In this document: positions 1 through 64,000 of the stretch, piece after piece
How positions within the stretch are numbered: the stretch's first letter is position 1
Layout: each line of letters opens with the position of its first letter
NCBI GenBank assembly: GCA_016124895.1
Contig: WGMU01000070.1
Location: 1-64,000 of the forward strand
Reading direction: 5' to 3'
DNA length: 64,000 nt
From: a bacterium
GTDB lineage: Bacteria; Planctomycetota; Planctomycetia; Planctomycetales; Planctomycetaceae
Position numbers and translations under genes: made by a program
The notes under the pieces: model-generated
Database searches by the model: none
What the model was told of the DNA's origin: nothing
The model's input: only the letters and a program-made list of their open reading frames with translations

Positions 1-138
1 CAGAACCTGACGTTTCATGGCAGATGGCCTCGATTCAAAAACTAAGATGCGTTAAACGAACGCGTCTCACAGGGATGTGAAAACGCCCGAGAATCCTGGA
101 AAGGCACCAGAAACTCCGCAAGCCATGAGGGCTCCCGC

Positions 139-750
139 ATGAATTCGCCGTCTGATCAGTCGCCTCGACCGCCCGCTCGTCGCCACCTGCGGCTGCCGTT
201 GCTCGGTGTCGCGATCGCGCCGATCCCGCTGATCTTTCTGCTGTCTGCGAACTCCGATCAGGCTTCGAGCCGACTGAACCTCGCTTCCATTGCGTCCGGT
301 GTCGATGAGGCTTTGCCGACAGCAACGACCGGGAAGCCCGCGCCTATCCCGGTACAGCAGCGGATGCTCGGTGTCTGGGAAGACGACTATCAGGGACACC
401 GCCTTCTGACACTCAACGATGACGGGACCGGCAGCATGGTCATCGAACTCGGCGGTGCCGCAGCCTCGCTCTTCGCCGACCGGCTGGAATTCCATCAGCA
501 GTGGGCCTTCGACGATGATCGCGAGCTTATCACGATGACGGCAGTCGGCGGCGAACCGCAGACGAAGGTCAATCTGGTCCTGCGAATTTACGGCAAGGAA
601 GCGACCTACAAGGTCGACGAGGTGGCAGACTCGCTGCTGGTACTGATCGACCAGGCCGACCAGAAACGGTATGAATGGCGGCGCGTTGCCGAGACGGACA
701 ACGCGGATGATCTCACGCGAAGCCGCAAAGACGCGAAGGCGGACGACTGA
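139..750 (+). CDS. Small membrane-anchored or exported protein, function unknown
   Basis: 203 residues. A basic N-terminus (PPARRHLRLP) leads into one hydrophobic segment at about residues 21-40, so the protein is probably anchored in the membrane or exported by an uncleaved signal. The rest is a compact soluble domain of alternating beta-strand-like stretches (GVWEDDYQGHRLLTLNDDGT near residue 76), resembling the small lipocalin-like domains often found in planctomycete exported proteins; that fold is an inference. The start is supported by GAGGG about 7 nt before the ATG. I recognise no catalytic motif. The tail is charged. It lies 116 nt upstream of an SDR gene on the same strand, with no evident functional link. 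Confidence 0.7.
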   Translation: MNSPSDQSPRPPARRHLRLPLLGVAIAPIPLIFLLSANSDQASSRLNLASIASGVDEALPTATTGKPAPIPVQQRMLGVWEDDYQGHRLLTLNDDGTGSMVIELGGAAASLFADRLEFHQQWAFDDDRELITMTAVGGEPQTKVNLVLRIYGKEATYKVDEVADSLLVLIDQADQKRYEWRRVAETDNADDLTRSRKDAKADD

Positions 751-866
751 GTCGGAAGCCTGTGAACCGATCTCCTGTGTGCGCGGAAGCTCTTCAATCT
801 CTTCGGGGATTGGCGTCTTCGCATGAGCATTGATCGTCTCCGATATCAACCCCAAGAGGCTGTTCT

Positions 867-1655
867 GTGATCTCGCTTTTCGGACACACGGCTCTGGTCA
901 CTGGCGGCACTCTGGGCGTCGGGCGAGCCATCGGCGAACAGCTCGCCCGGTGCGGATCGAACATCGTTCTGCACGGTCTGCAGCGTGACGCCGCCGCTGA
1001 AGATGCGCAGGCCGCTATTCAGTCGCTCGGCGTCGACTGCCACCTGGTCACAGGCGATCTCAGCGGACCCACCGAAGAGGCGGTCGCTGCGCTCGTCGAT
1101 CGGGCAACGTCCGCGGCCGACAGCATCGACATTCTGATCAGCAACGCGGGAACGTATCGCGAGCCCGACTTCCTGGAGATCGACTTTGCCACGTTCGACC
1201 GCACGATGAAGCTCAATGTCTATTCGCACTTCTTTCTGATCCAGGCGCTCGCGCGACGCTGGATCGAGCGCAGCGTCAAGGGGCGGGTTCTGGTCACCGG
1301 ATCGATCAACGGTCGTCTCGCCGAGCAGACACACGCGGCGTACGACACCTCGAAGGGCGCCGTCGAGACAATGATCAAAACGCTCTGCGTGTCGCTGGCT
1401 CCGCACGGAATCCGAGTCAACGGAATGGCCCCCGGTCTCGTCCGAACTCCGCTGACCGCCCTGGCACTCGATCAGCCCGGCGTCACCGAGTGGATGAAGC
1501 TGCACACGCCCAACGGCGAGGTTCCCGGCCCTAACGTCTGCGCTCCAGCCGCCGCGTTCCTCGTCAGCGACGAAGCCTGGCACATCCACGGCCAGATGCT
1601 GCTTGTCGACGGCGGCATGAGCGTCTGGCAGCAACCCGATCCGCCGGGGGTGTAA
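867..1655 (+). CDS. SDR-family NAD(P)-dependent oxidoreductase
   Basis: 262 residues, the normal length of a classical short-chain dehydrogenase. The Rossmann nucleotide motif is TGGTLGVG at about residues 12-19, the NAG motif is in ISNAGTY near residue 93, the catalytic serine is in VTGSING, and the Tyr-x3-Lys pair is in AYDTSKGA. The C-terminus ends with LLVDGG, typical of the family. It probably oxidises or reduces a sugar- or steroid-like alcohol, but substrate cannot be read from the sequence. Translation starts at GTG (867), preceded by AAGAGG. A strong hairpin follows 20 nt after the stop, so it is probably transcribed as a single gene. Confidence 0.9.
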   Translation: MISLFGHTALVTGGTLGVGRAIGEQLARCGSNIVLHGLQRDAAAEDAQAAIQSLGVDCHLVTGDLSGPTEEAVAALVDRATSAADSIDILISNAGTYREPDFLEIDFATFDRTMKLNVYSHFFLIQALARRWIERSVKGRVLVTGSINGRLAEQTHAAYDTSKGAVETMIKTLCVSLAPHGIRVNGMAPGLVRTPLTALALDQPGVTEWMKLHTPNGEVPGPNVCAPAAAFLVSDEAWHIHGQMLLVDGGMSVWQQPDPPGV

Positions 1656-1675
1656 CGTCTTGTTCTCACGCTCTG

Positions 1676-1708
1676 CCGTGTGCCACTGACTCTGCCAGTG
1701 GCACACGG
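1676..1708. terminator. Perfect 13-bp hairpin after SDR gene
   Basis: CCGTGTGCCACTG at 1676-1688 pairs perfectly with CAGTGGCACACGG at 1696-1708 across a 7-nt loop. It lies 20 nt beyond the SDR stop codon. No long T-run follows, so it may act as a bidirectional terminator or mRNA-stabilising stem, or be a copy of a dispersed palindromic repeat. I recall the GTGCCACTG-type core as common between planctomycete genes, but this was not checked. Confidence 0.6.
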
Positions 1709-1867
1709 AACGCGTGACAGTCACCAGTCGTTGCCAGCGAAATTGATCGGCATTCGACAAAGGGTCGCAAAGAACCGACGAGATTCCGATACTGCGGTCC
1801 TCCAAACCTCAGCGTCTCCGCGCCTCTGCGCGAGACCGTCCGCGTCACCACCCTCCCCGGTCCCACC

Positions 1868-3271
1868 ATGCCACTCTTCTTCCGCAGAAGTATTCTCAAG
1901 CAGTCGGCCGTCGGATTCGGCTATCTCGCCGCGATGGCGATGCTGCAGGACGAGCGCGCGGCTGCGGCCGCCATTGACCCGCTGACTCCGAAATATCCAC
2001 ATTTTCCGGCCCGAGCGAAACGGGTGATCTTCCTGTTTATGAAAGGAGGACCATCCCAGGTCGACACGTTCGATTACAAGCCGGAACTGCAGACACGCGA
2101 CGGCCAGGAACTGCCGTTTGACAAGCCGCGGGTTCAGTTCGCAGCGACCGGCAAGCTCCTCAAGTCGCCCTGGCAATTCCGCCAGCACGGCGAGAGCGGC
2201 CTGTGGGTCAGCGAGCTGTTTCCGAATGTCGCGAAACACGTTGACGACCTGTGCATTCTCTCGTCAGTACATGGCACGAACGCAGCTCATGGAGGTGCGT
2301 TGCTCAAGCTGCATACCGGCAGTGACAATTTTGTGCGACCGAGCATGGGGGCGTGGATCTCGTACGGACTGGGTACTGAAAATCGTAGTCTGCCGGCGTT
2401 CGTGACGATCTGCCCGACACTCGCGCACGGCGGCGTCAAGAACTGGGGCTCGGCCTTTCTTCCCGCCTGGACGCAGGGGACGCCGATCGGCAATGCCAGC
2501 GTTCCAGCCGAGCAGGCTCGTGTCAAATTCATCACGACCGACCGGCTGACGCGTGACGAACAGCGCCGCCGACTCGATTTGCTGGCCGAGATCAACCGCC
2601 AGGACCTCGAACAGACCGGCCCCAACGCGGCGCTCGAAGCCCGCATCAGTTCCTTCGAACTGGCGTTCCGGATGCAGGGCGAAATGCCGCGCATTCAGGA
2701 CCTCTCCGACGAATCGAAGTCGACGATCGAGATGTACGGCATCAACGACAAGGTGACGTCGGACTTCGGTCGCCAGTGCCTGATGGCTCGCCGCTTTTCT
2801 GAACGCGGCGTCCGATTCGTCCAGGTGACGCACAGCGACGACAAAGTGCAGTGGGATCAGCACGGCAATCTGAAAGCCGGTCATGCGGAAAAGGCGTCGG
2901 AAGTCGACCGCCCGATTGCCGCCCTGCTGACCGACCTGAAAGCGCGAGGGCTGCTCGACGATACGCTGGTTCTGTGGGGCGGAGAGTTCGGGCGTACGCC
3001 GGTCGCTCAGGGCGGTGACGGCCGCGATCACAACCCGGAGGGCTTCACGATGTGGATGGCCGGCGCCGGAGTGAAACGCGGCTTCAAGTACGGCGCGACG
3101 GACGAGTTCGGCTACTACGCCATCGAGAACAAGATGCACGTCAACGATCTGCACGCCACTCTGCTGCATCTGCTGGGGATGGATCACCTGCGTCTGACGT
3201 ACCGCTACGCAGGTCGGGACTTCCGTCTGACGGATGTTGCCGGACATGTTGCGCACGGAGTGCTGGCTTGA
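1868..3271 (+). CDS. DUF1501 domain-containing exported protein
   Basis: 467 residues covering a complete DUF1501 domain. The N-terminus (FFRRSILKQSAVGFGYLAAM) carries paired arginines before a hydrophobic stretch, resembling a Tat-type signal. The family landmark FLFMKGGPSQVDTFDYKP appears at about residues 57-74, and GGEFGRTPVAQGGDGRDHNP near residue 376 is the alkaline-phosphatase/sulfatase-superfamily metal-site region typical of DUF1501. These proteins are almost always encoded beside DUF1549/DUF1553 partners in planctomycetes, as here (next large gene, same strand). The biochemical role of the pair is not established; a function in envelope polysaccharide turnover is an inference. The Shine-Dalgarno sequence is weak. 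Confidence 0.92.
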   Translation: MPLFFRRSILKQSAVGFGYLAAMAMLQDERAAAAAIDPLTPKYPHFPARAKRVIFLFMKGGPSQVDTFDYKPELQTRDGQELPFDKPRVQFAATGKLLKSPWQFRQHGESGLWVSELFPNVAKHVDDLCILSSVHGTNAAHGGALLKLHTGSDNFVRPSMGAWISYGLGTENRSLPAFVTICPTLAHGGVKNWGSAFLPAWTQGTPIGNASVPAEQARVKFITTDRLTRDEQRRRLDLLAEINRQDLEQTGPNAALEARISSFELAFRMQGEMPRIQDLSDESKSTIEMYGINDKVTSDFGRQCLMARRFSERGVRFVQVTHSDDKVQWDQHGNLKAGHAEKASEVDRPIAALLTDLKARGLLDDTLVLWGGEFGRTPVAQGGDGRDHNPEGFTMWMAGAGVKRGFKYGATDEFGYYAIENKMHVNDLHATLLHLLGMDHLRLTYRYAGRDFRLTDVAGHVAHGVLA

Positions 3272-3289
3272 ATTCACAGGAGCGGTTCC

Positions 3290-3652
3290 ATGTCGCGAAT
3301 CATGACGATAATTGCGGTTCTGATCGTCGTTCAGTGCGTCAGCCCGAGGCCGCAGGTCGTCGAGGCTCGCCCGTTGTATAAGTCTGTCTGGGAAGAGATG
3401 TACCGGGAGCGGCTTCCCGATCGAACGAAGGTCAGTTGTTCGCTCTGTCATCCTGAGAATTCAAAAGGAAAGAAGAACAAGTATGGCCGCGCGCTCGAAA
3501 AGGAACTCGGAGAGAAGAACGTCAAAGACCGCGACCGCGTTCGCAAAGCTCTGAAGAAGATCGAAGACCTGTTTCCAGTCCCCTTGAAACGTCGCAAGGA
3601 TGGCGAGTCGTCCGTTGTTTCTCAGCCGCGAGGTGGTGACGAGCTTTTCTGA
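3290..3652 (+). CDS. Small exported CxxCH protein
   Basis: 120 residues with a signal peptide (hydrophobic residues 4-25, ending near EARPLYK). A single CSLCHPEN motif at about residue 47 matches the CxxCH haem-attachment consensus; a highly basic segment rich in Lys follows. The protein is much smaller than a normal monohaem cytochrome c and lacks an obvious distal Met, so covalent haem binding is possible but unproven. A clear AGGAG lies 7 nt before the ATG, and the gene starts 18 nt after the DUF1501 stop, so the two are very likely cotranscribed with the following DUF1549/DUF1553 gene. It could be an accessory electron carrier or a structural zinc/haem protein. Confidence 0.8.
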   Translation: MSRIMTIIAVLIVVQCVSPRPQVVEARPLYKSVWEEMYRERLPDRTKVSCSLCHPENSKGKKNKYGRALEKELGEKNVKDRDRVRKALKKIEDLFPVPLKRRKDGESSVVSQPRGGDELF

Positions 3653-3715
3653 GTAGCTGGATTCGCAAGAATTCAGGCGGCCCAAACGTCTCTGAATTCC
3701 TGCGAATCCAGCTAC
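3653..3715. repeat. 24-bp inverted repeat, 15-nt loop
   Basis: GTAGCTGGATTCGCAAGAATTCAG type arms at 3653-3676 and 3692-3715 pair over 24 bp with one mismatch that becomes G:U in RNA on one strand. The left arm starts at the base after the stop codon of the small CxxCH gene. There is no T-tract. The arm and loop sizes resemble the element at 36265-36337, suggesting a class of dispersed palindromes. Confidence 0.75.
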
Positions 3716-3809
3716 GGCAAACGGGGAGCTTCACAGTATTTGTAACCTCTTTTCCAATGACGCCTGTATCCGCCGACTCCTGACATCCTGCGTTGTAACG
3801 CCAAGAACA

Positions 3810-6056
3810 ATGACAACTGCGCAACTTCATTTCTCAAGCTACTTCTGGCTTCTGATGGTCGCCGCGTTGCTCGGCGACTTATCTGCCAGCGCCGCCGATC
3901 CAGTCACGTTTGACCGTGACGTCATGGCTGTCCTCTCGAAGGGCGGCTGCAATATGGGGACGTGTCACGGCAACAAGAATGGGAAGGGTGGTTTCAAGCT
4001 GTCGCTGCGGGGTGAGGATCCGGACTTCGATTTCGCCGCGCTGACGCGTGACCAGTCGGGCCGGCGATTGAATCTGAGTAGTCCCGAGCAAAGTCTGCTG
4101 CTGCTCAAGCCGCTGATGGAAGTGCCGCATCAGGGCGGGCGACGCTTCGACCGCGACTCGCCCGAATACCGCATTCTTCGCGACTGGATCGCCAGTGGTG
4201 CGCGGCGAACTGCGAATGTGCCGCAGCTCCGCGAGCTGATCGTCGAGCCGCGCGACGTCGTGCTCGAAGAACCGGCGGACCGACTGCAGATCAAAGTTGA
4301 AGCCGTTTACGCGGACGGATCGCGCGAGGATGTGACTCGACTGGCCGTTTACGAACCCGCCGAACCGAACATCGGCATCTCGGCTGACGGGCTGCTGTCG
4401 CGCGAGGCGTTCGCGACGTCGGTCGTCAACGTGCGATATCTCGCGCAGCAGGTACCGGTCCGCGTCGCATTTCTGCGCAGCAATCCCGATTTCGTCTGGC
4501 AATCGCCGAGCGGCTCGACTGGCAGCCCAGCCTCAAAGATTGACGAGTTCATTTTTGCCCGGCTGCAGAAGCTCAAAATGAATCCGTCGCCGATCTGCGA
4601 TGATGTCACGTTTCTGCGGCGGGCCTATCTCGATTTGATCGGGCAGTTGCCCACGGACCAGGAAGCACGGACGTTCGTCAGGAACGCGGCCGCCGATAAA
4701 CGCAGCCGGCTGATTGACGAACTGCTGTTCAGTCAGGGCTTCGCCGATCTGCAGTCGCAACGCTGGGCCGACCTGCTGCGAATCGAGGAAAAAACTCTTG
4801 ATCGTAAAGGTGTGCAGGATTTTCACGCGTGGGTGCGGCATTCGATCGCGACGAACGAGTCTTACGACCGCTTTGTCAAGCAGATCGTGAGTGGTCGCGG
4901 AAGCAGCTACGCGAACCCGCCGTCCAACTATTATCGGGCAATGCGCGATCCGGCGATGCGGGCGGAATCGGCCGCGCAGGTCTTCCTCGGACTGCGTCTG
5001 CAATGCGCGAAGTGCCACAACCATCCGTTCGACGAGTGGACTCAGAACGACTACTACGGCTGGGAGAATCTCTTCGCCCGTGTTGATTACGAGGTGATTT
5101 CAAACAATCGTCGGGACAACAACGACAAGCACGAGTTCGACGGTGAGCAGATCGTCTGGCTGAAACACTCCGGCGACGTCCCACATCCCAACGGCAATGT
5201 CATCCCGCCGAGGTTTCTCGATCAGCAGCGAAGTGAACCCGCCGCGGGTGCCGACCGCCTGCTGGTACTCAGCGACTGGCTGGCAAGACCTGCAAACCGT
5301 CGCTTTGCCGAAGTACAGGTCAATCGCGTCTGGGAGCAGTTGCTCGGCCGCGGACTGGTTGATCCGATTGACGACTTTCGAGCAACCAACCCGCCGTCTC
5401 ATCCGGCCCTGCTGGACTATCTGGCGGACGAGTTCATCGCCAGCGGCTTCGACAACCGACAGCTCTATCGCGCGATTCTGAATTCGCAGGCTTACCAGCT
5501 TGCCTCCGAACCGAATTCCTCGAACCGCGACGACGAGCGGCACTTTGCGAAAGGGATCGTCCGCCGACTCTCCGCCGAGCAGCTTGCTGACGCAGTCTCG
5601 CAGGTGACCGGCGTCCCGATCGCGTTTAACGGATATCCGGTCGGTTTGAAGGCGACGCAGATTCCTGGAGTGCGAGCGATTCGGCCGAGAGACCAGCCGT
5701 CGGCTTCTGGCGATCAGTTCCTCACACTTTTTGGCAAGCCACCACGGCTGCAGAGCTGCGAGTGCGAGCGCTCGAACGAAACGACGCTGGCTCAGGCGTT
5801 TCAACTGATTAGCGGCCCGTTGCTCAACGAGATGCTGACGAGGTCTGACAACCACCTCGGCCGACTGCTTGAAGACGAAACGTCGAACGAGACACTGATC
5901 GACAACCTCTACTGGCAGACACTCAGCCGCGTGCCGACCGAGCGTGAACGTGCGGCCGCACTACACTTACTGAGTTCGTCATCGAATCGTCGAACGACTC
6001 TGGAAGACCTCACCTGGGCACTGATGAACTCCGCGGAGTTCCTGCTGCGACGATGA
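3810..6056 (+). CDS. DUF1549/DUF1553 protein with cytochrome-like head
   Basis: 748 residues, exported (signal peptide ending near LSASAADP). Order of parts: a cytochrome-like head with CNMGTCHG (CX4CH spacing) at about residues 47-54; a bacterial Ig-like segment (VEAVYADGSREDVTRLAVY, about 151-220); DUF1549 starting at IDEFIFARLQKLKMNPS (about 241) and containing a canonical CAKCHNHPF near residue 400; and DUF1553 starting around VLSDWLARPANRRFAEVQVN (about 485) to the C-terminus. It forms a cluster with the DUF1501 and CxxCH genes just upstream. In planctomycetes such pairs are numerous but have no assigned reaction; exported redox or polysaccharide-related roles are guesses. A palindrome follows immediately after the stop. 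Confidence 0.93.
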   Translation: MTTAQLHFSSYFWLLMVAALLGDLSASAADPVTFDRDVMAVLSKGGCNMGTCHGNKNGKGGFKLSLRGEDPDFDFAALTRDQSGRRLNLSSPEQSLLLLKPLMEVPHQGGRRFDRDSPEYRILRDWIASGARRTANVPQLRELIVEPRDVVLEEPADRLQIKVEAVYADGSREDVTRLAVYEPAEPNIGISADGLLSREAFATSVVNVRYLAQQVPVRVAFLRSNPDFVWQSPSGSTGSPASKIDEFIFARLQKLKMNPSPICDDVTFLRRAYLDLIGQLPTDQEARTFVRNAAADKRSRLIDELLFSQGFADLQSQRWADLLRIEEKTLDRKGVQDFHAWVRHSIATNESYDRFVKQIVSGRGSSYANPPSNYYRAMRDPAMRAESAAQVFLGLRLQCAKCHNHPFDEWTQNDYYGWENLFARVDYEVISNNRRDNNDKHEFDGEQIVWLKHSGDVPHPNGNVIPPRFLDQQRSEPAAGADRLLVLSDWLARPANRRFAEVQVNRVWEQLLGRGLVDPIDDFRATNPPSHPALLDYLADEFIASGFDNRQLYRAILNSQAYQLASEPNSSNRDDERHFAKGIVRRLSAEQLADAVSQVTGVPIAFNGYPVGLKATQIPGVRAIRPRDQPSASGDQFLTLFGKPPRLQSCECERSNETTLAQAFQLISGPLLNEMLTRSDNHLGRLLEDETSNETLIDNLYWQTLSRVPTERERAAALHLLSSSSNRRTTLEDLTWALMNSAEFLLRR

Positions 6057-6062
6057 CCTCGC

Positions 6063-6093
6063 AGGCCGGACCGAGTGCAGCGAGTTCCGGCCT
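6063..6093. repeat. AGGCCGGA...TCCGGCCT palindrome
   Basis: Perfect 8-bp arms AGGCCGGA (6063-6070) and TCCGGCCT (6086-6093) surround a 15-nt loop with further partial pairing (CGAGT near both ends). It begins 7 nt after the DUF1549/DUF1553 stop. I recall this sequence type as an abundant intergenic repeat in planctomycetes; here it could serve as a 3' stabilising or terminating hairpin. Confidence 0.65.
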
Positions 6094-6116
6094 ACCGATA
6101 GCTTTGCAGAGACTTT

Positions 6117-7526
6117 ATGACGACTTCTCTCCGCGACATCGCGATTGGCATCTGGAAGGCCGGCGTCGCTGCGGTCGGTTCTGAGCGACTCATTCGACAG
6201 AACGTGTCGATCGACGATCGTCAGTTGCGCGTTGTCGATCAGTCGTTCGATCTCAGCCAGCTCGGGCGCGTTGTCGTTGTCGGAGCGGGTAAGGCCGGCG
6301 CTGGCATGGCGGCGGCGGTAGAGGCGGTCTTCTCGGACGCCGGGCTGGCAGAACGGCTGACCGGCTGGGTCAACGTTCCGGCCGACTGCGTCCGACCTCT
6401 GTCGCGAATCACGCTGCACGCGGCGCGACCCGCAGGTGTCAACGAACCGACTGCCGAGGGCGTTGCCGGTTCAGAGAGAATCCTCGAACTCGTCGCCGGA
6501 CTACGCGACAACGATCTGTGTCTTGTCCTGTTGTCCGGAGGCGGCAGTGCGTTGCTGCCGGCACCGATTGAAGGCGTCCAGCTCGCCGACAAACAGATCA
6601 TCACGCGACGGCTGATGCACGGCGGCGCGACGATTGGCGAGCTGAACTGCGTGCGGAAACATCTGTCGCGGATTAAAGGCGGCGGCCTCGCACGGGCGGC
6701 AACGGCCGGGACGCTGATCTCGCTGATCATCTCTGATGTGATCGGCGACCCGCTCGACGTGATCGCCTCAGGTCCCACCGTCGAAGACTCCTCGACGCCA
6801 CAGGAAGCGCTGGATGTTCTGCAGCGGATCGTCCCGGAGCCGGATCGGATTCCGAGTTCGGTGATCGCGGCTCTCGCAGCCGCGGTTCTGCAGTCAGCGC
6901 AGGGGTGCGTTGACTCGGTGGGTACGGGGCATCGCAGACCGATTTCCGTCGCAGTGACCAATCGAATTCTCGGCAACAGCGCCATCGCGGTTGCTGCGGC
7001 TGCAGAGCGGGCGAGCGAACTCGGCTTCCGCGTCGAGACGCTCGGTTCGAGCGTTGATGGCATCGCGAGCGAACTTGGCCGTGACCTCGCGGCACGGGCA
7101 CTGCGGATTCAGTCGGCCTCGGACGAGCCAACATGCCTGATCAGTGGCGGCGAGCCGACCGTCCGGCTGGCACAGACAGACCTGCCGCGTAAAGGCGGAC
7201 GCAATCAGGAAGTCGCACTTGGAGCCTGCGCAGCTCTGCGAGAACAACCAGCGTCGCAAACAGACAGCCTCGTCATCCTGGCGGGCGGGACTGACGGAGA
7301 AGACGGCCCGACAGACGCGGCTGGTGCGATCTGCGACGCGCAGGTACTCAACGAGATGCGGCGGCTTGATCTCGACGCGAGCGACTTTCTGGCGATCAAC
7401 AACGCGTATGAATTGTTCGATTGTACGGGTGGGTTACTCAAAACCGGCCCGACTGACACAAACGTGATGGACCTGCACGTTGTCCTCGTCGCAACGCCGC
7501 CCGGCAGCTTGTCCGCGTCAGACTGA
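6117..7526 (+). CDS. Glycerate 2-kinase (MOFRL/DUF4147 family)
   Basis: 469 residues. The N-terminal DUF4147 domain contains GAGKAGAGMAAAVEA at about residues 59-73 and LLSGGGSALLPAP near 142-154, both typical nucleotide/substrate loops. The C-terminal MOFRL domain carries GGRNQEVALGAC near residue 361 and LAGGTDGEDGPTDAAG near 388. The family phosphorylates D-glycerate with ATP to 2-phosphoglycerate, feeding glycolysis from glyoxylate, tartrate or serine breakdown. It starts 60 nt after the preceding gene but beyond a palindrome, so it may be transcribed separately. The gene is intact and of normal length. Confidence 0.93.
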   Translation: MTTSLRDIAIGIWKAGVAAVGSERLIRQNVSIDDRQLRVVDQSFDLSQLGRVVVVGAGKAGAGMAAAVEAVFSDAGLAERLTGWVNVPADCVRPLSRITLHAARPAGVNEPTAEGVAGSERILELVAGLRDNDLCLVLLSGGGSALLPAPIEGVQLADKQIITRRLMHGGATIGELNCVRKHLSRIKGGGLARAATAGTLISLIISDVIGDPLDVIASGPTVEDSSTPQEALDVLQRIVPEPDRIPSSVIAALAAAVLQSAQGCVDSVGTGHRRPISVAVTNRILGNSAIAVAAAAERASELGFRVETLGSSVDGIASELGRDLAARALRIQSASDEPTCLISGGEPTVRLAQTDLPRKGGRNQEVALGACAALREQPASQTDSLVILAGGTDGEDGPTDAAGAICDAQVLNEMRRLDLDASDFLAINNAYELFDCTGGLLKTGPTDTNVMDLHVVLVATPPGSLSASD

Positions 7527-7617
7527 GTGGTCATTATCGCGGCGTACTCTCGTACCGACGCTTGACAACTCTCGTCCGTAACTCTCGTGCCGACGCTCGG
7601 CGTGGGCACGGCGTCTC

Positions 7618-7657
7618 GGACGCTCCGCGTCCTCACAGCGGTGGACGCGGAGCGTCC
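7618..7657. repeat. Perfect 15-bp inverted repeat
   Basis: GGACGCTCCGCGTCC at 7618-7632 and GGACGCGGAGCGTCC at 7643-7657 are perfect inverse complements with a 10-nt loop. Smaller stems lie on either side (CGTGCC...GGCACG around 7586-7610 and GTTCCC...GGGAAC around 7664-7688), so the 278-nt gap between the glycerate kinase and the next gene is mainly stacked hairpins. Confidence 0.8.
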
Positions 7658-7720
7658 GTTCCAGCGTTCCCGCGCAGAGCGTGGGAACGAGTTAACGCGC
7701 CAAAGCGACGTAAAACGTGG

Positions 7721-7768
7721 GACAGGCATCCTGCCTGTCATCTGCATCCGACAGGCAGGATGTCTGTC
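7721..7768. repeat. 19-bp GACAGGC-type inverted repeat
   Basis: GACAGGCATCCTGCCTGTC at 7721-7739 pairs with GACAGGCAGGATGTCTGTC at 7750-7768 over 19 bp with one mismatch. Each arm is itself almost self-complementary, so alternative foldings exist. A shorter relative (CAGGCA...TGCCTG) appears at 26698-26714. Confidence 0.8.
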
Positions 7769-7804
7769 TCACGGTCGGTCAGTCTCGAAGCTCAACGTTC
7801 CGCC

Positions 7805-9145
7805 ATGTCTGACGCACTCGACAACGACGATCTCGATATTCCGCTGCCGGACAGTTCGCCCTGTCTGCAGGGTGAGCGTGTGGCGTTCACAGGTACGCTG
7901 GCGTCAATGACGCATGCTCAGGCGCACGATCTCACGGCAGAACATGGTGGCGAGGCGGTCGCGCACGTCAGCCGGCACACGACGATGCTTGTTGTCGGGG
8001 AAGAAGGCTGGCCACTCGAAGACGACGGACAGGCGTCGATCAAGCTGCAGCAGGCAGTCGAGCAGATCAACCAGGGCACGCCGCTGCGCATTCTCCGCGA
8101 GTCAGAATGGCTGCAACTACTCGGTCTCGAACAGCGTGACCGTGACGTTCAACGCGTCTTCACGCCGGCCATGCTGCAGCAGAAGCTCGGCATTCCGGTG
8201 ACGCTGGTCCGCCGCTGGGAACGGCTCGGACTGATTCAGCCGGTGCAGCGTGTCTTCCGATTGCCGTACTTCGATTTTCAGGAAGTCGCGGGTGTCCGGC
8301 GTCTGCAGGAAATGCTCACTTCCGGCATTCCGCGTGACCGGATCGAAGCCAGCCTGTCGAGCCTGCTCGATCACTTCCCGTCGATCGACCGGCCGTTGGC
8401 ACAGCTTGAGATTCTGAGCCGCGACTCGAGGGTTCTTTACCGTGATGCGGCGGGACTCGTTGAGGCCAGGACGGGGCAACGGCTGTTTGACTTTGACAGT
8501 GGCAATTCTGTCCGCTGTGACACGCTGGCACGCCTGTCGGAATCGGAACCGGTCAAAGGCGAGTCTGTTGCCGCTTACGAGTTGTCGAGTGGTGAGGTGA
8601 CGGGCGCAGACGAGCGGCCGGACACGATCCGGATGCCGCAGATCTCGCTGGCAGATCCCGATCGCTGGACGGCAGAAGACTGGTTCGATCAGGGCTGCCG
8701 GCAACTGGTTGATGGCGACGCGGTGTCGGCCATCGAATCGCTGCGCATGGCCGCGGTGGAATGTCCCGACGATCCGGAGATTCACTTCTATCTGGCGTCG
8801 GCGCTGTTTCAGACGGGTAACTCGGCGGGGGCGCTGGAGCGTTACCACATGGCTGTCGAACTCGATCACGAATACATCGAAGCCTGGACGCAACTCGGCT
8901 GCGTGCGGCACCTGCAGGGCGATCTCGACGGAGCCCTCGCCGCATTCGACATCGCCCTGACCTCGCACACCGACTTCGCCGAAGCGATTTACCACAAATC
9001 GCAGGTTCTGGCTGAAGCCGGCCGCCTGGCCGAAGCCGTCGCACTCTGGCAGCGCTACCTGGACCTCAACAGCGCCGGCCCCTGGGCCGACGACGTCCGC
9101 ACGCAACTTGCGGAACATGCCGAGATGACAGCGGCGCAGTCGTAA
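7805..9145 (+). CDS. BRCT - MerR-type HTH - TPR fusion protein
   Basis: 446 residues from the chosen ATG at 7805; the frame stays open upstream to 7562, but that stretch is repeat DNA and was rejected. A BRCT-like domain (VAFTGTLASM, HGGEAVAHVSRHTTMLVVG) spans about residues 20-100. A MerR-like winged helix (FTPAMLQQKLGIPVTLVRRW and the PYFDFQEVAGVRRLQEML wing region) spans about 118-200, and at least three TPR units (EIHFYLASALFQTGNSAGAL and following) about 310-435. It could be a DNA-binding regulator with protein-scaffold arms. BRCT domains usually bind phosphopeptides or DNA ends; the target here is unknown. No Shine-Dalgarno is evident. Confidence 0.85.
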   Translation: MSDALDNDDLDIPLPDSSPCLQGERVAFTGTLASMTHAQAHDLTAEHGGEAVAHVSRHTTMLVVGEEGWPLEDDGQASIKLQQAVEQINQGTPLRILRESEWLQLLGLEQRDRDVQRVFTPAMLQQKLGIPVTLVRRWERLGLIQPVQRVFRLPYFDFQEVAGVRRLQEMLTSGIPRDRIEASLSSLLDHFPSIDRPLAQLEILSRDSRVLYRDAAGLVEARTGQRLFDFDSGNSVRCDTLARLSESEPVKGESVAAYELSSGEVTGADERPDTIRMPQISLADPDRWTAEDWFDQGCRQLVDGDAVSAIESLRMAAVECPDDPEIHFYLASALFQTGNSAGALERYHMAVELDHEYIEAWTQLGCVRHLQGDLDGALAAFDIALTSHTDFAEAIYHKSQVLAEAGRLAEAVALWQRYLDLNSAGPWADDVRTQLAEHAEMTAAQS

Positions 9146-9317
9146 AAGCAGCCGTCTCGCTCCGCCGAGATGAGCCGCCGTCAATTCAAATGTTCTGCGC
9201 TGCAAGTCGCTTTCAAAACGGGAGACGACGGCCAGCTCTTCGCAGCGCAAAGCGAGGTTCCTGATCGGACACCGACTCCGAGTTCGGGTCATCACGACGG
9301 AACGTGATGGCTGCTTT
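9145..9317. repeat. GGCGGAGCGAGA-type palindrome remnants
   Basis: AAAGCAGCC at 9145-9153, overlapping the stop codon, is the inverse complement of GGCTGCTTT at 9309-9317. Between them, 9152-9171 reads CCGTCTCGCTCCGCCGAGATG, the complement of the GGCGGAGCGAGATGG core at 14463-14477. The arrangement suggests a split or partly duplicated copy of the element at 14447-14486. Confidence 0.5.
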
Positions 9318-9324
9318 GGCGTGC

Positions 9325-11124
9325 CTACCAGATCAGCGGCACCAGCAGCACAGTCAGCGTCATAAACAGCAGACTGAGCGGAATGCCGAACCGCAGGTAA
9401 TCCGAAAAGCGATAACCGCCGGGGCCGTACACCATCAGGTTGGTCTGGTAACCGTGCGGCGTCGCGAATGCGGCCGACGCGGCGACCATCACTGTGATCA
9501 CAAAGGGTCGCGGATCGACGCCAAGCTGCTGCGCTGTCGACATCGCGATCGGAAAGACGATCAGTGCGGCGGCGTTGTTGGTGATCAGCTCCGTAAAGAG
9601 TGCCGTCACGAAGTACAGCGCCAGCAGGTTAACGCGAACATTGTCGCCAGCGAGTCCAACAATTCCGTCCGCAATCGTGCCGGCCGCTCCGGACTGTTCG
9701 AGTGAGACACCGATGCCGAGTGCTCCGCCGATCACCGTCAGCAGCGAAATGTCGACACTGCGGCGTGCTTCGGTACCCGAACAACAGCGGGTGCCGATCA
9801 TCAGCCCGGCGGCAATCATTACGTTGGTCATCGTGTCCAGCGGACCGAACGTCATGCCCAGCACCATCGCGACCATGATTCCCAGAGCGATCCTCGCCTG
9901 CCCGTGCCGGATCGGCGTTGAATCCTCGACGCTGCTGACCAGGAAGAAATCGGGTGAGTTACGCTGCTCCCGTGCAAAGCCGGTGTGCGATTCCAGCAGC
10001 AGGGTATCACCGGATTTGAGCACGATGTCGCCGAGCTTCGCGTTGATCCGTTCGCCGCTGCGGGCAATCGCCAGAACGGCCGCATTGTACTGTGTGCGGA
10101 AGCGGCCCTCACGAATCGACTTGCCGATCAGCGGGCAGCGGTCCGAGACAACGGCCTCGATCAGGCAGCGCTGCAGGTCCGGAGCGTCGACTTTCGCGTG
10201 CTGCTGATCCGGCGGCACCAGACCGCGGACCTTCTTCAGGTCGACCACGGATTCCAGAATCCCAACGAAAACCAGACGATCATTTTTCTGCAGTTGTTCG
10301 TGCGGACTGACGGCCGGTATGAGCTGCCCGCCGCGATCGATCTCCGCCAGAAACAGTCCCGGCAGATGTCGCAGTCCTGCGGCCTCAACGCTCTGCCCGG
10401 TCAGCGGGCCACCGGGATCGACGATCATCTCAACCGTGTACTGCCGCGGGTCGTCGGTCAGGCTGATCGCCGGCTTGCGGTCAGGCAGCAGCCACTTCGT
10501 CGCAAGAATCAGATAGGTGAGGCCGCTCAGCGCGAGCGGCACACCGATCCAGGCCAGCTCGAACATGCCCAGCGGCGCGAAACCCTCGACGTTGCGGCGA
10601 GAGATCTCGTTATTGACCAGCAGATTGGTGCTTGTCCCGATCAACGTACAGAGTCCGCCGAACGTCGCCGCATAGCTGAGCGGCAGAAACAGATGCGACG
10701 GACTGAAACGAAACTTCTTGCACAGGTCCGTCACCACGGGCAGAAACATCGCGACGACCGGCGTGTTATTGAGAAACGCACTCAGCGCCGCGACCGGAGT
10801 CAAAAGCTGTAACTGTGCCCGCCTCAGTGTCTCGGGCCGTCCGATCAACGGCTGCGTCGCGAGACTCATTGCCCCGGTATGCGAGAGACCGGCCACGACG
10901 ACAAACAGCGCACCGACCGTGATCAGCCCTTTCGATCCAAACCCGGAAACCGCAGTGCCCGACGAAGGCAGCAGCGTCGACCCGCTGAGTTCTCCGGTGA
11001 TCACAATGACGGTCAACCCTGCGAGGACCAGCAGATCCGACGGCCCCCAGTTGCGAGCCAGCCCGACGATCAGCAGACATACCACCGCCACCGTGAAACA
11101 GGCTTCCCAGGTTTCAAATGGCAT
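9325..11124 (-). CDS. SLC13-family permease with RCK_C domains
   Basis: 599 residues. Two blocks of transmembrane helices (about residues 1-205 and 395-599) flank a central cytoplasmic region of about 190 residues that looks like two TrkA-C/RCK_C domains (for example SVEAAGLRHLPGLFLAEIDR and LIGKSIREGRFRTQYNAAVL). Transporter signatures are LIGTSTNLLVNNEI near residue 161 and ELITNNAAALIVFPIAMS near 519, as in Na+/sulfate or dicarboxylate symporters of the DASS/SLC13 group. Substrate is not resolvable; sulfate or dicarboxylates are the usual ones. The RCK_C pair suggests ligand gating. It is divergently oriented from the 11434 gene. Confidence 0.9.
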   Translation of the reverse strand: MPFETWEACFTVAVVCLLIVGLARNWGPSDLLVLAGLTVIVITGELSGSTLLPSSGTAVSGFGSKGLITVGALFVVVAGLSHTGAMSLATQPLIGRPETLRRAQLQLLTPVAALSAFLNNTPVVAMFLPVVTDLCKKFRFSPSHLFLPLSYAATFGGLCTLIGTSTNLLVNNEISRRNVEGFAPLGMFELAWIGVPLALSGLTYLILATKWLLPDRKPAISLTDDPRQYTVEMIVDPGGPLTGQSVEAAGLRHLPGLFLAEIDRGGQLIPAVSPHEQLQKNDRLVFVGILESVVDLKKVRGLVPPDQQHAKVDAPDLQRCLIEAVVSDRCPLIGKSIREGRFRTQYNAAVLAIARSGERINAKLGDIVLKSGDTLLLESHTGFAREQRNSPDFFLVSSVEDSTPIRHGQARIALGIMVAMVLGMTFGPLDTMTNVMIAAGLMIGTRCCSGTEARRSVDISLLTVIGGALGIGVSLEQSGAAGTIADGIVGLAGDNVRVNLLALYFVTALFTELITNNAAALIVFPIAMSTAQQLGVDPRPFVITVMVAASAAFATPHGYQTNLMVYGPGGYRFSDYLRFGIPLSLLFMTLTVLLVPLIW

Positions 11125-11433
11125 GGCGTCAGTTTCTGCGGAACGAAAAGCGGTCGGATGAGCGGCATCTTATGCCTCACCGCCTTCCGGACAAGGAAGC
11201 CGGTATTCTCGTTCGGGCAACTGTGTGCTGAGTTTTTCGACTTCATTAAACGCGTCACTGCGTGAGAGCTGTGACAAAATGCCGGAAGGCGGAAGTTGCC
11301 TGCCGAAATCCGGAATGTCAGGCAACCTCATGGTACTGCTGTTGGCTGAGGGGTGGCTTCGGCTTGTCGAACGTCGTATCAGCGTGGACACTTGGTGCGG
11401 TTCATTGGTCAGAATCTCAGGACGAGGTCGCGA
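11125..11433. other. Divergent intergenic region, 309 nt
   Basis: Separates the SLC13 permease (minus) from the three-gene membrane cluster (plus), so it should hold both promoters; I could not identify convincing -35/-10 boxes. It contains one hairpin, GTTGCCTG (11295-11302) with CAGGCAAC (11319-11326). GACGAGG at 11421-11427 is the likely Shine-Dalgarno of the 11434 gene. No gene is evident. Confidence 0.6.
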
Positions 11434-12177
11434 ATGATCGGCAGATGTTTGCAGCGAGGGATTGGCGCGGTTGCTCTGTTCGGTGTTCTGTCGCGGTCGG
11501 CACTGGCGGGGATGCCGAACGTTACGCTGACGGATTTCGCCCGGATGCGGCTCGACGCGATCTCGTTTTTTCTGCTCGTGCTGCTGCTGTGTGCCTGGGG
11601 TGTGAAAGGGCTCTGGAATTCGTTTCGGACGGAGTTTCCAAAGCTGCCGCGGATCAGCTATCGCCGGGCGCTGCTGCTGACGACGCTGTGGGGCCTGCTG
11701 TTTGTCATCGTGCTGACAATGATCTCCGGAGCCCGCGAGCTGATGACTCCTGGAGCGTGGCGGAAGGATGGCTTCACGTACGCGCTCGAAGAGAAAGAAT
11801 TGCCGCCACTCAAGCCGCCGCACGACGTCGCTACGCCGACGCGTGAAGACAAACTGCGGCTGCTCGGAGCAGAGCTGCTCCGCTACGCGATCCGCCACGA
11901 AGGCCGCTTCCCGAGCGAGCGTGACGCCCGAGAACTGATCGGCGCCGAGTTCTGGCAACTTCCCGAGATGCCTGCGACGAAGTACCTGTATCTCGAAAAC
12001 CGCAATGCCGAAGTCGACAGCCTGCTCGCCTGGGAACCAGCCGTCTTCGGCGACACACCGCTCGGGCTGTTTACCAGTGGCGAAGTGCGGGCGGTTTCGC
12101 GCGATGAGATTCAGAAGGCACAGCGGGACGACGTTGAGATTACGGGCGACTCTCGAACCAACTCGGACAAAGAGTGA
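11434..12177 (+). CDS. Multi-TM protein with pilin-like soluble tail
   Basis: 247 residues from ATG 11434 (preceded by GACGAGG; an upstream in-frame ATG at 11353 lacks support). Hydrophobic segments lie at about residues 10-27, 45-62 and 84-103. The soluble tail (about 140-247) reads KLRLLGAELLRYAIRHEGRF and later YLYLENRNAEVDSLLAWEP, which looks like the C-terminal region of pseudopilin/DUF1559-type proteins, though the DG signature is not conserved. The stop overlaps the GTG start of the next gene (GTGA), so translation is coupled. It is the first gene of a three-gene operon of related design. Function unknown. Confidence 0.75.
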   Translation: MIGRCLQRGIGAVALFGVLSRSALAGMPNVTLTDFARMRLDAISFFLLVLLLCAWGVKGLWNSFRTEFPKLPRISYRRALLLTTLWGLLFVIVLTMISGARELMTPGAWRKDGFTYALEEKELPPLKPPHDVATPTREDKLRLLGAELLRYAIRHEGRFPSERDARELIGAEFWQLPEMPATKYLYLENRNAEVDSLLAWEPAVFGDTPLGLFTSGEVRAVSRDEIQKAQRDDVEITGDSRTNSDKE

Positions 12178-13304
12178 ACATGTCCAATCCGCTGTCCTCG
12201 GAACAGGCACCCCATTCCATGCCCGCCCGGAAACCCAGCCGCAAATTACGGGTGAAGGTCGGATACGCCGTACTTGTGTGGTTCCTGACATTGATCATTG
12301 CATCGGGGTTTGGGCTGACGACTCCTGAGATGATGCTTCTTGAGCTTCCGTTCGGCTGGATGAGTTTTCTATATCGAATTTTGCCGAGCGTCCGGTGGGA
12401 AACGGGCTCGATTCTGCTGGCGGCAATCCTCGGAATGTCGACGATTGCTCTCTTGTCGATTCTGAGTATTGCAGAACCGAACGGTCTGACCTGGATCGCA
12501 GTGCGATGGCAGCGATCTTCTGCGGAAACACGTTTAATCACTTTGACGCATTCTGTTGCAGTGCTTCTGGTGCTCGTTCTGGGATTTGCTGCAGGAACGG
12601 CCTTCACAGGATTGATTCGAAATGTGATCTGGCTGGCAAATCACCAGGAGAGACTCACGCAATCATCAGCTCGAAGGGCAGCGGCCCGCAGCCAGACAAA
12701 GCTTCAACTGAAGCAAATGGGCATCTCCATGCACAGATTTCATGAAGTGCATGGTGCGTTGCCGGCTGGAGGGACGTTCGACGAAACGGGGGCTGGCCTG
12801 CACAGTTGGACGACGGCGCTGCTGCCGTATCTGGGATCTCCAGACGCAGCCGACCTCACGGCAAAGATCCAGTTTGACCAGCCGTGGGACGCACTGCAGA
12901 ACGCACCTGTCATGCGGAACACGATCGCGCAACTGCTCGGGCCGAATATGCCGAAGTCGACATGGGTGGATCAGCGAGGCTTCGCGGCCACTCACTACGC
13001 TGCGAACTCGTGGCTGATGGGACCGAACTCGTCGGTGGCAATTCGCGATATCAAAGACGGAACCACGAACACACTGCTGATCGGGCAGATTCGCGATCAG
13101 ATTCCCGCATGGGGCAATCCCGTCAACTGGCGCGATCCGGCTCAGCGGTTGAACTCGCCCGGAGCGTTCGGCTCGATGCACGTCGGTGTCGTGCAGTTCG
13201 TGCTGGCTGACGGCAGCGTCCGGGCGATCAGCGAAAACATCGACCCGCAGGTCATGCGTGCCCTCGCCAGTCCGGACGGCGGAGAACCAGTGGGGGCGTT
13301 CTGA
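12174..13304 (+). CDS. DUF1559 protein with N-terminal TM bundle
   Basis: 376 residues from the overlapping GTG; an ATG two codons in (12180) is equally possible. Four hydrophobic segments occupy about residues 28-155 in place of the usual prepilin leader. The DUF1559 part begins near KLQLKQMGISMHRFHEVHGA (about 178) and includes AATHYAANSWLMGPN and the hallmark H-x9-DG (HVGVVQFVLADG near residue 339), followed by DPQVMRALASPDGGEPVG. DUF1559 proteins are a hugely expanded planctomycete family thought to be pilin-like surface proteins; placing the domain behind a TM bundle is unusual. Stop and next start overlap as TGATG. Confidence 0.88.
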   Translation: MNMSNPLSSEQAPHSMPARKPSRKLRVKVGYAVLVWFLTLIIASGFGLTTPEMMLLELPFGWMSFLYRILPSVRWETGSILLAAILGMSTIALLSILSIAEPNGLTWIAVRWQRSSAETRLITLTHSVAVLLVLVLGFAAGTAFTGLIRNVIWLANHQERLTQSSARRAAARSQTKLQLKQMGISMHRFHEVHGALPAGGTFDETGAGLHSWTTALLPYLGSPDAADLTAKIQFDQPWDALQNAPVMRNTIAQLLGPNMPKSTWVDQRGFAATHYAANSWLMGPNSSVAIRDIKDGTTNTLLIGQIRDQIPAWGNPVNWRDPAQRLNSPGAFGSMHVGVVQFVLADGSVRAISENIDPQVMRALASPDGGEPVGAF

Positions 13305-14455
13305 TGGGCGATGAGACAACGCCTCCAAAAGGGCAGTCACTCAACACGGTCAGCGAAGACAACGGCGTCACTGATCGGCGATCGTCGTCCAATCGTGGTT
13401 GCCTGCGTTTCGGCTGCCTGGTCGCGTTCGGTGGCTTTCTACTGGTGACTGTAGCCAGCGGTTTGTCGGTCGTCATTCTGCCGCTGTTCGAGCTGCCCTG
13501 GCGGCTGGCGACGGGTTGGTGGTCGTTTCTGCGTCGTTGGCAGACGGCAGGCGGATCGATCGTCTGGAGCGACGTTGTATTCGCGGCGGCCTTGGTGCTG
13601 ATCCTGATCGTCGGCGGGCATTCGTCTGCTCGCTGGATCGCGCGCAGCCGAGGCTTTGATCGCTGGAAGCTGCACAGCACGGCCAGGTCGGTGGTGGCGG
13701 TGCTGATGGTTTCGGTGGCGGGAATCGCTCTGCTGGGCGTCGCGCATCAGGTGTTCTGGATGGCGACATCGCAGAGCCGCATGACGCATTCGACCGGTCA
13801 CGAGATCCGCGGTCGGATGCAGGCGGGCAATTACTTGCGCGGGATTGCGTTGGCTTTGCATGAGCACAATGGTGTTCACTTGGAGTTCCCCCCTGGTGGA
13901 ACGTTTCGCGCCGACGGGACGCCAATGCACAGTTGGGTGACGCTCCTGCTGCCGCTCTGGCACGAGGAAACCGGTGGCCTGGCCGATCGGATCGATCTGC
14001 ATTCTCCGTGGACCAGCGACGTAAACCGACCGGCGATGCAGCAGTCGGTCCCATTGCTGAATGTCCATTCGCAGGGGCCAGCGCACACAGCCGACGGCTA
14101 CGCGACCAGTCACTTCGCTGCGAACTCGTACGTGTTTCGTCCGAATCTCGCCTTCACCGAGCACGACGTGTCCGACGGACTGGCCAACACAATTTTCCTC
14201 GGCGACGTCCGCTTCCGCCACAAGGCCTGGGGCGACCCCACCAATACTCGTGACCCGGCACTGGGAGTGAATCGCTCGGCGGATGGTTTCGGATCGAACT
14301 TCGCGGGCGGTACCCATTTTCTGATGGGCGACGGATCCGTCCGCTTTCTGTCCGACCGGACCGCCCCTGAAGTGCTCCAGGCAATGGCAACCCCGGACGG
14401 AGGCGAGGACGTCGACGTGAACGCCCGGCCGCATCGTCTGCGCAACCCAAAGTAG
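13304..14455 (+). CDS. DUF1559 protein with N-terminal TM bundle
   Basis: 383 residues, a paralogue of the preceding gene with the same plan: hydrophobic segments at about residues 35-65, 85-105 and 130-155, then a DUF1559 region (MQAGNYLRGIALALHEHNGV near 171, SHFAANSYVFRPN, GGTHFLMGDGSVRFLSDRTA near 337). The H of the H-x9-DG signature is Asn here, and the end APEVLQAMATPDGGEDV mirrors the neighbour, so the pair arose by tandem duplication. Its ATG overlaps the upstream stop (TGATG). The stop codon is inside the left arm of a 14-bp hairpin. Confidence 0.88.
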   Translation: MGDETTPPKGQSLNTVSEDNGVTDRRSSSNRGCLRFGCLVAFGGFLLVTVASGLSVVILPLFELPWRLATGWWSFLRRWQTAGGSIVWSDVVFAAALVLILIVGGHSSARWIARSRGFDRWKLHSTARSVVAVLMVSVAGIALLGVAHQVFWMATSQSRMTHSTGHEIRGRMQAGNYLRGIALALHEHNGVHLEFPPGGTFRADGTPMHSWVTLLLPLWHEETGGLADRIDLHSPWTSDVNRPAMQQSVPLLNVHSQGPAHTADGYATSHFAANSYVFRPNLAFTEHDVSDGLANTIFLGDVRFRHKAWGDPTNTRDPALGVNRSADGFGSNFAGGTHFLMGDGSVRFLSDRTAPEVLQAMATPDGGEDVDVNARPHRLRNPK

Positions 14456-14486
14456 CCATCCCGGCGGAGCGAGATGGCTACTTTGG
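14447..14486. terminator. 14-bp hairpin overlapping the stop codon
   Basis: CCAAAGTAGCCATC (14447-14460) and GATGGCTACTTTGG (14473-14486) are perfect inverse complements with a 12-nt loop, CCGGCGGAGCGA. The TAG stop of the second DUF1559 gene (14453-14455) is inside the left arm. The symmetrical element sits between convergent genes and could terminate both. The loop core recurs in inverted form near 9155. Confidence 0.75.
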
Positions 14487-14507
14487 CTGCTCAGTTCAGA
14501 GATGCGG

Positions 14508-15629
14508 TTACTCGTCGAGTTCCAGCCGGATGCCGAATTCCTCTTCGAGGCTTCTCAGGTCGGCAAGCGGAGCGCCGGACAGGGGGATGCCGTTTTTTGT
14601 GCGGTCGAGAAGTCTGGCGTGTTCGGGCTGGCCAGGGGCGAGGACCTGGTCGAAACCAGGGGCGGGGGGCGAATCGTTCAGTGTGCGGATCATTGAATCG
14701 AGTCCGCGTTTGATCGTCGTCGGATCGCCGAACTGGTCGAGCCTCACAGCGGCGAAGATGTGGCCGATGCCTTCCTGAGCAAAACCGTTCTTCGTCTCAC
14801 TGCTGCTGCCCAGGACGCGGTCGGGAGTCGGGCTCTGGCACCAGGCTCCGGAGAGCAGGCCGGTGAGGATCCAGCCAGCGAGCATCAGACCGTGGCCTTT
14901 GTGGCCTCCGTATTCCGTCGCGCCGCCGAGTGGGACGACTTTTTTGAACGCGGCCGGGTTGTCGGTCGGCTGATGGTTCGCGTCGAGCGCCCAGTTCAGC
15001 GGGATGCGTTTGCCGAGTTCTTCGAGCATCTCGATCCGGTTCACCGGAATCATCGATGTGGACATATCGAGGATAAACGGCGGGCATTGATCAGCCGGGC
15101 AGGCCATCGCCAGCGGGTTTGTCGAGAACATGGCGAGCAGTCCGCCGAATGGGACGACGGCTTTCTCCTGTCCGTGAGGAAAGAAGTAGCCAGTCGCGGC
15201 GAAGCCCAGCATGTCATGCTCGACGGCCATGTGCGCGTAGTAGCCGGCCGGGCCGAAGTGCGTCGAGTTGCGGACCGTGACGATGCCGACGCCCTGCTCG
15301 CGGGCCTTGTTGATCGTGAGGTCCATGGCGCGACACGAAACCGACAGTCCGAGACCGCCGTTGGCATTGAGCGCCGCTGTCGTCGCAGATTCGTGCTCGG
15401 TCGTCAGCGGAGCGTTCGGGATGATCACGCCATCACGCCGCCCGACTCCGGCAGCGCTGTCGATGTAGTACCGCTTGAGGTTACGGATGCCGTGCGTGTC
15501 GACGCCGCGGAGACTCGCCCAGATGAGCACGTCGGTCGCGCGGGCTGCGTCTTCGGCGTTGATTCCGGATGCTTCGAAGACGGCTTGCGAGAATTTGCGG
15601 AGGTTTTCGGCAGAAATGGTGTGCGGCAT
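14508..15629 (-). CDS. Ldh-family NAD(P)-dependent oxidoreductase
   Basis: 373 residues, matching the malate/L-lactate dehydrogenase-2 family (YlbC/ComC/DlgD type, unrelated to classical LDH). Recognisable blocks are GVDTHGIRNLKRYY near residue 39, ATTAALNANGGLGLSVSCRA, and GIVTVRNSTHFGPAGYYAHM near residue 115, with the substrate/cofactor His residues typical of the fold; GGHKGHGLMLAGWILTGLLSG lies near 241. These enzymes reduce 2-oxoacids (ureidoglycolate, sulfolactate, dioxogulonate and others); the substrate is open. The gene is 75 nt downstream of a Gfo/Idh/MocA gene on the same strand, suggesting a small sugar- or polyol-catabolic operon. Confidence 0.9.
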   Translation of the reverse strand: MPHTISAENLRKFSQAVFEASGINAEDAARATDVLIWASLRGVDTHGIRNLKRYYIDSAAGVGRRDGVIIPNAPLTTEHESATTAALNANGGLGLSVSCRAMDLTINKAREQGVGIVTVRNSTHFGPAGYYAHMAVEHDMLGFAATGYFFPHGQEKAVVPFGGLLAMFSTNPLAMACPADQCPPFILDMSTSMIPVNRIEMLEELGKRIPLNWALDANHQPTDNPAAFKKVVPLGGATEYGGHKGHGLMLAGWILTGLLSGAWCQSPTPDRVLGSSSETKNGFAQEGIGHIFAAVRLDQFGDPTTIKRGLDSMIRTLNDSPPAPGFDQVLAPGQPEHARLLDRTKNGIPLSGAPLADLRSLEEEFGIRLELDE

Positions 15630-15704
15630 GGGAGGTGAGGCAGTGGGGAATGGGCAGTTGGCAGTGGGGGCTGTTGGGACGGTGTCGTACGGTGACTCAC
15701 GGTT

Positions 15705-16760
15705 TCAGGCAAGTGTGACGACGTTGTTTTGCTTTGCGGCTTCGAGCATTGCGAGTGTGGCGGCGACGCCAGCCCGGCCGTCGGACGGAGTGCCCTCGCC
15801 GCCTCGCGTGCCGTCGGATGATCGAATCGAATCGACGAACGCCTGCATCTGGTCGCAGTAAGCCTGCATCCGGTTCATGGAGAAGGCCGAGTTCGAGTCG
15901 TCGTGGCCGACAGCCGGTTGCTCGAAGACAACTTCCGTTTGGCCAGTTCGTCCGAGTCGCAACTGGCCGTATGGGTCGAGATCGATCACGCCGGCGTCGC
16001 CCATGATGCGAAATCGAAACGCCTCGCCGTCGAAACCCGGTTCCGGCAGAACGCTTGATGACCAGAACGTGGCCATCGTTCCGTTCGTAAACGAGAGCAG
16101 CGCCATCGTTGTGTTCTCGTTGGGATTCTCTTCGCGGAACGTCCCGCTCCGCGCGGCGACGTTCGCGACGTCGCTGTCGAGCCACCAGCGGCAGAGGTCG
16201 ATGTTGTGCGGAGCACTGTTGATGAGATGCGCGATCGCTCGCGGGTCCGTCCACCAGCCCCAGTTGCCGCCGAAGCCGTCATCGCTGCGCATCGCCGTGA
16301 TATCGAACAGTGCCGACATCTGAATGCAGCGCACCGTGCCGATCGCTCCGGACTGAATCAGGTCGCGCGTGCGGAAGTTCGATTCGCGAAACCGCTGGTG
16401 GTAGCCGATCGAAAGTGTCAGACCTCGACGGGAGAATTCGTTGATTAGGAGGTCGCAGTCCGCGACGGAGGTGGCCATCGGCTTTTCGACGAGAACGTGC
16501 TTTCCTGCTTCGGCGGCGAGCAGCGCTTCCTCACAGTGCAGCCAGTGCGGCGTCGCAATCACCACTGCGTCGATATCGTCTCGCGCCACCAGCGACGCGA
16601 CGTCCGGCTCGATATCAATCCCGTAGTCCCCGGCAAGCTTCGCCGCGCGGCTGCCACCAGTTACCGCGACCGGCTCTGTCGATGCGAGTTTGTGCGCGGC
16701 ATCCACGTGCGTACGCCCCATGAATCCCGACCCGGTGACTCCGATGTGCAAGGCGACCAT
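15705..16760 (-). CDS. Gfo/Idh/MocA-family oxidoreductase
   Basis: 351 residues with no export signal, so cytoplasmic. The N-terminal Rossmann fold shows GVTGSGFMGRTHVDA at about residues 7-21. The conserved EKP motif is in HVLVEKPMATSVADCDLL near 90-107, and the substrate-domain stretch INSAPHNIDLCRWWLDSD lies near 181-198. Family members oxidise or reduce sugars or inositols with NAD(P). Together with the Ldh-family gene downstream it probably handles a carbohydrate intermediate. It is cytoplasmic, unlike the Tat-dependent paralogue at 46234. Confidence 0.92.
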   Translation of the reverse strand: MVALHIGVTGSGFMGRTHVDAAHKLASTEPVAVTGGSRAAKLAGDYGIDIEPDVASLVARDDIDAVVIATPHWLHCEEALLAAEAGKHVLVEKPMATSVADCDLLINEFSRRGLTLSIGYHQRFRESNFRTRDLIQSGAIGTVRCIQMSALFDITAMRSDDGFGGNWGWWTDPRAIAHLINSAPHNIDLCRWWLDSDVANVAARSGTFREENPNENTTMALLSFTNGTMATFWSSSVLPEPGFDGEAFRFRIMGDAGVIDLDPYGQLRLGRTGQTEVVFEQPAVGHDDSNSAFSMNRMQAYCDQMQAFVDSIRSSDGTRGGEGTPSDGRAGVAATLAMLEAAKQNNVVTLA

Positions 16761-17053
16761 GCGGGCATCCTTTCCTTGAAAGGGATAATCCGTCGGGCAC
16801 AGGCTCGACGCGGCTGCTCAGTCTGTCAGGTCGACCTGCTGGCTCAAAGCGTCAGAACGGTCCGATCACCGATGCTGGCAATGCTTGAGTGAACTCGACT
16901 GAGGCGCGTGACTTCGGAGTTGTCAGCGGGGAAGTGCATCACTCGCCTGTCGAAACGCGTCGAACTGTGACAATCAGAGCGGGCAGGCAAAATGCCACCG
17001 CGAGACCCGCGGGGCTCAGGTCGTACCGCCGCGGATCCCGCTGAGACACGCCA

Positions 17054-17944
17054 TCACGGTGTGAAACGCGAATCGACGGCGCCGGCATCGTACCAGCGTT
17101 GAGCCGTTTCGCTGATCGTGCCCCACTCAACTTGCGGCATCCGCATCATGTCCGACGCCCAGACTTCGATGGCTGCAATGTCGTTATCCGAGTCGACGAC
17201 CGTCAGCGTGACCGGGGAGACGTTCACCGTCGCACTCGTCACGGGATAGCTCGCGCCGTAGCGGGCGAGATTTTTCGCGAACAGCCGAATACCGTCGAGC
17301 GTTCGGTCGCCGCCGCCAACGGCGATCTGCATCTGCGACGGGTCGTCGAGATCCCAGTCCACGGAACTGGATGGACGCCAGCAACCGTATGAGCGGTCGT
17401 CCGCATCTCCGCGATGCCCCGGTCCGTAAGTCAGCCCCCAGAAGACCTCGGCCTGCCACGGTTCCCGGACGCCGAAGAGTGGCCCGCGCATCAGGTCGAT
17501 CTCGTCGATCAGGAGTCCCGACGCGACGTTACTGACGGTTCCGTACCGACGGATGATGTTTGCACAGAGCGGTCGGTCGAGCAGATCGTGTGCGTGGACA
17601 TCCCACTCGACGCCCATCGCCTGAGTCAGAAAGATGATTTCGGCGGCGCGTGGCTCACCGGCTAACCAGCCGATGTCCGCTCCGATCGACCACCGCATCG
17701 GCCCTCGATCGTCGACATTTCCAGCGGCCGTGGCTCGGTAAAAGAAGTCGAGCAGCAGGTCCGGATCCGGCCAGTTGTAGACGCCATTCCGCCACGGCCG
17801 GGATTCAATGTGCATCGTCCCGGACACGATCAGTCGGACGCCGTCTGCTTCCGAGGTCGTTTGAGCTGATGCCGATACGGGACTGCCCGCCAGCCATGCG
17901 GATACACAGACCACCAGCAGCTTCCACAGTTTTCTCACTCGCAT
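17054..17944 (-). CDS. Secreted protein of unknown family
   Basis: 296 residues from ATG 17944, chosen because GGGAG lies about 8 nt upstream; a start 18 nt earlier is less likely. The signal peptide is residues 1-28 (LWKLLVVCVSAWLAG, cleavage near ASAQT). The mature part has Trp- and Asp-rich conserved-looking stretches (GPMRWSIGADIGWLAGEPRA, GVEWDVHAHDLLDRP, VFWGLTYGPGH) that suggest a globular, possibly metal-binding hydrolase-like fold, but I cannot assign a family. The DxHxH-type cluster DVHAHD could bind metal. In the +1 frame just after the stop (16939-17070) is a hydrophobic segment ending in Arg-Arg, which may be a lost C-terminal sorting tail. Confidence 0.7.
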   Translation of the reverse strand: MRVRKLWKLLVVCVSAWLAGSPVSASAQTTSEADGVRLIVSGTMHIESRPWRNGVYNWPDPDLLLDFFYRATAAGNVDDRGPMRWSIGADIGWLAGEPRAAEIIFLTQAMGVEWDVHAHDLLDRPLCANIIRRYGTVSNVASGLLIDEIDLMRGPLFGVREPWQAEVFWGLTYGPGHRGDADDRSYGCWRPSSSVDWDLDDPSQMQIAVGGGDRTLDGIRLFAKNLARYGASYPVTSATVNVSPVTLTVVDSDNDIAAIEVWASDMMRMPQVEWGTISETAQRWYDAGAVDSRFTP

Positions 17945-18048
17945 GATTTTCTCCCGTCTCAAAGGAACAGTTTGCAGACAGGAAGAGTTACCAGGCTCGC
18001 GTGAAAACCTTTCAGTGAATTGCCCCGACGAACGACAACAGAGACGGT

Positions 18049-19572
18049 CTACTGCGGAGTCAGCTCTGCGCGGAGCTGGTCGACACGCTCAACAATCGAT
18101 TGCGCGGTGACGTCTGACGTCGGGAACCGCAGTCGTTCGGCGCGGGATGCTGAGGTGTTCCGGTTCCAGAAGCTCTGCCAGTCCGCATGGCTTCGCGGAA
18201 CCAGATGCGGCAGCAGGTTCGAATAGCCCTCGAAACGCAGCCAGTCGCCAGTCACATCCCACACGCTGCCCGAATCGCTCCAGTTGAGATGAGCCCGCAG
18301 CACGGCAGTTGTCTTCTGAGCGGGAACGGCAGACGTACCGCTCGCATCGTGAGGCAGGATTGCAGTCACCACCGATTCGAAAGTGCGCAGCGTCGAGCGT
18401 TCTGTCTCGATTGTCAGCGGAACTGGTTTGACGAACGTGCCTGGTGTTCCTTCGCTGAGGTCCAACTGCAGCAGTTCGCGAGTCACCGCCGTTACGCGTT
18501 GCAGTTTGACGAACGTTCCAGACGACGGCTGCTGCAGCGTCAGCCGCAAGCCACAGCCGCCAGCCAGCAGCGAGCTGGTCAGTTGTAGTTCGCCGCGTGG
18601 TGATTCCATCCAGTCCAGACAGACGCCCGCTCCGGAATGGCAGTCCGAATTGTCCAGCACGACGCGCCCGCCGTCGGCACGAAGCAGAGCTGCGGCCTCG
18701 ATCAGCCGACTGCGAAGCGTGCAGCCAGTCAGTTCGAGAACCCCCTCCGTCAGGCTCAGCAGAGGCCGCGCCGACGGTTCCCCAAGGTTCGACTCGCGCA
18801 GTTCCAGACCCTGCAGCCGCAGATGACCGCGAACCGTGAGCCACGCGGATGGACTCGTCGACTTCGGCGGTCCGGCTGGCTGCAGAATGACGGTACTGCC
18901 CGGCGCAGCCTGCAGCGTCAGCTCGGCTTGAACGATCGTCAGCGGCGGAACGTCGATTGGTTCGACGGCGTGAATAAGGACCGTGTCTCCTTCGCGAGCC
19001 AGCGCCACTGCGGCGGCCAGCGAGTCGCACGTCAGCGTCGGTTCTTCAACTGATGACCGAATCTCGAATTGCGGACGCTGCGACTTCGCACTTGCTGCTG
19101 GTCCGGCACCGGACGAAGACTCGACTGGCGGCGGATCAGACGGCTGGAGCCAGCGACTTGACAGGGCGGCGGTCAGCAGTCCCGTCACAATCAGCGGTCG
19201 AGCAGCAAGGATTCGCTGACGCCAGATGCGACCGCGCCGCATGGTGGTAACGTCCAGAGACGGCCGATCGGTTATGATCATCACGTCCGGGCGAGTCGAT
19301 ACCGGCTGCGCGATCATTGCCGCCACCGATTCGCGAGTCAGTTGCGTCAGAGCCAGTTGCAGTCCTGGAGAATCTGCTTCGGGCGTTTCGCAAAGCCAGC
19401 CGGCAACGTCGGGCAGCCAGTCGCTCGCACCAGAGAGGCGATCGAGTCGCTGGCGGCAGCACTCGCAGTTTTCCAGATGCTGGCTGAGCCGGGCTTCCAG
19501 TTGCGCATCTACCGGTCCCTGCAGCAGGCTGAGCCAGACGTCTTCGGCGGGGCAGTGGGCACGCGGCGTCAT
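18049..19572 (-). CDS. Anti-sigma-like membrane protein with beta-helix ectodomain
   Basis: 507 residues. The start ATG (19572) overlaps the stop of the upstream ECF sigma gene as ATGA, so the two are coupled. Residues about 1-50 form a zinc-finger anti-sigma-like head with HLENCECCRQRL (H-x3-C-x2-C). A single TM helix lies near residues 137-155 (RPLIVTGLLTAALSSRW). The remaining 350 residues look like a parallel beta-helix: short repeated turns such as GHLRLQGLELRESNL and GVLELTGCTLRS, typical of pectate-lyase-like solenoids. The prediction is that the head holds the sigma factor at the membrane and the solenoid senses something outside. The sensing role is an inference. Confidence 0.75.
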   Translation of the reverse strand: MTPRAHCPAEDVWLSLLQGPVDAQLEARLSQHLENCECCRQRLDRLSGASDWLPDVAGWLCETPEADSPGLQLALTQLTRESVAAMIAQPVSTRPDVMIITDRPSLDVTTMRRGRIWRQRILAARPLIVTGLLTAALSSRWLQPSDPPPVESSSGAGPAASAKSQRPQFEIRSSVEEPTLTCDSLAAAVALAREGDTVLIHAVEPIDVPPLTIVQAELTLQAAPGSTVILQPAGPPKSTSPSAWLTVRGHLRLQGLELRESNLGEPSARPLLSLTEGVLELTGCTLRSRLIEAAALLRADGGRVVLDNSDCHSGAGVCLDWMESPRGELQLTSSLLAGGCGLRLTLQQPSSGTFVKLQRVTAVTRELLQLDLSEGTPGTFVKPVPLTIETERSTLRTFESVVTAILPHDASGTSAVPAQKTTAVLRAHLNWSDSGSVWDVTGDWLRFEGYSNLLPHLVPRSHADWQSFWNRNTSASRAERLRFPTSDVTAQSIVERVDQLRAELTPQ

Positions 19573-20195
19573 TCGTCGTCCACCTGCTGGATCAATGCTC
19601 GCAGTCGCGCGGTGACTCGGCTGCAGGCGATGTAAACCGCCCCGACGCTCATCTGCAGTTCCTGCGCGACGTCGTCGGAACTTCGACCGTCCACGTTCCG
19701 CATCCAGAACGCCCGCCAGGTCGATGTCTGAAACTCGTTCCGTGCCTGCTGACATGCCCATTCGTAAAGCCGCTGCTGATACTCTCGTTCCCAGTCAACC
19801 GACTCAGCCGCCGGTTCGGGCACGTTGCGGAGCGCCAGTTCCATGTCTGTATCGCCGCTGCCGAGAGTCTGCCTCTGCCGCCGCGTCAGAAACGTGTTGA
19901 GCTTGCTGTAAGCGACGGTCAGCAGCCAGCCGCGGAAGCGTCCCGCTCTCCGGTCGTACTCGAAGCGACCAATCGCCAGCAGGACGGATCGCAGAATCTC
20001 CTGCGTCACGTCCGCGGCGTCCGCTTCCTGCAGGCCCTTGCCACGCAGAAAGCGGTTCAGCAACGGACCGTAAATCTCGATGAACTGCTGCCACGCGGCG
20101 TTGTCGCCAGGATCGCGCACACGCAGCAGCAGCGAGGGACTCGTCGTACCGATGCCGTCCCGGTCCGAGCAGCAGTCGGGACTGGTACTTCTCAT
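19569..20195 (-). CDS. ECF sigma factor (RNA polymerase sigma-70 family)
   Basis: 208 residues from ATG 20195, which has GGAG 9 nt upstream; an in-frame GTG at 20228 would add 11 residues. Region 2 is recognisable in EADAADVTQEILRSVLLAIG followed by GRFRGWLLTVAYSKLNTFLT (about residues 55-108). Region 4 is in FWMRNVDGRSSDDVAQELQM and SVGAVYIACSRVTARLRALI near the C-terminus. It resembles planctomycete-expanded ECF groups. Its partner is the overlapping membrane zinc-finger gene. It probably directs transcription of envelope-related genes, including perhaps the RTX-repeat gene 119 nt upstream on the same strand. Confidence 0.9.
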   Translation of the reverse strand: MRSTSPDCCSDRDGIGTTSPSLLLRVRDPGDNAAWQQFIEIYGPLLNRFLRGKGLQEADAADVTQEILRSVLLAIGRFEYDRRAGRFRGWLLTVAYSKLNTFLTRRQRQTLGSGDTDMELALRNVPEPAAESVDWEREYQQRLYEWACQQARNEFQTSTWRAFWMRNVDGRSSDDVAQELQMSVGAVYIACSRVTARLRALIQQVDDE

Positions 20196-20313
20196 CGAAC
20201 AGAACTCCGGAGCCTGGAAGAAGAACACATGCCGTGTCGGAAAACGCCCTCAAGGGGAATCAGAGCGGCTTTACGACAGAACTGGCAAGACCACTGGCCC
20301 CGCCGCCGCCCTG

Positions 20314-21144
20314 TCAGATGGCCAGCTCGATATTCGTGATGACGTCTTCGTCGGACTTGTTCCGCACGGCGTCGTAGGCACCGTCGCCGCCGTCCAGCGT
20401 GTCAGCTCCCTCGCCGCCCTCGAGCGTGTCGTCGTCCGGAAAGCCAGCTTCACCACCCAGCAGGTAGTCATCGCCGTTACCGCCGGTCATGTCATCGGCC
20501 CCGGTTCCGCCGAACATGATGTCATCACCGTCACCTCCGGTCATCGTGTCGAGGCCGTTGCCGCCGGACAGCGTGTCCGCACCGGCGCCTCCGTCAAGCA
20601 GATCGTCTGAGTCACCACCGTCGAGAAAATCAAACCCCCGGCCACCGGACAGAACGTCGTTCTGATCACCGCCCGCCAGATGGTCGTTGCCGTCGCCTCC
20701 GCTCAGCGAATCATCTCCGTTCTCACCCAGCAGCACATCGCTCCCCGCCCCCCCCATCAGAGTGTCGGCCCCTTCGCCGCCATGCACGGTTGCTGGAATC
20801 GCCGTGTTGCTGGCAAACGAGTCGTCTCCGTCTTCCAGAAAAGCCTGCACTTCCGAGACGGCTGTAAACCGAGCGGTATTCACATCAATCCGCGTCCCGC
20901 CGGTAATCGCCGTGATGCCGGCCGAGTCGGTGACGATGACGTCGTGACCAACCCGACTGACATTGACCGAGTTTGTCTCGCCCGCTGCGGCCTGAATGGT
21001 CAGCGTCCCGCTCGATAACCCGACACTCGACAGCACCACGCGATCTTCCATGACTTCGAAAGTCGCACCGAAACGAGCCTGTGGACGCCGGCGAGAGGGA
21101 CGAAGTGATAACTGGCGACGCAGAAAATCAAACAGCGACATCAT
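20314..21144 (-). CDS. RTX-repeat calcium-binding surface protein
   Basis: 276 residues from ATG 21144, preceded by GGAG at 9 nt. The N-terminus has no classical signal peptide but shows a basic stretch then FEVMEDRVVLSS, a variant of the planctomycete LEPR/LEDRVV-type N-terminal motif found in many of their giant surface proteins. The C-terminal half consists of about a dozen nonapeptides of GGxGxDxLx type (GGDGNDHLAGGDQNDVLSGG and others) expected to fold as a Ca2+-bound beta-roll. Such proteins are usually secreted by type I or planctomycete-specific routes. It sits upstream of the ECF sigma gene on the same strand, consistent with a surface-associated target or partner. Confidence 0.85.
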   Translation of the reverse strand: MMSLFDFLRRQLSLRPSRRRPQARFGATFEVMEDRVVLSSVGLSSGTLTIQAAAGETNSVNVSRVGHDVIVTDSAGITAITGGTRIDVNTARFTAVSEVQAFLEDGDDSFASNTAIPATVHGGEGADTLMGGAGSDVLLGENGDDSLSGGDGNDHLAGGDQNDVLSGGRGFDFLDGGDSDDLLDGGAGADTLSGGNGLDTMTGGDGDDIMFGGTGADDMTGGNGDDYLLGGEAGFPDDDTLEGGEGADTLDGGDGAYDAVRNKSDEDVITNIELAI

Positions 21145-21284
21145 GATGGAATTCTCCACACACAGAGGACTGAATCGACCCGGTGAAAACGTCGGTCACC
21201 AGGGATTACCTGCGCCGTGGAGAAACCTTTCAGTGATTTTCGCAGAAAGATCGCAGCCGCTCGAAATCAGGCCATTTCAATGAG

Positions 21285-21358
21285 CGGGACAGGGGACTGG
21301 TCGGCTCCATACCCGGTCAATCTAGCCGGGCGGCTTTGAAGACACGCTGCCTGTCCCG
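21285..21358. repeat. Inverted repeat CGGGACAGG...CCTGTCCCG
   Basis: Perfect 9-bp arms at 21285-21293 and 21350-21358 with a 56-nt interior that holds smaller stems. It lies just beyond the stop codon of the esterase gene on the minus strand and may mark the end of its transcript. The arm sequence is related to the GACAGGC elements at 7721 and 26698. Confidence 0.5.
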
Positions 21359-21367
21359 GCCTGCGGG

Positions 21368-22399
21368 TTACTTTGTGGCAGGTTGAGACGGCTCAACGGC
21401 GACGTCGGCTTCGGGCACCAGTTCGATCGCCACTTCGGCTCCTTTGAGCTGCCTGTCGAAGAAATTCTGCATCAGCGCGATCACGGCCGGCTTGCCAAAT
21501 GCCGGGCCACCATGCCCTGATCCCGGCAGCGTCTGCAGCCACACGGGGACACCTTTGGCTTTCAGCGCGGATTCCAGTTCGACACTCTGGGCGTAAGGCA
21601 CCAGAGCGTCGTACGTACCGTGCAGGATCAGCATCGGCGGGTTGTCCTCGCTGACGTAATGGACCGGGCTGACCGCGTCCGTCTTCTCGCGGTTGTCGAT
21701 CAGGCTGACGCCGAGCAGCCGGGAATATGGATCGCCGGGCGTGTTGAATTTGAAAATGTTGCGAACGTTTTTGTCGTCGGCAGCCTGCTGCATGACGGTG
21801 GTGAAATTCGCCGGGCCGAAAATGTCGCACACGGCCTGTACGCGGTCCGACTGCTGTTCGTTACCGCCGATCGCCGGGAAGGCCTGCTTCCCGCCCGAGG
21901 TTCCGACCAGCGCCGACAGGTGTCCGCCCGCTGAACCGCCCACAACGCCGACATGTTCCGGATCGATGTGGTGCTCCCTGCTGTTCGCCCGCAGCCACCG
22001 GATCGCAGCCTGGCAGTCCTGAATCTGAGCCGGGAAGAGAGCCTTCTGGCTGAAGCGGTACTCAACGCTCGCGACGACGTAGCCCCGGTTAACCATGTTC
22101 ATGACCGGGCAGGGAAATTTGTTACCGGCCATCCAGCCGCCGCCATGAATATGAACAATCAACGGCAGCGGATGCTTGGGTGGAGTCTCGGGAAGATACA
22201 GGTCCAGCCGCTGAGCCTCATCGCCTTCCGGGATGTATGCGACATCTCGAATCATGCGCACGCCGCGTGGCAGCTTGGCCTCGGGCTCGGCGGCAAAAAG
22301 TGCAGACGCCGGCCAGACCGCGTTACTGCAGACGCTTGTGGCCACAGTGATCGCGGACATCAGGCACCAGACCGGCTTCAGAAAACGTCGCATGTTCAT
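21368..22399 (-). CDS. Exported alpha/beta-hydrolase (esterase/lipase type)
   Basis: 343 residues with an N-terminal signal (hydrophobic residues 10-35, cleavage near LFAAEPEA). The hydrolase core shows the oxyanion motif HIHGGGWMAG near residue 84, the nucleophile elbow GGSAGGH near residue 153, the acid in ILHGTYDALVPY near 256, and the catalytic His in LPGSGHGGPAF near 293, as in the BD-FAE/Aes group of acetyl esterases. It probably deacylates acetylated polysaccharides or xylan-like material outside the cytoplasm; the substrate is an inference. The C-terminus is an extended Pro/Val/Glu tail. The start offers two nearby ATGs (22399 and 22393). Confidence 0.9.
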   Translation of the reverse strand: MNMRRFLKPVWCLMSAITVATSVCSNAVWPASALFAAEPEAKLPRGVRMIRDVAYIPEGDEAQRLDLYLPETPPKHPLPLIVHIHGGGWMAGNKFPCPVMNMVNRGYVVASVEYRFSQKALFPAQIQDCQAAIRWLRANSREHHIDPEHVGVVGGSAGGHLSALVGTSGGKQAFPAIGGNEQQSDRVQAVCDIFGPANFTTVMQQAADDKNVRNIFKFNTPGDPYSRLLGVSLIDNREKTDAVSPVHYVSEDNPPMLILHGTYDALVPYAQSVELESALKAKGVPVWLQTLPGSGHGGPAFGKPAVIALMQNFFDRQLKGAEVAIELVPEADVAVEPSQPATK

Positions 22400-23001
22400 G
22401 GCTGACTTTCAGTTCGAGAAGAGAAAGCGGGGCGGGGTTGACGCTTCGTTCGCCAGTGCGTGGTGGTCGTGCCGTAACGTCTTCAGTCCCTTTCGAGGTT
22501 TCACGGGGAGAATGATCCTGTCCTCTTGACCGGAGCGCCGCAACCAGAATCAGGGTGACCACCCAGGGAGCTGACTCCAGCGAAGGAACTGATAACGAAC
22601 GGCTTCTGAACCGCGTGCTGAATGCGATCTGCACCGAATGATCGACCCTGACCATGATCATCGAAGCCTGGAATCGCGTCGCGCTTGTCGCAATCCACTT
22701 CAGAATCCTCAATGGATCACTATGATCAAGTACCCGAAAACCAGGTTCTTTGTCCGCCGTTCATTTCGTGATCCGGTATTGCCTTCGCAACGAACTCGGT
22801 AATGAATTCCTGGGGGGCTGCCATTTGATCGACGGAATTGCCGCACGGCCTTTTGAAACGTCGGAGTGACGAAGTCGTCCCGTTAAGATTCCAGCAGGTT
22901 TCGGCTGTGAAGGTCCGCAACACGGAATCCGGAAAACTCGTCAATTGGCTGGCAGCACGCCGACTGGATTTCACGCAGTGGACGGTAGAGGGACGGTGAA
23001 T
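22400..23001. other. Intergenic region of 602 nt without a clear gene
   Basis: Lies between the divergent esterase and PEBP genes and should contain both promoters; no convincing boxes seen. A minus-strand frame at 22726-23000 has partly protein-like composition but runs into the PEBP gene, lacks a ribosome binding site, and is not called. It could be a gene remnant. AGAGGGACGG just before 23002 is the likely Shine-Dalgarno of the PEBP gene. Confidence 0.5.
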
Positions 23002-23490
23002 ATGTCGATGAAGGTCGTCAGTTCGGCATTTGCTGATGGTCATCCGATTCCCGAGCGATATACGGGCGATGGTCGTGACGTTTCGCCTCCGTTGGAATTC
23101 AGAGACGTTCCGCATCGAGCCATTGAACTGGCGTTGATCTGCGACGATCCGGATGCACCGACGCCTCAGCCGTGGGTTCACTGGGTCGTGTGGGGCATTC
23201 CCCCGACGGTAACCGGGTTACCCGAGGCGCTGTCTGCTGAAGATGTGGTCCCTCTGGAGGGTGGCGGACGATTGCATCAGGGGCGGAATTCCTGGCAATC
23301 GGGCCAGGTGATCGGTTACCGCGGGCCAGCTCCTCCTCGTGGTCACGGGACACATCACTACCACTTCCGACTGCTTGCTCTCGATGCGTCGCTGGCGTTG
23401 AATGCTGGCAGTACGAAAGAGGAATTGCTGTCCGCCATTCAGGGACACATGCTGGAGGCTGCCGAACTTATCGGGACGTATGCAAGGTAG
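23002..23490 (+). CDS. YbhB/YbcL (PEBP/Raf kinase inhibitor-like) protein
   Basis: 162 residues from ATG 23002, chosen for the purine-rich AGAGGGACGG upstream and because it matches the family N-terminus. Family blocks are IPERYTGDGRDVSPPLEF near residue 16, CDDPDAPTPQPWVHWVVWGI near 46, and GYRGPAPPRGHGTHHYHFRL near 109, which line the anion-binding pocket of PEBP proteins. There is no export signal. Bacterial members bind phosphate-like ligands, but their cellular role is unresolved. It is 66 nt upstream of the SAM synthetase gene on the same strand, possibly cotranscribed. Confidence 0.92.
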   Translation: MSMKVVSSAFADGHPIPERYTGDGRDVSPPLEFRDVPHRAIELALICDDPDAPTPQPWVHWVVWGIPPTVTGLPEALSAEDVVPLEGGGRLHQGRNSWQSGQVIGYRGPAPPRGHGTHHYHFRLLALDASLALNAGSTKEELLSAIQGHMLEAAELIGTYAR

Positions 23491-23556
23491 CGACAGGTCT
23501 GCTGTGACTCGTCGAATCCGTGGTTATCAGTGAGCTTGTCGATATAAGGCTGCGTC

Positions 23557-24765
23557 ATGATTGATTCGCTCTCGGTTCAGAACGTAGATCGAGCTCCTGT
23601 GGGTCAGCGCTGCAGTGAGCACGTTGAACGGAAGGGGCTCGGGCATCCGGACACGATCTGCGACAGCGTTATGGAGGCTGTTTCACAGGCGTTGTGTCGC
23701 GAATATGTTCAGCGGGTCGGTCGAGTCCTGCACCACAATATCGACAAGGGACTGCTGTGTGCCGGACAGACGCAGCCTCAACCGGGTGGCGGAACGGTGC
23801 TGGCGCCGATGCGTTTCATTTTCGGCGATCGGGCGACAACTGAGTTTGGCGACCTGCGGTTTGACGTCGGTGGAATTGCCGAGGCTGCCGCCAGCGAGTG
23901 GCTCCGCAGCCATCTGCGCTTTGTCGATCCACAACAGCACACTCGGTATCAGAACGAGATTCGGCCGGGATCGCCTGAACTGTGCGATATTTTTGCGCGG
24001 GGCGAAATCACGGCGAACGATACATCCGCTGGTGTTGGGTATGCTCCATTGAGTGAGACGGAGCAACTCGTGCTGCTGGCCGAGCGGTACTTGAACTCTC
24101 CGGAATTCCAGAAGCAGTTTCCGGAAGCGGGTGAGGACGTGAAGGTCATGGCAGTCCGTCGCGATCGCACGCTGTGGATGACGCTGGCGGTGGCCTTCGT
24201 CGACCGGTTTGTCCCAGACCAGCGGACCTATTTTGAGCGGAAAGCCGCGATGCGGGACGCGCTGCTTGGGCGGTTACTCCGGGAACTCCGGAACGTTCAC
24301 TCTCTGAAGCTCGACATCAACACGCTGGACGATCCCGGCCGTGGTGAGGGCGGCATGTATCTGACAGTGCTGGGCACTTCGGCTGAGGGGGCAGACGGCG
24401 GGCAGGTCGGACGTGGCAATCGCGTCAATGGCCTGATCAGTCTGCATCGGCCGATGAGTCTGGAAGCGGTTGCCGGGAAAAACCCGGTCAGCCATGTTGG
24501 GAAAGTCTATAACGTGCTGGCCTGCCAAATCGCCGAGCAGATCCACGCGTCGATTGATCCGGTCGAGGAAGTGACCGTGTGGCTGTGCAGCCAGATTGGT
24601 CGCCGCCTGTCCGAACCGTGGTCCGCCTCCGTTGAACTGAGCCTTAAAGGCGGAGTCGATCTACCCGATGTTCAGGACGCTGTTGAGCAGGTTCTGGCCC
24701 GCGAACTCGCCGCATTGCCGCAGTTTCAGCAGCGTCTGATCAATGGTGAATTGCCGGTCTGCTGA
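23557..24765 (+). CDS. S-adenosylmethionine synthetase, archaeal type
   Basis: 402 residues, matching archaeal methionine adenosyltransferase (AdoMet_Synthase family) rather than bacterial MetK. Diagnostic segments are ERKGLGHPDTICDSVMEAVS near residue 25, TANDTSAGVGYAPLSETEQL near 152, GRGEGGMYLTVLGTSAEGAD near 265, QVGRGNRVNGLISLHRPMSL near 287, and GKNPVSHVGKVYNVLACQIA near 310, all canonical for the archaeal enzyme. It makes SAM from ATP and methionine in the cytoplasm. The motifs are intact, so it should be active. No SAM riboswitch-like fold is visible in the short leader. A bacterial-type MetK may exist elsewhere in the genome; this window cannot show that. Confidence 0.93.
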   Translation: MIDSLSVQNVDRAPVGQRCSEHVERKGLGHPDTICDSVMEAVSQALCREYVQRVGRVLHHNIDKGLLCAGQTQPQPGGGTVLAPMRFIFGDRATTEFGDLRFDVGGIAEAAASEWLRSHLRFVDPQQHTRYQNEIRPGSPELCDIFARGEITANDTSAGVGYAPLSETEQLVLLAERYLNSPEFQKQFPEAGEDVKVMAVRRDRTLWMTLAVAFVDRFVPDQRTYFERKAAMRDALLGRLLRELRNVHSLKLDINTLDDPGRGEGGMYLTVLGTSAEGADGGQVGRGNRVNGLISLHRPMSLEAVAGKNPVSHVGKVYNVLACQIAEQIHASIDPVEEVTVWLCSQIGRRLSEPWSASVELSLKGGVDLPDVQDAVEQVLARELAALPQFQQRLINGELPVC

Positions 24766-24977
24766 CGGACTGATCCGGCATCCCTGACGGCATTCAGATT
24801 TTTCGGAAAGTCTGGCCTGCGGTCCATCCTGCGGGGGCCAGAGACCCGCGCCGAGCGAGTGATCTTCGGTCAGAGGTTCCTGCATCGAACGCTGAGCAGG
24901 CGGGCGCGGATTTTTCGTGTCTCAGCCTGTGAGTCACTCTGACGTGTTGTGTTCCTGTCTCTTCCTGCAGGCTGAAT

Positions 24978-26396
24978 TCAGCGGTCAGGTTCCAGCCAGC
25001 CTCCGGGTTGCGGCGTTGCGGTGGCCTGGGTGTTGGCGTACCAGGTCTTCAGTTGCGTAAGCATCGCGGCCGTGCGGCCAGAGTGCCTGGCTGCCAGATT
25101 AGTTTGCTCGGACGGGTCGGCAGACAGGTGGTACAGCTCGAGGGCTTCGTTCTCGAATGAGCCGGGCCTTGCTTTCGGATGATTGACGACAAGTTTCCAT
25201 TCACCCTCGCGCAGGGCTTCGTTACGGCCTCCGTTGTTCGACAGAGAGGCCCAGTAGAGTGGCCGCGTCGGCAACGACTTCTGCTCGAAGAGAACCGGCG
25301 AGAGGTCGACGCCATCGAGCGGCAGCTTCGGCGACGGAGCCTCGGAAAGCTTCAGCAGTGTGGGCATCACGTCGAGACTGATAAGTGGCTCGTTCGAGAC
25401 GCTGCCAGATTTGATGCGTCCCGGCCACCAGGCGATGGCGGGAACTTTGTGGCCGCCTTCGTAGACGGAACCCTTCCGGCCGCGCAGTGAGTCGTCGCCG
25501 CTGGGGAAGTCCGCGGCCGGGCCGTTGTCAGAGAAGAACAGGACGAGCGTGTTCTCGGCGATGCCCAGTTCGACAAGAGTGCGTCGCAGCTCGCCGATGC
25601 CCTCGTCGATCGGCAGCGTCATGCCGCGATACTTTTCGATGCGTTCCTCTGTGCTGACTTCCTGCCACTTCCAGCGGTCCCAGTTGTCGAGCGTTCTCCG
25701 CACGGGATCGCCGGGGACCTGGACGGGGTTGTGGATCGCTTCGTGAGCGACGTACAGGCAGAACGGCTTGTCGGACTTCGCGTGCCGCCGCACGAACTCG
25801 ACCGAGTAGCGGTTGATGAGGTGCGTCGAGTAGCCCTCTTCCGGCGTTTCCCTGCGCCCGTGCCACCAGTCGTGGCGGTGGTGGTCACCGACGTGGCTGA
25901 CGAAATCGATATTGCCGCTGTGGTAGCCGACGAACTCGTCGAACCCGTGGTTCTGCGGATGAAACTCGTCCGAAACTTCCGTGTAACCCTGATGCCACTT
26001 GCCGATCAGCCCGGTCACGTACCCGGCCGCCTGGAGCGATTCGCCAAACGTCGTCTCCGCCCGCCGCAGCCCCTTGCGATGCTCAGGGTGGTCACTGACC
26101 GGATGAATGACCGCCTCAATCCCCGCCCGCTGCTGATACCGCCCCGTCAGCAGCCCCGCCCGAGTCGGCGAGCAGACCGTCCCCGACGAATGAAAATCCG
26201 TCAGCCGCATCCCTTCCGCAGCCAGCCGGTCAATCTCGGGCGTCTTGAAATACGGATTCCCGAAACAACTCACCCCGGCATACCCCATATCGTCGACCAT
26301 AACAACGATCAAATTCGGCCTCCCCGCCGCGTCAGCAGACGAGAAAGCAACGCCCGCCAGCAGCAGCAGAACGAAACGGATCAGCAATCGGGACAT
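24978..26396 (-). CDS. Sulfatase, exported
   Basis: 472 residues from ATG 26396, where the signal peptide begins (MSRLLIRFVLLLLAGVAF, cleavage near ADAAG). The metal/active-site start VMVDDMGYAGVSCFGNPY and the formylglycine motif CSPTRAGLLTGRYQQ (C-x-P-x-R intact) show a type I sulfatase that needs an FGE-type maturase. Later family blocks are LIGKWHQGY and LFFSDNGPAADFP. It should hydrolyse sulfate esters of algal polysaccharides in the periplasm or outside. Upstream in-frame ATGs lie inside an 18-bp tandem repeat and would add MIHR repeats before the signal peptide, so they were not used. Confidence 0.92.
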   Translation of the reverse strand: MSRLLIRFVLLLLAGVAFSSADAAGRPNLIVVMVDDMGYAGVSCFGNPYFKTPEIDRLAAEGMRLTDFHSSGTVCSPTRAGLLTGRYQQRAGIEAVIHPVSDHPEHRKGLRRAETTFGESLQAAGYVTGLIGKWHQGYTEVSDEFHPQNHGFDEFVGYHSGNIDFVSHVGDHHRHDWWHGRRETPEEGYSTHLINRYSVEFVRRHAKSDKPFCLYVAHEAIHNPVQVPGDPVRRTLDNWDRWKWQEVSTEERIEKYRGMTLPIDEGIGELRRTLVELGIAENTLVLFFSDNGPAADFPSGDDSLRGRKGSVYEGGHKVPAIAWWPGRIKSGSVSNEPLISLDVMPTLLKLSEAPSPKLPLDGVDLSPVLFEQKSLPTRPLYWASLSNNGGRNEALREGEWKLVVNHPKARPGSFENEALELYHLSADPSEQTNLAARHSGRTAAMLTQLKTWYANTQATATPQPGGWLEPDR

Positions 26397-26398
26397 GT

Positions 26399-26452
26399 CT
26401 CGGTGGATCATCTGCGCTCGGTGGATCATCTGCTCTCGGTGGATCATCTGCG
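26399..26452. repeat. 18-bp tandem repeat, three copies
   Basis: Three adjacent copies of CTCGGTGGATCATCTGCG (26399-26416, 26417-26434, 26435-26452), the middle one differing in its last base. On the minus strand each copy contains an in-frame ATG (ATGATCCACCGAG), and the array ends 2 nt before the chosen sulfatase start, so it sits exactly at the translation initiation region. Confidence 0.9.
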
Positions 26453-26672
26453 CTCCTGCGAGCCTCGTGTGAAATGCGGCAAGCGGCATCTGTCAGTGGG
26501 CACGTACGGTAGAAAGAACCTGCAGGCGGCTATAGTCGCGGTTCAGGACGGCCGATCAGTACGAAGCATCCTGGTTCGTTTGCCGGTCCGCCTGAGGTGT
26601 TCTGCGGAGACTGCGACATGTCATCACTATGTCGCAGAATGCCTCGAAAGTGGGTGGCACCGACAACTTGTT

Positions 26673-26690
26673 CGGACAACTTGTTGTCCG
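26673..26690. promoter_or_regulatory. 8-bp palindrome CGGACAAC-TT-GTTGTCCG
   Basis: Perfect 8-bp arms with a 2-nt centre, in the sulfatase upstream region, with a partial direct repeat (GACAACTTGTT) immediately 5'. The compact symmetry suits a dimeric repressor site or a short hairpin. No regulator can be named. Confidence 0.4.
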
Positions 26691-26820
26691 TGTGCCGCAG
26701 GCACAAGATGCCTGTCGTTCAGGCCGGAATCTAAATCACTGAGCGTGAAAGTGTTGCGCAGGAGATCTTGCGCGAAGTACCGGTCGATGTCGGGAACTGA
26801 CTTCGGGAGCATTCCTTTCG

Positions 26821-28410
26821 TTAACGGGCGTTACTGAACCATCCTCGCTTCCGCGGCGTCTGAACCTGCTGCACAACGACCTGCTGCTGACCGAGTTGCT
26901 GCAGCACGCTGCTCAGACTGTTGAGTCCCTGCTGCAGACCGGCGAACTGCTGCTGCAGCGTCGCCTGAGCCTGGGCGAACGAACCCGTCACGTCGTTCTG
27001 CATGGTCGCCGCCTGACTGCCAACTCCGGCCAGCGTCTTCTGAATTTCGGTCGCCGACGCGGCCATTTCGTTGAGTTGCGTCTGCAGCAGCTTCTGCTGT
27101 TCCGACTGCTGCTGCTGTAACTGAGTCGAGTGCTCCAGTTGCTGCTTCTGAATCCGCGTGTTGATTTTGTCCCAGCCTTCGGCAACCTGTCCCGTCAGTT
27201 TGCCGCCGATCGCATCGAGCTTCGTCAGCCACTGTTCCAGCTCGGCATGATGCGTGCCCATTGCGGCTTCAACGGCTTCGCGGAAGATTTTGACGTCAGC
27301 TCCATTGTTGCCACCAGCGCCGCGTTCTGCTCCGCCTTCGCGGCCGTCGTTCAGCCGTCGCAACAGGATTTCGTTACAGTATTCGTCGACGGAGGTGATC
27401 AGATCCTCTTCACTCTTCTGCAGTGCTGACGTCGGAATCTTGACGAGCATACTCATGATGAGCGCCAGCAGCGTCGTGTCGAAGGCGGTGCCCAGGCCGG
27501 CGAAGACCGAGTTCAGCGCACCTTTCATCGCCGTCATGTCCGCCGCCGAATCGAGACTGCTGGCGAGGCTCGCCACGGCAGCGCTCACGCCAACGACCGT
27601 CCCGATGAATCCCAGAATCGGCAGTGCCCAGATAAATGCCTTCAACAGCGTGTAACTGCCGGCGACGTTATTCGCGTCGATAGCCGACTGCGACTCCATC
27701 ATGGTCACGGTTTCCGCGGCGCTTTTGCGGACCCGGAAGTGCTCGATGCCACGCAGAACACGGTTGATCAGAAAGCTCTCGGACCCGCCGACCGGCAGCC
27801 CGTTAATATGTTTCACGAACGAGTTCAGCGAATCGAGCGTGATTTCACCGGCAACCTCGGTCGGCAGCACGTCGAGCAGCATCGACTCTTTCTGCTGTTT
27901 CAGGTTCAGCCATTTGAGAATCAGGATGCCGACCGACCAGAACATCAGAAACGTCGTCGCGAACGGAATCAGTCCACGGTCCCAGAAGAGCTGCCCCATC
28001 TGGTAACCGCGGAGCGGCAGCATCGCGGCCAGCCAGACGACCGACATTCCGGCGCCCATCGCTCCGCTGATGATCAGGCTGACGTCGCTGCTGGCCGAAT
28101 CTCCGCTGCCCGCGTGAAACCAGCTCTTCTTTCTCCGCCGCGACGGAGCCGCACCACTCTGCGACAACGCTGCGGTTCCCGCCGGTAACGCTCCTGAAGT
28201 CGGAACCGGCGCCGGACCGGACGCCGCATTCGGTGTGACGACAATGTTCGGAAACTCCTCACCTGCAGCTTCCGGCGGCGACGCGACCGCGTCGGGAATC
28301 TTCACCGCACTGTGACAGTAGGGGCACTTTCGAGTCTGCCCCGCCAGGTCCTGAGAAACCTTGAGCGGCTTGCCGCACTGTGAACAGACGAGCTTGAAAA
28401 ACGACGCCAT
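26821..28410 (-). CDS. MotA/TolQ/ExbB-type protein with zinc-ribbon head
   Basis: 529 residues. Residues 1-40 form a zinc ribbon (CSQCGKPLKVSQ, CPYCHSAVKIPD). A Pro/Ala linker follows, then TM helices near 110-135 and 145-165 and the MotA/TolQ/ExbB core with two further helices at about 260-325 (LPILGFIGTVVGVSAAVASL, GLGTAFDTTLLALIMSMLVK), the channel-forming family motif. The last 140 residues are Gln-rich coiled coil. Family members form proton channels that energise outer-membrane or envelope partners; an ExbD-like partner is not in the window. Cytoplasmic zinc ribbon plus long coiled coil is an uncommon extension. Confidence 0.88.
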   Translation of the reverse strand: MASFFKLVCSQCGKPLKVSQDLAGQTRKCPYCHSAVKIPDAVASPPEAAGEEFPNIVVTPNAASGPAPVPTSGALPAGTAALSQSGAAPSRRRKKSWFHAGSGDSASSDVSLIISGAMGAGMSVVWLAAMLPLRGYQMGQLFWDRGLIPFATTFLMFWSVGILILKWLNLKQQKESMLLDVLPTEVAGEITLDSLNSFVKHINGLPVGGSESFLINRVLRGIEHFRVRKSAAETVTMMESQSAIDANNVAGSYTLLKAFIWALPILGFIGTVVGVSAAVASLASSLDSAADMTAMKGALNSVFAGLGTAFDTTLLALIMSMLVKIPTSALQKSEEDLITSVDEYCNEILLRRLNDGREGGAERGAGGNNGADVKIFREAVEAAMGTHHAELEQWLTKLDAIGGKLTGQVAEGWDKINTRIQKQQLEHSTQLQQQQSEQQKLLQTQLNEMAASATEIQKTLAGVGSQAATMQNDVTGSFAQAQATLQQQFAGLQQGLNSLSSVLQQLGQQQVVVQQVQTPRKRGWFSNAR

Positions 28411-28899
28411 CAGCCGAATCTTTCGTCAGTCGATCTGAAAACAAACAGCGGCATAGAGGAAACAACGAAGCCGCAGGGACATTGGAAGCCAACGAGGATG
28501 ATGGCCCGGATGGCGAGAGTCCAGGCAACTCGACCGCAATTCGCAGTTGTCGCAACGGCATTGCCACAACAAAGAACAGTGGCCGTCGATGCGTTACTGC
28601 CTCGCGACGCAGTCCCCACCCCGAAAAATCCAGGGCGACCATCCGAGCCGTCGCGAAACGCGCGCAGAGTCCTGGTGGAGTGTTTCGGTGACCTGAAACG
28701 GCCGGAAGTCTGCGCGACTTTCTCGACGGACAGACTTCCGTTCAATCCGCCTCGGTCAGCGGTACCCCGCCGCAAAGGAAACCCAGTCGACTCCTTTGAG
28801 TCGATCACTCGGTGCGTCTAACATCTCGGCCTTCGCTGATATGAAACCGGCCGTCCAGCCAGGCTGGATGGCGGAAGACACACCTTTCAGGAGTCTCCA
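28411..28899. other. Divergent intergenic region, 489 nt
   Basis: Separates the minus-strand ExbB-type gene from the 1783-residue gene. It contains a 10-bp inverted repeat at 28703-28740 and AGGAG at 28889-28893, 6 nt before the start codon of the large gene. Frames in the region are short and look non-coding. Both promoters must lie here but could not be pinned down. Confidence 0.55.
28703..28740. repeat. 10-bp inverted repeat CGGAAGTCTG
   Basis: CGGAAGTCTG at 28703-28712 and CAGACTTCCG at 28731-28740 are perfect inverse complements separated by 18 nt. Located in the shared promoter region about 160-197 nt upstream of the large gene, so it may be an operator, an attenuator stem, or a dispersed repeat. 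Confidence 0.5.
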
Positions 28900-31800
28900 A
28901 TGCTGCTTCGACGTTGCCTCAGCGTGGCGGGTCTGCTCGCCTTCTGCGCTCTGCTGCTGTGCCCGGCCCCGGCGTCTGCGGACGATGGCTGGGAATCGAT
29001 CTTCGACGGCAAGACACTCGAACACTGGGATGGCAATCCGGATTTCTGGAGCGTTCGCGACGGAGCGATCACAGGTCAGACAACGAAAGAAAACCCGACC
29101 AAAGGCAACACGTTCATCATCTGGCGCGGCGGTGAAGTCGGCGACTTCGAGCTGAAGCTGCAGTACAAGATCGTCGGCGGCAACTCTGGCATTCAGTACC
29201 GCAGTTTCGAGGTCGAGGGTCAGAAGTGGGTGATCGGCGGCTACCAGGGTGATTTCGAAGCCGGTGATACTTACTCGGGAATTCTGTACGGCGAGCGTTA
29301 CCGCGGCATTCTGGCCAACCGCGGCCAGAAGACCGTCATCGGCGACGACGGAAAGCCGAAGCTCGTCGGCTCGGTCGGCGACTCGGCTGAGATTCAGTCA
29401 AAGATCAGGAAGGAAGACTGGAACGACTATCACATTGTCGCCAAAGGGAATGTCTTCAAGCACTTCATCAATGGTGTCCAGACGATTGAATGTGTGGACG
29501 AAGATGACGCTGCGCGGGCGAGCGGAATCCTGGCCCTCCAGCTTCACGCTGGCCCGCCGATGACCGTTCAGTTCCGAAACATCCAGCTCAAGCGGCTCGG
29601 TGAGAAGAAGTCGGCAGCGGTCGATTCAAAAAAAAAACGGGACATAACGACTGACGTTGGCGCAGACCGGCCCAAGCGCAGCGCCGCTCCGGCAGCAACG
29701 GCCGAAACCGGTACCAAATCTTCGGAGATCGTCGATTCACAAAGTGCCGGAACGGCGCGGAGCTTGTTCCGGTCTACAAGCGACGAACAAATTGGACTTG
29801 CCGGATTCGCTGCGGTCAGTGACACGCCGGCGCGGGCAAAACGGATCGCGTTCGTCGCTGGGCGGCAGAGTCACGGATACGGGTCGCACGAGCACAAAGC
29901 GGGCAGCATTCTGCTCGCGCGGAAGCTCGAAGAGGCAATGCCCAATCTGAAGCCCGTCGTGTTCACGAACGGCTGGCCGCAGGATGCCGCGGCACTCGAC
30001 GGCTTTGACTGCATCGTCATGTACTGCGACGGCGGCGGCGGACACGTCGTCAATCCGCACCTCGATCAGATGGACGCTTACGCGAAGCAGGGAGTCGGGA
30101 TCGTCTGCCTGCACTATGGTGTTGAAGTGCCTGCCGAACCGGCCGGGAAGAAGTTCCTCGACTGGATCGGCGGCTTTTTCGAGATCAACTGGTCGGTCAA
30201 TCCGCACTGGACCGCCAACTTTACGAAGTTCCCCGAGCACCCGATTACCAGCGGAGTGAAGCCGTTCTCGACGAACGACGAGTGGTACTACCACATGCGG
30301 TTTCGTCCGAACATGCAGGGCGTGACGCCGATCCTGACCGACCTGCCGCCAGCCAGCACGCTGGTGCGTCCTGACGGGTCACTCGCCCGGCCGGACAACG
30401 CTCACAACAACAATCCGTATGTCCGCGAAGCAGTCCTCGAACGCAAAGAACCACAGCACGTCGCCTGGGCAGCGACTCGCCTCGACGGCGGTCGCGGGTT
30501 CGGCTTTACGGGCGGACACAGCCACTGGAACTGGGGCAACCCGCAGCAGCTCAAGCTGGTGCTGAATGCGATCGCGTGGTGTGCTCGTGCTGACGTTCCG
30601 GCGGGTGGCGTGCCCGCGACGGAGGTCACGCTCGAAGAATTGAAGGCCAATCAGGACTACGAACCGAAGCCGGATTTCAACTTCGCTGCGATTCAGAAGC
30701 AGCTTGACGAGTGGCATGGTCGCAAGTCGCTGTCGCTGGTTCCGGCAGGCGCACCGCGGCTGAAGCCCGAAGCGGACAATGCTCCGCAGGCAACTGCTGG
30801 CGATGGCAGGCTGTTTCAGAGCCCCGTGGTTTCGAAGTCGACCAACGGGCACGCCGTTGAGATCAACGTCGAACTGCACGGCGCGAAAACGCTGTGGCTG
30901 GTCGCGAGTGATGGCGGCGACGGATTTGGCTGTGACTGGGCAGACTGGGTGAATCCGCGATTCGTCGGCCCGAATGGCGAAAAGAGTCTCACTGAGCTGA
31001 AGTGGAAGTCGGCGGTCGCCGGGTTCGGCACAGTCAACGTCAACAGGAATGCCGGCGGGCAGGCTCCACGAGTTGACGGCAGGCCGGTTGAAAAGTGCAT
31101 TGGAACGCACGCGAATTCGGTCATCGAGTTCGATGTCCCGGAAGGCATGACGCATTTCAAAGCGACGGGATCGCTCGATAACGGCGGCACGAATCAGGGC
31201 TGCGGTTCGACCGTTGTGTTTGCCGTGTACTCGAAAAAGCCCAACCTGGCGGCCATCGCTCCGGCCAGCGGCGGTAGCGAGAGTCACGACGCCGCCGACG
31301 CGCTCAGTCAGCTCGACATTGCCGAGGGGCTCGAAGCAACTCTGTTCGCCTCCGAAGCGAGCAAGCCGTCAGTCCTCAGCGTTTCGGCGATTGACATTGA
31401 TCACAAAGGCAGAGTCTGGGTCTGCGAAGTCGTCAACTACCGGCACCGCAACGGAGAACGCCCCGAAGGTGACCGCATCCTCGTGCTCGAAGACACCAAC
31501 GCCGACGGCATCGCGGACAAGGAGACCGTGTTCTATCAGGGCCGGGAGGTTGATACAGCTCACGGCATCTGCGTGCTTGGCAACCGAGTCATCATCTCGG
31601 CCGGCGATCGCGTGATGAACTTCTGGGACGACAACGGCGATTCAAAGGCAGATCGTCACGATGTGATGTTTCAGGGCATCAGCGGCACGCAGCACGATCA
31701 CGGCATTCACGCGTTCTCGTTCGGGCCGGATGGCAAGCTGTACTTCAACTTCGGCAACAGTGGGAACCAGATCAAAGACAAGGACGGAAAGATCGTCGTC

Positions 31801-34251
31801 GATCTGGCCGGGAATGAGGTTGCCGCCCGTCGGCAGCCGTATCAGGAAGGCATGGCGTTCCGCTGTGATCTCGACGGCTCGAACCTCGAAACGCTCGGCT
31901 GGAACTTCCGCAACAACTGGGAGCTGTGTGTCGACAGCTTTGGCACGATCTGGCAAAGCGACAACGACGACGACGGCAACCGCGGCGTCCGAATCAACTA
32001 CGTCATGGAGTACGGCAATTTTGGCTACAAGGACGAGTTCACTGGAGCCGGCTGGCGCGAGCCTCGCACCAATATGGAGAAGGAGATTCCGCTGCAGCAC
32101 TGGCACCTGAACGATCCGGGCGTTGTGCCGAATCTGCTGCAGACCGGCGCTGGCGCTCCGACTGGCATCTGTCTTTACGAAGGTGACCTGCTGCCGGAAG
32201 TCTTCCACGGTCAGATCATTCACTGCGACGCCGGCCCGAACGTTGTTCGCGCCTATCCGGTACGAAATGACGGAGCCGGCTACTCGGCCTGGATTCAGAA
32301 CATTCTCGTCGGAACACGCGATAAGTGGTTCCGCCCGTCAGATGTTGTGGTTGCTCCGGACGGTTCGATCATCATTGCAGACTGGTACGACCCCGGCGTC
32401 GGTGGTCATCGCATGGGCGACGCTGAGAAAGGCAGACTGTTCCGGGTCGCTCCGCCGAACTCCCCGTACAAGGCTCCGGCCTACGATTTTGATTCGATCG
32501 ACGGGGCGATCATCGCGCTGCAGAGCCCGAATCTCGAAGCCCGGTACCTGGCGTGGCAGAAGTTGCACGCGACAGGTGAAAAGGCGGTGCCAGCACTGAC
32601 GAAGCTTTTCAAGGAATGTGACAATTCTCGGATCCAGGCTCGGGCTCTGTGGCTGCTCGGCAAGATTGACCACGGTGGTGAGCAGGCTGTCGCGACAGCA
32701 GTTGGCGACAGCGACGCCGACATCCGGATTCTCGGCCTGCGTCTGGTCCGCGAGCTGAAGCTCGATCTGATTCCGATCGTGAAGCAGCTTGTTGACGATC
32801 CGTCTCCGCAGGTGCGTCGCGAATGTGCGATCGCGCTGCGGTTTGATCATTCGTCGGACAAGGCTCGACTGTGGGCTCAGCTTGCGGCTCAGCACGACGG
32901 CCTGGATCGCTGGTACCTGGAAGCCCTCGGGATCGGGGCGGCTCTGGACTGGGACGCGTGCATCAACGCCCTGCACGAGGGGGTTGACTCGACGCCGGCG
33001 CTGCAGGTCAGTGACGCGGCAACACTTGACCTCGTCTGGCGCAGCCGAGCCTCAGATACACCTGACCTGCTCGCCAGACTGATCAAAACCGGCAAGGCGT
33101 CGAACGACGATCTGCCGCGCCTCATGCGCTCATTCGACTTCCAGAAGAGCGACGACAAGGAATCCGTGCTGTTCGACCTGGCCTTTCACTACAACGGCAA
33201 TGGCGATCAGCAGCGAGCCAACTTCGTCAACACGGAAGCCGTCGATCGGCTGGGCAGCGGAATCAAGAACCGGGACGGAGCACTAACTGCGCTGAACCGG
33301 ATGCTGGACCGCGTTGCAGGCACGTCGGAGTTCATTCGACTGACAGCGAACTTCGACATGGCGGATCGCTACCCCGCGCTGCTCAACCTTGCAGTTTCAC
33401 ATCCGGAAGAGCAGCTTGGTGTCGACGCGATCAGCGCGCTGCTGGGCAAAGGGCAGCAGAAGCTGGTGAGCGACTCGTTGAACAGTACGGACGAAAAGGT
33501 CGCGCTGGCGACTGTCCGGGTTATTGCGGTTTCCGGTCACGGTGGTGCGGTCGGGCCGTTGCTGCAGATCATGCAGAACGAAGAGAAACCGGCTGAACTG
33601 CGTCGCCAGGCGGCTCAGGCAATCGGTGCTTCGCGCAATGGTGCGCAGCGGCTGATCGACATGGCGAAAAAGGACGAAATTGACGCAGAGCTGATTCCCG
33701 CCGTCTCGGCCAGCCTGCACGCCTCGGCTGCGGGCAACATTCGGGAGGAAGCTCAGAAGCTGTTCCCGTTGCCGCCGAGCAAAGATGCGAAGCCTCTGCC
33801 GCCAATCAGCGAACTCCTCGGCCGCAAAGGTAACCTTGCCCGCGGACAGGCCATCTTCGAAACGACAGGCACGTGCGCCAAGTGCCACATCGTGAATAAG
33901 AAGGGCAAGGACGTCGGGCCGGACCTGTCCGAAATTGGCAGCAAGCTCAGCCGGACCGCATTCTTCGAATCGATCATCTTCCCGAGCGCCGGCATCGCTC
34001 ACAATTACGAGATGTACGCCGTGGTTCTGAACGACGGCAACGTCATCAACGGACTGTTGAGCAGCCGGACGGATCAGTCGGTCACCGTCAGAAATGCCGA
34101 AGGCATCAGTCGCACGATTCCGATGTCTGAGGTCGACGAGATCGTCAAACAGAAAGTCTCGATCATGCCTGCCGATCTGCAGAAACTGCTCAGCGAACAG
34201 GATCTCGTCGACGTCGTCGAATACCTGCAGACGCTGAAGAAGGCGCAATAG
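28900..34251 (+). CDS. DUF1080-ThuA-NPCBM-PVC propeller-HEAT-cytochrome c protein
   Basis: 1783 residues, exported (signal about 1-27, AGGAG before the start). Order: DUF1080 glycoside-hydrolase-like lectin fold (about 28-235: WESIFDGKTLEHWDG); linker with an A10 tract; ThuA-like glutamine-amidotransferase fold (about 310-565: CIVMYCDGGGG, GFTGGHSHWNWGN); NPCBM-like carbohydrate-binding region (about 635-780); planctomycete propeller, the membrane-bound dehydrogenase type (about 805-1185); HEAT-like repeats (about 1190-1620); and a haem domain with CAKCHIVNKKGKDVGPDL at about 1659. It looks like an all-in-one periplasmic sugar dehydrogenase that binds glycans and passes electrons to c-haem. 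Each module is usually separate or paired; five in one chain is exceptional. Confidence 0.9.
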   Translation: MLLRRCLSVAGLLAFCALLLCPAPASADDGWESIFDGKTLEHWDGNPDFWSVRDGAITGQTTKENPTKGNTFIIWRGGEVGDFELKLQYKIVGGNSGIQYRSFEVEGQKWVIGGYQGDFEAGDTYSGILYGERYRGILANRGQKTVIGDDGKPKLVGSVGDSAEIQSKIRKEDWNDYHIVAKGNVFKHFINGVQTIECVDEDDAARASGILALQLHAGPPMTVQFRNIQLKRLGEKKSAAVDSKKKRDITTDVGADRPKRSAAPAATAETGTKSSEIVDSQSAGTARSLFRSTSDEQIGLAGFAAVSDTPARAKRIAFVAGRQSHGYGSHEHKAGSILLARKLEEAMPNLKPVVFTNGWPQDAAALDGFDCIVMYCDGGGGHVVNPHLDQMDAYAKQGVGIVCLHYGVEVPAEPAGKKFLDWIGGFFEINWSVNPHWTANFTKFPEHPITSGVKPFSTNDEWYYHMRFRPNMQGVTPILTDLPPASTLVRPDGSLARPDNAHNNNPYVREAVLERKEPQHVAWAATRLDGGRGFGFTGGHSHWNWGNPQQLKLVLNAIAWCARADVPAGGVPATEVTLEELKANQDYEPKPDFNFAAIQKQLDEWHGRKSLSLVPAGAPRLKPEADNAPQATAGDGRLFQSPVVSKSTNGHAVEINVELHGAKTLWLVASDGGDGFGCDWADWVNPRFVGPNGEKSLTELKWKSAVAGFGTVNVNRNAGGQAPRVDGRPVEKCIGTHANSVIEFDVPEGMTHFKATGSLDNGGTNQGCGSTVVFAVYSKKPNLAAIAPASGGSESHDAADALSQLDIAEGLEATLFASEASKPSVLSVSAIDIDHKGRVWVCEVVNYRHRNGERPEGDRILVLEDTNADGIADKETVFYQGREVDTAHGICVLGNRVIISAGDRVMNFWDDNGDSKADRHDVMFQGISGTQHDHGIHAFSFGPDGKLYFNFGNSGNQIKDKDGKIVVDLAGNEVAARRQPYQEGMAFRCDLDGSNLETLGWNFRNNWELCVDSFGTIWQSDNDDDGNRGVRINYVMEYGNFGYKDEFTGAGWREPRTNMEKEIPLQHWHLNDPGVVPNLLQTGAGAPTGICLYEGDLLPEVFHGQIIHCDAGPNVVRAYPVRNDGAGYSAWIQNILVGTRDKWFRPSDVVVAPDGSIIIADWYDPGVGGHRMGDAEKGRLFRVAPPNSPYKAPAYDFDSIDGAIIALQSPNLEARYLAWQKLHATGEKAVPALTKLFKECDNSRIQARALWLLGKIDHGGEQAVATAVGDSDADIRILGLRLVRELKLDLIPIVKQLVDDPSPQVRRECAIALRFDHSSDKARLWAQLAAQHDGLDRWYLEALGIGAALDWDACINALHEGVDSTPALQVSDAATLDLVWRSRASDTPDLLARLIKTGKASNDDLPRLMRSFDFQKSDDKESVLFDLAFHYNGNGDQQRANFVNTEAVDRLGSGIKNRDGALTALNRMLDRVAGTSEFIRLTANFDMADRYPALLNLAVSHPEEQLGVDAISALLGKGQQKLVSDSLNSTDEKVALATVRVIAVSGHGGAVGPLLQIMQNEEKPAELRRQAAQAIGASRNGAQRLIDMAKKDEIDAELIPAVSASLHASAAGNIREEAQKLFPLPPSKDAKPLPPISELLGRKGNLARGQAIFETTGTCAKCHIVNKKGKDVGPDLSEIGSKLSRTAFFESIIFPSAGIAHNYEMYAVVLNDGNVINGLLSSRTDQSVTVRNAEGISRTIPMSEVDEIVKQKVSIMPADLQKLLSEQDLVDVVEYLQTLKKAQ
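29628..29637 (+). other. A10 tract, candidate slippage site
   Basis: Ten consecutive A residues within the coding frame, at the end of the DUF1080 module. Losing one A gives a TAA after four sense codons; gaining one gives a TGA after six or so. Either slip would yield a free DUF1080 protein. Such a homopolymer is out of character for this GC-rich sequence. A sequencing error is the main alternative. Confidence 0.6.
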
Positions 34252-34253
34252 TC

Positions 34254-34481
34254 ATGGTTGACCGGATCGCCATTGACGGCCGGATCATCGACATCGTCGA
34301 CGATGAAATGGCAGCCGTTCTGCGTTCCAAAACGGGCGCAGAACGACTGGCCATTGCGGAAGCCATGTGGCGTTCTGCCCGAGCGATGATTCTCGCGCGG
34401 CTGCAGTCCGAGCATCCCGACTGGACGGAAGAAGTGCTCGAACGTGAGACCGCGTCCAGGATGTCTCATGGAACCGTCTGA
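34254..34481 (+). CDS. Small Rv0078B-like (antitoxin-related) protein
   Basis: 75 residues, starting 2 nt after the stop of the large gene. The arrangement TGAERLAIAEAMWRSARAMI, then LQSEHPDWTEEVLERE and a closing RMSHGTV, matches a widespread small family annotated as Rv0078B-related antitoxin-like, with conserved HPDW and R-x-SHG. No toxin partner is visible; the next gene is a phosphatase whose start overlaps this gene by 14 nt, so they are coupled. Whether it acts as an antitoxin is unproven; many planctomycete copies are solitary. Confidence 0.75.
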   Translation: MVDRIAIDGRIIDIVDDEMAAVLRSKTGAERLAIAEAMWRSARAMILARLQSEHPDWTEEVLERETASRMSHGTV

Positions 34482-35199
34482 CGAAATCGAACAGCGGAGT
34501 TCTCGAACCATCGCCATTGGCGACATTCACGGCTACCTCGGAGCACTGACGACGCTCGCTGAGTTTGCAGAGTTCGGGGCAGACGATCAGTTGATTTCGC
34601 TGGGCGATTACGTCGACCGCGGGCCGGACAGTGCGGGCGTCCTGGACTGGCTGATTGAACGCTTTGAGACTGAGCAACTGATTCCGCTGCGTGGCAATCA
34701 CGACATCATGTTTCTGGACGCGATCGACGGCGGCGAGTGGAAAACCGCGTGGCCGGGATTCGGTGGGGACACGACGCTGCAGTCCTATCGCAATCGAGGC
34801 ATCAATCCGATCGTCGACGGGATTCCGGAACGGCATCGACGGTTTATCGAAGACGACTGTCAGCGGATTCACGTCACCGACACGCACTTCTTTGTGCATG
34901 CGATGGCGCATTACAACATGCCGTTCGGCGAGCAGCCGGACTGGCTGATCTACTGGGAAAAGTGGTTCGATCCGCCGCCGCATGTTTCAGGCAAAACGCT
35001 GGTCTGCGGACACACGGCTCAGAAGTCTGGATGGCCACTGGATATCGGGCATGCGGTCTGTATCGATACCTGGATTTACGGACGCGGCTGGCTGACGGCG
35101 CTGGATGTCGATTCGGGCGAGTTCTGGCAGGCTCGCGAAAACGGCGAAACACGCGTCGGCTGGCTTGACGAACTGCCGACGCAGAGCGACGACGCTTGA
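34468..35199 (+). CDS. Metallophosphatase (calcineurin-like, PPP type)
   Basis: 243 residues from ATG 34468. Metal-binding motifs of the PPP-type phosphoesterases are complete: GDIHGY near residue 16, GDYVDRGPDSAG near 46, GNHDIMFLDA near 78, a His in DTHFFVHAM near 144, and CGHTAQKSGWP near 183. The layout matches bacterial serine/threonine phosphatases and Ap4A-hydrolase-like enzymes. It overlaps the upstream small gene, so expression is probably coupled. Substrate is undefined. The frame extends 24 nt further upstream to another start inside the previous gene, with no better support. Confidence 0.9.
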   Translation: MEPSDEIEQRSSRTIAIGDIHGYLGALTTLAEFAEFGADDQLISLGDYVDRGPDSAGVLDWLIERFETEQLIPLRGNHDIMFLDAIDGGEWKTAWPGFGGDTTLQSYRNRGINPIVDGIPERHRRFIEDDCQRIHVTDTHFFVHAMAHYNMPFGEQPDWLIYWEKWFDPPPHVSGKTLVCGHTAQKSGWPLDIGHAVCIDTWIYGRGWLTALDVDSGEFWQARENGETRVGWLDELPTQSDDA

Positions 35200-35408
35200 G
35201 TTCTCTCGTCGGCGAAACGACGGAAACACGGGCTCCCTAAACGGCCAGTCCTGTCTAATCCGCAGGGACGTTACTGCCAGTCCGCAAGTGGCTTTCACCG
35301 AGGTATGACAGGCGTGGTGTCGCTGCGTACGATGGCCAGCCGATCCGGCGTCGACGTATCACAGCCCGACCGACATCCCGCCGCGCCCCTTCAGCAGTAA
35401 CTGAGTCC

Positions 35409-36227
35409 ATGACTGAGATCACAGAAGTCCCGGAAGCCGTCAATCCTTTGCTGGCCAGTGCGTCGCCAAAGACTGGAGAGAAGCCTCGCGTGATCGCGGT
35501 GATGCCGGCGTACAACGCGGAGTCGACGCTGCAGAAGACGATCGATGACATCCCGCGCGGAACAGTCGACGAGATCATTCTGGTTGATGACTGCAGTTCG
35601 GATAACACGGTCGGACTGGCCCGCGAACTCGGCCTGACGGTCATCGAGCACGAGACGAATACTGGTTACGGAGGAAATCAGAAAACGTGCTACACGCACG
35701 CGCTCGAACGCGACGCCGACTACGTCGTCATGATTCATCCCGACTATCAGTACGACAGCCGGGTCATCGATGTCGCGGTCAAGGTGATGCAGCTCGGCAT
35801 TCTGGATTTCGTCATGGGCTGCCGCATCCGCACGCGGAAGGAAACGCTCGATGGCGGGATGCCCGTCTACAAATACATCGCCAACCGCTGTCTGACGACG
35901 ATCGAGAATATCGCGCTCGGTCAGAATCTCGGCGATTTCCACAGCGGGTTTCGCGCGTACCGGCGGGAAGTGCTGGAGACGATTCCGTTCATGAATAACT
36001 CGGACGACTTCGTTTTCGACAGCCAGTTCCTCGCCCAGGCGGTCCACTTCGGTTTCAAGATCGGCGACATCCCGGTGCCGGTGCGATACTTCGACGAAGC
36101 CTCCAGCATCAACTTCCGCCGCAGTACAACCTACGGACTGGCGACGTTGGGAGTCGTGGCGACTTACTGGCTGAACCGCCTGGGTATCAGGCGGTCGAAG
36201 CTGTTTGAGCAGAAGACTGTCAAATAA
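35409..36227 (+). CDS. Glycosyltransferase family 2
   Basis: 272 residues, a single GT-A domain. [20 protein letters not shown] near residue 26 is the nucleotide-sugar binding start, [12 protein letters not shown] near 57 the first acidic motif, HPDYQYD near 109 the metal-binding DxD-like site, and [15 protein letters not shown] near 177 the acceptor-side motif, as in DPM1/polyprenyl-phosphate mannosyltransferase-like enzymes. The C-terminus has one weak hydrophobic stretch only. It likely transfers a sugar to a lipid carrier or glycan at the membrane. It ends 38 nt before a large palindrome. Confidence 0.92.
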
Positions 36228-36264
36228 CCTGGACTCAGGAATGTGTCCGCAACAACTTCCCGAA

Positions 36265-36337
36265 ATCAGCCAGCACGCGCTAGCGTCCAGTTCTGATCGG
36301 AATTGAAAGAACCGGACGCTAGCGCGTGCCGGCTGAT
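36265..36337. repeat. 29-bp inverted repeat, 15-nt loop
   Basis: Arms at 36265-36293 and 36309-36337 (ATCAGCCAGCACGCGCTAGC and onward) pair over 29 bp with two mismatches, both of A-versus-G type that form G:U in one RNA strand. Loop 15 nt. It follows the GT2 stop by 37 nt. A CTAGCG-centred palindrome of this kind is, to my recollection, a common dispersed element in planctomycetes. Confidence 0.8.
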
Positions 36338-36463
36338 TGTGTATGCCCCGGAATTGGGAAGTGAGTTCCGACACATCCCGTGACGTGGGCAACGACCTTC
36401 GACAGCGACGTTTCAGCCCATTCGTCGGAACTGTTCAAGAACCTTTTCACCACGGATGGATTG

Positions 36464-37357
36464 ATGGAAGGCCAACAGAACGATCAGAGTCGGGAACGGG
36501 ATGTCGCGATCGGCTGCGCACTACTTGTCACCGCCGCTGCGGTAATCACCGCTGTGGCCTTTCCGTCTGCCCTTCCGCCGCAGGCGAGTTTCAACGATCG
36601 CGAAAATCGGCTCCTGGATTCGCAGGCCGCTCGCGACACGGGTTCCACCGGTTCGGATTCCCGTCTCGCGCCGCTGCTCGTCCAGCGAGAACAACTGGGA
36701 CTCAGCGCCCGTGGCGAACCGATTGACCTGGTGCGGATTGGCGACGGCCCGATCCCGATACTGATCCTGGCGTCGATCCACGGCAATGAATCTGCAGGCA
36801 CGGCGCTGTTGATTCGCCTCGAACGGGAACTGCAGCGTTTCCCGGAACTCGTCGACGAACGGAGTGTGTTCCTGATCCCGATGGCCAATCCGGATGGAGT
36901 CGCCTTGAATCAGCGGTTCAATGCAAACGGCATCGACCTGAACCGCAATTTCCCGGCCGACAACCGCCAGAACTCACTACGCTTCGGCAGGGAGGCTCTC
37001 TCGGAACCGGAAGCCCGGGCGATTCACGGGGCAATCGAGGCGTTTGCACCGTCGCACATCGTGACTCTGCATGAACCGCTGACCTGCGTTGACTACGACG
37101 GTCCCGCCGAATCGCTCGCCAGCGCCATGAGCGACGTCTGTCCGTTGCCTGTGAGAAAGCTTGGCAGTCGACCGGGGTCGCTGGGGTCCTATGCCGGCTT
37201 AACCCTGGGAATCCCGATCGTCACGTTTGAACTGCCGCGCAATGCTCGCGACCTCAATGACGATCAGCTCTGGGCTCTGTATGGCAGTGCTCTCATTGCA
37301 GCCGTTCGCTGGCAGCCGACTGCAATTCCAGTCACTGCTCTCCCAGTAACTCCGTGA
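36464..37357 (+). CDS. M14-family zinc carboxypeptidase (MpaA-like)
   Basis: 297 residues from ATG 36464. One N-terminal TM or signal segment (about 15-35) is followed by an M14 domain: zinc ligands in ASIHGNESAG near residue 107 (H-x2-E), NPDG near 146, the catalytic Arg region in GIDLNRNFPADN near 161, the third zinc ligand His in IVTLHEP near 203, and the general-base Glu in IVTFELPRNARD near 253. This fits murein peptide amidase A-like enzymes that trim gamma-D-Glu-meso-Dap peptides in peptidoglycan recycling. Its 3' end overlaps the convergent sigma gene by 26 bp. Confidence 0.88.
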   Translation: MEGQQNDQSRERDVAIGCALLVTAAAVITAVAFPSALPPQASFNDRENRLLDSQAARDTGSTGSDSRLAPLLVQREQLGLSARGEPIDLVRIGDGPIPILILASIHGNESAGTALLIRLERELQRFPELVDERSVFLIPMANPDGVALNQRFNANGIDLNRNFPADNRQNSLRFGREALSEPEARAIHGAIEAFAPSHIVTLHEPLTCVDYDGPAESLASAMSDVCPLPVRKLGSRPGSLGSYAGLTLGIPIVTFELPRNARDLNDDQLWALYGSALIAAVRWQPTAIPVTALPVTP

Positions 37358-37940
37358 GTTTCCGCACGGCGCGCATCCAGAGCATCTGAGTCGCCGGGCG
37401 CGAGCGGTTCATCTGCTCGGCGACTTCGTTAAACGGCAGTCGCTGCAGGCTCCGCAGAATGATCACCTGCTGATACTCCTCGGGAAGCTGCTCCAGCGCA
37501 TTGGCGACTTCGATTTCCTGCTCACGGCGCGACACGATCGAGCTGGGCGATTCGCCCTGATCAACGAGTATCGGACCCGGCCGGAAGTAACTCGACTGCC
37601 CGCCACCGATCGCGACTTCCAGAGCGGCTCGCCGCTTGGCCGCTCCAAACCGCCGCACAAAGTCGGTCGCATTGTTGCGGAGAATCCGCTTCAGCCAGGC
37701 GAGCCATTCGCCCTCGGTATTGCCGGTGAACTTCGGGAAGGCTTCGTACGCTTCCAGCAGGGTCTGCTGGATCAGGTCTGACGAATCGACTTTCGGCATC
37801 AGCCAACTGTCGACATGTGACTTTGCCAGGAATCCAACGTACGCGCGACAACGCTGAAACAGCGCGTCCCGTGCCGACGCGTCACCGCTGCGGGCGCGTT
37901 CCAGCAGTTGATCGAGTTGTGACGTGTCACCGCTGGCCAC
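37332..37940 (-). CDS. ECF-like sigma factor, planctomycete type
   Basis: 202 residues. Region 2 appears in KVDSSDLIQQTLLEAYEAF near residue 50 with WLAWLKRILRNNATDFVRRF following, and region 4 in LEQLPEEYQQVIILRSLQRL near 153 with SRPATQMLWMRAVRKLTELL at the end. The insert between regions (IGGGQSSYFRPGPILVDQGE) is typical of a planctomycete-expanded sigma group often encoded with serine/threonine kinases; no kinase is adjacent here and no anti-sigma gene is in view. It faces, and overlaps, the M14 carboxypeptidase. Confidence 0.9.
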   Translation of the reverse strand: MASGDTSQLDQLLERARSGDASARDALFQRCRAYVGFLAKSHVDSWLMPKVDSSDLIQQTLLEAYEAFPKFTGNTEGEWLAWLKRILRNNATDFVRRFGAAKRRAALEVAIGGGQSSYFRPGPILVDQGESPSSIVSRREQEIEVANALEQLPEEYQQVIILRSLQRLPFNEVAEQMNRSRPATQMLWMRAVRKLTELLGEQ

Positions 37941-38150
37941 TCACGGTCTCGCTTTCCGGGGAGAACTCAGTGTCATCAGGCGGGCAGACAGGTTACGCAC
38001 CCGCGATGGTTTCGCCTATCGAGACGCCGTCGACAACTGCTTCTCGCCGTGAATCTTCGGCAATCGGATTGGAGTTGCTGGCCAGCGTCACTTCCGATAT
38101 CCCGTTTCAGTTCGCGACCACTCATCATCGTTCGCTTCCGGAGCAAACTG

Positions 38151-39602
38151 ATGCTCGAAATCCTCGGCCAGCCTCGTCAAACCTGCGAACGCCCTGCTGT
38201 CTCGGCATTTTCCCGTCGACAGGTCCTGCAGGCAGGTGGCGCCGGACTGCTTGGCCTGAATCTGCCGAAACTGCTCGCTGCCGAGGCCGCTGCTCCGTTC
38301 CAGAATGCTCGTGCAAAGAACGTCGTCTTCCTCTTTTTATTCGGAGGACCAGCGCAGCATGAGACGTTCGATATGAAGCCCGAAGCGGCGGATACGATTC
38401 GCGGACCGTTCAAACCGATTGCCTCGCGCACGCCCGGACTGCTGATCTCTGAGCACCTGCCGAAGACGGCCGCCGTCTCTGATCGATTTACCGTGATCCG
38501 CACGATGAGTCACGACTTCAACGATCACAGCGGCGGCGGGCACTACATCCAGACGGGACATCGCTGGCACCTGCCGATCGGCGGCGGGTTCAACGTCACG
38601 CCCAAAGACTGGCCGTCGATGGGCTCGGTCGTCGAGTACCTGACGCAGCACCATCCGGATGCGGTTCGGGACATGCCGAGCTACGTCGTCGTGCCAAACT
38701 TTCTGGGCCGGCTGCAGGAGTACCGTGTGCAGTTGCGGCGGCCTGGAGAAACCGCCGGCTGGCTCGGTCGCGGCTTCGATCCCGTCAACACGCGGATCGA
38801 CAAACGTGACGCGAAGGACAACCCTTACTGGCGGGACATGACGGACGACGAACTGACGTTTCAGATTGAAGGGCTCGTGAACCACGAAGCGGTCACGCTT
38901 GATCGCGTCTCCCGCCGCAGCAGCCTGCTCGATCAGTTTGACGAGAGTCGTCGCGCGCTGACGTCGGCATCCATCGCAGCGTACGACCGGTTTCAGCAGA
39001 GGGCGTTCGACCTGGTGGCGTCCGAGCGAACCCGGCAGGCACTCGATATCTCACAGGAGCCCGCAAAACTCCGCGACGCCTATGGTCGGCATCTGTTCGG
39101 CCAGTCGACGCTGATGGCCCGACGACTGATCGAAGCTGGAACGCGCTTCGTCACTGTGCATTACGACTGCGTCGACGGCTACTCGTGGGACTCGCACAGC
39201 CACAGCAACGATGTCCGGGATCACCTGCTGCCGACTCTCGATTCAGCACTCTCAACGCTGCTGATCGATCTCGAAGATCGCGGGCTGCTGGATGAAACAC
39301 TCGTCGTCTGCATGGGCGAGATGGGCCGCACGCCAAAGGCCAACGGAAGCTGGGGCCGCAATCACTGGAGCACGCTGTTCCCCGCCGTGCTCGCTGGAGC
39401 CGGCATCCGCCGCCGAGCACTGTACGGCGAAACTGATCAGGATGCAGCGTACGCCATCACGCCACCGACGAGACCAGAAGACCTCGCCGCAACGATCTAT
39501 CACGCGCTGGGTGTCGACCCCGAACTCCGAATCCCCGACGCCACCGGCCGCCCGACTCACATCGTCGACGGCGGCTCACCGCTGCTTGAGTTGTTCGGTT
39601 GA
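38151..39602 (+). CDS. DUF1501 protein with Tat signal
   Basis: 483 residues from ATG 38151, with GGAG 7 nt upstream; a longer frame to 38049 was rejected. SRRQVLQAGGAGLLGLNLPK near residue 20 is a twin-arginine signal. The DUF1501 core shows FLFLFGGPAQHETFDMKPEA near residue 61 and VVCMGEMGRTPKANGSWGRN near 386, the metal-site region. Together with the first copy at 1868 it shows two divergent paralogues; this one has no DUF1549/DUF1553 partner on either side. Role as for the first copy is unresolved. Confidence 0.9.
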   Translation: MLEILGQPRQTCERPAVSAFSRRQVLQAGGAGLLGLNLPKLLAAEAAAPFQNARAKNVVFLFLFGGPAQHETFDMKPEAADTIRGPFKPIASRTPGLLISEHLPKTAAVSDRFTVIRTMSHDFNDHSGGGHYIQTGHRWHLPIGGGFNVTPKDWPSMGSVVEYLTQHHPDAVRDMPSYVVVPNFLGRLQEYRVQLRRPGETAGWLGRGFDPVNTRIDKRDAKDNPYWRDMTDDELTFQIEGLVNHEAVTLDRVSRRSSLLDQFDESRRALTSASIAAYDRFQQRAFDLVASERTRQALDISQEPAKLRDAYGRHLFGQSTLMARRLIEAGTRFVTVHYDCVDGYSWDSHSHSNDVRDHLLPTLDSALSTLLIDLEDRGLLDETLVVCMGEMGRTPKANGSWGRNHWSTLFPAVLAGAGIRRRALYGETDQDAAYAITPPTRPEDLAATIYHALGVDPELRIPDATGRPTHIVDGGSPLLELFG

Positions 39603-39702
39603 GGGACGGCAGAGCGGATTCTTCGACAAACGGAGCGGATGTCTTCCGGCATTGAACGACTGCATTGCAGGCGACCTCCTGCCCGCACCAGAGAGACGAA
39701 TC

Positions 39703-39767
39703 GGCAGAATAATCGGCGGCAGAATAACTTCAGCTCATTCGCATGATTCTGCCACAATCATTCTGCC
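39703..39767. repeat. Two direct plus two inverted GGCAGAAT boxes
   Basis: GGCAGAAT at 39703-39710 and 39718-39725, and ATTCTGCC at 39746-39753 and 39760-39767. The spacings are 15 nt on the left and 14 nt on the right, so the whole can fold as a long imperfect stem or act as four half-sites. It is in the gap between the DUF1501 gene (plus) and the M50 fusion gene (minus), which converge. Confidence 0.75.
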
Positions 39768-39790
39768 ATCGACTGAACATTCGAGTTCGC

Positions 39791-42064
39791 TCAACGAAAT
39801 CGGAACGTCTGCCGCATGAAACGCAGCGTGCGCTGGGCGAGAGAGCGGTCGGTGACTTCGATGCGGATTCTGGCGGGCGCGCGCAGGGTGAAAGGCAGCG
39901 ACCTGTCGGCGTCCAGACGAACGCGCACCTGATAGGCGGTTGCCGCGGGACGCACGCTGCCGTCAGCGTCGAGTCGTGTCGGGAAGTCTTCGTGCTCGGT
40001 CAGTTCGCGCGGCGCTTCGGTGAGGTCGACTTCGGCGATGTCCGCGACCGCGCCGCTCAGCCAGCGGTCGGCCAGATGATCGACGAGCAGATCTACGCGC
40101 TGGCCGACCGCCACCAGTTCGACGTCGGACTCTGACACTGCCGCGACAGCTTCAAATCGGCCGCTGGACGAGACCAGACAGAACTCAGTTCCGACTTCGA
40201 GCGTCGCGCCGAGATTACTGACGTCGAGCGGAGTGCCGGTCCACTGTGGCAGCGTCCGCTCGTTGACGGCTTGTGTTTCGTCCTGACCAGCCGGATCAAG
40301 GCGATCGGACGGCGGCAGAATCGTGCCCGCGACGGGAGTTCGCAGCGTCAAACGTTCCTGATCGAGTTTCCGCTGACGCAACTCGTCGCGCTTATCAGCA
40401 AGCTGCTGCTGCGTCGTCGGAATGAGCGACTCAACCGCTTCCGGATCTCGGATGCGGCGGCGCTGCAGGGTGTCGAGTTGTCGTTCGAGCTGCGTAACGT
40501 CGCCCTCCAGTGACGCGACGCTGCGTTCGATATCGAGGTTTTCGAGTCGCCCCACGACTTCATCTGCGGCAACCGTCTCGCCCGGAGTCGCTGCTTCGAC
40601 CAGTCGGCCAGGCACGCCAACGTAAACGCTGCGGGCTCCCTCTGCCTGAATGATCGCCGGAGCCGTCACCGAACATGGCAGCGGCAGCGTTGCGAGGCCC
40701 GCGATCATGACCAGCGCGATCGCACTGCGGATGCGAAATCGAGGCCAGTTCACCGTGCGGCTCCAGAAGGGGTTTCTCAGCAGCGTGACGAGCTTCACCA
40801 AAGGGACGAGGACGATTCCAGCGACCGTCAGAATACCGACCGCCACAGCAAGCGCCTGCAGACCGTACGGCTTCAGCACCGCATGAACAAACCAGAGAAT
40901 ACTCCAGACGACCACGATTCGATAAACCAGTGCCGCCAGCGACCAGCCGATCAGAAATCCTCGTCGCCGATCGGGCAGCAGCCGCTGATTGCCGATTTCG
41001 GTCCCGAGAAAAATCTGTGACAGCGCATTGCGAATCAACGCTCCGGCCTGCTGCCGCAGATTCGGAATCTCGACCAGGTCCGACAGAATGTAATAGCCAT
41101 CGTAGCGCAGCAGCGGGTTGCCGTTGAACAGAAGTGTCGATATCGAGCAGACCAGCACGACGTTCAGGCACGCCGCATTGAATGGCCCCGGCACTGAAAA
41201 CCACCACAGAAACAGACAGACCGACGCGAGCACCAGTTCGACATAAACGCCTGCAGCGCTGATCGCGATCCGGTGCCAGCGTTTCGGCAGCATCCAGGCA
41301 TCCGAGACGTTGCAGTACAGGCACGGCGTAAACACGAGAAGCATCAATCCCATCTCGTGACACTCGGCCCCGAAGTGCCGGCAGGCGACTGCGTGTCCGA
41401 GTTCGTGCAGTACCTTCGTCGCTCCGAGTGTCACCGCCAGCCAGAACAGATTGCCAGCCGAAAACAGTTCGTGAAATCGAGGGAGCCGCGCCGTCAGCGC
41501 GTCACTGTGCAGCCCGGCCAGCAGCAGAGCACCGGCCATCAACGTCAAACACAGCGTGACACAGACTGGAGAAAACGCGAATCGTACCTGTGGAACGAGC
41601 CAGTTCAGAAAGCGGTGCGGATCGAACCCCGGCAGCCGGATCGCCAGCACGCTCGACACCGCCGAAACCAACCTCTGCCAGTTCTGCTGCCGTGTTCGCT
41701 CAATCAGATGTTCGGCCTGGCCGGGCGTCTCGGACACGATCAGCCCCGAGCCGTGCAGCATTCCGAGAAACGACTGAATCTGCATCGGCGCCAGTCGCTG
41801 CGGAGCAAACTGCTGTTCGAACCGCCGCCGAATGTCCCGCAGCGAGACTGTGCCATCGAGCATCTGCAGCACTGCGTACTCTTCCGGCTTGAGCTGGAAG
41901 TAGCGCAACGCGATCGGATCTTTGACGTGCCAGTAAGTCGTACCCCCGAACTGCTGCTCGCGGCAGGTCAGATCCGGCCGGCGCCGCAGAGGCAGCGGCC
42001 GGGTTTCAGCAGTGTGAGCGGCAGTGGCTGGCATGAATTGATCAGAGAAAGGAAGTCCCGGCAT
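39791..42064 (-). CDS. M50-type membrane metalloprotease fused to HlyD-like domain
   Basis: 757 residues (ATG 42064; an ATG ten codons later at 42034 is possible). N-terminal region (about 25-130) resembles the PqqD-like winged domain (ALRYFQLKPEEYAVLQMLDG). A multi-TM core holds the zinc motif HELGHAVACRHFG near residue 216 and DGYYILSDLVEIPN near 324, as in site-2 protease-like YydH/putative peptide zinc metalloproteases. The C-terminal 280 residues form a HlyD/biotinyl-lipoyl-like periplasmic adaptor (SVYVGVPGRLVEAATPGETV, coiled coil, VSESDVELVAVGQRVDLL). It is a natural fusion of protease and efflux-type adaptor, of the kind tied to peptide export. An ABC transporter is not adjacent; substrate unknown. 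Confidence 0.85.
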   Translation of the reverse strand: MPGLPFSDQFMPATAAHTAETRPLPLRRRPDLTCREQQFGGTTYWHVKDPIALRYFQLKPEEYAVLQMLDGTVSLRDIRRRFEQQFAPQRLAPMQIQSFLGMLHGSGLIVSETPGQAEHLIERTRQQNWQRLVSAVSSVLAIRLPGFDPHRFLNWLVPQVRFAFSPVCVTLCLTLMAGALLLAGLHSDALTARLPRFHELFSAGNLFWLAVTLGATKVLHELGHAVACRHFGAECHEMGLMLLVFTPCLYCNVSDAWMLPKRWHRIAISAAGVYVELVLASVCLFLWWFSVPGPFNAACLNVVLVCSISTLLFNGNPLLRYDGYYILSDLVEIPNLRQQAGALIRNALSQIFLGTEIGNQRLLPDRRRGFLIGWSLAALVYRIVVVWSILWFVHAVLKPYGLQALAVAVGILTVAGIVLVPLVKLVTLLRNPFWSRTVNWPRFRIRSAIALVMIAGLATLPLPCSVTAPAIIQAEGARSVYVGVPGRLVEAATPGETVAADEVVGRLENLDIERSVASLEGDVTQLERQLDTLQRRRIRDPEAVESLIPTTQQQLADKRDELRQRKLDQERLTLRTPVAGTILPPSDRLDPAGQDETQAVNERTLPQWTGTPLDVSNLGATLEVGTEFCLVSSSGRFEAVAAVSESDVELVAVGQRVDLLVDHLADRWLSGAVADIAEVDLTEAPRELTEHEDFPTRLDADGSVRPAATAYQVRVRLDADRSLPFTLRAPARIRIEVTDRSLAQRTLRFMRQTFRFR

Positions 42065-42173
42065 CCTCCAGGGCCACCAGACCGTCCGTGTGCCGCTGGC
42101 TTTATCCGTACGTCCCCGCGGAACGGCACTTGCCAGGCCAGCGACACGCGGTCAAGTCTGATCGACTGGGCAG

Positions 42174-42398
42174 CTACAACGTCTCGACCATGATGATCGT
42201 GGTGTCGCCGCCGCGGAGACTGAGGCGGTGGTTATCGACAGCGATGATACACGGCTCGCCGGATTGGACCATCGTCACTTCCGCGTCCTCGCGCAATCCC
42301 ATTTCACGCAACCGTGTCACGAGGTTCGGTTCGCCATCGAGATCGACGATGCGTGCGTGCTCACCAGCCTGCAGAAGATCGAGCGGAATCAGCGGCAC
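42174..42398 (-). CDS. feoA: FeoA-domain protein
   Basis: 74 residues starting at GTG 42398, with GGAG about 10 nt upstream. It is a lone FeoA SH3-like domain: LLQAGEHARIVDLDGEPNLV, LREMGLREDAEVTMVQSGEP and IIMVETL match the family. FeoA regulates the FeoB ferrous iron transporter, but no FeoB is in the window, so the gene may have a different role (FeoA-like domains also occur as DtxR tails). It lies 109 nt upstream of the M50/HlyD fusion, same strand. Confidence 0.88.
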   Translation of the reverse strand: MPLIPLDLLQAGEHARIVDLDGEPNLVTRLREMGLREDAEVTMVQSGEPCIIAVDNHRLSLRGGDTTIIMVETL

Positions 42399-42480
42399 GA
42401 TGCGGTTGCTCCAGGAGCAGTAACAGGACCACGAAAGATGAGAATCGTTTGCTGTCGGGCGCCCGACGCCTCACGCTCGA

Positions 42481-43545
42481 TTACTGTGCAGTTGGGTCCG
42501 CAGCTTCCTCAGACGAAGAGCCACCATCGACAGAATTGTCTGCGGAATCAGATGTGTCCTCGAACGTCACTGCAACAGATTCAGTGCCGGCTTTCTGGCC
42601 ATTTCCGGAGCGAGTTTTCGAGCGGTCACTGCGGCGACGACGTCCTTCGTCATTTCCGCCACCGTCCTCGGACGAATCATCCGGATCACGCTTCTTACGG
42701 GTGCGACTGTCTTCACTCCCGCCGCCGCCTTTGCGACCGACGACGGTGACAATGTCAGCCTTGTCGACGAGCATCCGGCGACCGCCCTCGAAGACGACCA
42801 GCACTTTCTGAGCAAGGATTTCCTGTCCGATGACTTTGCCCTGCCCCTGCTTCGTGACAACCATCGCTCCGTTGTTCGGCAGCTCACGGCGGTATTCTTC
42901 GTACGTGTCGAATTCGTAGCGCAGGCAGCACTTCAGCCGGCCGCAGCGACCGGAAATCTTGTTCGGGTCGAGCGTCGCCTTCTGCATTTTGGCCATCTTC
43001 ATCGAGACCGGCGGCATCTCGCGCAGGTGTGTGCCACAGCAGACCGGCTTGCCACAGTCTCCGAAATCGGCCAGCAGCTTCGCCTCGTCACGCACGCCAA
43101 TCTGACGCATTTCGATCCGCGTCTGCAACCGCTTGGCGAGATCCTTGACCAGTTCACGGAAATCGATCCGCTGCTCGGCCAGGTAGTAAAAAATGATCCG
43201 TTCGCCACCGAACATGCACTCGACATCAACAAGCGTCATCTGCAGCTTGTGCTCGCGAATGACTTCCCGGCCGCGATCAAAGACATCACGTTCGCGCGCC
43301 CGCACATCGTCAAGCTGCTGCCAGGCTTCCTCGTCGGCGGCGCGCAGAATACGACCGACCTGCTCCTGAGTGCCCATGTATTCGCGAGTGCGATCGGTGG
43401 CCGGGCAGAGCACTTCGCCCCATTCGGTGCCGCGATTGCTGCGAATCAGCACCGCATCGTCACGTTTGAGATCCTGCGGGCCTTTGAAACTGAACTCGGC
43501 CACGTTGCGGGTCGAGCCGTATCGAACGATATAGTCGCCGGGCAT
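42481..43545 (-). CDS. ricT: PSP1-domain protein RicT (YaaT-like)
   Basis: 354 residues from ATG 43545, with a purine-rich GGGAAAG upstream. The PSP1 domain spans about residues 1-230 and has the conserved cysteine cluster CGKPVCCGTHL and CGRLKCCLRYE (near 155 and 195) that in RicT binds Fe-S. In Bacillus, RicT joins RicA and RicF in a complex that promotes RNase Y-dependent mRNA maturation; whether that complex exists here is unknown. The last 100 residues are low-complexity (Arg/Ser/Glu-rich), a planctomycete-style tail. It is preceded by the citrate-synthase-like gene on the same strand, 116 nt away. Confidence 0.9.
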   Translation of the reverse strand: MPGDYIVRYGSTRNVAEFSFKGPQDLKRDDAVLIRSNRGTEWGEVLCPATDRTREYMGTQEQVGRILRAADEEAWQQLDDVRARERDVFDRGREVIREHKLQMTLVDVECMFGGERIIFYYLAEQRIDFRELVKDLAKRLQTRIEMRQIGVRDEAKLLADFGDCGKPVCCGTHLREMPPVSMKMAKMQKATLDPNKISGRCGRLKCCLRYEFDTYEEYRRELPNNGAMVVTKQGQGKVIGQEILAQKVLVVFEGGRRMLVDKADIVTVVGRKGGGGSEDSRTRKKRDPDDSSEDGGGNDEGRRRRSDRSKTRSGNGQKAGTESVAVTFEDTSDSADNSVDGGSSSEEAADPTAQ

Positions 43546-43661
43546 TGAGTTTTCTTTCCCGGTTGAAGTGCGGGCGGACGCAGTCTGCGTCAGTTGGCTG
43601 CGGACAAGCGAATCAAGGCATCGATACCACCTGGCCGGCTGAACTGTCAAGCTGCGGTACG

Positions 43662-44945
43662 TCAATCCTCGGAAGCCTGATCGCCGGACGAAAGTCCGAC
43701 CGCCGAGCTGGCTTCCTCAATGAGACTCAGAGCCGAATTGACCAGTGATTCGAGCTTACCGTCCGGCTGGCCATCACGCGACAACGATTGCAAGCAGCCC
43801 GACAGGAAGAACGCAGCTCCGGCCAGCAGTTCCGGCGAGGACGACTCGGCCAGGAACTGAGCTGCTGCGTCATCGATTTCCGCTCCGGCCGCGAGTGCCT
43901 GCGACTGATCGACAAACCGGTCTCCGTCGCCGGCGCCGCTCTTCACTGGAGGATTGACGACTTCCACATCGCGTGCTGATCGAAACCGATCGAGCGCCGC
44001 CTGGTCGACTCGTTCCCTTTCGGCTGCCTCACTCCGGGCGCGTCGAGCCGAACTCGGCAGAACACTGCGAATCCGGTTGAACGTCTTCGAGTCGCGCAGG
44101 CCATTGAACCACTTGTTGATCTTTTTGAAGTCTGCATTGAACAGCTTCGGCATCGCGACCGGCAGAAACATGAACCGCTTCATCGTCTGATAAGGCATCT
44201 CGGTCTGCTCTTCGACAATGTGCGCCAGCATCGCAGACGAGCGAGCGAGCAGGAACAGTCCGGTTCCATGCTGCGGTTGAAAGCCCAGGTGAAGCATGAT
44301 CGCTCCCGTGATGCCGTCGACGTTGGGCGGAATTCCCTTCGACTCCTGCAACAGCCGGGCGACCCCATCGTAGACATCGAAATACGGGCCGCTGGCTCCG
44401 AGTTCGGCGATGATGCGTCTGGTGTGAATCGGACGTGGATCTTTTCGCAGCAACGGGTGCCCAAATCCGCCCAGCGTTTCGCCACGCTGCAGTCGCACCT
44501 TCGCCGCTTCGTACGCGAATTGTTCGAGTTCCCCAGCCGTTGGGGGCGTATCGGACTGCCGCGAGGCAAAAAACTCATCTGCGATCTCGCCGTACATTTT
44601 CATGGCGAGTTCGGCCGCTCCGACGTGATAGGGGCCGCTCGCGAGAAATCCTGCCGCCATCGCCTGAGCCGTCCCGACTCCCGTTCCGGCCACCAGTCGC
44701 GGCACCAGAGTCGTCGGCGGCAGAATGCCAAAGCCGGCATGAAAGGCGACAAGGACCAGATCGAGCAGTTTCCGCTCCTGCTCAGTGGGTATTCGCCCCA
44801 GCAGAACGTGAAACAATGCCTCGGTGTAGGTCACCGTCCCGATCAACTCGTTGAGGTCACGTGACCTCACATTGAGTTGCTCAGCGTTGATATGGACACC
44901 ATCAATGGCGGTTCCCAGATAGAAATCCGGGGCAGTTTGAGACAT
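43662..44945 (-). CDS. Citrate synthase-like enzyme
   Basis: 427 residues from ATG 44945. A compact citrate-synthase fold occupies about residues 10-300: early VLLGRIPTEQERKLLDLVLV, active-site His in GGFGHPLLRKDPRPIHTRRI near 151, and NVDGITGAIMLHLGFQPQHG near 200 (Asp in NVD) followed by FLLARSSAMLAHIVEEQ. The short domain and loops resemble citryl-CoA lyase/2-methylcitrate-synthase-like proteins more than the TCA enzyme. The last 120 residues are a unique Ala/Ser-rich extension, perhaps regulatory. It presumably condenses or cleaves an acyl-CoA with an oxoacid; substrate uncertain. Confidence 0.85.
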   Translation of the reverse strand: MSQTAPDFYLGTAIDGVHINAEQLNVRSRDLNELIGTVTYTEALFHVLLGRIPTEQERKLLDLVLVAFHAGFGILPPTTLVPRLVAGTGVGTAQAMAAGFLASGPYHVGAAELAMKMYGEIADEFFASRQSDTPPTAGELEQFAYEAAKVRLQRGETLGGFGHPLLRKDPRPIHTRRIIAELGASGPYFDVYDGVARLLQESKGIPPNVDGITGAIMLHLGFQPQHGTGLFLLARSSAMLAHIVEEQTEMPYQTMKRFMFLPVAMPKLFNADFKKINKWFNGLRDSKTFNRIRSVLPSSARRARSEAAERERVDQAALDRFRSARDVEVVNPPVKSGAGDGDRFVDQSQALAAGAEIDDAAAQFLAESSSPELLAGAAFFLSGCLQSLSRDGQPDGKLESLVNSALSLIEEASSAVGLSSGDQASED

Positions 44946-45290
44946 GAGTCGCCCTGAAAAGTTTTCCCGCCGACCGTTGCAACTGATCTGCAGGCTGTGA
45001 ATTGCGAAGACGCTCACCGGCTTCGCTGAGGGATTCCCTGATCGAAAAGACCGCAAAACAAGGTGTAAAACCTACGTGGCTGATACGAAAGCGGCGCGAC
45101 TTTAGCACTCCGCGTCGGAGTGTCAATTTTGCTGGTTCCCGGTCGAGCGGTGGTCGATAAGCAACGACAGCGCGAATTGAAGCCGGACGTCGCCAGAACT
45201 CCCCGCGGCTGCAGCGCCGGAGTGACGTGTTCCGAACTGTCCACTGGTGAGGAAAAACCTGCGGGCCACTTTCCCTGCAGGGAGTCTGTC
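44946..45290. other. Divergent intergenic region, 345 nt
   Basis: Between the citrate-synthase-like gene (minus) and the lipid-kinase-like gene (plus). It contains the CIRCE-like element at 45102-45126 roughly midway, and GGGAG upstream of ATG 45291. Both promoters must lie here. No gene is evident. Confidence 0.55.
45102..45126. promoter_or_regulatory. CIRCE-like element (HrcA-type half-sites)
   Basis: TTAGCACTC at 45102-45110 matches the left half of the CIRCE consensus (TTAGCACTC-N9-GAGTGCTAA) exactly. The right half GAGTGTCAA at 45118-45126 differs by two swapped bases and the spacer is 7 instead of 9. The internal stem CACTCCG-CGT-CGGAGTG is perfect. It could be an HrcA site, or a chance hairpin. 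Confidence 0.4.
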
Positions 45291-46040
45291 ATGTCTGATC
45301 AATTGAGTGCCCGACACAATCCCCTCGTCGATCTGGAAAACGACGGAACAACGGTAACTCTGGTTTCGCCGCCAGTAGCGCCGCTGACTGACTCGCCAGC
45401 GCTGCCGGGGCCTGGCCGCTCACCCAGCATTGGACGCCTGACCCCAACGGAATTTCGCCGCCGACTGGTGCATATTCTGCCCGGTCTGCTGCCCGTTTTT
45501 CTGTGGTTCAAGCATCACCGCGATCCGTTGTCCTGGGACTGCCGTGCGTGGCTGGGCGCCGTGATCGTTGGCATCGGAGTCGCAACAGCCGTCAAGTACC
45601 GGCAAATTGCCCGTCGCGGCGAGAAGAGCAATCCCGCCTGCATTCTCGGATACACAGTCCCCATCTTCCTGCTGCTGATGGCGATTCCAGACAAAGCGGA
45701 ACTCGGGCTCGCCACGCTGGCGATCATTTCGTTCGGCGACGGCTTCGCGACGCTGGGCGGGCTGCTGCTGCGCGGCCCTGCCCTGCCCTGGAACCGCGAC
45801 AAGAGCTGGGCCGGATTCCTGTGTTTTCTGGTCTTCGCGGCTCCCTGGTCGGCGGCGGTCTACTGGGCCGAGTCAAACCCGGCCGTCTTCTTTGCCCCGG
45901 CTTTTGCCGCTGGACTGCTGGCGACATCTCTGGCCGCCGTCGCCGAATCGATCCGCAGCCGCATCGACGACAACATCCGCGTCGGCGTGGCCGCTGCTAC
46001 TGGAATGCTGCTGTCGCAGACAATCTTCTTCGGCTGGTAG
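45291..46040 (+). CDS. CTP-type lipid kinase-like membrane protein (DGK/dolichol kinase family)
   Basis: 249 residues from ATG 45291. After a hydrophilic N-terminus of about 50 residues come several TM helices. The family fingerprint is FGDGFATLGGLLLRGPALPW near residue 147 followed by NRDKSWAGFLCFL near 167, comparable with the GD-x-AA-x-x-G...K-x-x-x-G signature of CTP-dependent dolichol/phytol/diacylglycerol kinases. It may phosphorylate a polyprenol or diacylglycerol for envelope lipid or isoprenoid recycling. It is divergent from the citrate-synthase-like gene. Confidence 0.78.
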   Translation: MSDQLSARHNPLVDLENDGTTVTLVSPPVAPLTDSPALPGPGRSPSIGRLTPTEFRRRLVHILPGLLPVFLWFKHHRDPLSWDCRAWLGAVIVGIGVATAVKYRQIARRGEKSNPACILGYTVPIFLLLMAIPDKAELGLATLAIISFGDGFATLGGLLLRGPALPWNRDKSWAGFLCFLVFAAPWSAAVYWAESNPAVFFAPAFAAGLLATSLAAVAESIRSRIDDNIRVGVAAATGMLLSQTIFFGW

Positions 46041-46233
46041 ATCACGCGGCAGTTCAAGCGTGTGAGGTTTTCCGATATCGTTTCCTGCGCAGCAGCGGAT
46101 CGAACCGCGCTCGTTCAACATGGCCTGAGCGCTCAGTCGCGAGGCTTCCGACAGGCTCGCTCCCGGCGTCAGGCTTCATCAGAGTTTTTTGCACGCCGAC
46201 CAGACTCCATTTCACCTACAGGAACTTATTCCC

Positions 46234-47604
<1,371 letters not shown>

Positions 47605-47628
47605 CGTTGTCTGATTCCGGACATCGAC

Positions 47629-47670
47629 GGGGCGGAGCCACTGAACCACAGTAACTCCGCCCCTGTCTTT
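47629..47670 (+). terminator. Rho-independent terminator
   Basis: GGGGCGGAG (47629-47637) and CTCCGCCCC (47655-47663) form a perfect 9-bp GC-rich stem with a 17-nt loop, followed by TGTCTTTT. It begins 24 nt after the stop of the Tat-exported oxidoreductase. Confidence 0.75.
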
Positions 47671-47679
47671 TGTGCAGAT

Positions 47680-47783
47680 GGGTGGCACGTCCCTGAGTTT
47701 GCCAAGGGAGTGGCGGCACTGCGATGGAAAAGGCAAACGCGTCTCCATCACGCCCATCGCCGGAAGCTCTGGACTTGCCACCC
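47680..47783. repeat. GGGTGGCA...TGCCACCC bracketed region
   Basis: GGGTGGCA at 47680-47687 and TGCCACCC at 47776-47783 are inverse complements that bracket about 90 nt containing several related GTGGCAC/GCCACT pieces. GGGTGGCAC also occurs near 26651. It looks like a decayed copy of a dispersed repeat located between convergent genes. Confidence 0.45.
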
Positions 47784-47859
47784 AACCGACGTCAGCGTCG
47801 ACAGAGATCTGACAATGAGCGTGCCACCTGTCCCAGCTAATTCGAAGCAACGCTTCGAG

Positions 47860-48273
47860 TCAAAGTAATCGTCCTTTTGACAACCGAATGGTGATCAAGG
47901 TCTTGCAACTCCGGAATGTCTTGACACTGACTGGCGGAAACGGCGATTGACCTGGTCCCATGACGGCCTCAAACCTGATTTCGTCACCCTCAGCCACTCT
48001 GGTCCAGGCTGACCGAGCCTCGTCGGAGATTGGCAGACTGACACCGTCAATCGTAGCTGTCCGTCCATCATTCAAGTCGAACTGTTGCGCCGGGAGAGCG
48101 ACATAAACAACCGGCGCAAGGTTATCCAGGTCGATCTTTTCAACTGTTCCGTACCAAGTCACCGTCTTGCCACAAATACGAGGCAACAATTCATCCAGAC
48201 ACTCATCAATTGCCAAATTATCGCGGAGAAGATCAGCAAACGAGAGCCAGTTCTTTTGCCAGAGTGATTCCAT
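47860..48273 (-). CDS. Hypothetical cytoplasmic protein
   Basis: 137 residues from ATG 48273 (AAGGG about 7 nt upstream; a TTG one codon before also fits). There is no signal or TM segment. The central part (GKTVTWYGTVEKIDLDN, then TIDGVSLPISDEARSAWTRV and EGDEIRFEAVMG) has the look of an OB-fold or other small beta-barrel. I recognise no family. It is downstream of the Rieske gene on the same strand, separated by 43 nt, so the two are probably cotranscribed. Confidence 0.7.
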   Translation of the reverse strand: MESLWQKNWLSFADLLRDNLAIDECLDELLPRICGKTVTWYGTVEKIDLDNLAPVVYVALPAQQFDLNDGRTATIDGVSLPISDEARSAWTRVAEGDEIRFEAVMGPGQSPFPPVSVKTFRSCKTLITIRLSKGRLL

Positions 48274-48316
48274 CAATTGCCCTTATCCGATCAGGCTGGA
48301 GACGTGCAGTAGCGAT

Positions 48317-48622
48317 TCAAAGCTCAACGAAGACATCGCCATCCTCGACGGTCACCGGAAACAACTGCTGGCAGATCGTCGGTGCCAGACAGTGCTGACC
48401 GGTTTTGACGTCATACTGCCAGCCGTGCCAGGGGCAGGTCACGATGTTGCCTGTCAGTGCCCCGTTGCCGACCGGGCCGCCGGCGTGGGCGCAGATGCCG
48501 TCGATCGCGTGAAACTCGCCATCAACGTTGAACAGCGCGATGATCCGGCCACCGGCGACGCATTCTTTCCCAGTGCCAGGTGCGACTTCGTCAACGGAGG
48601 CGAGGCGGTATCGTTCGGGCAC
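48317..48622 (-). CDS. Rieske-type [2Fe-2S] ferredoxin
   Basis: 101 residues from GTG 48622, selected because AGGAG lies 8 nt upstream and the family start PERYRLASVDEV follows; a longer frame is not supported. The cluster ligands are complete: CAHAGGPVG near residue 44 (C-x-H) and CPWHGWQYD near 63 (C-x2-H). It resembles NirD/biphenyl dioxygenase-type ferredoxins, acting as a small soluble electron carrier. No oxygenase or reductase subunit is adjacent, so its partner is encoded elsewhere. Confidence 0.9.
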   Translation of the reverse strand: MPERYRLASVDEVAPGTGKECVAGGRIIALFNVDGEFHAIDGICAHAGGPVGNGALTGNIVTCPWHGWQYDVKTGQHCLAPTICQQLFPVTVEDGDVFVEL

Positions 48623-48802
48623 GGAGCGGACTCCTGTTTTACCTGGCTGGGGTTCCGATAAGCATTCAGCTCGTATCCAGCGTTGCGTCAAACAGTCGGG
48701 CGCAATTGCTGTTTTGTCCAGAAGTGGGACTGATCGTCGTCGCAGCACTGCTGGGCAAGCCAGCAGTGGCACCGTGGATTCAATGGATGACCAGAGCGAA
48801 GT

Positions 48803-50167
48803 TTAGCGATCCTCGCCGTCGGTTCGACCGGGAATCTCGCGGCCGTGCGGGTCGTGTTCGGGATGTTCCAGTTCGTCGGCGATCTGCGAGACCAGAGGTT
48901 CGTCCAGAAAGTGCTCGACGCGATGCGCCATTTCGTCGAGATGGTCGTCCGGCAGCGCGAAGTGCCGCGCCATGTAGGACTCCCACAGGCGGTGAGAACG
49001 AATCAGATGCTGCGCTGCGGCACGGCCGGGGTCGGTCAGCACGGGATCTCCGGCGTCGACGGTCACAAACCCCTGACGAGCGAGTCGCCACACGGCCAGG
49101 CGTCGAATCAGTGGCTCGCAGGCTGCCGGCCAGCCGGCAGGAATGACTCGCGGAGCGGTTGTCCGTTCCGATTCCTGCTGCCGGTACAGGCCACCAAGCA
49201 AATCCTCGCAGGCCATGCGAAGTCCAAAACGAATGCGTCGCGCGGCGGCGGAGACGATCCCCTTCTGCGGACTCAGCAGCACCGCCAGCAGCAGCAGCAG
49301 GCCGCTCGACACCGCCGTCATCCCGGCGGTCGAGGAATCATCCACCGTCGTGAACCCCAGCGGCCGGAACACCAGCGCCGGAGCCACCAGAGCCAGCACG
49401 TGACCACCGACGGCTGAAACGGCTGCCACTCCGACGGCGACGGCCAGCAGAGAACTCAACCGCGACGTCAGCAGCGACGCGGTCACAGCCGGGACGATCA
49501 GCATCGTCAGAACCAGAATACTGCCGACAGACTCGAACGCCGCGACCAGTGACATCGACGTTGCTGCCATCAGCGCGTAATGCACGAGCGCCGGACGGTA
49601 TCCGAGATTCGACGCCAGCTCGGCATCAAACGTCGTGATCCGCAACTCCTTGAAGCACGCACCGACCAGCAGCAGATTGACGGCCGCGACGCTCAGGTTG
49701 ATCACGAGTGCCTGCGGAATCGACGTCGAACCAACCGTCTCGAACACGATGGTTTCAATCGCCCCGAACAGGACACAATCAGCGTCGAGATGCACGTTGT
49801 CGGCGAACAGGCGAACCAGCAGCAAACCGGCGGCAAACAGCGACGTATAGACAACGCCCAGCGCCGCTGCCGCTTCGACGCGACCAAGCCGCTGCACCGC
49901 GTCGGTCAGAAACGCCGTCAGCACTCCGACAACCGCCGCTCCGACCAGAACGACGAAATGCCCGGTCGCTCCCGACGTGCCACTTGCTCCCGCCCACCAG
50001 TGAGCGAGCAGAAATGCGGTCACGATACCCGGCAGCGCGGTGTGGCTCATCGCATCGCCGAGCATGCTCTGCCGCCGGAGCATTAGAAAGACGCCGGGAA
50101 TCGCGCACGAGACCGCAGCGGCCATTGCCGTCAGCACGATCCAGGTATCAAGACTGCTCCAGGTCAT
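48803..50167 (-). CDS. Metal ABC transporter permease fused to DtxR-like repressor
   Basis: 454 residues from ATG 50167. Residues about 1-290 form an ABC-3 permease (MLRRQSMLGDAMSHTALPGI near 26, VVYTSLFAAGLLLVRLFADN, and the coupling region ITTFDAELASNLGYRPALVH). A cytoplasmic extension follows: a degenerate winged-helix stretch (ACEDLLGGLYRQQES, RLARQGFVTVDAGDPVLTDP) and the DtxR metal-binding/dimerisation domain (LIRSHRLWESYMARHF, DHLDEMAHRVEHFLDEPL, HPEHDPHGREIPG). This is the same layout as chlamydial YtgCR, where a repressor is released from the permease by cleavage. It likely moves Mn, Zn or Fe. ATPase and solute-binding genes are not in the window. Confidence 0.88.
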   Translation of the reverse strand: MTWSSLDTWIVLTAMAAAVSCAIPGVFLMLRRQSMLGDAMSHTALPGIVTAFLLAHWWAGASGTSGATGHFVVLVGAAVVGVLTAFLTDAVQRLGRVEAAAALGVVYTSLFAAGLLLVRLFADNVHLDADCVLFGAIETIVFETVGSTSIPQALVINLSVAAVNLLLVGACFKELRITTFDAELASNLGYRPALVHYALMAATSMSLVAAFESVGSILVLTMLIVPAVTASLLTSRLSSLLAVAVGVAAVSAVGGHVLALVAPALVFRPLGFTTVDDSSTAGMTAVSSGLLLLLAVLLSPQKGIVSAAARRIRFGLRMACEDLLGGLYRQQESERTTAPRVIPAGWPAACEPLIRRLAVWRLARQGFVTVDAGDPVLTDPGRAAAQHLIRSHRLWESYMARHFALPDDHLDEMAHRVEHFLDEPLVSQIADELEHPEHDPHGREIPGRTDGEDR

Positions 50168-50399
50168 CGCTTGTTGCTCTACCTGCAATCGCCAACGGCA
50201 TAAGCCTGCGGCAGACCCCATCGAACCTGTCAGCAGAACGCGGTCTGCTCGCTGTCGTCGGAACAGTTTCCTCAGCCCGCAAAATCCGCAAAACCACTCA
50301 AGTCTACCAGGCCTCTGATCCGAAGTCAGAGAAAGGGAAACCGCGCCGCCTGACGCTTCTGCGCGGCCGGATTTTGAGTCACCCTTCGGAACAGCTTCC

Positions 50400-51269
50400 A
50401 TGTCACGAACTGCCTGCCCTGCCCTGCTTCTGACCTTTTGTCTGAGTCTGACCGGCTGCACCTCGTGCTACCAGGGCGGCTACTACGATCCGTGTGGCGG
50501 CTGCGTCTATGGTCCCGGTTTTCAGAAGCCGAGTCTACTGACAAAGCTGTTCAGCAAAGACAAGCATCATAAGCACGACCGCGACTGTCCGCTGTGTGCC
50601 GTGGAACACGAACACGGCCACTCGCCGGACTGGTCATCACCATCCTGTGCCGCTCCCAGTTGTGCTGCACCATCCTGTGCCGCCCCGAATTGCTCAGCCC
50701 CTTCCTGCGCTGCCCCCAACTGTTCGGCACCAAATTGCGCCGCGTCGACACCGATGAGCTACCCGGTCTCTGCGAACTGTTCGGCCCCATCCAATTGCTC
50801 GTGCAGCGGCGGCGTTGCGTACGACAGCGGACCGATCGTCCATGCCCCGTCGACCTGCAGTTCCTGCGGTGGGTTTGTCGAGTCTGCACCGATCAGTTCT
50901 GGCTGTTCTGGCTGCTCTGGCGGAGTCGTCTCCGGATGTTCGAGCTGCGGAGGCGGCATGACTTCCGGCGACGTGATTTACGATGGCAGCTCTTACCCGA
51001 CCGAAGGCTTCGGCTCCGGAGGTTGCTCGGCCTGCCAGGGGGCCACGATCGGCCCAATGTACGAAGGCGAAACGATTCCGGGCGACGCTGCCGGCCAGCC
51101 CGTCAACCCAGCCCAGGCACCGCCCGCCGAGACAGAATCCAGCTCCGTTCCGGGACCTCCGACAACCTTTGTCACGCCAGGGCCGGAATCAACCATGATG
51201 ATCCCGGCCTTCGTCGAACAGCCGCAGCCGGCGCGTCAGGTCCACTGGGTGCCGAGTTCGCTCAAGTAG
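50400..51269 (+). CDS. Cys-rich pentapeptide-repeat lipoprotein
   Basis: 289 residues. A lipoprotein signal is present (LLLTFCLSLTGC, lipobox Cys near residue 20). It is followed by a Cys/Gly-rich head, a His-rich basic patch (KDKHHKHDRDCPLC near 60), and then an array of pentapeptides of the form C[A/S]AP[S/N] (about residues 82-117). Further CSSCGG and CSGCSGG clusters run to about 200, then a Pro-rich tail. Such density of regularly spaced Cys suggests a metal-binding or disulfide-crosslinked surface protein. No family recognised. It is divergent from the permease-repressor gene. Confidence 0.8.
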   Translation: MSRTACPALLLTFCLSLTGCTSCYQGGYYDPCGGCVYGPGFQKPSLLTKLFSKDKHHKHDRDCPLCAVEHEHGHSPDWSSPSCAAPSCAAPSCAAPNCSAPSCAAPNCSAPNCAASTPMSYPVSANCSAPSNCSCSGGVAYDSGPIVHAPSTCSSCGGFVESAPISSGCSGCSGGVVSGCSSCGGGMTSGDVIYDGSSYPTEGFGSGGCSACQGATIGPMYEGETIPGDAAGQPVNPAQAPPAETESSSVPGPPTTFVTPGPESTMMIPAFVEQPQPARQVHWVPSSLK

Positions 51270-51348
51270 GGAGCAGAGAAGAGGGAGCAGGGGTTCGGCA
51301 GCAGGCAATCGAGGCGGCAAAGGGCAAGACACTATGCCTGCTGCCTTC

Positions 51349-52449
51349 TTACTGCAGCTTGCCGCGTCCCTGAATCGGCCACACGACTTCCAGACGCTCA
51401 CCGCGGAATCCGTAAAAGCAGTCGTGCATGACCGTCGTAAAGTCCGCGTAGCCGACAATCAGTTCGACCTTGTCGCCAATCTTCAGGTCCCGGGAGTCGC
51501 CTTCAAGGGCGACCTGACAGTGTTCGGCACTGACGTGCGTGACTGTCGCTCCAGGATGGCCTTTGACCAGCGGCTTGGTGAAATCGGGATGCTGTGATTT
51601 TCGGCCACTGTCGAGCACCGCTCGATCCAGCGCTGGACGGCTGACAACGGTCGCGAGCACCGTCAGCGCGTAATCGAGGCCACCCACCCCCATATTCACC
51701 TGATACATCGGGTCGGCAAAAATCCCGCCGCCGCATTGCAGCTCGGTGATGCCGTCGCACTCGGACGTGATCTGGTACGATCCTGTCCCGCCAGCACTGA
51801 CGATCGAGCAGTCCATGCCGTCGTTAAGCAGCCGATCCCGGCAATGCCGCAGAACGCTCATCGCTTCTTCGATCTTCTCACGTTTCTCGACAGGATCAGC
51901 GACAGTCAGCAGATGGCCTTCGTAGCCCATGATCCCCGACAGCGTGACGCCTTCCAGCCCATCGATCGCTTTCGCAAGTTCGTGCGTGTCGACCCCCGGC
52001 CGACAGCCGACGCGGTTGAGCCCGATGTCGACTTCAATGATCACCCGACAGTTCACTCCGCGTTCCCGACACTTGGCCGCGAGTGGCTCCGCCTGAGCAA
52101 AATGGTCCACGGCGACAATCGGATCCGCGTGCCGGCACAGTGCGGCAACGCGTTCCAGCTTCTGCCGGCCGACGATCATATTGGCGATCAGAATGTCGCG
52201 GATGCCCGCCGCCGCCATGACTTCAGCTTCCGAGACTTTGGCACAGGTGACGCCGATCGCGCCGTGAGCAATCTGTTTGAGAGCGATGGCTGGCGTCTTG
52301 TGGCACTTCTCATGCGGACGCCACTGCTTACCGCGTGACATAATGAACTCGGCCATCTTCTGCATGTTCGAGTCCATGACTTCAAGGTCGATGCAAAGAA
52401 TCGGCGTATCGAGTTCCAGCTTCGGAGTGCCGATACAGGACTGTGTCAC
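51349..52449 (-). CDS. PLP-dependent D-amino-acid enzyme (DSD1/alanine racemase-like)
   Basis: 366 residues from GTG 52449, with AGGAG 7 nt upstream; the longer frame to 52620 lacks such support. N-terminal alpha/beta barrel with the PLP lysine in WRPHEKCHKTPAIALKQIAH near residue 39 and IRDILIANMIVGRQKLERVA near 76. A metal-binding end (VMHDCFYGFRGERLEVVWP) is as in D-serine dehydratase/D-threonine aldolase of fold III. It probably cleaves or deaminates a D-amino acid such as D-threonine or D-serine, useful for recycling peptidoglycan-derived D-amino acids. It converges with the Cys-rich lipoprotein gene. Confidence 0.9.
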   Translation of the reverse strand: MTQSCIGTPKLELDTPILCIDLEVMDSNMQKMAEFIMSRGKQWRPHEKCHKTPAIALKQIAHGAIGVTCAKVSEAEVMAAAGIRDILIANMIVGRQKLERVAALCRHADPIVAVDHFAQAEPLAAKCRERGVNCRVIIEVDIGLNRVGCRPGVDTHELAKAIDGLEGVTLSGIMGYEGHLLTVADPVEKREKIEEAMSVLRHCRDRLLNDGMDCSIVSAGGTGSYQITSECDGITELQCGGGIFADPMYQVNMGVGGLDYALTVLATVVSRPALDRAVLDSGRKSQHPDFTKPLVKGHPGATVTHVSAEHCQVALEGDSRDLKIGDKVELIVGYADFTTVMHDCFYGFRGERLEVVWPIQGRGKLQ

Positions 52450-52768
52450 AGTGCGTCTCCTGCCCGCAAAGCGGGGCGCAAGGTTCAGAAAAGCCGTACC
52501 CACCACGGCGGCGGAGTATAGCCCCGCCGCCGGACTCCGAAACGGATCGGTAACAGCCAGTGCGTTGAGCACGGTCGCCGACAGGCTTCGACGCAGGCGG
52601 CTCAGCGCGAACCCGGCCATCGTTAGACGGCTCAGCAGGCGAACGCGGTTCGTGCTTCACGAGTTTCCCGCAATTGGCCGAGGCAGGCATTCGTAGTTTT
52701 TCCGGCGGTCATTAGAATTTGTCCGTGTGCCATCGGCACCCTTCGGTAACCCACTCGAGATCAGGTCC

Positions 52769-53998
52769 ATGAGAAGCGAATCGGAAACTCAGTTTGAAGA
52801 CAAACCGTTTGAAGTCCCCGTTGCGGAGCGACTCAAACGACTGCCGCCGTATATGTTCGGCAAGATCAACAAGCTCAAGCACGAGAAACGTGTCGCAGGC
52901 ATCGACGTCATCGATCTGGGCATGGGCAATCCGACGGACGCTCCCGACCAGTTGATCAGCGACAAGCTGGCCGAAGCCATTCAGGATCCGCGTAACCACC
53001 GGTATTCGGTGTCGAGCGGTGTCGGCAATCTGAGGAAAGAAGTTGCCGCTCGCTACCTGCGGAAATACGGCGTCGAACTCAATCCAGACAACGAGGTCAT
53101 CGCGTGTCTGGGCTCAAAAGAAGGCTTCAGCCACATGTGTCTGGCTCTGATGGGCCCCGGCGATACCGCCATTGTTCCGGCACCATCTTTCCCCATCCAC
53201 GTTTACGCGGTCGTGCTCTCGTCGGGCAACGTAATCGCACTCGACTGCCGCAATCCTCCCGAGTTTCTCGACAAAATCGCCTACACCTGCGAGCACCTGT
53301 TTCCGAAACCGCGGCTGGTCATCGTCAACTTTCCGCACAATCCGTCGACAACATGCGTTGAGCAGGACTTCTATGTCGAACTGGTGAAGCTCGCGAACAG
53401 GTACGGCTTTATGGTCATCAGCGATTTCGCGTACGCGGATATCTGCTTCGATGGTTATGTCGCCCCAAGTTTTCTGTCGACCCCCGGTGCCAAGGATGTC
53501 GGTGTCGAGTTTACGACGATGAGCAAGGGCTACAGCATGGCCGGCTGGCGCATCGGCTTCTGCGCCGGCAACTCGGAAATGGTCCGGGCGCTGTCCACGA
53601 TCAAGGGCTACTACGACTACGGAATCTTTCAGGCCGTTCAGATCGCCGCCATCGTCGCGATGCGACACTGCGACGACGCCGTTGACGAAGTCGCGAAGAA
53701 ATACGAAAAGCGCCGTGACGCGTTGTGTGAAGGTCTGGAACGCCTGGGCTGGGAGATCGAACGCCCGCAGGCATCAATGTTCGTCTGGGCGAAGATTCCT
53801 GCCCCCTGGAACGAACTGGGCTCGATCGCCTTTGCCATGAAACTGCTGGACGAAGCCGGCGTCGCCGTCAGTCCCGGCCGCGGCTTCGGTCCGGAAGGCG
53901 AGGGTTACCTGCGGCTGGCAATCGTCGAAAACACACAGCGTCTGCGGCAGGCCGTCCGTCAGATCGGCCGTTGTCTGAAACAGGGCGATGGCGAATAG
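52769..53998 (+). CDS. Class I/II aminotransferase (AlaC/LL-DAP-AT-like)
   Basis: 409 residues from ATG 52769. Fold-type I aminotransferase: [20 protein letters not shown] near residue 47, the PLP-binding region [20 protein letters not shown] near 111, [15 protein letters not shown] near 188, the Asp/Tyr in [15 protein letters not shown], and the Schiff-base Lys in [15 protein letters not shown] near 252. It groups by eye with AlaC/YfdZ and LL-diaminopimelate aminotransferases, giving alanine or diaminopimelate synthesis as the candidate role. It stands alone; its end is only 12 nt from the convergent YfhO-like gene. Confidence 0.9.
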
Positions 53999-54010
53999 CA
54001 GCGGACGCAA

Positions 54011-56296
54011 TTACGTGGAACGTCGTCGCACAGTCACGGCCGAAATGAGCAGTCCGAGCAGCGAGGCCGCGGAAAGGACAAGTCCGAGTTTCTGGCCGGG
54101 GCACTCGTACGCGAACTCGATAACGTGCCGACCGGCAGCGAGAGGGACCGCTCGCAGGGCGAGATCCGCAGGCAGAATCTCCGTCGTCGTGCCGTCAACG
54201 GTTGCGTGCCAGCCGGGGTGAAACAGGTCGCTCAACACGAGATACCCCGGCGCGTCGAGATCAACGGACACCCGCACGTGATCGGCTTTGAAATCCTCGA
54301 TCTGCGCCACTTTGAAATCCGACCGCGGTCCGTCGGAGAGAACGTCACGTTCAAGCTGCACGGCCTGTCGCAGGTCGAGCTTCTCCACTTGATCGATCCG
54401 CTGCTGAGCTTCCAGATCGGCACACTCAACGGCCCGGCCGACGACGAACGCCCGCGGCAGGACGTCGAGGTTTTCGTAAATCTGAAACGCGATGCCCGCT
54501 TCTCGTTCCGCACCGCGAAGCTCGACTGGCGGCGTGATCTGACCGGTCGAAACTTGACGCCAACCGGGCAGCTCCGGCTGCTCGCGCCCCGTCACAACAA
54601 ATCGAACGCCAAGCAGGTTCGCAACTGGGTGATTGACCGTCGCCAGATTGCAGTCGCGAAACCCTGCAAAGTCGAGTTCGCCGTCCGGCAGGTCAAACAG
54701 CGCGTCGATCGCCCAGACGAGTCGAATCTGCGGAACCGGTTCGTACCCCCGGACACGCTGCACGCCATCGGCAAATGACTCGATGTCTGAATACAGATCC
54801 TGCGACGCGAGCACTCGGACAGGTGACTTCAGCTCGGCGGCCTCGGCCTGCTTCAGGAACTGACTGACCTCCGAGTTTCTGCGCAGTGCCGCAGGCTCAA
54901 CGGTCGCAAGAACGCGATCGGCATGTCGCCACAGCTCGAATCCCGTGACCGAGGCAAAAGCCAGGCCGATCAGTACGCCGATCCACTCCCTGCCGCTCGA
55001 CGGTGAAGAACTCAACGCCTCGCTGTCCGCCCCTGTGTCCACCTCACTGTGGCCACCCGTTGCAGGCTCGCTGCTCACCAACTCTGACCGACGCCCAAAC
55101 AGCGTCTCAGCCCCAATTGCGGCCAGCAGGGCCACAAAGAACGAGCATAGAAAGAGGATCCGGGTCGGCACGCGAAACGAACCGAGAACCGGAATCACTC
55201 GGTAGCAAACCGTGAAAAACGGCGTCGCCGTCCCGAACGCAAAGATCACCGCAACAGCCAGCATCCAGAACAGGCGGCGCGTCTGAGGACGTTTCCACTG
55301 AACGAGTATCGCCAGCGCGGCCAGCATCAGCGGAACGATTCCAAAATGAAACAGCTTCGTCCAGTAGAAGCCGTACTTCGACGTCGTTTCTTCCGGCGCA
55401 TTCAACGCGAACGGATCCAGCAGTTGCTTCAGATGCGCGATGCTCAGCCCATCTCCAGCAACACCCAACGGCATCCGCTCACTCCGCACGGCCAGACGAC
55501 TGTTCATCCAGACGGGAATCAGATCGCCACAGACCAGCCCGGCCGAGAGCCCGCCAGCCAGAAACCAGTGGACGATCAGCGACGTCGCGGCCTCGCGTTT
55601 TCCCGACCGCCGCTCACGCCACGCCGACACAACCACGCAGCCACTCAGCAACAGCAGCAGGTAGTAGAGTTCCTGCACATGGCCAGCCAGGAAACTCAGC
55701 GCCACACACACCGGCACCATCCGCCAGTGGCGACCTGACGTTTCGAGAAAGCGTTCAAAGGCGAGCAGAATCCACGGCGTCCAGGCAACTGTAAACAGTT
55801 GCGCGACGTGCCCCTCGGCCAGATGCGCGACTAGATACGGAGCCCCCGCCGCCGCGACTGCTCCCATCAGCGAGGCGACACGACTCAACCCAATGTATCT
55901 GGCGAGCAACCAGACACCGACACCTCCAAACCACAGATGCGCGACCATCAGCCAGCTCAGCGTCTGTTCCGCACCGAAGGCGAAGCACAGCCAGTTCGGC
56001 GGGTACAGAAGCCCGGCCTGAGGATTGCCATGCACTGGCAGTCCGAGCGCCAGATACGGATCCCAGTTCGACCACTCGCCAAAGCGTTGGTGCAGGACCG
56101 TCGGCGTGTCGCGAAATCGCAGAAACTGCGTCGTCAGATCGTTACGGCCGGACGAGTGAACTCCAACCAGCAGATCCGACGGATGCTCAGTCAGCATCAG
56201 AAACAGAGACAGAGATACGCCAGCGACAACCACACCGGCCATCACCACGTCGCGCGGGCTTACTCTTCCGGTCAGATCGACTCGACGACGTGACAT
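54011..56296 (-). CDS. YfhO-family multi-TM membrane protein
   Basis: 761 residues from ATG 56296. Twelve or so TM helices in the first two-thirds, with the extracytoplasmic loop LGLPVHGNPQAGLLYPPNWL near residue 84 typical of YfhO/GT39-related glycosyltransferase-like proteins, then a large periplasmic domain (about 500-725) ending in a TM anchor (LGLVLSAASLLGLLISAVTV). YfhO-like proteins are linked to teichoic-acid or glycolipid glycosylation in Firmicutes; in planctomycetes the acceptor is unknown. The start is based on the protein pattern; no good Shine-Dalgarno is seen. Confidence 0.85.
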   Translation of the reverse strand: MSRRRVDLTGRVSPRDVVMAGVVVAGVSLSLFLMLTEHPSDLLVGVHSSGRNDLTTQFLRFRDTPTVLHQRFGEWSNWDPYLALGLPVHGNPQAGLLYPPNWLCFAFGAEQTLSWLMVAHLWFGGVGVWLLARYIGLSRVASLMGAVAAAGAPYLVAHLAEGHVAQLFTVAWTPWILLAFERFLETSGRHWRMVPVCVALSFLAGHVQELYYLLLLLSGCVVVSAWRERRSGKREAATSLIVHWFLAGGLSAGLVCGDLIPVWMNSRLAVRSERMPLGVAGDGLSIAHLKQLLDPFALNAPEETTSKYGFYWTKLFHFGIVPLMLAALAILVQWKRPQTRRLFWMLAVAVIFAFGTATPFFTVCYRVIPVLGSFRVPTRILFLCSFFVALLAAIGAETLFGRRSELVSSEPATGGHSEVDTGADSEALSSSPSSGREWIGVLIGLAFASVTGFELWRHADRVLATVEPAALRRNSEVSQFLKQAEAAELKSPVRVLASQDLYSDIESFADGVQRVRGYEPVPQIRLVWAIDALFDLPDGELDFAGFRDCNLATVNHPVANLLGVRFVVTGREQPELPGWRQVSTGQITPPVELRGAEREAGIAFQIYENLDVLPRAFVVGRAVECADLEAQQRIDQVEKLDLRQAVQLERDVLSDGPRSDFKVAQIEDFKADHVRVSVDLDAPGYLVLSDLFHPGWHATVDGTTTEILPADLALRAVPLAAGRHVIEFAYECPGQKLGLVLSAASLLGLLISAVTVRRRST

Positions 56297-56445
56297 GTGA
56301 TTCGGGCAGGCTGCGAATGAGAAACCGGCCACTTGGCAACACATGCCAGCGGCACTTTCACAGCACCCTAACCATGACCATCTGTCATCGCCGCGCAAAA
56401 GAAAAGGCGGCCCGGACAATTCACGCGAGCCGCCTGATGATTGCG

Positions 56446-57069
56446 TTACTTCGTTTCTTTCCTGCTGTTCAGGATGTCTTCGACATTCGGGTAATGCGTC
56501 CGGATGTCCGGGATCTGATCCGAATTCGCGGCCAGTGGACCAGGCCCGTGGACCGCGATGAATTCATTCTGAATCGCCGTCAATGGGTCGTTCGAGTACG
56601 GCGCTCTGGGATCGATCCCTGGAAGCGCCTGCCGTGCCCATTCTATGTGAGTCCAGTTGTAGGGCCGGAATGAGTAATAGCCGTGATCACTGGGGTAGTA
56701 CCAGTAGTGAGGATACAGGTCGCTGGTCGTCGTCCTGTATTTGAGATCCTTGTTCCAGCAGTGCCGCGGACAACCCCAACAGCTTCCACACCAGTTGCCG
56801 CAGCAGTTGAAACCACAGCAGTAACCATCAACGCAGCACGAGTTGCAGCCTGACTTCGATTTGCAGCATGGTTTTGCGCAGGGATCGCACTGCGTCGGGC
56901 AGCAACCGCTCGACGGAGCACAGGCAGCAGGAGCCGCACACGAGTGGCTCATCTGCAGCACAATGGCATCGAAATCGATGTTCCGCGCAGCCGCCGTCTG
57001 AACTTGAGCGTCGACCGGCGAAGCGGAGGCGATCGCCAATCCAATCATCAGTGCAGTGAGATTTGCCAT
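56446..57069 (-). CDS. Cys-rich exported protein
   Basis: 207 residues with a short signal peptide (LTALMIGLAIASASPVDAQV, cleavage near DAQ) and AAAGG 8 nt before the ATG. The segment from about 43 to 105 is Cys-dense (CAAPAACAPSSGCC, CDPCAKPCCKSK, CCVDGYCCGFNCCGNWCGSC), followed by a Tyr/Trp-rich region (YPHYWYYPSDHGYYSFRPYN) and an ordinary tail. It resembles proteins that crosslink by disulfides in planctomycete or spore-coat-like outer layers. It shares the CAAP element with the lipoprotein at 50400. No family recognised. Confidence 0.8.
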   Translation of the reverse strand: MANLTALMIGLAIASASPVDAQVQTAAARNIDFDAIVLQMSHSCAAPAACAPSSGCCPTQCDPCAKPCCKSKSGCNSCCVDGYCCGFNCCGNWCGSCWGCPRHCWNKDLKYRTTTSDLYPHYWYYPSDHGYYSFRPYNWTHIEWARQALPGIDPRAPYSNDPLTAIQNEFIAVHGPGPLAANSDQIPDIRTHYPNVEDILNSRKETK

Positions 57070-57387
57070 CGAAGTGGCCTTTCCGTTCGATCGTATTCAG
57101 GAGACGCAGGAAACTCAGTCGGTGACAGCACGCGTCGGTTCAGGGCTCGTCAACGAGGAAAGCTGTCGCGCATTTCGACTCGCGAAGTTCCCATCGACAC
57201 GTGCCGCAGTGATTCTGCCACTTTCCTGCGGTTGGCGACACACGCGTCGTCTGGCGCAGAATCGACACGATCTGATTGCGCCCGAGCAGGCCGAATAACC
57301 CGGCAATCCCGGCCATCCTGCACTGCACAGCGGCGTCACAATCACTCGATGCAAACTCGTCCGCACAGCCGGTCCGACGCGAACGAC
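57070..57387. other. Intergenic region, 318 nt
   Basis: Upstream region of the Cys-rich exported gene and downstream of the sulfatase-like gene, both minus strand. It carries the AAAGG Shine-Dalgarno at its left edge. No hairpin, repeat or gene stands out. Confidence 0.5.
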
Positions 57388-58974
57388 TCAGCGTGTCAAC
57401 TGCTTCAGTACTTCCGGATGACGATCGGCAACGTTGATCGCTTCCGCAGGATCGTCGTCCAGGTTGTACAGCGAAATGACGCGGCTGCCGGGCAGCCGGA
57501 CGCACTTCCACGCGCCCATACGAGCGATCTGTCCTTTCTGCCCGGCGGTCGTTTCCCAGTACAGCAGCGGATGCTCGGGCTGGTCGCGTCCGACGAGCAA
57601 TGGAACGAGTGAAATGCCGTCCGTCCTTTGCGGTCGATGCTGGGCAATCGCCAGCTCACACAGCGTCGGCACCAGATCGCACGTCACCGCGGAGTAATCA
57701 CTGACCGTCCCGGCCGCGACGTACTTTGGCCAGCGAACGACCATCGGCACACGCAGGTTGCCCTCAGCCAGACCATGTTCCGCGAGTCGCAACTCGCCCG
57801 TCAGATTGAACGTCTGCACAATCTTCGATTCAGTCGGTGCCGGGCCGCTTTCCGCCGTCACTACTACGCAGGTTCGATCCACCAACCCCGCCGCGCGAAG
57901 GACATCGAGCAACTGGCCGACGAGCTGATCCGTGCGTTCAACGATTTCACGACGTTCTTCGGCCGTCTCCTCACGACCGCCGTCCTCAGCCGCCACTCGG
58001 CTTATCGTGTTCAACATGACGTGCGCAAAGAACTGCCGTCGCTGAGTACGAACATGCTCAAACCACGAATGCAGCTCGCTCGCGAATAATCGATTCACTG
58101 AAACCTGTCGGGCTCCGTCACGGTTTTCCAGAACTCGAAACTCCGCACCATCAACGTGGATCGTTTCCGGATAGCCGCCGCCAATCTCCGCTTCAGTCCG
58201 AAAGCCGGACCAGTGTTCAAACCCGTGCAGTGTCGGCTGGTCGCCGTTCGGCCAGAGTCCAAAGCAGGCCGTCACATAGCCGGCCTCCCACAGCCATTCG
58301 GCCATCGTCTGATCCGCGCCGTGAATGCGGTACCGATCACTGCGATCTGCCGGTGCGTGCCCGGTGTTCAGACCGGTGAGCAGTGTCCAGCGAGCGGCCT
58401 GCGCATCGGCACTGCCAGCGTAAAACCGGTTCAAACGCATTCCCTGCTGAGCCAGTTCATCAATCCGCGGCGTCCGAATCTGCTCCTGTCCGTAACAGCC
58501 CAGCTCGCGCCAGCCCAGTCGATCGATCGTAATTAATAGCAGATTCGGCGACTGCCTGGCTCGCCCGACGCGTGATTGACGATTGATCGACTTCAACGCC
58601 AGCCGATTCTGCTGTCGGATCAAACTCAGTTCCTGATCGGCCTGTTCGAGCTGTCTGGTCAACGCCCCAGCCGTCCCACTCTCTTCAAACGCATCGAGAT
58701 CGCCAATTGTCTGTTTCAAGCCGCGCAGCAGCGGGCTCTGCAACTCCTGCGAGTCCGGACGCCTGGCCTCGCGCTCGTCGGCCGAGAAACCCTCACCGTC
58801 CTGCGATTCGGCCTGCCTGGCCGTTTCGGCCGGCCCATCTGGATCCGGCGGCGCCGCAGACAGGCCTGCTGTCACCGCGAGGCTGGATACTCCAACGCCA
58901 GCCAGCAGGACCCACCAGCCGCACCTCTCCGACCACAGCTTCTGACGCACCCGCCTGTCTTCGCGCTGTAACAT
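57388..58974 (-). CDS. Sulfatase-fold protein lacking the catalytic cysteine (pseudoenzyme)
   Basis: 528 residues, with one TM/signal segment near 18-40 and a Glu/Gln-rich coiled coil near 60-130. The sulfatase fold begins at NLLLITIDRLGWRELGCYGQ. In the active-site loop the Cys of C-x-P-x-R is Ala (GSADAQAARWTLLTGLNTG, Arg retained). One Asp of the initial metal pair is Arg (IDRLG for IDDLG), and the later DNG is ESG (VVVTAESGPAP). So formylglycine cannot form and metal binding is probably lost: a pseudosulfatase or a divergent phosphoesterase. GGAGGGG lies 8 nt before the start, just after a 16-bp palindrome. Confidence 0.85.
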   Translation of the reverse strand: MLQREDRRVRQKLWSERCGWWVLLAGVGVSSLAVTAGLSAAPPDPDGPAETARQAESQDGEGFSADEREARRPDSQELQSPLLRGLKQTIGDLDAFEESGTAGALTRQLEQADQELSLIRQQNRLALKSINRQSRVGRARQSPNLLLITIDRLGWRELGCYGQEQIRTPRIDELAQQGMRLNRFYAGSADAQAARWTLLTGLNTGHAPADRSDRYRIHGADQTMAEWLWEAGYVTACFGLWPNGDQPTLHGFEHWSGFRTEAEIGGGYPETIHVDGAEFRVLENRDGARQVSVNRLFASELHSWFEHVRTQRRQFFAHVMLNTISRVAAEDGGREETAEERREIVERTDQLVGQLLDVLRAAGLVDRTCVVVTAESGPAPTESKIVQTFNLTGELRLAEHGLAEGNLRVPMVVRWPKYVAAGTVSDYSAVTCDLVPTLCELAIAQHRPQRTDGISLVPLLVGRDQPEHPLLYWETTAGQKGQIARMGAWKCVRLPGSRVISLYNLDDDPAEAINVADRHPEVLKQLTR

Positions 58975-58990
58975 GAATCAGCCCCTCCAT

Positions 58991-59006
58991 CTGAGCGATC
59001 GCTCAG
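58991..59006. promoter_or_regulatory. 16-bp perfect palindrome upstream of pseudosulfatase
   Basis: CTGAGCGATCGCTCAG is fully self-complementary and ends 16 nt before the start of the sulfatase-like gene, directly before its Shine-Dalgarno. It could be an operator or a 5' stem that shields the ribosome-binding site. The GCGATCGC centre also resembles the cyanobacterial HIP1 word. Confidence 0.45.
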
Positions 59007-59216
59007 CGCGATCGTCGCTCCATGGTCAGTTTCCGCCCCCGGATCGCTGACATACCGACGCCACTGTCACGACGACAAAGCAGCCCGTGGCAACCAGAGG
59101 CGTCGAGCGGAAGTGTGCTGAAAAACCGGCAAAGATGCCAGACAGCAACGATTAGTCAGAATGCGACGAATACACAGCAAAGTAAATAAAGGCAGGCAGC
59201 AAACACCCGAGCCCAC

Positions 59217-60005
59217 CTATTTACCCTCTTCTACAAGCGGCTCCGAAACAGACTCAGCATCCCAATCCACCCCCTCCAGCGGCGGCATGATCCAGATCTC
59301 GCCAAACTCCTCTTCCTGGTCCGCCCGGAAATGGTGATGCCGTAACAGTTCGAGAATGGCCAGGAAGATGCCGATGATTTTGCTCCGCTCACTGGCGTCA
59401 TCAAACAACGACGAAAATGCGACTCGCTCCTGCGTGCGGACGATCGAGCCGACGCGTTCCACCCAGACGGAGATTGGAGTGTCGTCATCGCGGATGCGGG
59501 CCTTCTCGTCGACGACCTTCTTTTCGAGCACGCGGGCCAGCGCACTGACGAGGTCCCAGAGTTCGACCTCCTTGATCAGGTCATCCTGCGGCTGATTGCC
59601 GACCTTGGGCCGCTCACTGGTCAGTCGCGGATAGCGTTCCTGCCATTCGGCGGCATGCTCTTCAAGCGCGGCTGCGGCGTCCTTATAGCGGCGGTATTCG
59701 AGCAACTGTCGGATCAGATCGCTGCGCGGGTCGTCGTCCGCAGCCTCAACCTCCTCGGCCGCTTCCTCTTCCGGAGACGGCAGAACCAGCCGGCTTTTGA
59801 TCTCCGCCAGCGTGCTCGCCATGACCAGAAACTCGCCGACGAGTTCCAGATCCAGAAACTGCAGCACAGTCAGATACTGCTCGAACTGCTGAGTAATTCT
59901 CGCGATCGGCATCTCACGAATATCGAGTTCATCGCGCCGGACAAGGTACAGCAGCAGGTCGAGCGGGCCGCGAAACAGATCGAGTTCGACGCGCCAGTCG
60001 CTCAC
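59217..60005 (-). CDS. scpA: Segregation and condensation protein A (ScpA)
   Basis: 262 residues from GTG 60005, whose first bases overlap the stop of the HEAT gene (GTGA). The kleisin N-terminus is clear: VELDLFRGPLDLLLYLVRRD near residue 6, REMPIARITQQFEQYL near 31, ELVGEFLVMASTLAEIKSRL near 54. ScpA bridges the SMC heads with ScpB to compact and segregate chromosomes; here it is of normal length. ScpB is not encoded directly downstream. Translational coupling to a HEAT-repeat membrane protein is an unusual context. Confidence 0.93.
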   Translation of the reverse strand: MSDWRVELDLFRGPLDLLLYLVRRDELDIREMPIARITQQFEQYLTVLQFLDLELVGEFLVMASTLAEIKSRLVLPSPEEEAAEEVEAADDDPRSDLIRQLLEYRRYKDAAAALEEHAAEWQERYPRLTSERPKVGNQPQDDLIKEVELWDLVSALARVLEKKVVDEKARIRDDDTPISVWVERVGSIVRTQERVAFSSLFDDASERSKIIGIFLAILELLRHHHFRADQEEEFGEIWIMPPLEGVDWDAESVSEPLVEEGK

Positions 60006-62569
60006 GCGGACCGCTCCTCATACTGAGACAGCGAGGTACTGTCCCGCTTCAGCCCGGCCAGAATCTCATCGGCGTCGTCACGTTCGAGCAGTCGCGGCAT
60101 CACAGCGAGCCCGATTCCGCTGAGCGCTGCCGCGGCAATACGCCGGACTTCGGTATCGACATCGTCGAGCGCCCGACGCAGCAGCGGTACCGATGCCAGA
60201 TCAATCTGTGACACTGAGGAGACCACCGCTCGCCGCACTTCAACCGCAACGTCATGCAGCAACGGTTCCAGATCGCCGATCGCTTCTTTTGCCGTCGGCC
60301 CGAGTTCGCTCAGCGAGTGACACGCAGCGGAGCGAATGGCCGGCGCATCGTCCGACAGCGCTCCGCGAATTGCCGTCAGAGCTTCCGGATGCCCGAGCCC
60401 CAACTGCCCGAGTGCAACAACCGCGTGAAGACGAACGGTCGGATCGCTGTCCTCGCTCGCTTCGCACAGCGCCGACAGAATCCTGCTGTCGACATGTCCG
60501 ATTCGGCACAGCGCCTGAGCCGCCGCAGCCCTCACCGTGCGACTGTCTTCCAGGAGCGTCTCCGTCAGCGACGGGCAGGCCGCGATTGCTGCTGACCCGA
60601 TTCGCCCCAGCGCGATTGCCGCTTCCGACCGACACGCCGTGTTTTCGTCGCTGAGCAGTTCAATCAGCGACGCAACAGCCGGCGCCGCCAGCGACCCCTT
60701 CGCGCCCAGAGCCCGCGCTGCATGCTGCCGCGTTTCCGCCTGAGCATCGCCGAGAGCGGCAGTAAGCGGTTCGAGCGTCCGTTCTTCATGACTCGGTAAC
60801 GCCGCCACTGCTTCGCGGCGAACGCTCGCATCCGGATCGTTGATCGCGTGCGCAACCGCGGACGTCATCAGCTTCTCAATCCGCACCAGCGTATGTGCCG
60901 CATTCCGCCGCACGCTGGCTTCGCCATCAGACAACGCGGCTTCCAACTCAGGCAGCGCCGTCAGAACAATTCCAGAAAGCTGATCCACGGCCTGCTGTCG
61001 CAGCGACACGTTACTGGAATCGAGTGCCTGGCCGAGTGTTGGAATCACCGAACACGCCGCACTTCCCAGCCGTTCGAGCATCTCGCCCGCAGGCGGCTGA
61101 GCTGGCTGAGCCTGAGCGTTTCTCGACTCGGCAACGGCGACAGCTTCTTCCGTCGCATCTGCAGAGTCCACCGCTGACTCAGAAACAACCGTCGGAAAAC
61201 GGACCAGGACCGGCAATCCGCCCTCGGCAGCGTTTTCAGATGTGCAGCCCGCGTCAGCGACCAGTGCTTCGCCGACCGGTTCCGCAGGAGTACCAACTGC
61301 AAGACTCACTTCCTCGTCAGATTCCGCAGCCACCACTTTGAGTTCGACCGGCTCATTCGCAGCCGGCAAAGCTTCTGACTCCACTTCCCTTGCGGTTTCC
61401 ATCGCGATTCCGCTCGCGTCGTCTGCCCCGGAATGAGCCGTCAACGTCGGTGTCCCTTCGGCAGCAGTCGACGGTTCAACGGCATCTGCCAGTGGCGCTG
61501 ACTCTCGCTCTGACGTCAGCGCGGTCATCGCTTCTGCTGGCGCGCTGAGTTGAATCAGCCCCCTCAGAGACGGCATCGTCGCTCCGCCGGACACAATTAC
61601 GAGATAAGCGATCTCATTGCTTTGATACGCCTGCGTGACCAGATTTCGAGTCTGCACCGGCGTCCGATGCCAGTCCTCGACGACGACCAGTACCCGGTGC
61701 TTCTCCAGCAGAATCGACAACCACTCGTTCGTGACGTCGGCTTTAAGACCGTCAACCCGCTGCAGTTCCGAATGCAGCAACCGTCGCAGTTCCGACTCGT
61801 CGGACGAAGTACCGCCGCGTTCTTCCGCCGTGCTTTCCCGCCGCATCAGACGTTCCAGACATTTCCGATCGAGCACGACCGGCAGCAGCGGATGACTGAG
61901 CAGCCTCGACTCCGCCTGCGGGTGCAGAGCCAGCCGTAACAGCCCGTTCAATACGCGAGCGTCCCAGCGACGACTTTCCCCATACAACGCCAGGCACGCC
62001 TGTTTTCCTGACAGCCGACAGCGAAATGCGGCTGCGTCGTCGACGGCGAACCGTTCGCCCCGAACTTCAATCTCGACCACATCGGACGTTGAAAAATCAA
62101 TCGCGTGCCACTCAGCCAGCGCCGCCTGCCACGACTGGATCCACGCGTCGACGACACGTTCGTTGGAAACAAACGCCCGTACGAAAACCAGGTGCGCGAG
62201 CGTCACCTGAGTCCCGTCGCTGAGCTGCCAGTCACCAATGCTGACCGCACTGAGCCGGTCATTGATCTGTCGAATCTTCAGCGGAGCCACCCACAGCAGA
62301 ATGCCCCAGGCCGACAGCGAGCCGACAAGCCAGAACTCGGCCAGCCCCAGAGGCCACAACACCCAGCGCGACAACCAGGCTGATCGACCAGCTTTAACCG
62401 GCTGGGCAGCCGCTTCGCCGGAATGCCCTTCCCCGGACGCTTCGGCCTGCTGCAGCGAAACGTCCGATGGCTCTTCAGCAGCCCCCAACGGGACGAGCGT
62501 CGCCAGAAACGCGGTCAGTGCAAGAACGTAAAGCGGCAGAGTTCGACGCCAGCTCATGGTTCGATCCAT
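60002..62569 (-). CDS. HEAT-repeat membrane protein with degenerate NTPase domain
   Basis: 855 residues from ATG 62569 (a second ATG at 62557 also fits). A signal or TM segment at 10-28 and a second TM near 66-95 precede a domain that resembles STAND/NACHT-like ATPases of the kind seen in planctomycetes (SNERVVDAWIQSWQAALAEW; LLSHPLLPVVLDRKCLERLM; Walker-B-like RVLVVVEDWHRTPVQTRNLV). The P-loop is absent: where GEGGAGKT would stand it reads YGESRRWDARVL. An acidic linker follows, then about ten HEAT repeats (DGEASVRRNAAHTLVRIEKL and so on, about 530-835). It is coupled to scpA by a GTGA overlap. Its role is unknown. Confidence 0.78.
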   Translation of the reverse strand: MDRTMSWRRTLPLYVLALTAFLATLVPLGAAEEPSDVSLQQAEASGEGHSGEAAAQPVKAGRSAWLSRWVLWPLGLAEFWLVGSLSAWGILLWVAPLKIRQINDRLSAVSIGDWQLSDGTQVTLAHLVFVRAFVSNERVVDAWIQSWQAALAEWHAIDFSTSDVVEIEVRGERFAVDDAAAFRCRLSGKQACLALYGESRRWDARVLNGLLRLALHPQAESRLLSHPLLPVVLDRKCLERLMRRESTAEERGGTSSDESELRRLLHSELQRVDGLKADVTNEWLSILLEKHRVLVVVEDWHRTPVQTRNLVTQAYQSNEIAYLVIVSGGATMPSLRGLIQLSAPAEAMTALTSERESAPLADAVEPSTAAEGTPTLTAHSGADDASGIAMETAREVESEALPAANEPVELKVVAAESDEEVSLAVGTPAEPVGEALVADAGCTSENAAEGGLPVLVRFPTVVSESAVDSADATEEAVAVAESRNAQAQPAQPPAGEMLERLGSAACSVIPTLGQALDSSNVSLRQQAVDQLSGIVLTALPELEAALSDGEASVRRNAAHTLVRIEKLMTSAVAHAINDPDASVRREAVAALPSHEERTLEPLTAALGDAQAETRQHAARALGAKGSLAAPAVASLIELLSDENTACRSEAAIALGRIGSAAIAACPSLTETLLEDSRTVRAAAAQALCRIGHVDSRILSALCEASEDSDPTVRLHAVVALGQLGLGHPEALTAIRGALSDDAPAIRSAACHSLSELGPTAKEAIGDLEPLLHDVAVEVRRAVVSSVSQIDLASVPLLRRALDDVDTEVRRIAAAALSGIGLAVMPRLLERDDADEILAGLKRDSTSLSQYEERSA

Positions 62570-62660
62570 TCTGTTCCAGACGGTCCCTGATTCTGTTTCA
62601 ACAGGCGTTGCGGACTTGCTCGTCTCACCGCTTCCGCCTCTGGCTCTCCGAAACGACGGC

Positions 62661-64000
62661 TCATTCACCAGATCCAACGTCTTGAGATTCCCCCCCCGAC
62701 TCCGGACTGCGCAGAGTGGACAGCTCCGCCAGTTGAGCCTGCAGATCGCCGAGCTGTGACCGGTAACGATCCAGCAACTGCCGCCGCGGACTCGACTGTG
62801 CCGCGTCAATTCGATGCGCGACGCCACTCAAACCAGCAGCCGACTCACCGTCTGACTCAAGTCCCGCGTCGGCGTTGATCGCGTCCTCAGACTCCGCAGC
62901 CAGCGAGTCGTCTTCCTGTTCCGCGTGAACTTCCAGGTCAGAACAATCAGCATCGCTATCGAATGCCCGCTCAACAGACTCGACATCCGGGATCCCGCGG
63001 ATGTCAACGTCGTCAATAGGCACCGTGTGAGCACCGGCTTCCGGCTCGTCATTCACGTCAGGACTCGCGGCCGTCAATTCGTCGTCGGAGAACTCGGCCT
63101 CGTTGCGATCAACAAGCTCATCGTCACGTCGTTCCGCCATCTCTGTGGGAGTGGTCGTGGCGTGATCGATCTCCAGCGGACCATCCGGCGTGGCCAGGCC
63201 GAGCCATTCTGTCAACGAAACTTCCTCAGCACTGCGTGGCGAATCGTCCTGCGTCTCAAATGGAAACTCTCCGATCAGCGACGCGGCTTCTTTCTGGAGT
63301 GCCGTTGTCGGCGACCGTTTTGGCGGAGCCGACGCATGAGCCGGCGACGGCTGCTGCACCTGATCGAGGAACTCAACTTCGCCTTCCAGATCCGGCGGAG
63401 CGTGTCGGTGCGAGAGGTTCTGCGGAGTCGAACGTTTCAGCGTCCGGCTCTCTGGCACTGACGTTCCCAGACTCGTCGAGAGCATCCGCAACTGCGCGTC
63501 CATCTGGTTCAGCCCATTCCGCAGCAGCGTCCGTTCGTGTTCAAGCTGCGACCGGACACGCGCCACTTCGTGCTCAAAGTCGCGACGCTCGTTGTCCAGT
63601 TCGTCGCGTAGACTGCGTACTTCGTCGAGTTCCGACGCCAGATCCTCGCGACGACGGTCGCACTGATCCTCGAATTCGCGCCGGTCTTCAACGAGCCGCC
63701 GCTCATGCAGCTCGTGCATCGATTTGATTTCGTGTTCGAGCCGTTCCCGCCTCGCCTGCAGCTCGATCTCCTGCTGAGCGATCCGCTGCTCAAGAATCTG
63801 CCGCCGATCAGCAAACTCGCGTTCGGCACGAGCGACCGCCCGCTCGTGCTCTTCCCTCTCAGCAGCAATCTTCTCTGAATGCTCCTCGTGCTGCCGAATC
63901 AGTTCCGCGTCGCTGGCTTGCCGTCTCGATTCGAGTTCCGCCAGCTCGGCCTGCAATGCCTCGCGGTCGGATTCCAGTTGCTGCAATGCCTGCTTGAGAA
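62661..64000 (-). CDS. Coiled-coil protein, partial at right edge
   Basis: At least 446 residues; the frame is open to the window edge so the N-terminus is missing. The first 170 residues visible are continuous heptad-type coiled coil (QQEIELQARRERLEHEIKSM; DELDNERRDFEHEVARVRSQ). The rest is acidic, low-complexity linker (ESDGESAAGLSGVAHRIDA) ending in a short amphipathic helix (LLDRYRSQLGDLQAQLAELS). No enzymatic motif. It is upstream of, and probably cotranscribed with, the HEAT and scpA genes (91-nt gap), hinting at a chromosome- or envelope-organisation operon. Confidence 0.75.
   Translation of the reverse strand, partial: LKQALQQLESDREALQAELAELESRRQASDAELIRQHEEHSEKIAAEREEHERAVARAEREFADRRQILEQRIAQQEIELQARRERLEHEIKSMHELHERRLVEDRREFEDQCDRRREDLASELDEVRSLRDELDNERRDFEHEVARVRSQLEHERTLLRNGLNQMDAQLRMLSTSLGTSVPESRTLKRSTPQNLSHRHAPPDLEGEVEFLDQVQQPSPAHASAPPKRSPTTALQKEAASLIGEFPFETQDDSPRSAEEVSLTEWLGLATPDGPLEIDHATTTPTEMAERRDDELVDRNEAEFSDDELTAASPDVNDEPEAGAHTVPIDDVDIRGIPDVESVERAFDSDADCSDLEVHAEQEDDSLAAESEDAINADAGLESDGESAAGLSGVAHRIDAAQSSPRRQLLDRYRSQLGDLQAQLAELSTLRSPESGGESQDVGSGE

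Follow-up and report, generated by a model that had tools for sequence, protein, structure and literature searches.

A cysteine-rich planctomycete lipoprotein encoded back-to-back with an ABC-3 metal permease: a candidate metal-binding partner of a split Tro-type importer

Surface zinc-binding helpers of ABC importers have been described in Streptococcus pneumoniae, where Pht works with AdcAII, and in Corynebacterium diphtheriae, where the proteins are ZnuF and ZnuG (PMC12445094). YtgCR of Chlamydia combines a permease with a DtxR-type repressor in a single fusion (PMC7755916), and the Planctomycetia possess cysteine-rich cell wall proteins with YTV domains (PMC8567305, PMC10632474). Here we compare with these systems a locus from a member of the Planctomycetaceae, located in a 64,000-nucleotide stretch of DNA (the window), in which a Cys/His-rich lipoprotein gene and a metal permease gene diverge from a shared intergenic region.

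The lipoprotein gene (50400..51269, forward strand; ATG to TAG, stop included) encodes 289 amino acids and is single copy in its genome, where a search for paralogues returned only matches of composition (E > 0.09). Its product opens with the signal peptide MSRTACPALLLTFCLSLTGC (50400..50459, forward strand), which was called by eye together with its lipobox, LTG|C20. A signal peptide and a lipobox ending in Cys are the hallmarks of bacterial lipoproteins; the GC of the lipobox is invariant in nine homologues, and Cys20 is likely the lipidated residue. The protein is rich in Cys, Pro, Ser and Gly, with totals of 26 Cys, 8 His and seven CxxC motifs. A conserved K/H-rich segment, KDKHHKHDRDCPLC (amino acids 53-66; 50556..50597, forward strand), contains the first core CxxC, an invariant CPLC. 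Beyond it lie the pentapeptide array (amino acids 83-117; 50646..50750, forward strand), a core CxC that reads CSC and is invariant in the family (amino acids 133-135; 50796..50804, forward strand), a CxxC-rich segment (CSSC 153, CSGC 169, CSSC 180 and CSAC 209; 50856..51035, forward strand) and the C-terminal motif ARQVHWVPSSLK (51228..51266, forward strand), which marks members of the family and is essentially limited to one occurrence in each genome. The array is thus flanked, as the original prediction had described, by His-rich and CxxC-rich sequence (KHHKHDRDCPLC and more CxxC motifs).

The same prediction had placed the protein in no named family, and this holds for Pfam and NCBIfam, where no family matched at E<=1, and for the PDB, where the sequence search gave no credible relative (a profile match to 9njt, E 0.012, was judged compositional). 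The Pfam result extends to the keratin B2 families PF13885 and PF01500, to pentapeptide repeat models of the A[D/N]LXX type and to the ZnuA/TroA substrate-binding family PF01297; prokaryotic metallothionein was likewise without a match in Pfam or NCBIfam at that threshold. An AlphaFold model (two sequences) had a mean pLDDT of 36 and no confident fold, and so was uninformative.

The array reads CAAPS CAAPS CAAPN CSAPS CAAPN CSAPN CAAST, that is, six exact C[AS]AP[SN] units and a degenerate seventh with its Cys in register; one isolated CSAPS stands further on, at residue 127. About seven pentapeptides with Cys at every fifth residue had been predicted, and the pattern lies beyond 20,000 shuffles: seven consecutive period-5 cysteines versus a maximum of five among shuffles of the same residues, and a CxxPx run of six versus a maximum of three among composition shuffles. 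TRF reported a 15/30-nt tandem repeat of diverged units (30-nt, two-unit period; 78% matches; score 94), and the many synonymous differences between units argue that the array is no fresh product of slippage. The one congener, G083, has an irregular version, CAAPGNCSAPSCVAPHNCSAPAVANCSAPSDCSC, and the alignment shows none in the other genera, so the array is an expansion in this lineage. Its six extra cysteines occur in this genome only, and other cysteines are well kept, including all 20 of those in G083; the array is therefore not what defines the family. The refuting outcome named in advance, non-conservation of the cysteines among close homologues, accordingly applies to the array and not to the remainder of the protein. 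Judged from these alignments, the array is a recent addition, secondary to a conserved core.

Orthologues were found in 10 further genomes, which with the present one represent four genera: G083 from the same genus, six genomes of genus g15, G084 of g37, and G001 and G002 of g2. A scan of genome contigs found the congener as the sole genome, and 398 genomes sampled evenly across the class revealed the lipoprotein in no further genus at E<=1e-4. First-pass matches in G110, G129, G013 and G025 were dropped, being either short and out of frame or low-complexity repeats. Two Cys-rich lipoproteins with CPHC/CPRC, acidic GEVI-type repeats and different neighbours, in G086 (L042:4722-5651) and G115 (L043:5436-6938), are possible distant relatives; with one family profile, A1, their E values were 4e-4 (G086) and 8e-6 (G115), and in the class draw with a second, A2, G086 was not reported and G115 was not among the genomes listed.

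Across nine aligned members, the lipobox GC, CPLC, C127, C133, C135 and C156 (numbering of the present protein) are invariant. C153, C209 and C212 join them once the two most distant members are left out. Members whose C terminus is present share R[QH]V[HN]W[VI]P, in fuller form RQVHWVPxxLK, which is conserved beside the lipobox, the K/H-rich CPLC and the CxxC/CxC pairs. Mature family members contain 5-11% Cys and 3-6% His. Comparison with the G083 orthologue (L019, cut off by a contig end) gave dN 0.15 and dS 1.03, and dN/dS was about 0.09-0.20 in close pairs generally. Close pairs within g15 keep 23/23, 23/23, 22/23, 21/23 and 17/18 cysteines, more than the 61-83% of non-Cys residues kept in close pairs; between genera, just 13-17 of 26 are kept. 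The G045 copy contains one in-frame TAG. Purifying selection acts on the ORF, which is a genuine gene.

The permease gene (48803..50167, reverse strand; start codon placed at 50167 from the sequence and homologues) encodes an ABC-3 metal permease with a C-terminal DtxR-type metal-binding domain, a YtgCR-like layout. Pfam assigned PF00950 (ABC-3, E 3e-39) and PF02742 (Fe_dep_repr_C, E 2.5e-20); the tail matched DtxR, MntR, SloR and IdeR structures with E down to 1.7e-20, and its metal-site residues, H-R-L-W-E and E-H, are invariant. The original prediction had named this neighbour a metal permease-repressor. The permease and metal-binding domains are clear; the word repressor is doubtful, since PF01325, the winged-helix DNA-binding half, has no Pfam match in this protein. 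That half is seen only where the profile alignment with chains of the DtxR family extends through the region. The permease is under purifying selection, with dN/dS about 0.05-0.09 in close pairs. Lesions that may be assembly errors or decay were seen in three genomes: in-frame TAG codons in G083 (L019, residue 56) and G002 (L053, residue 121), and a frameshift in G050 (L024, near residue 270).

Many other genera of the bacterial family have this permease at the end of an operon ordered substrate-binding protein, ATPase, permease, permease. In the lipoprotein-bearing genera, the last Tro-type permease has become detached from its operon. The present genome encodes the TroA-like substrate-binding protein, ATPase and first permease on another contig (C174); the binding protein, the genome's only PF01297 protein, has TroA of Treponema as a match (E 1e-71). 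The first permease, the genome's other ABC-3 permease (L039:3871-5532), also has a Fe_dep_repr_C tail.

The divergent arrangement of lipoprotein and permease recurs in 10 of the 11 genomes (the present one, G083, the six of g15, G084 and G001), whereas the outer neighbours differ: a D-serine dehydratase-like gene here, an MFS gene in g15 and g37, and an SDR gene in G001. G002 alone departs from this: its lipoprotein gene lies on another contig, next to genes of MFS and TetR type, and its TAG-interrupted permease has no lipoprotein neighbour. A convergent MFS transporter gene was observed downstream of the lipoprotein gene in g15, g37 and G002 (L020, L021, L022, L023, L024, L025, L041, L118). 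Permeases of the lipoprotein-bearing genera form one clade (support 0.997), which points to a single origin of the pairing. Most genomes of the bacterial family have the permease and lack the lipoprotein, so the lipoprotein is not required for transport.

Because it stands back-to-back with the permease in 10 of 11 genomes, the lipoprotein family probably handles metal outside the cell, a link whose support is confined to gene order and ligand-rich composition. The metal role found attractive in the original prediction is strengthened by a pairing kept through four genera and changing outer neighbours; either of its readings, a metal sponge or a crosslinked layer, may apply. A quite different account would make this a surface lipoprotein of low complexity whose role has nothing to do with metal, such as adhesion, holdfast or envelope spacer, its Cys richness a product of repeat drift and its neighbour incidental. 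Family members do range from 213 to 491 amino acids as repeats expand and contract, and the pairing is broken in G002. Drift of this kind fits poorly, however, with dN/dS of about 0.1-0.2, near-complete Cys retention in close pairs and a pairing that otherwise persists while other neighbours change, and we consider the account unlikely.

The shared intergenic region (232 bp, 50168..50399) contains AACCACTCAAGTCTACC, the diverged form of an element whose sequence in most relatives is AACCGKTAAAGTTTRCC (g15 and G001; the regions of L020-L025 and L075). It is a perfect GGTAAA-G-TTTACC palindrome in G001 and has one mismatch in G083. A scan of Tro-operon loci did not turn up the element, and allowing two mismatches across the genome gave counts near those of controls. 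For these two reasons its identification as a DtxR-type operator was dropped and we claim only a conserved element, which could be a promoter or operator.

CxxPx cysteine arrays recur across unrelated secreted proteins of planctomycetes. A five-Cys CxxPx pattern had DNA matches in 62 of 298 class genomes in an even draw, many of them out of frame. Of these, 30 loci were read: true secreted array proteins were encoded at L120 (CCKPV) and at L133, L134 and L138 (CCEPx), and in part at L137 (CAAPA) and L125 (CGAPA/CGTPS); L044 of G069 is an additional case. The scores of L133, L138 and L120 against the keratin high-sulfur B2_2 model exceed Pfam's cut-off. (Array-protein coordinates are L133:1399-1794, L138:1381-2283 and L120:937-2010 on the reverse strand; L134 is a further case.) On inspection the array proteins share no other sequence with the lipoprotein family, so the arrays look convergent; the Cys array of L015/L044 in G069 was likewise set aside as unrelated to the family. 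The search for the repeat in other planctomycetes, suggested at the outset, led to other secreted proteins. The set of papers searched contained none on bacterial keratin-like high-sulfur proteins or on planctomycete metal-binding repeat lipoproteins.

Keratin high-sulfur B2 proteins are classical disulfide networks, and these arrays bear on the main rival to a metal role, a disulfide-crosslinked envelope protein. Here the array and CxxC pairs would link chains to one another by disulfides and so stiffen the outer envelope, much as proposed for the YTV wall proteins, and proximity to the permease would reflect inherited chance or shared regulation. Its rank as main rival stems from the tendency of cysteines in the periplasm to become oxidised and from the presence of other Cys-rich proteins in planctomycete envelopes. 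Crosslinking is consistent with the Cys-rich proteins of planctomycete walls (PMC8567305, PMC10632474), with CxxPx arrays in other secreted proteins, several of them matching keratin B2, and with a Cys/Pro/Ser/Gly-rich composition that yields no confident fold. The lipoprotein itself, however, matches neither YTV nor keratin B2 and is a single-copy protein of four genera only; what is conserved in it is the CPLC behind a K/H-rich stretch and the spaced CxxC pairs rather than the array, and a wall protein leaves the repeated pairing with a metal permease unexplained. Taken together, crosslinking seems somewhat unlikely.

We favour, at a probability of roughly 0.4, an envelope-anchored lipoprotein that binds a transition metal, serving to concentrate or buffer the metal ahead of uptake by a split ABC importer of Tro/Znu type. 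The protein would be largely unstructured, its conserved K/H-rich CPLC and other CxxC/CxC pairs binding the metal outside the inner membrane. With such ligands the bound metal would most likely be Zn2+; Zn, Mn and Fe are all candidates for the importer substrate. The importer's second permease, fused to the DtxR-type metal-sensing domain, would be the one encoded back-to-back with the lipoprotein. The C[AS]AP[SN] array would be a lineage-specific gain of thiol capacity, with Pro-spaced cysteines in a flexible stretch, and not the core of the mechanism. We infer lipidation, location, metal binding, zinc as the metal, transfer to the importer and co-regulation. Several points weigh against metal scavenging. 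Adjacency of the two genes does not equal function, and with one permease clade the pairing has a single origin; G002 lacks the pairing, and most genomes of the bacterial family do without the lipoprotein. Cysteine retention drops between genera, and the intergenic element is diverged here and was absent from the scanned Tro-operon loci. In the periplasm, moreover, CxxC pairs are as a rule oxidised, a state that would speak for disulfides rather than metal.

An extracytoplasmic metal or redox sensor, or accessory, would also account for a clade-specific pairing with a permease that left its operon and for the conserved CxxC pairs. The lipoprotein would change state in response to metal or oxidant and adjust the activity of the permease, whose DtxR-type tail would sense cytoplasmic metal. 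The protein, however, has no signalling domain or confident fold, and there is no direct sign of contact with the permease, making a sensor quite improbable. A more specific form of the metal-binding proposal, which we hold to be doubtful, is that of a metallothionein-like Cys lipoprotein outside the cell. It would take up zinc and deliver it to an importer of Tro/Ytg type, one with a metal sensor built into its permease, and expansion of the 15-nt repeat would tune how much zinc it can bind.

Many planctomycete envelope proteins have no known role, and conserved gene order here ties an unannotated, Cys-dense lipoprotein family to a metal importer, a testable prediction. Should the family bind metal, thiols would be capturing it outside the cytoplasm, in surroundings that as a rule oxidise cysteines; should it be disulfide-linked, the little-known Cys-rich envelope of planctomycetes would gain a further component.

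Among known systems, the YTV wall proteins resemble the lipoprotein family in being planctomycete-specific, secreted and Cys-rich, whereas the lipoprotein has no YTV match (no Pfam family at E<=1) and is short, single-copy and confined to four genera. It shares with the keratin high-sulfur B2-type arrays (PF13885/PF01500) of L120, L133, L134 and L138 a Cys at every fifth residue and a Pro at unit position four, but its unit is CAAPS rather than CCEPx or CCKPV and the surrounding sequence is different. Chlamydia belongs to a phylum related to planctomycetes (the PVC group), and we know of no such lipoprotein there. The divergent partner is like YtgCR in being an ABC-3 permease followed by a DtxR-family region, with both ABC-3 and Fe_dep_repr_C recognised; it differs in a DNA-binding half without a Pfam match and in its detachment from the substrate-binding protein and ATPase genes, and the two are compared by layout. 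Unlike Pht and ZnuF/ZnuG, which use HxxHxH or other sites, the lipoprotein is dominated by Cys (by eye it contains no Pht-type HxxHxH triad, nor does it have a Pfam match to one), is predicted to be lipidated and is unrelated in sequence, its metal binding being a prediction. Like them, it would be an extracytoplasmic, metal-ligand-rich protein, associated with an ABC importer for metal and having the suggested task of catching metal and delivering it onward.
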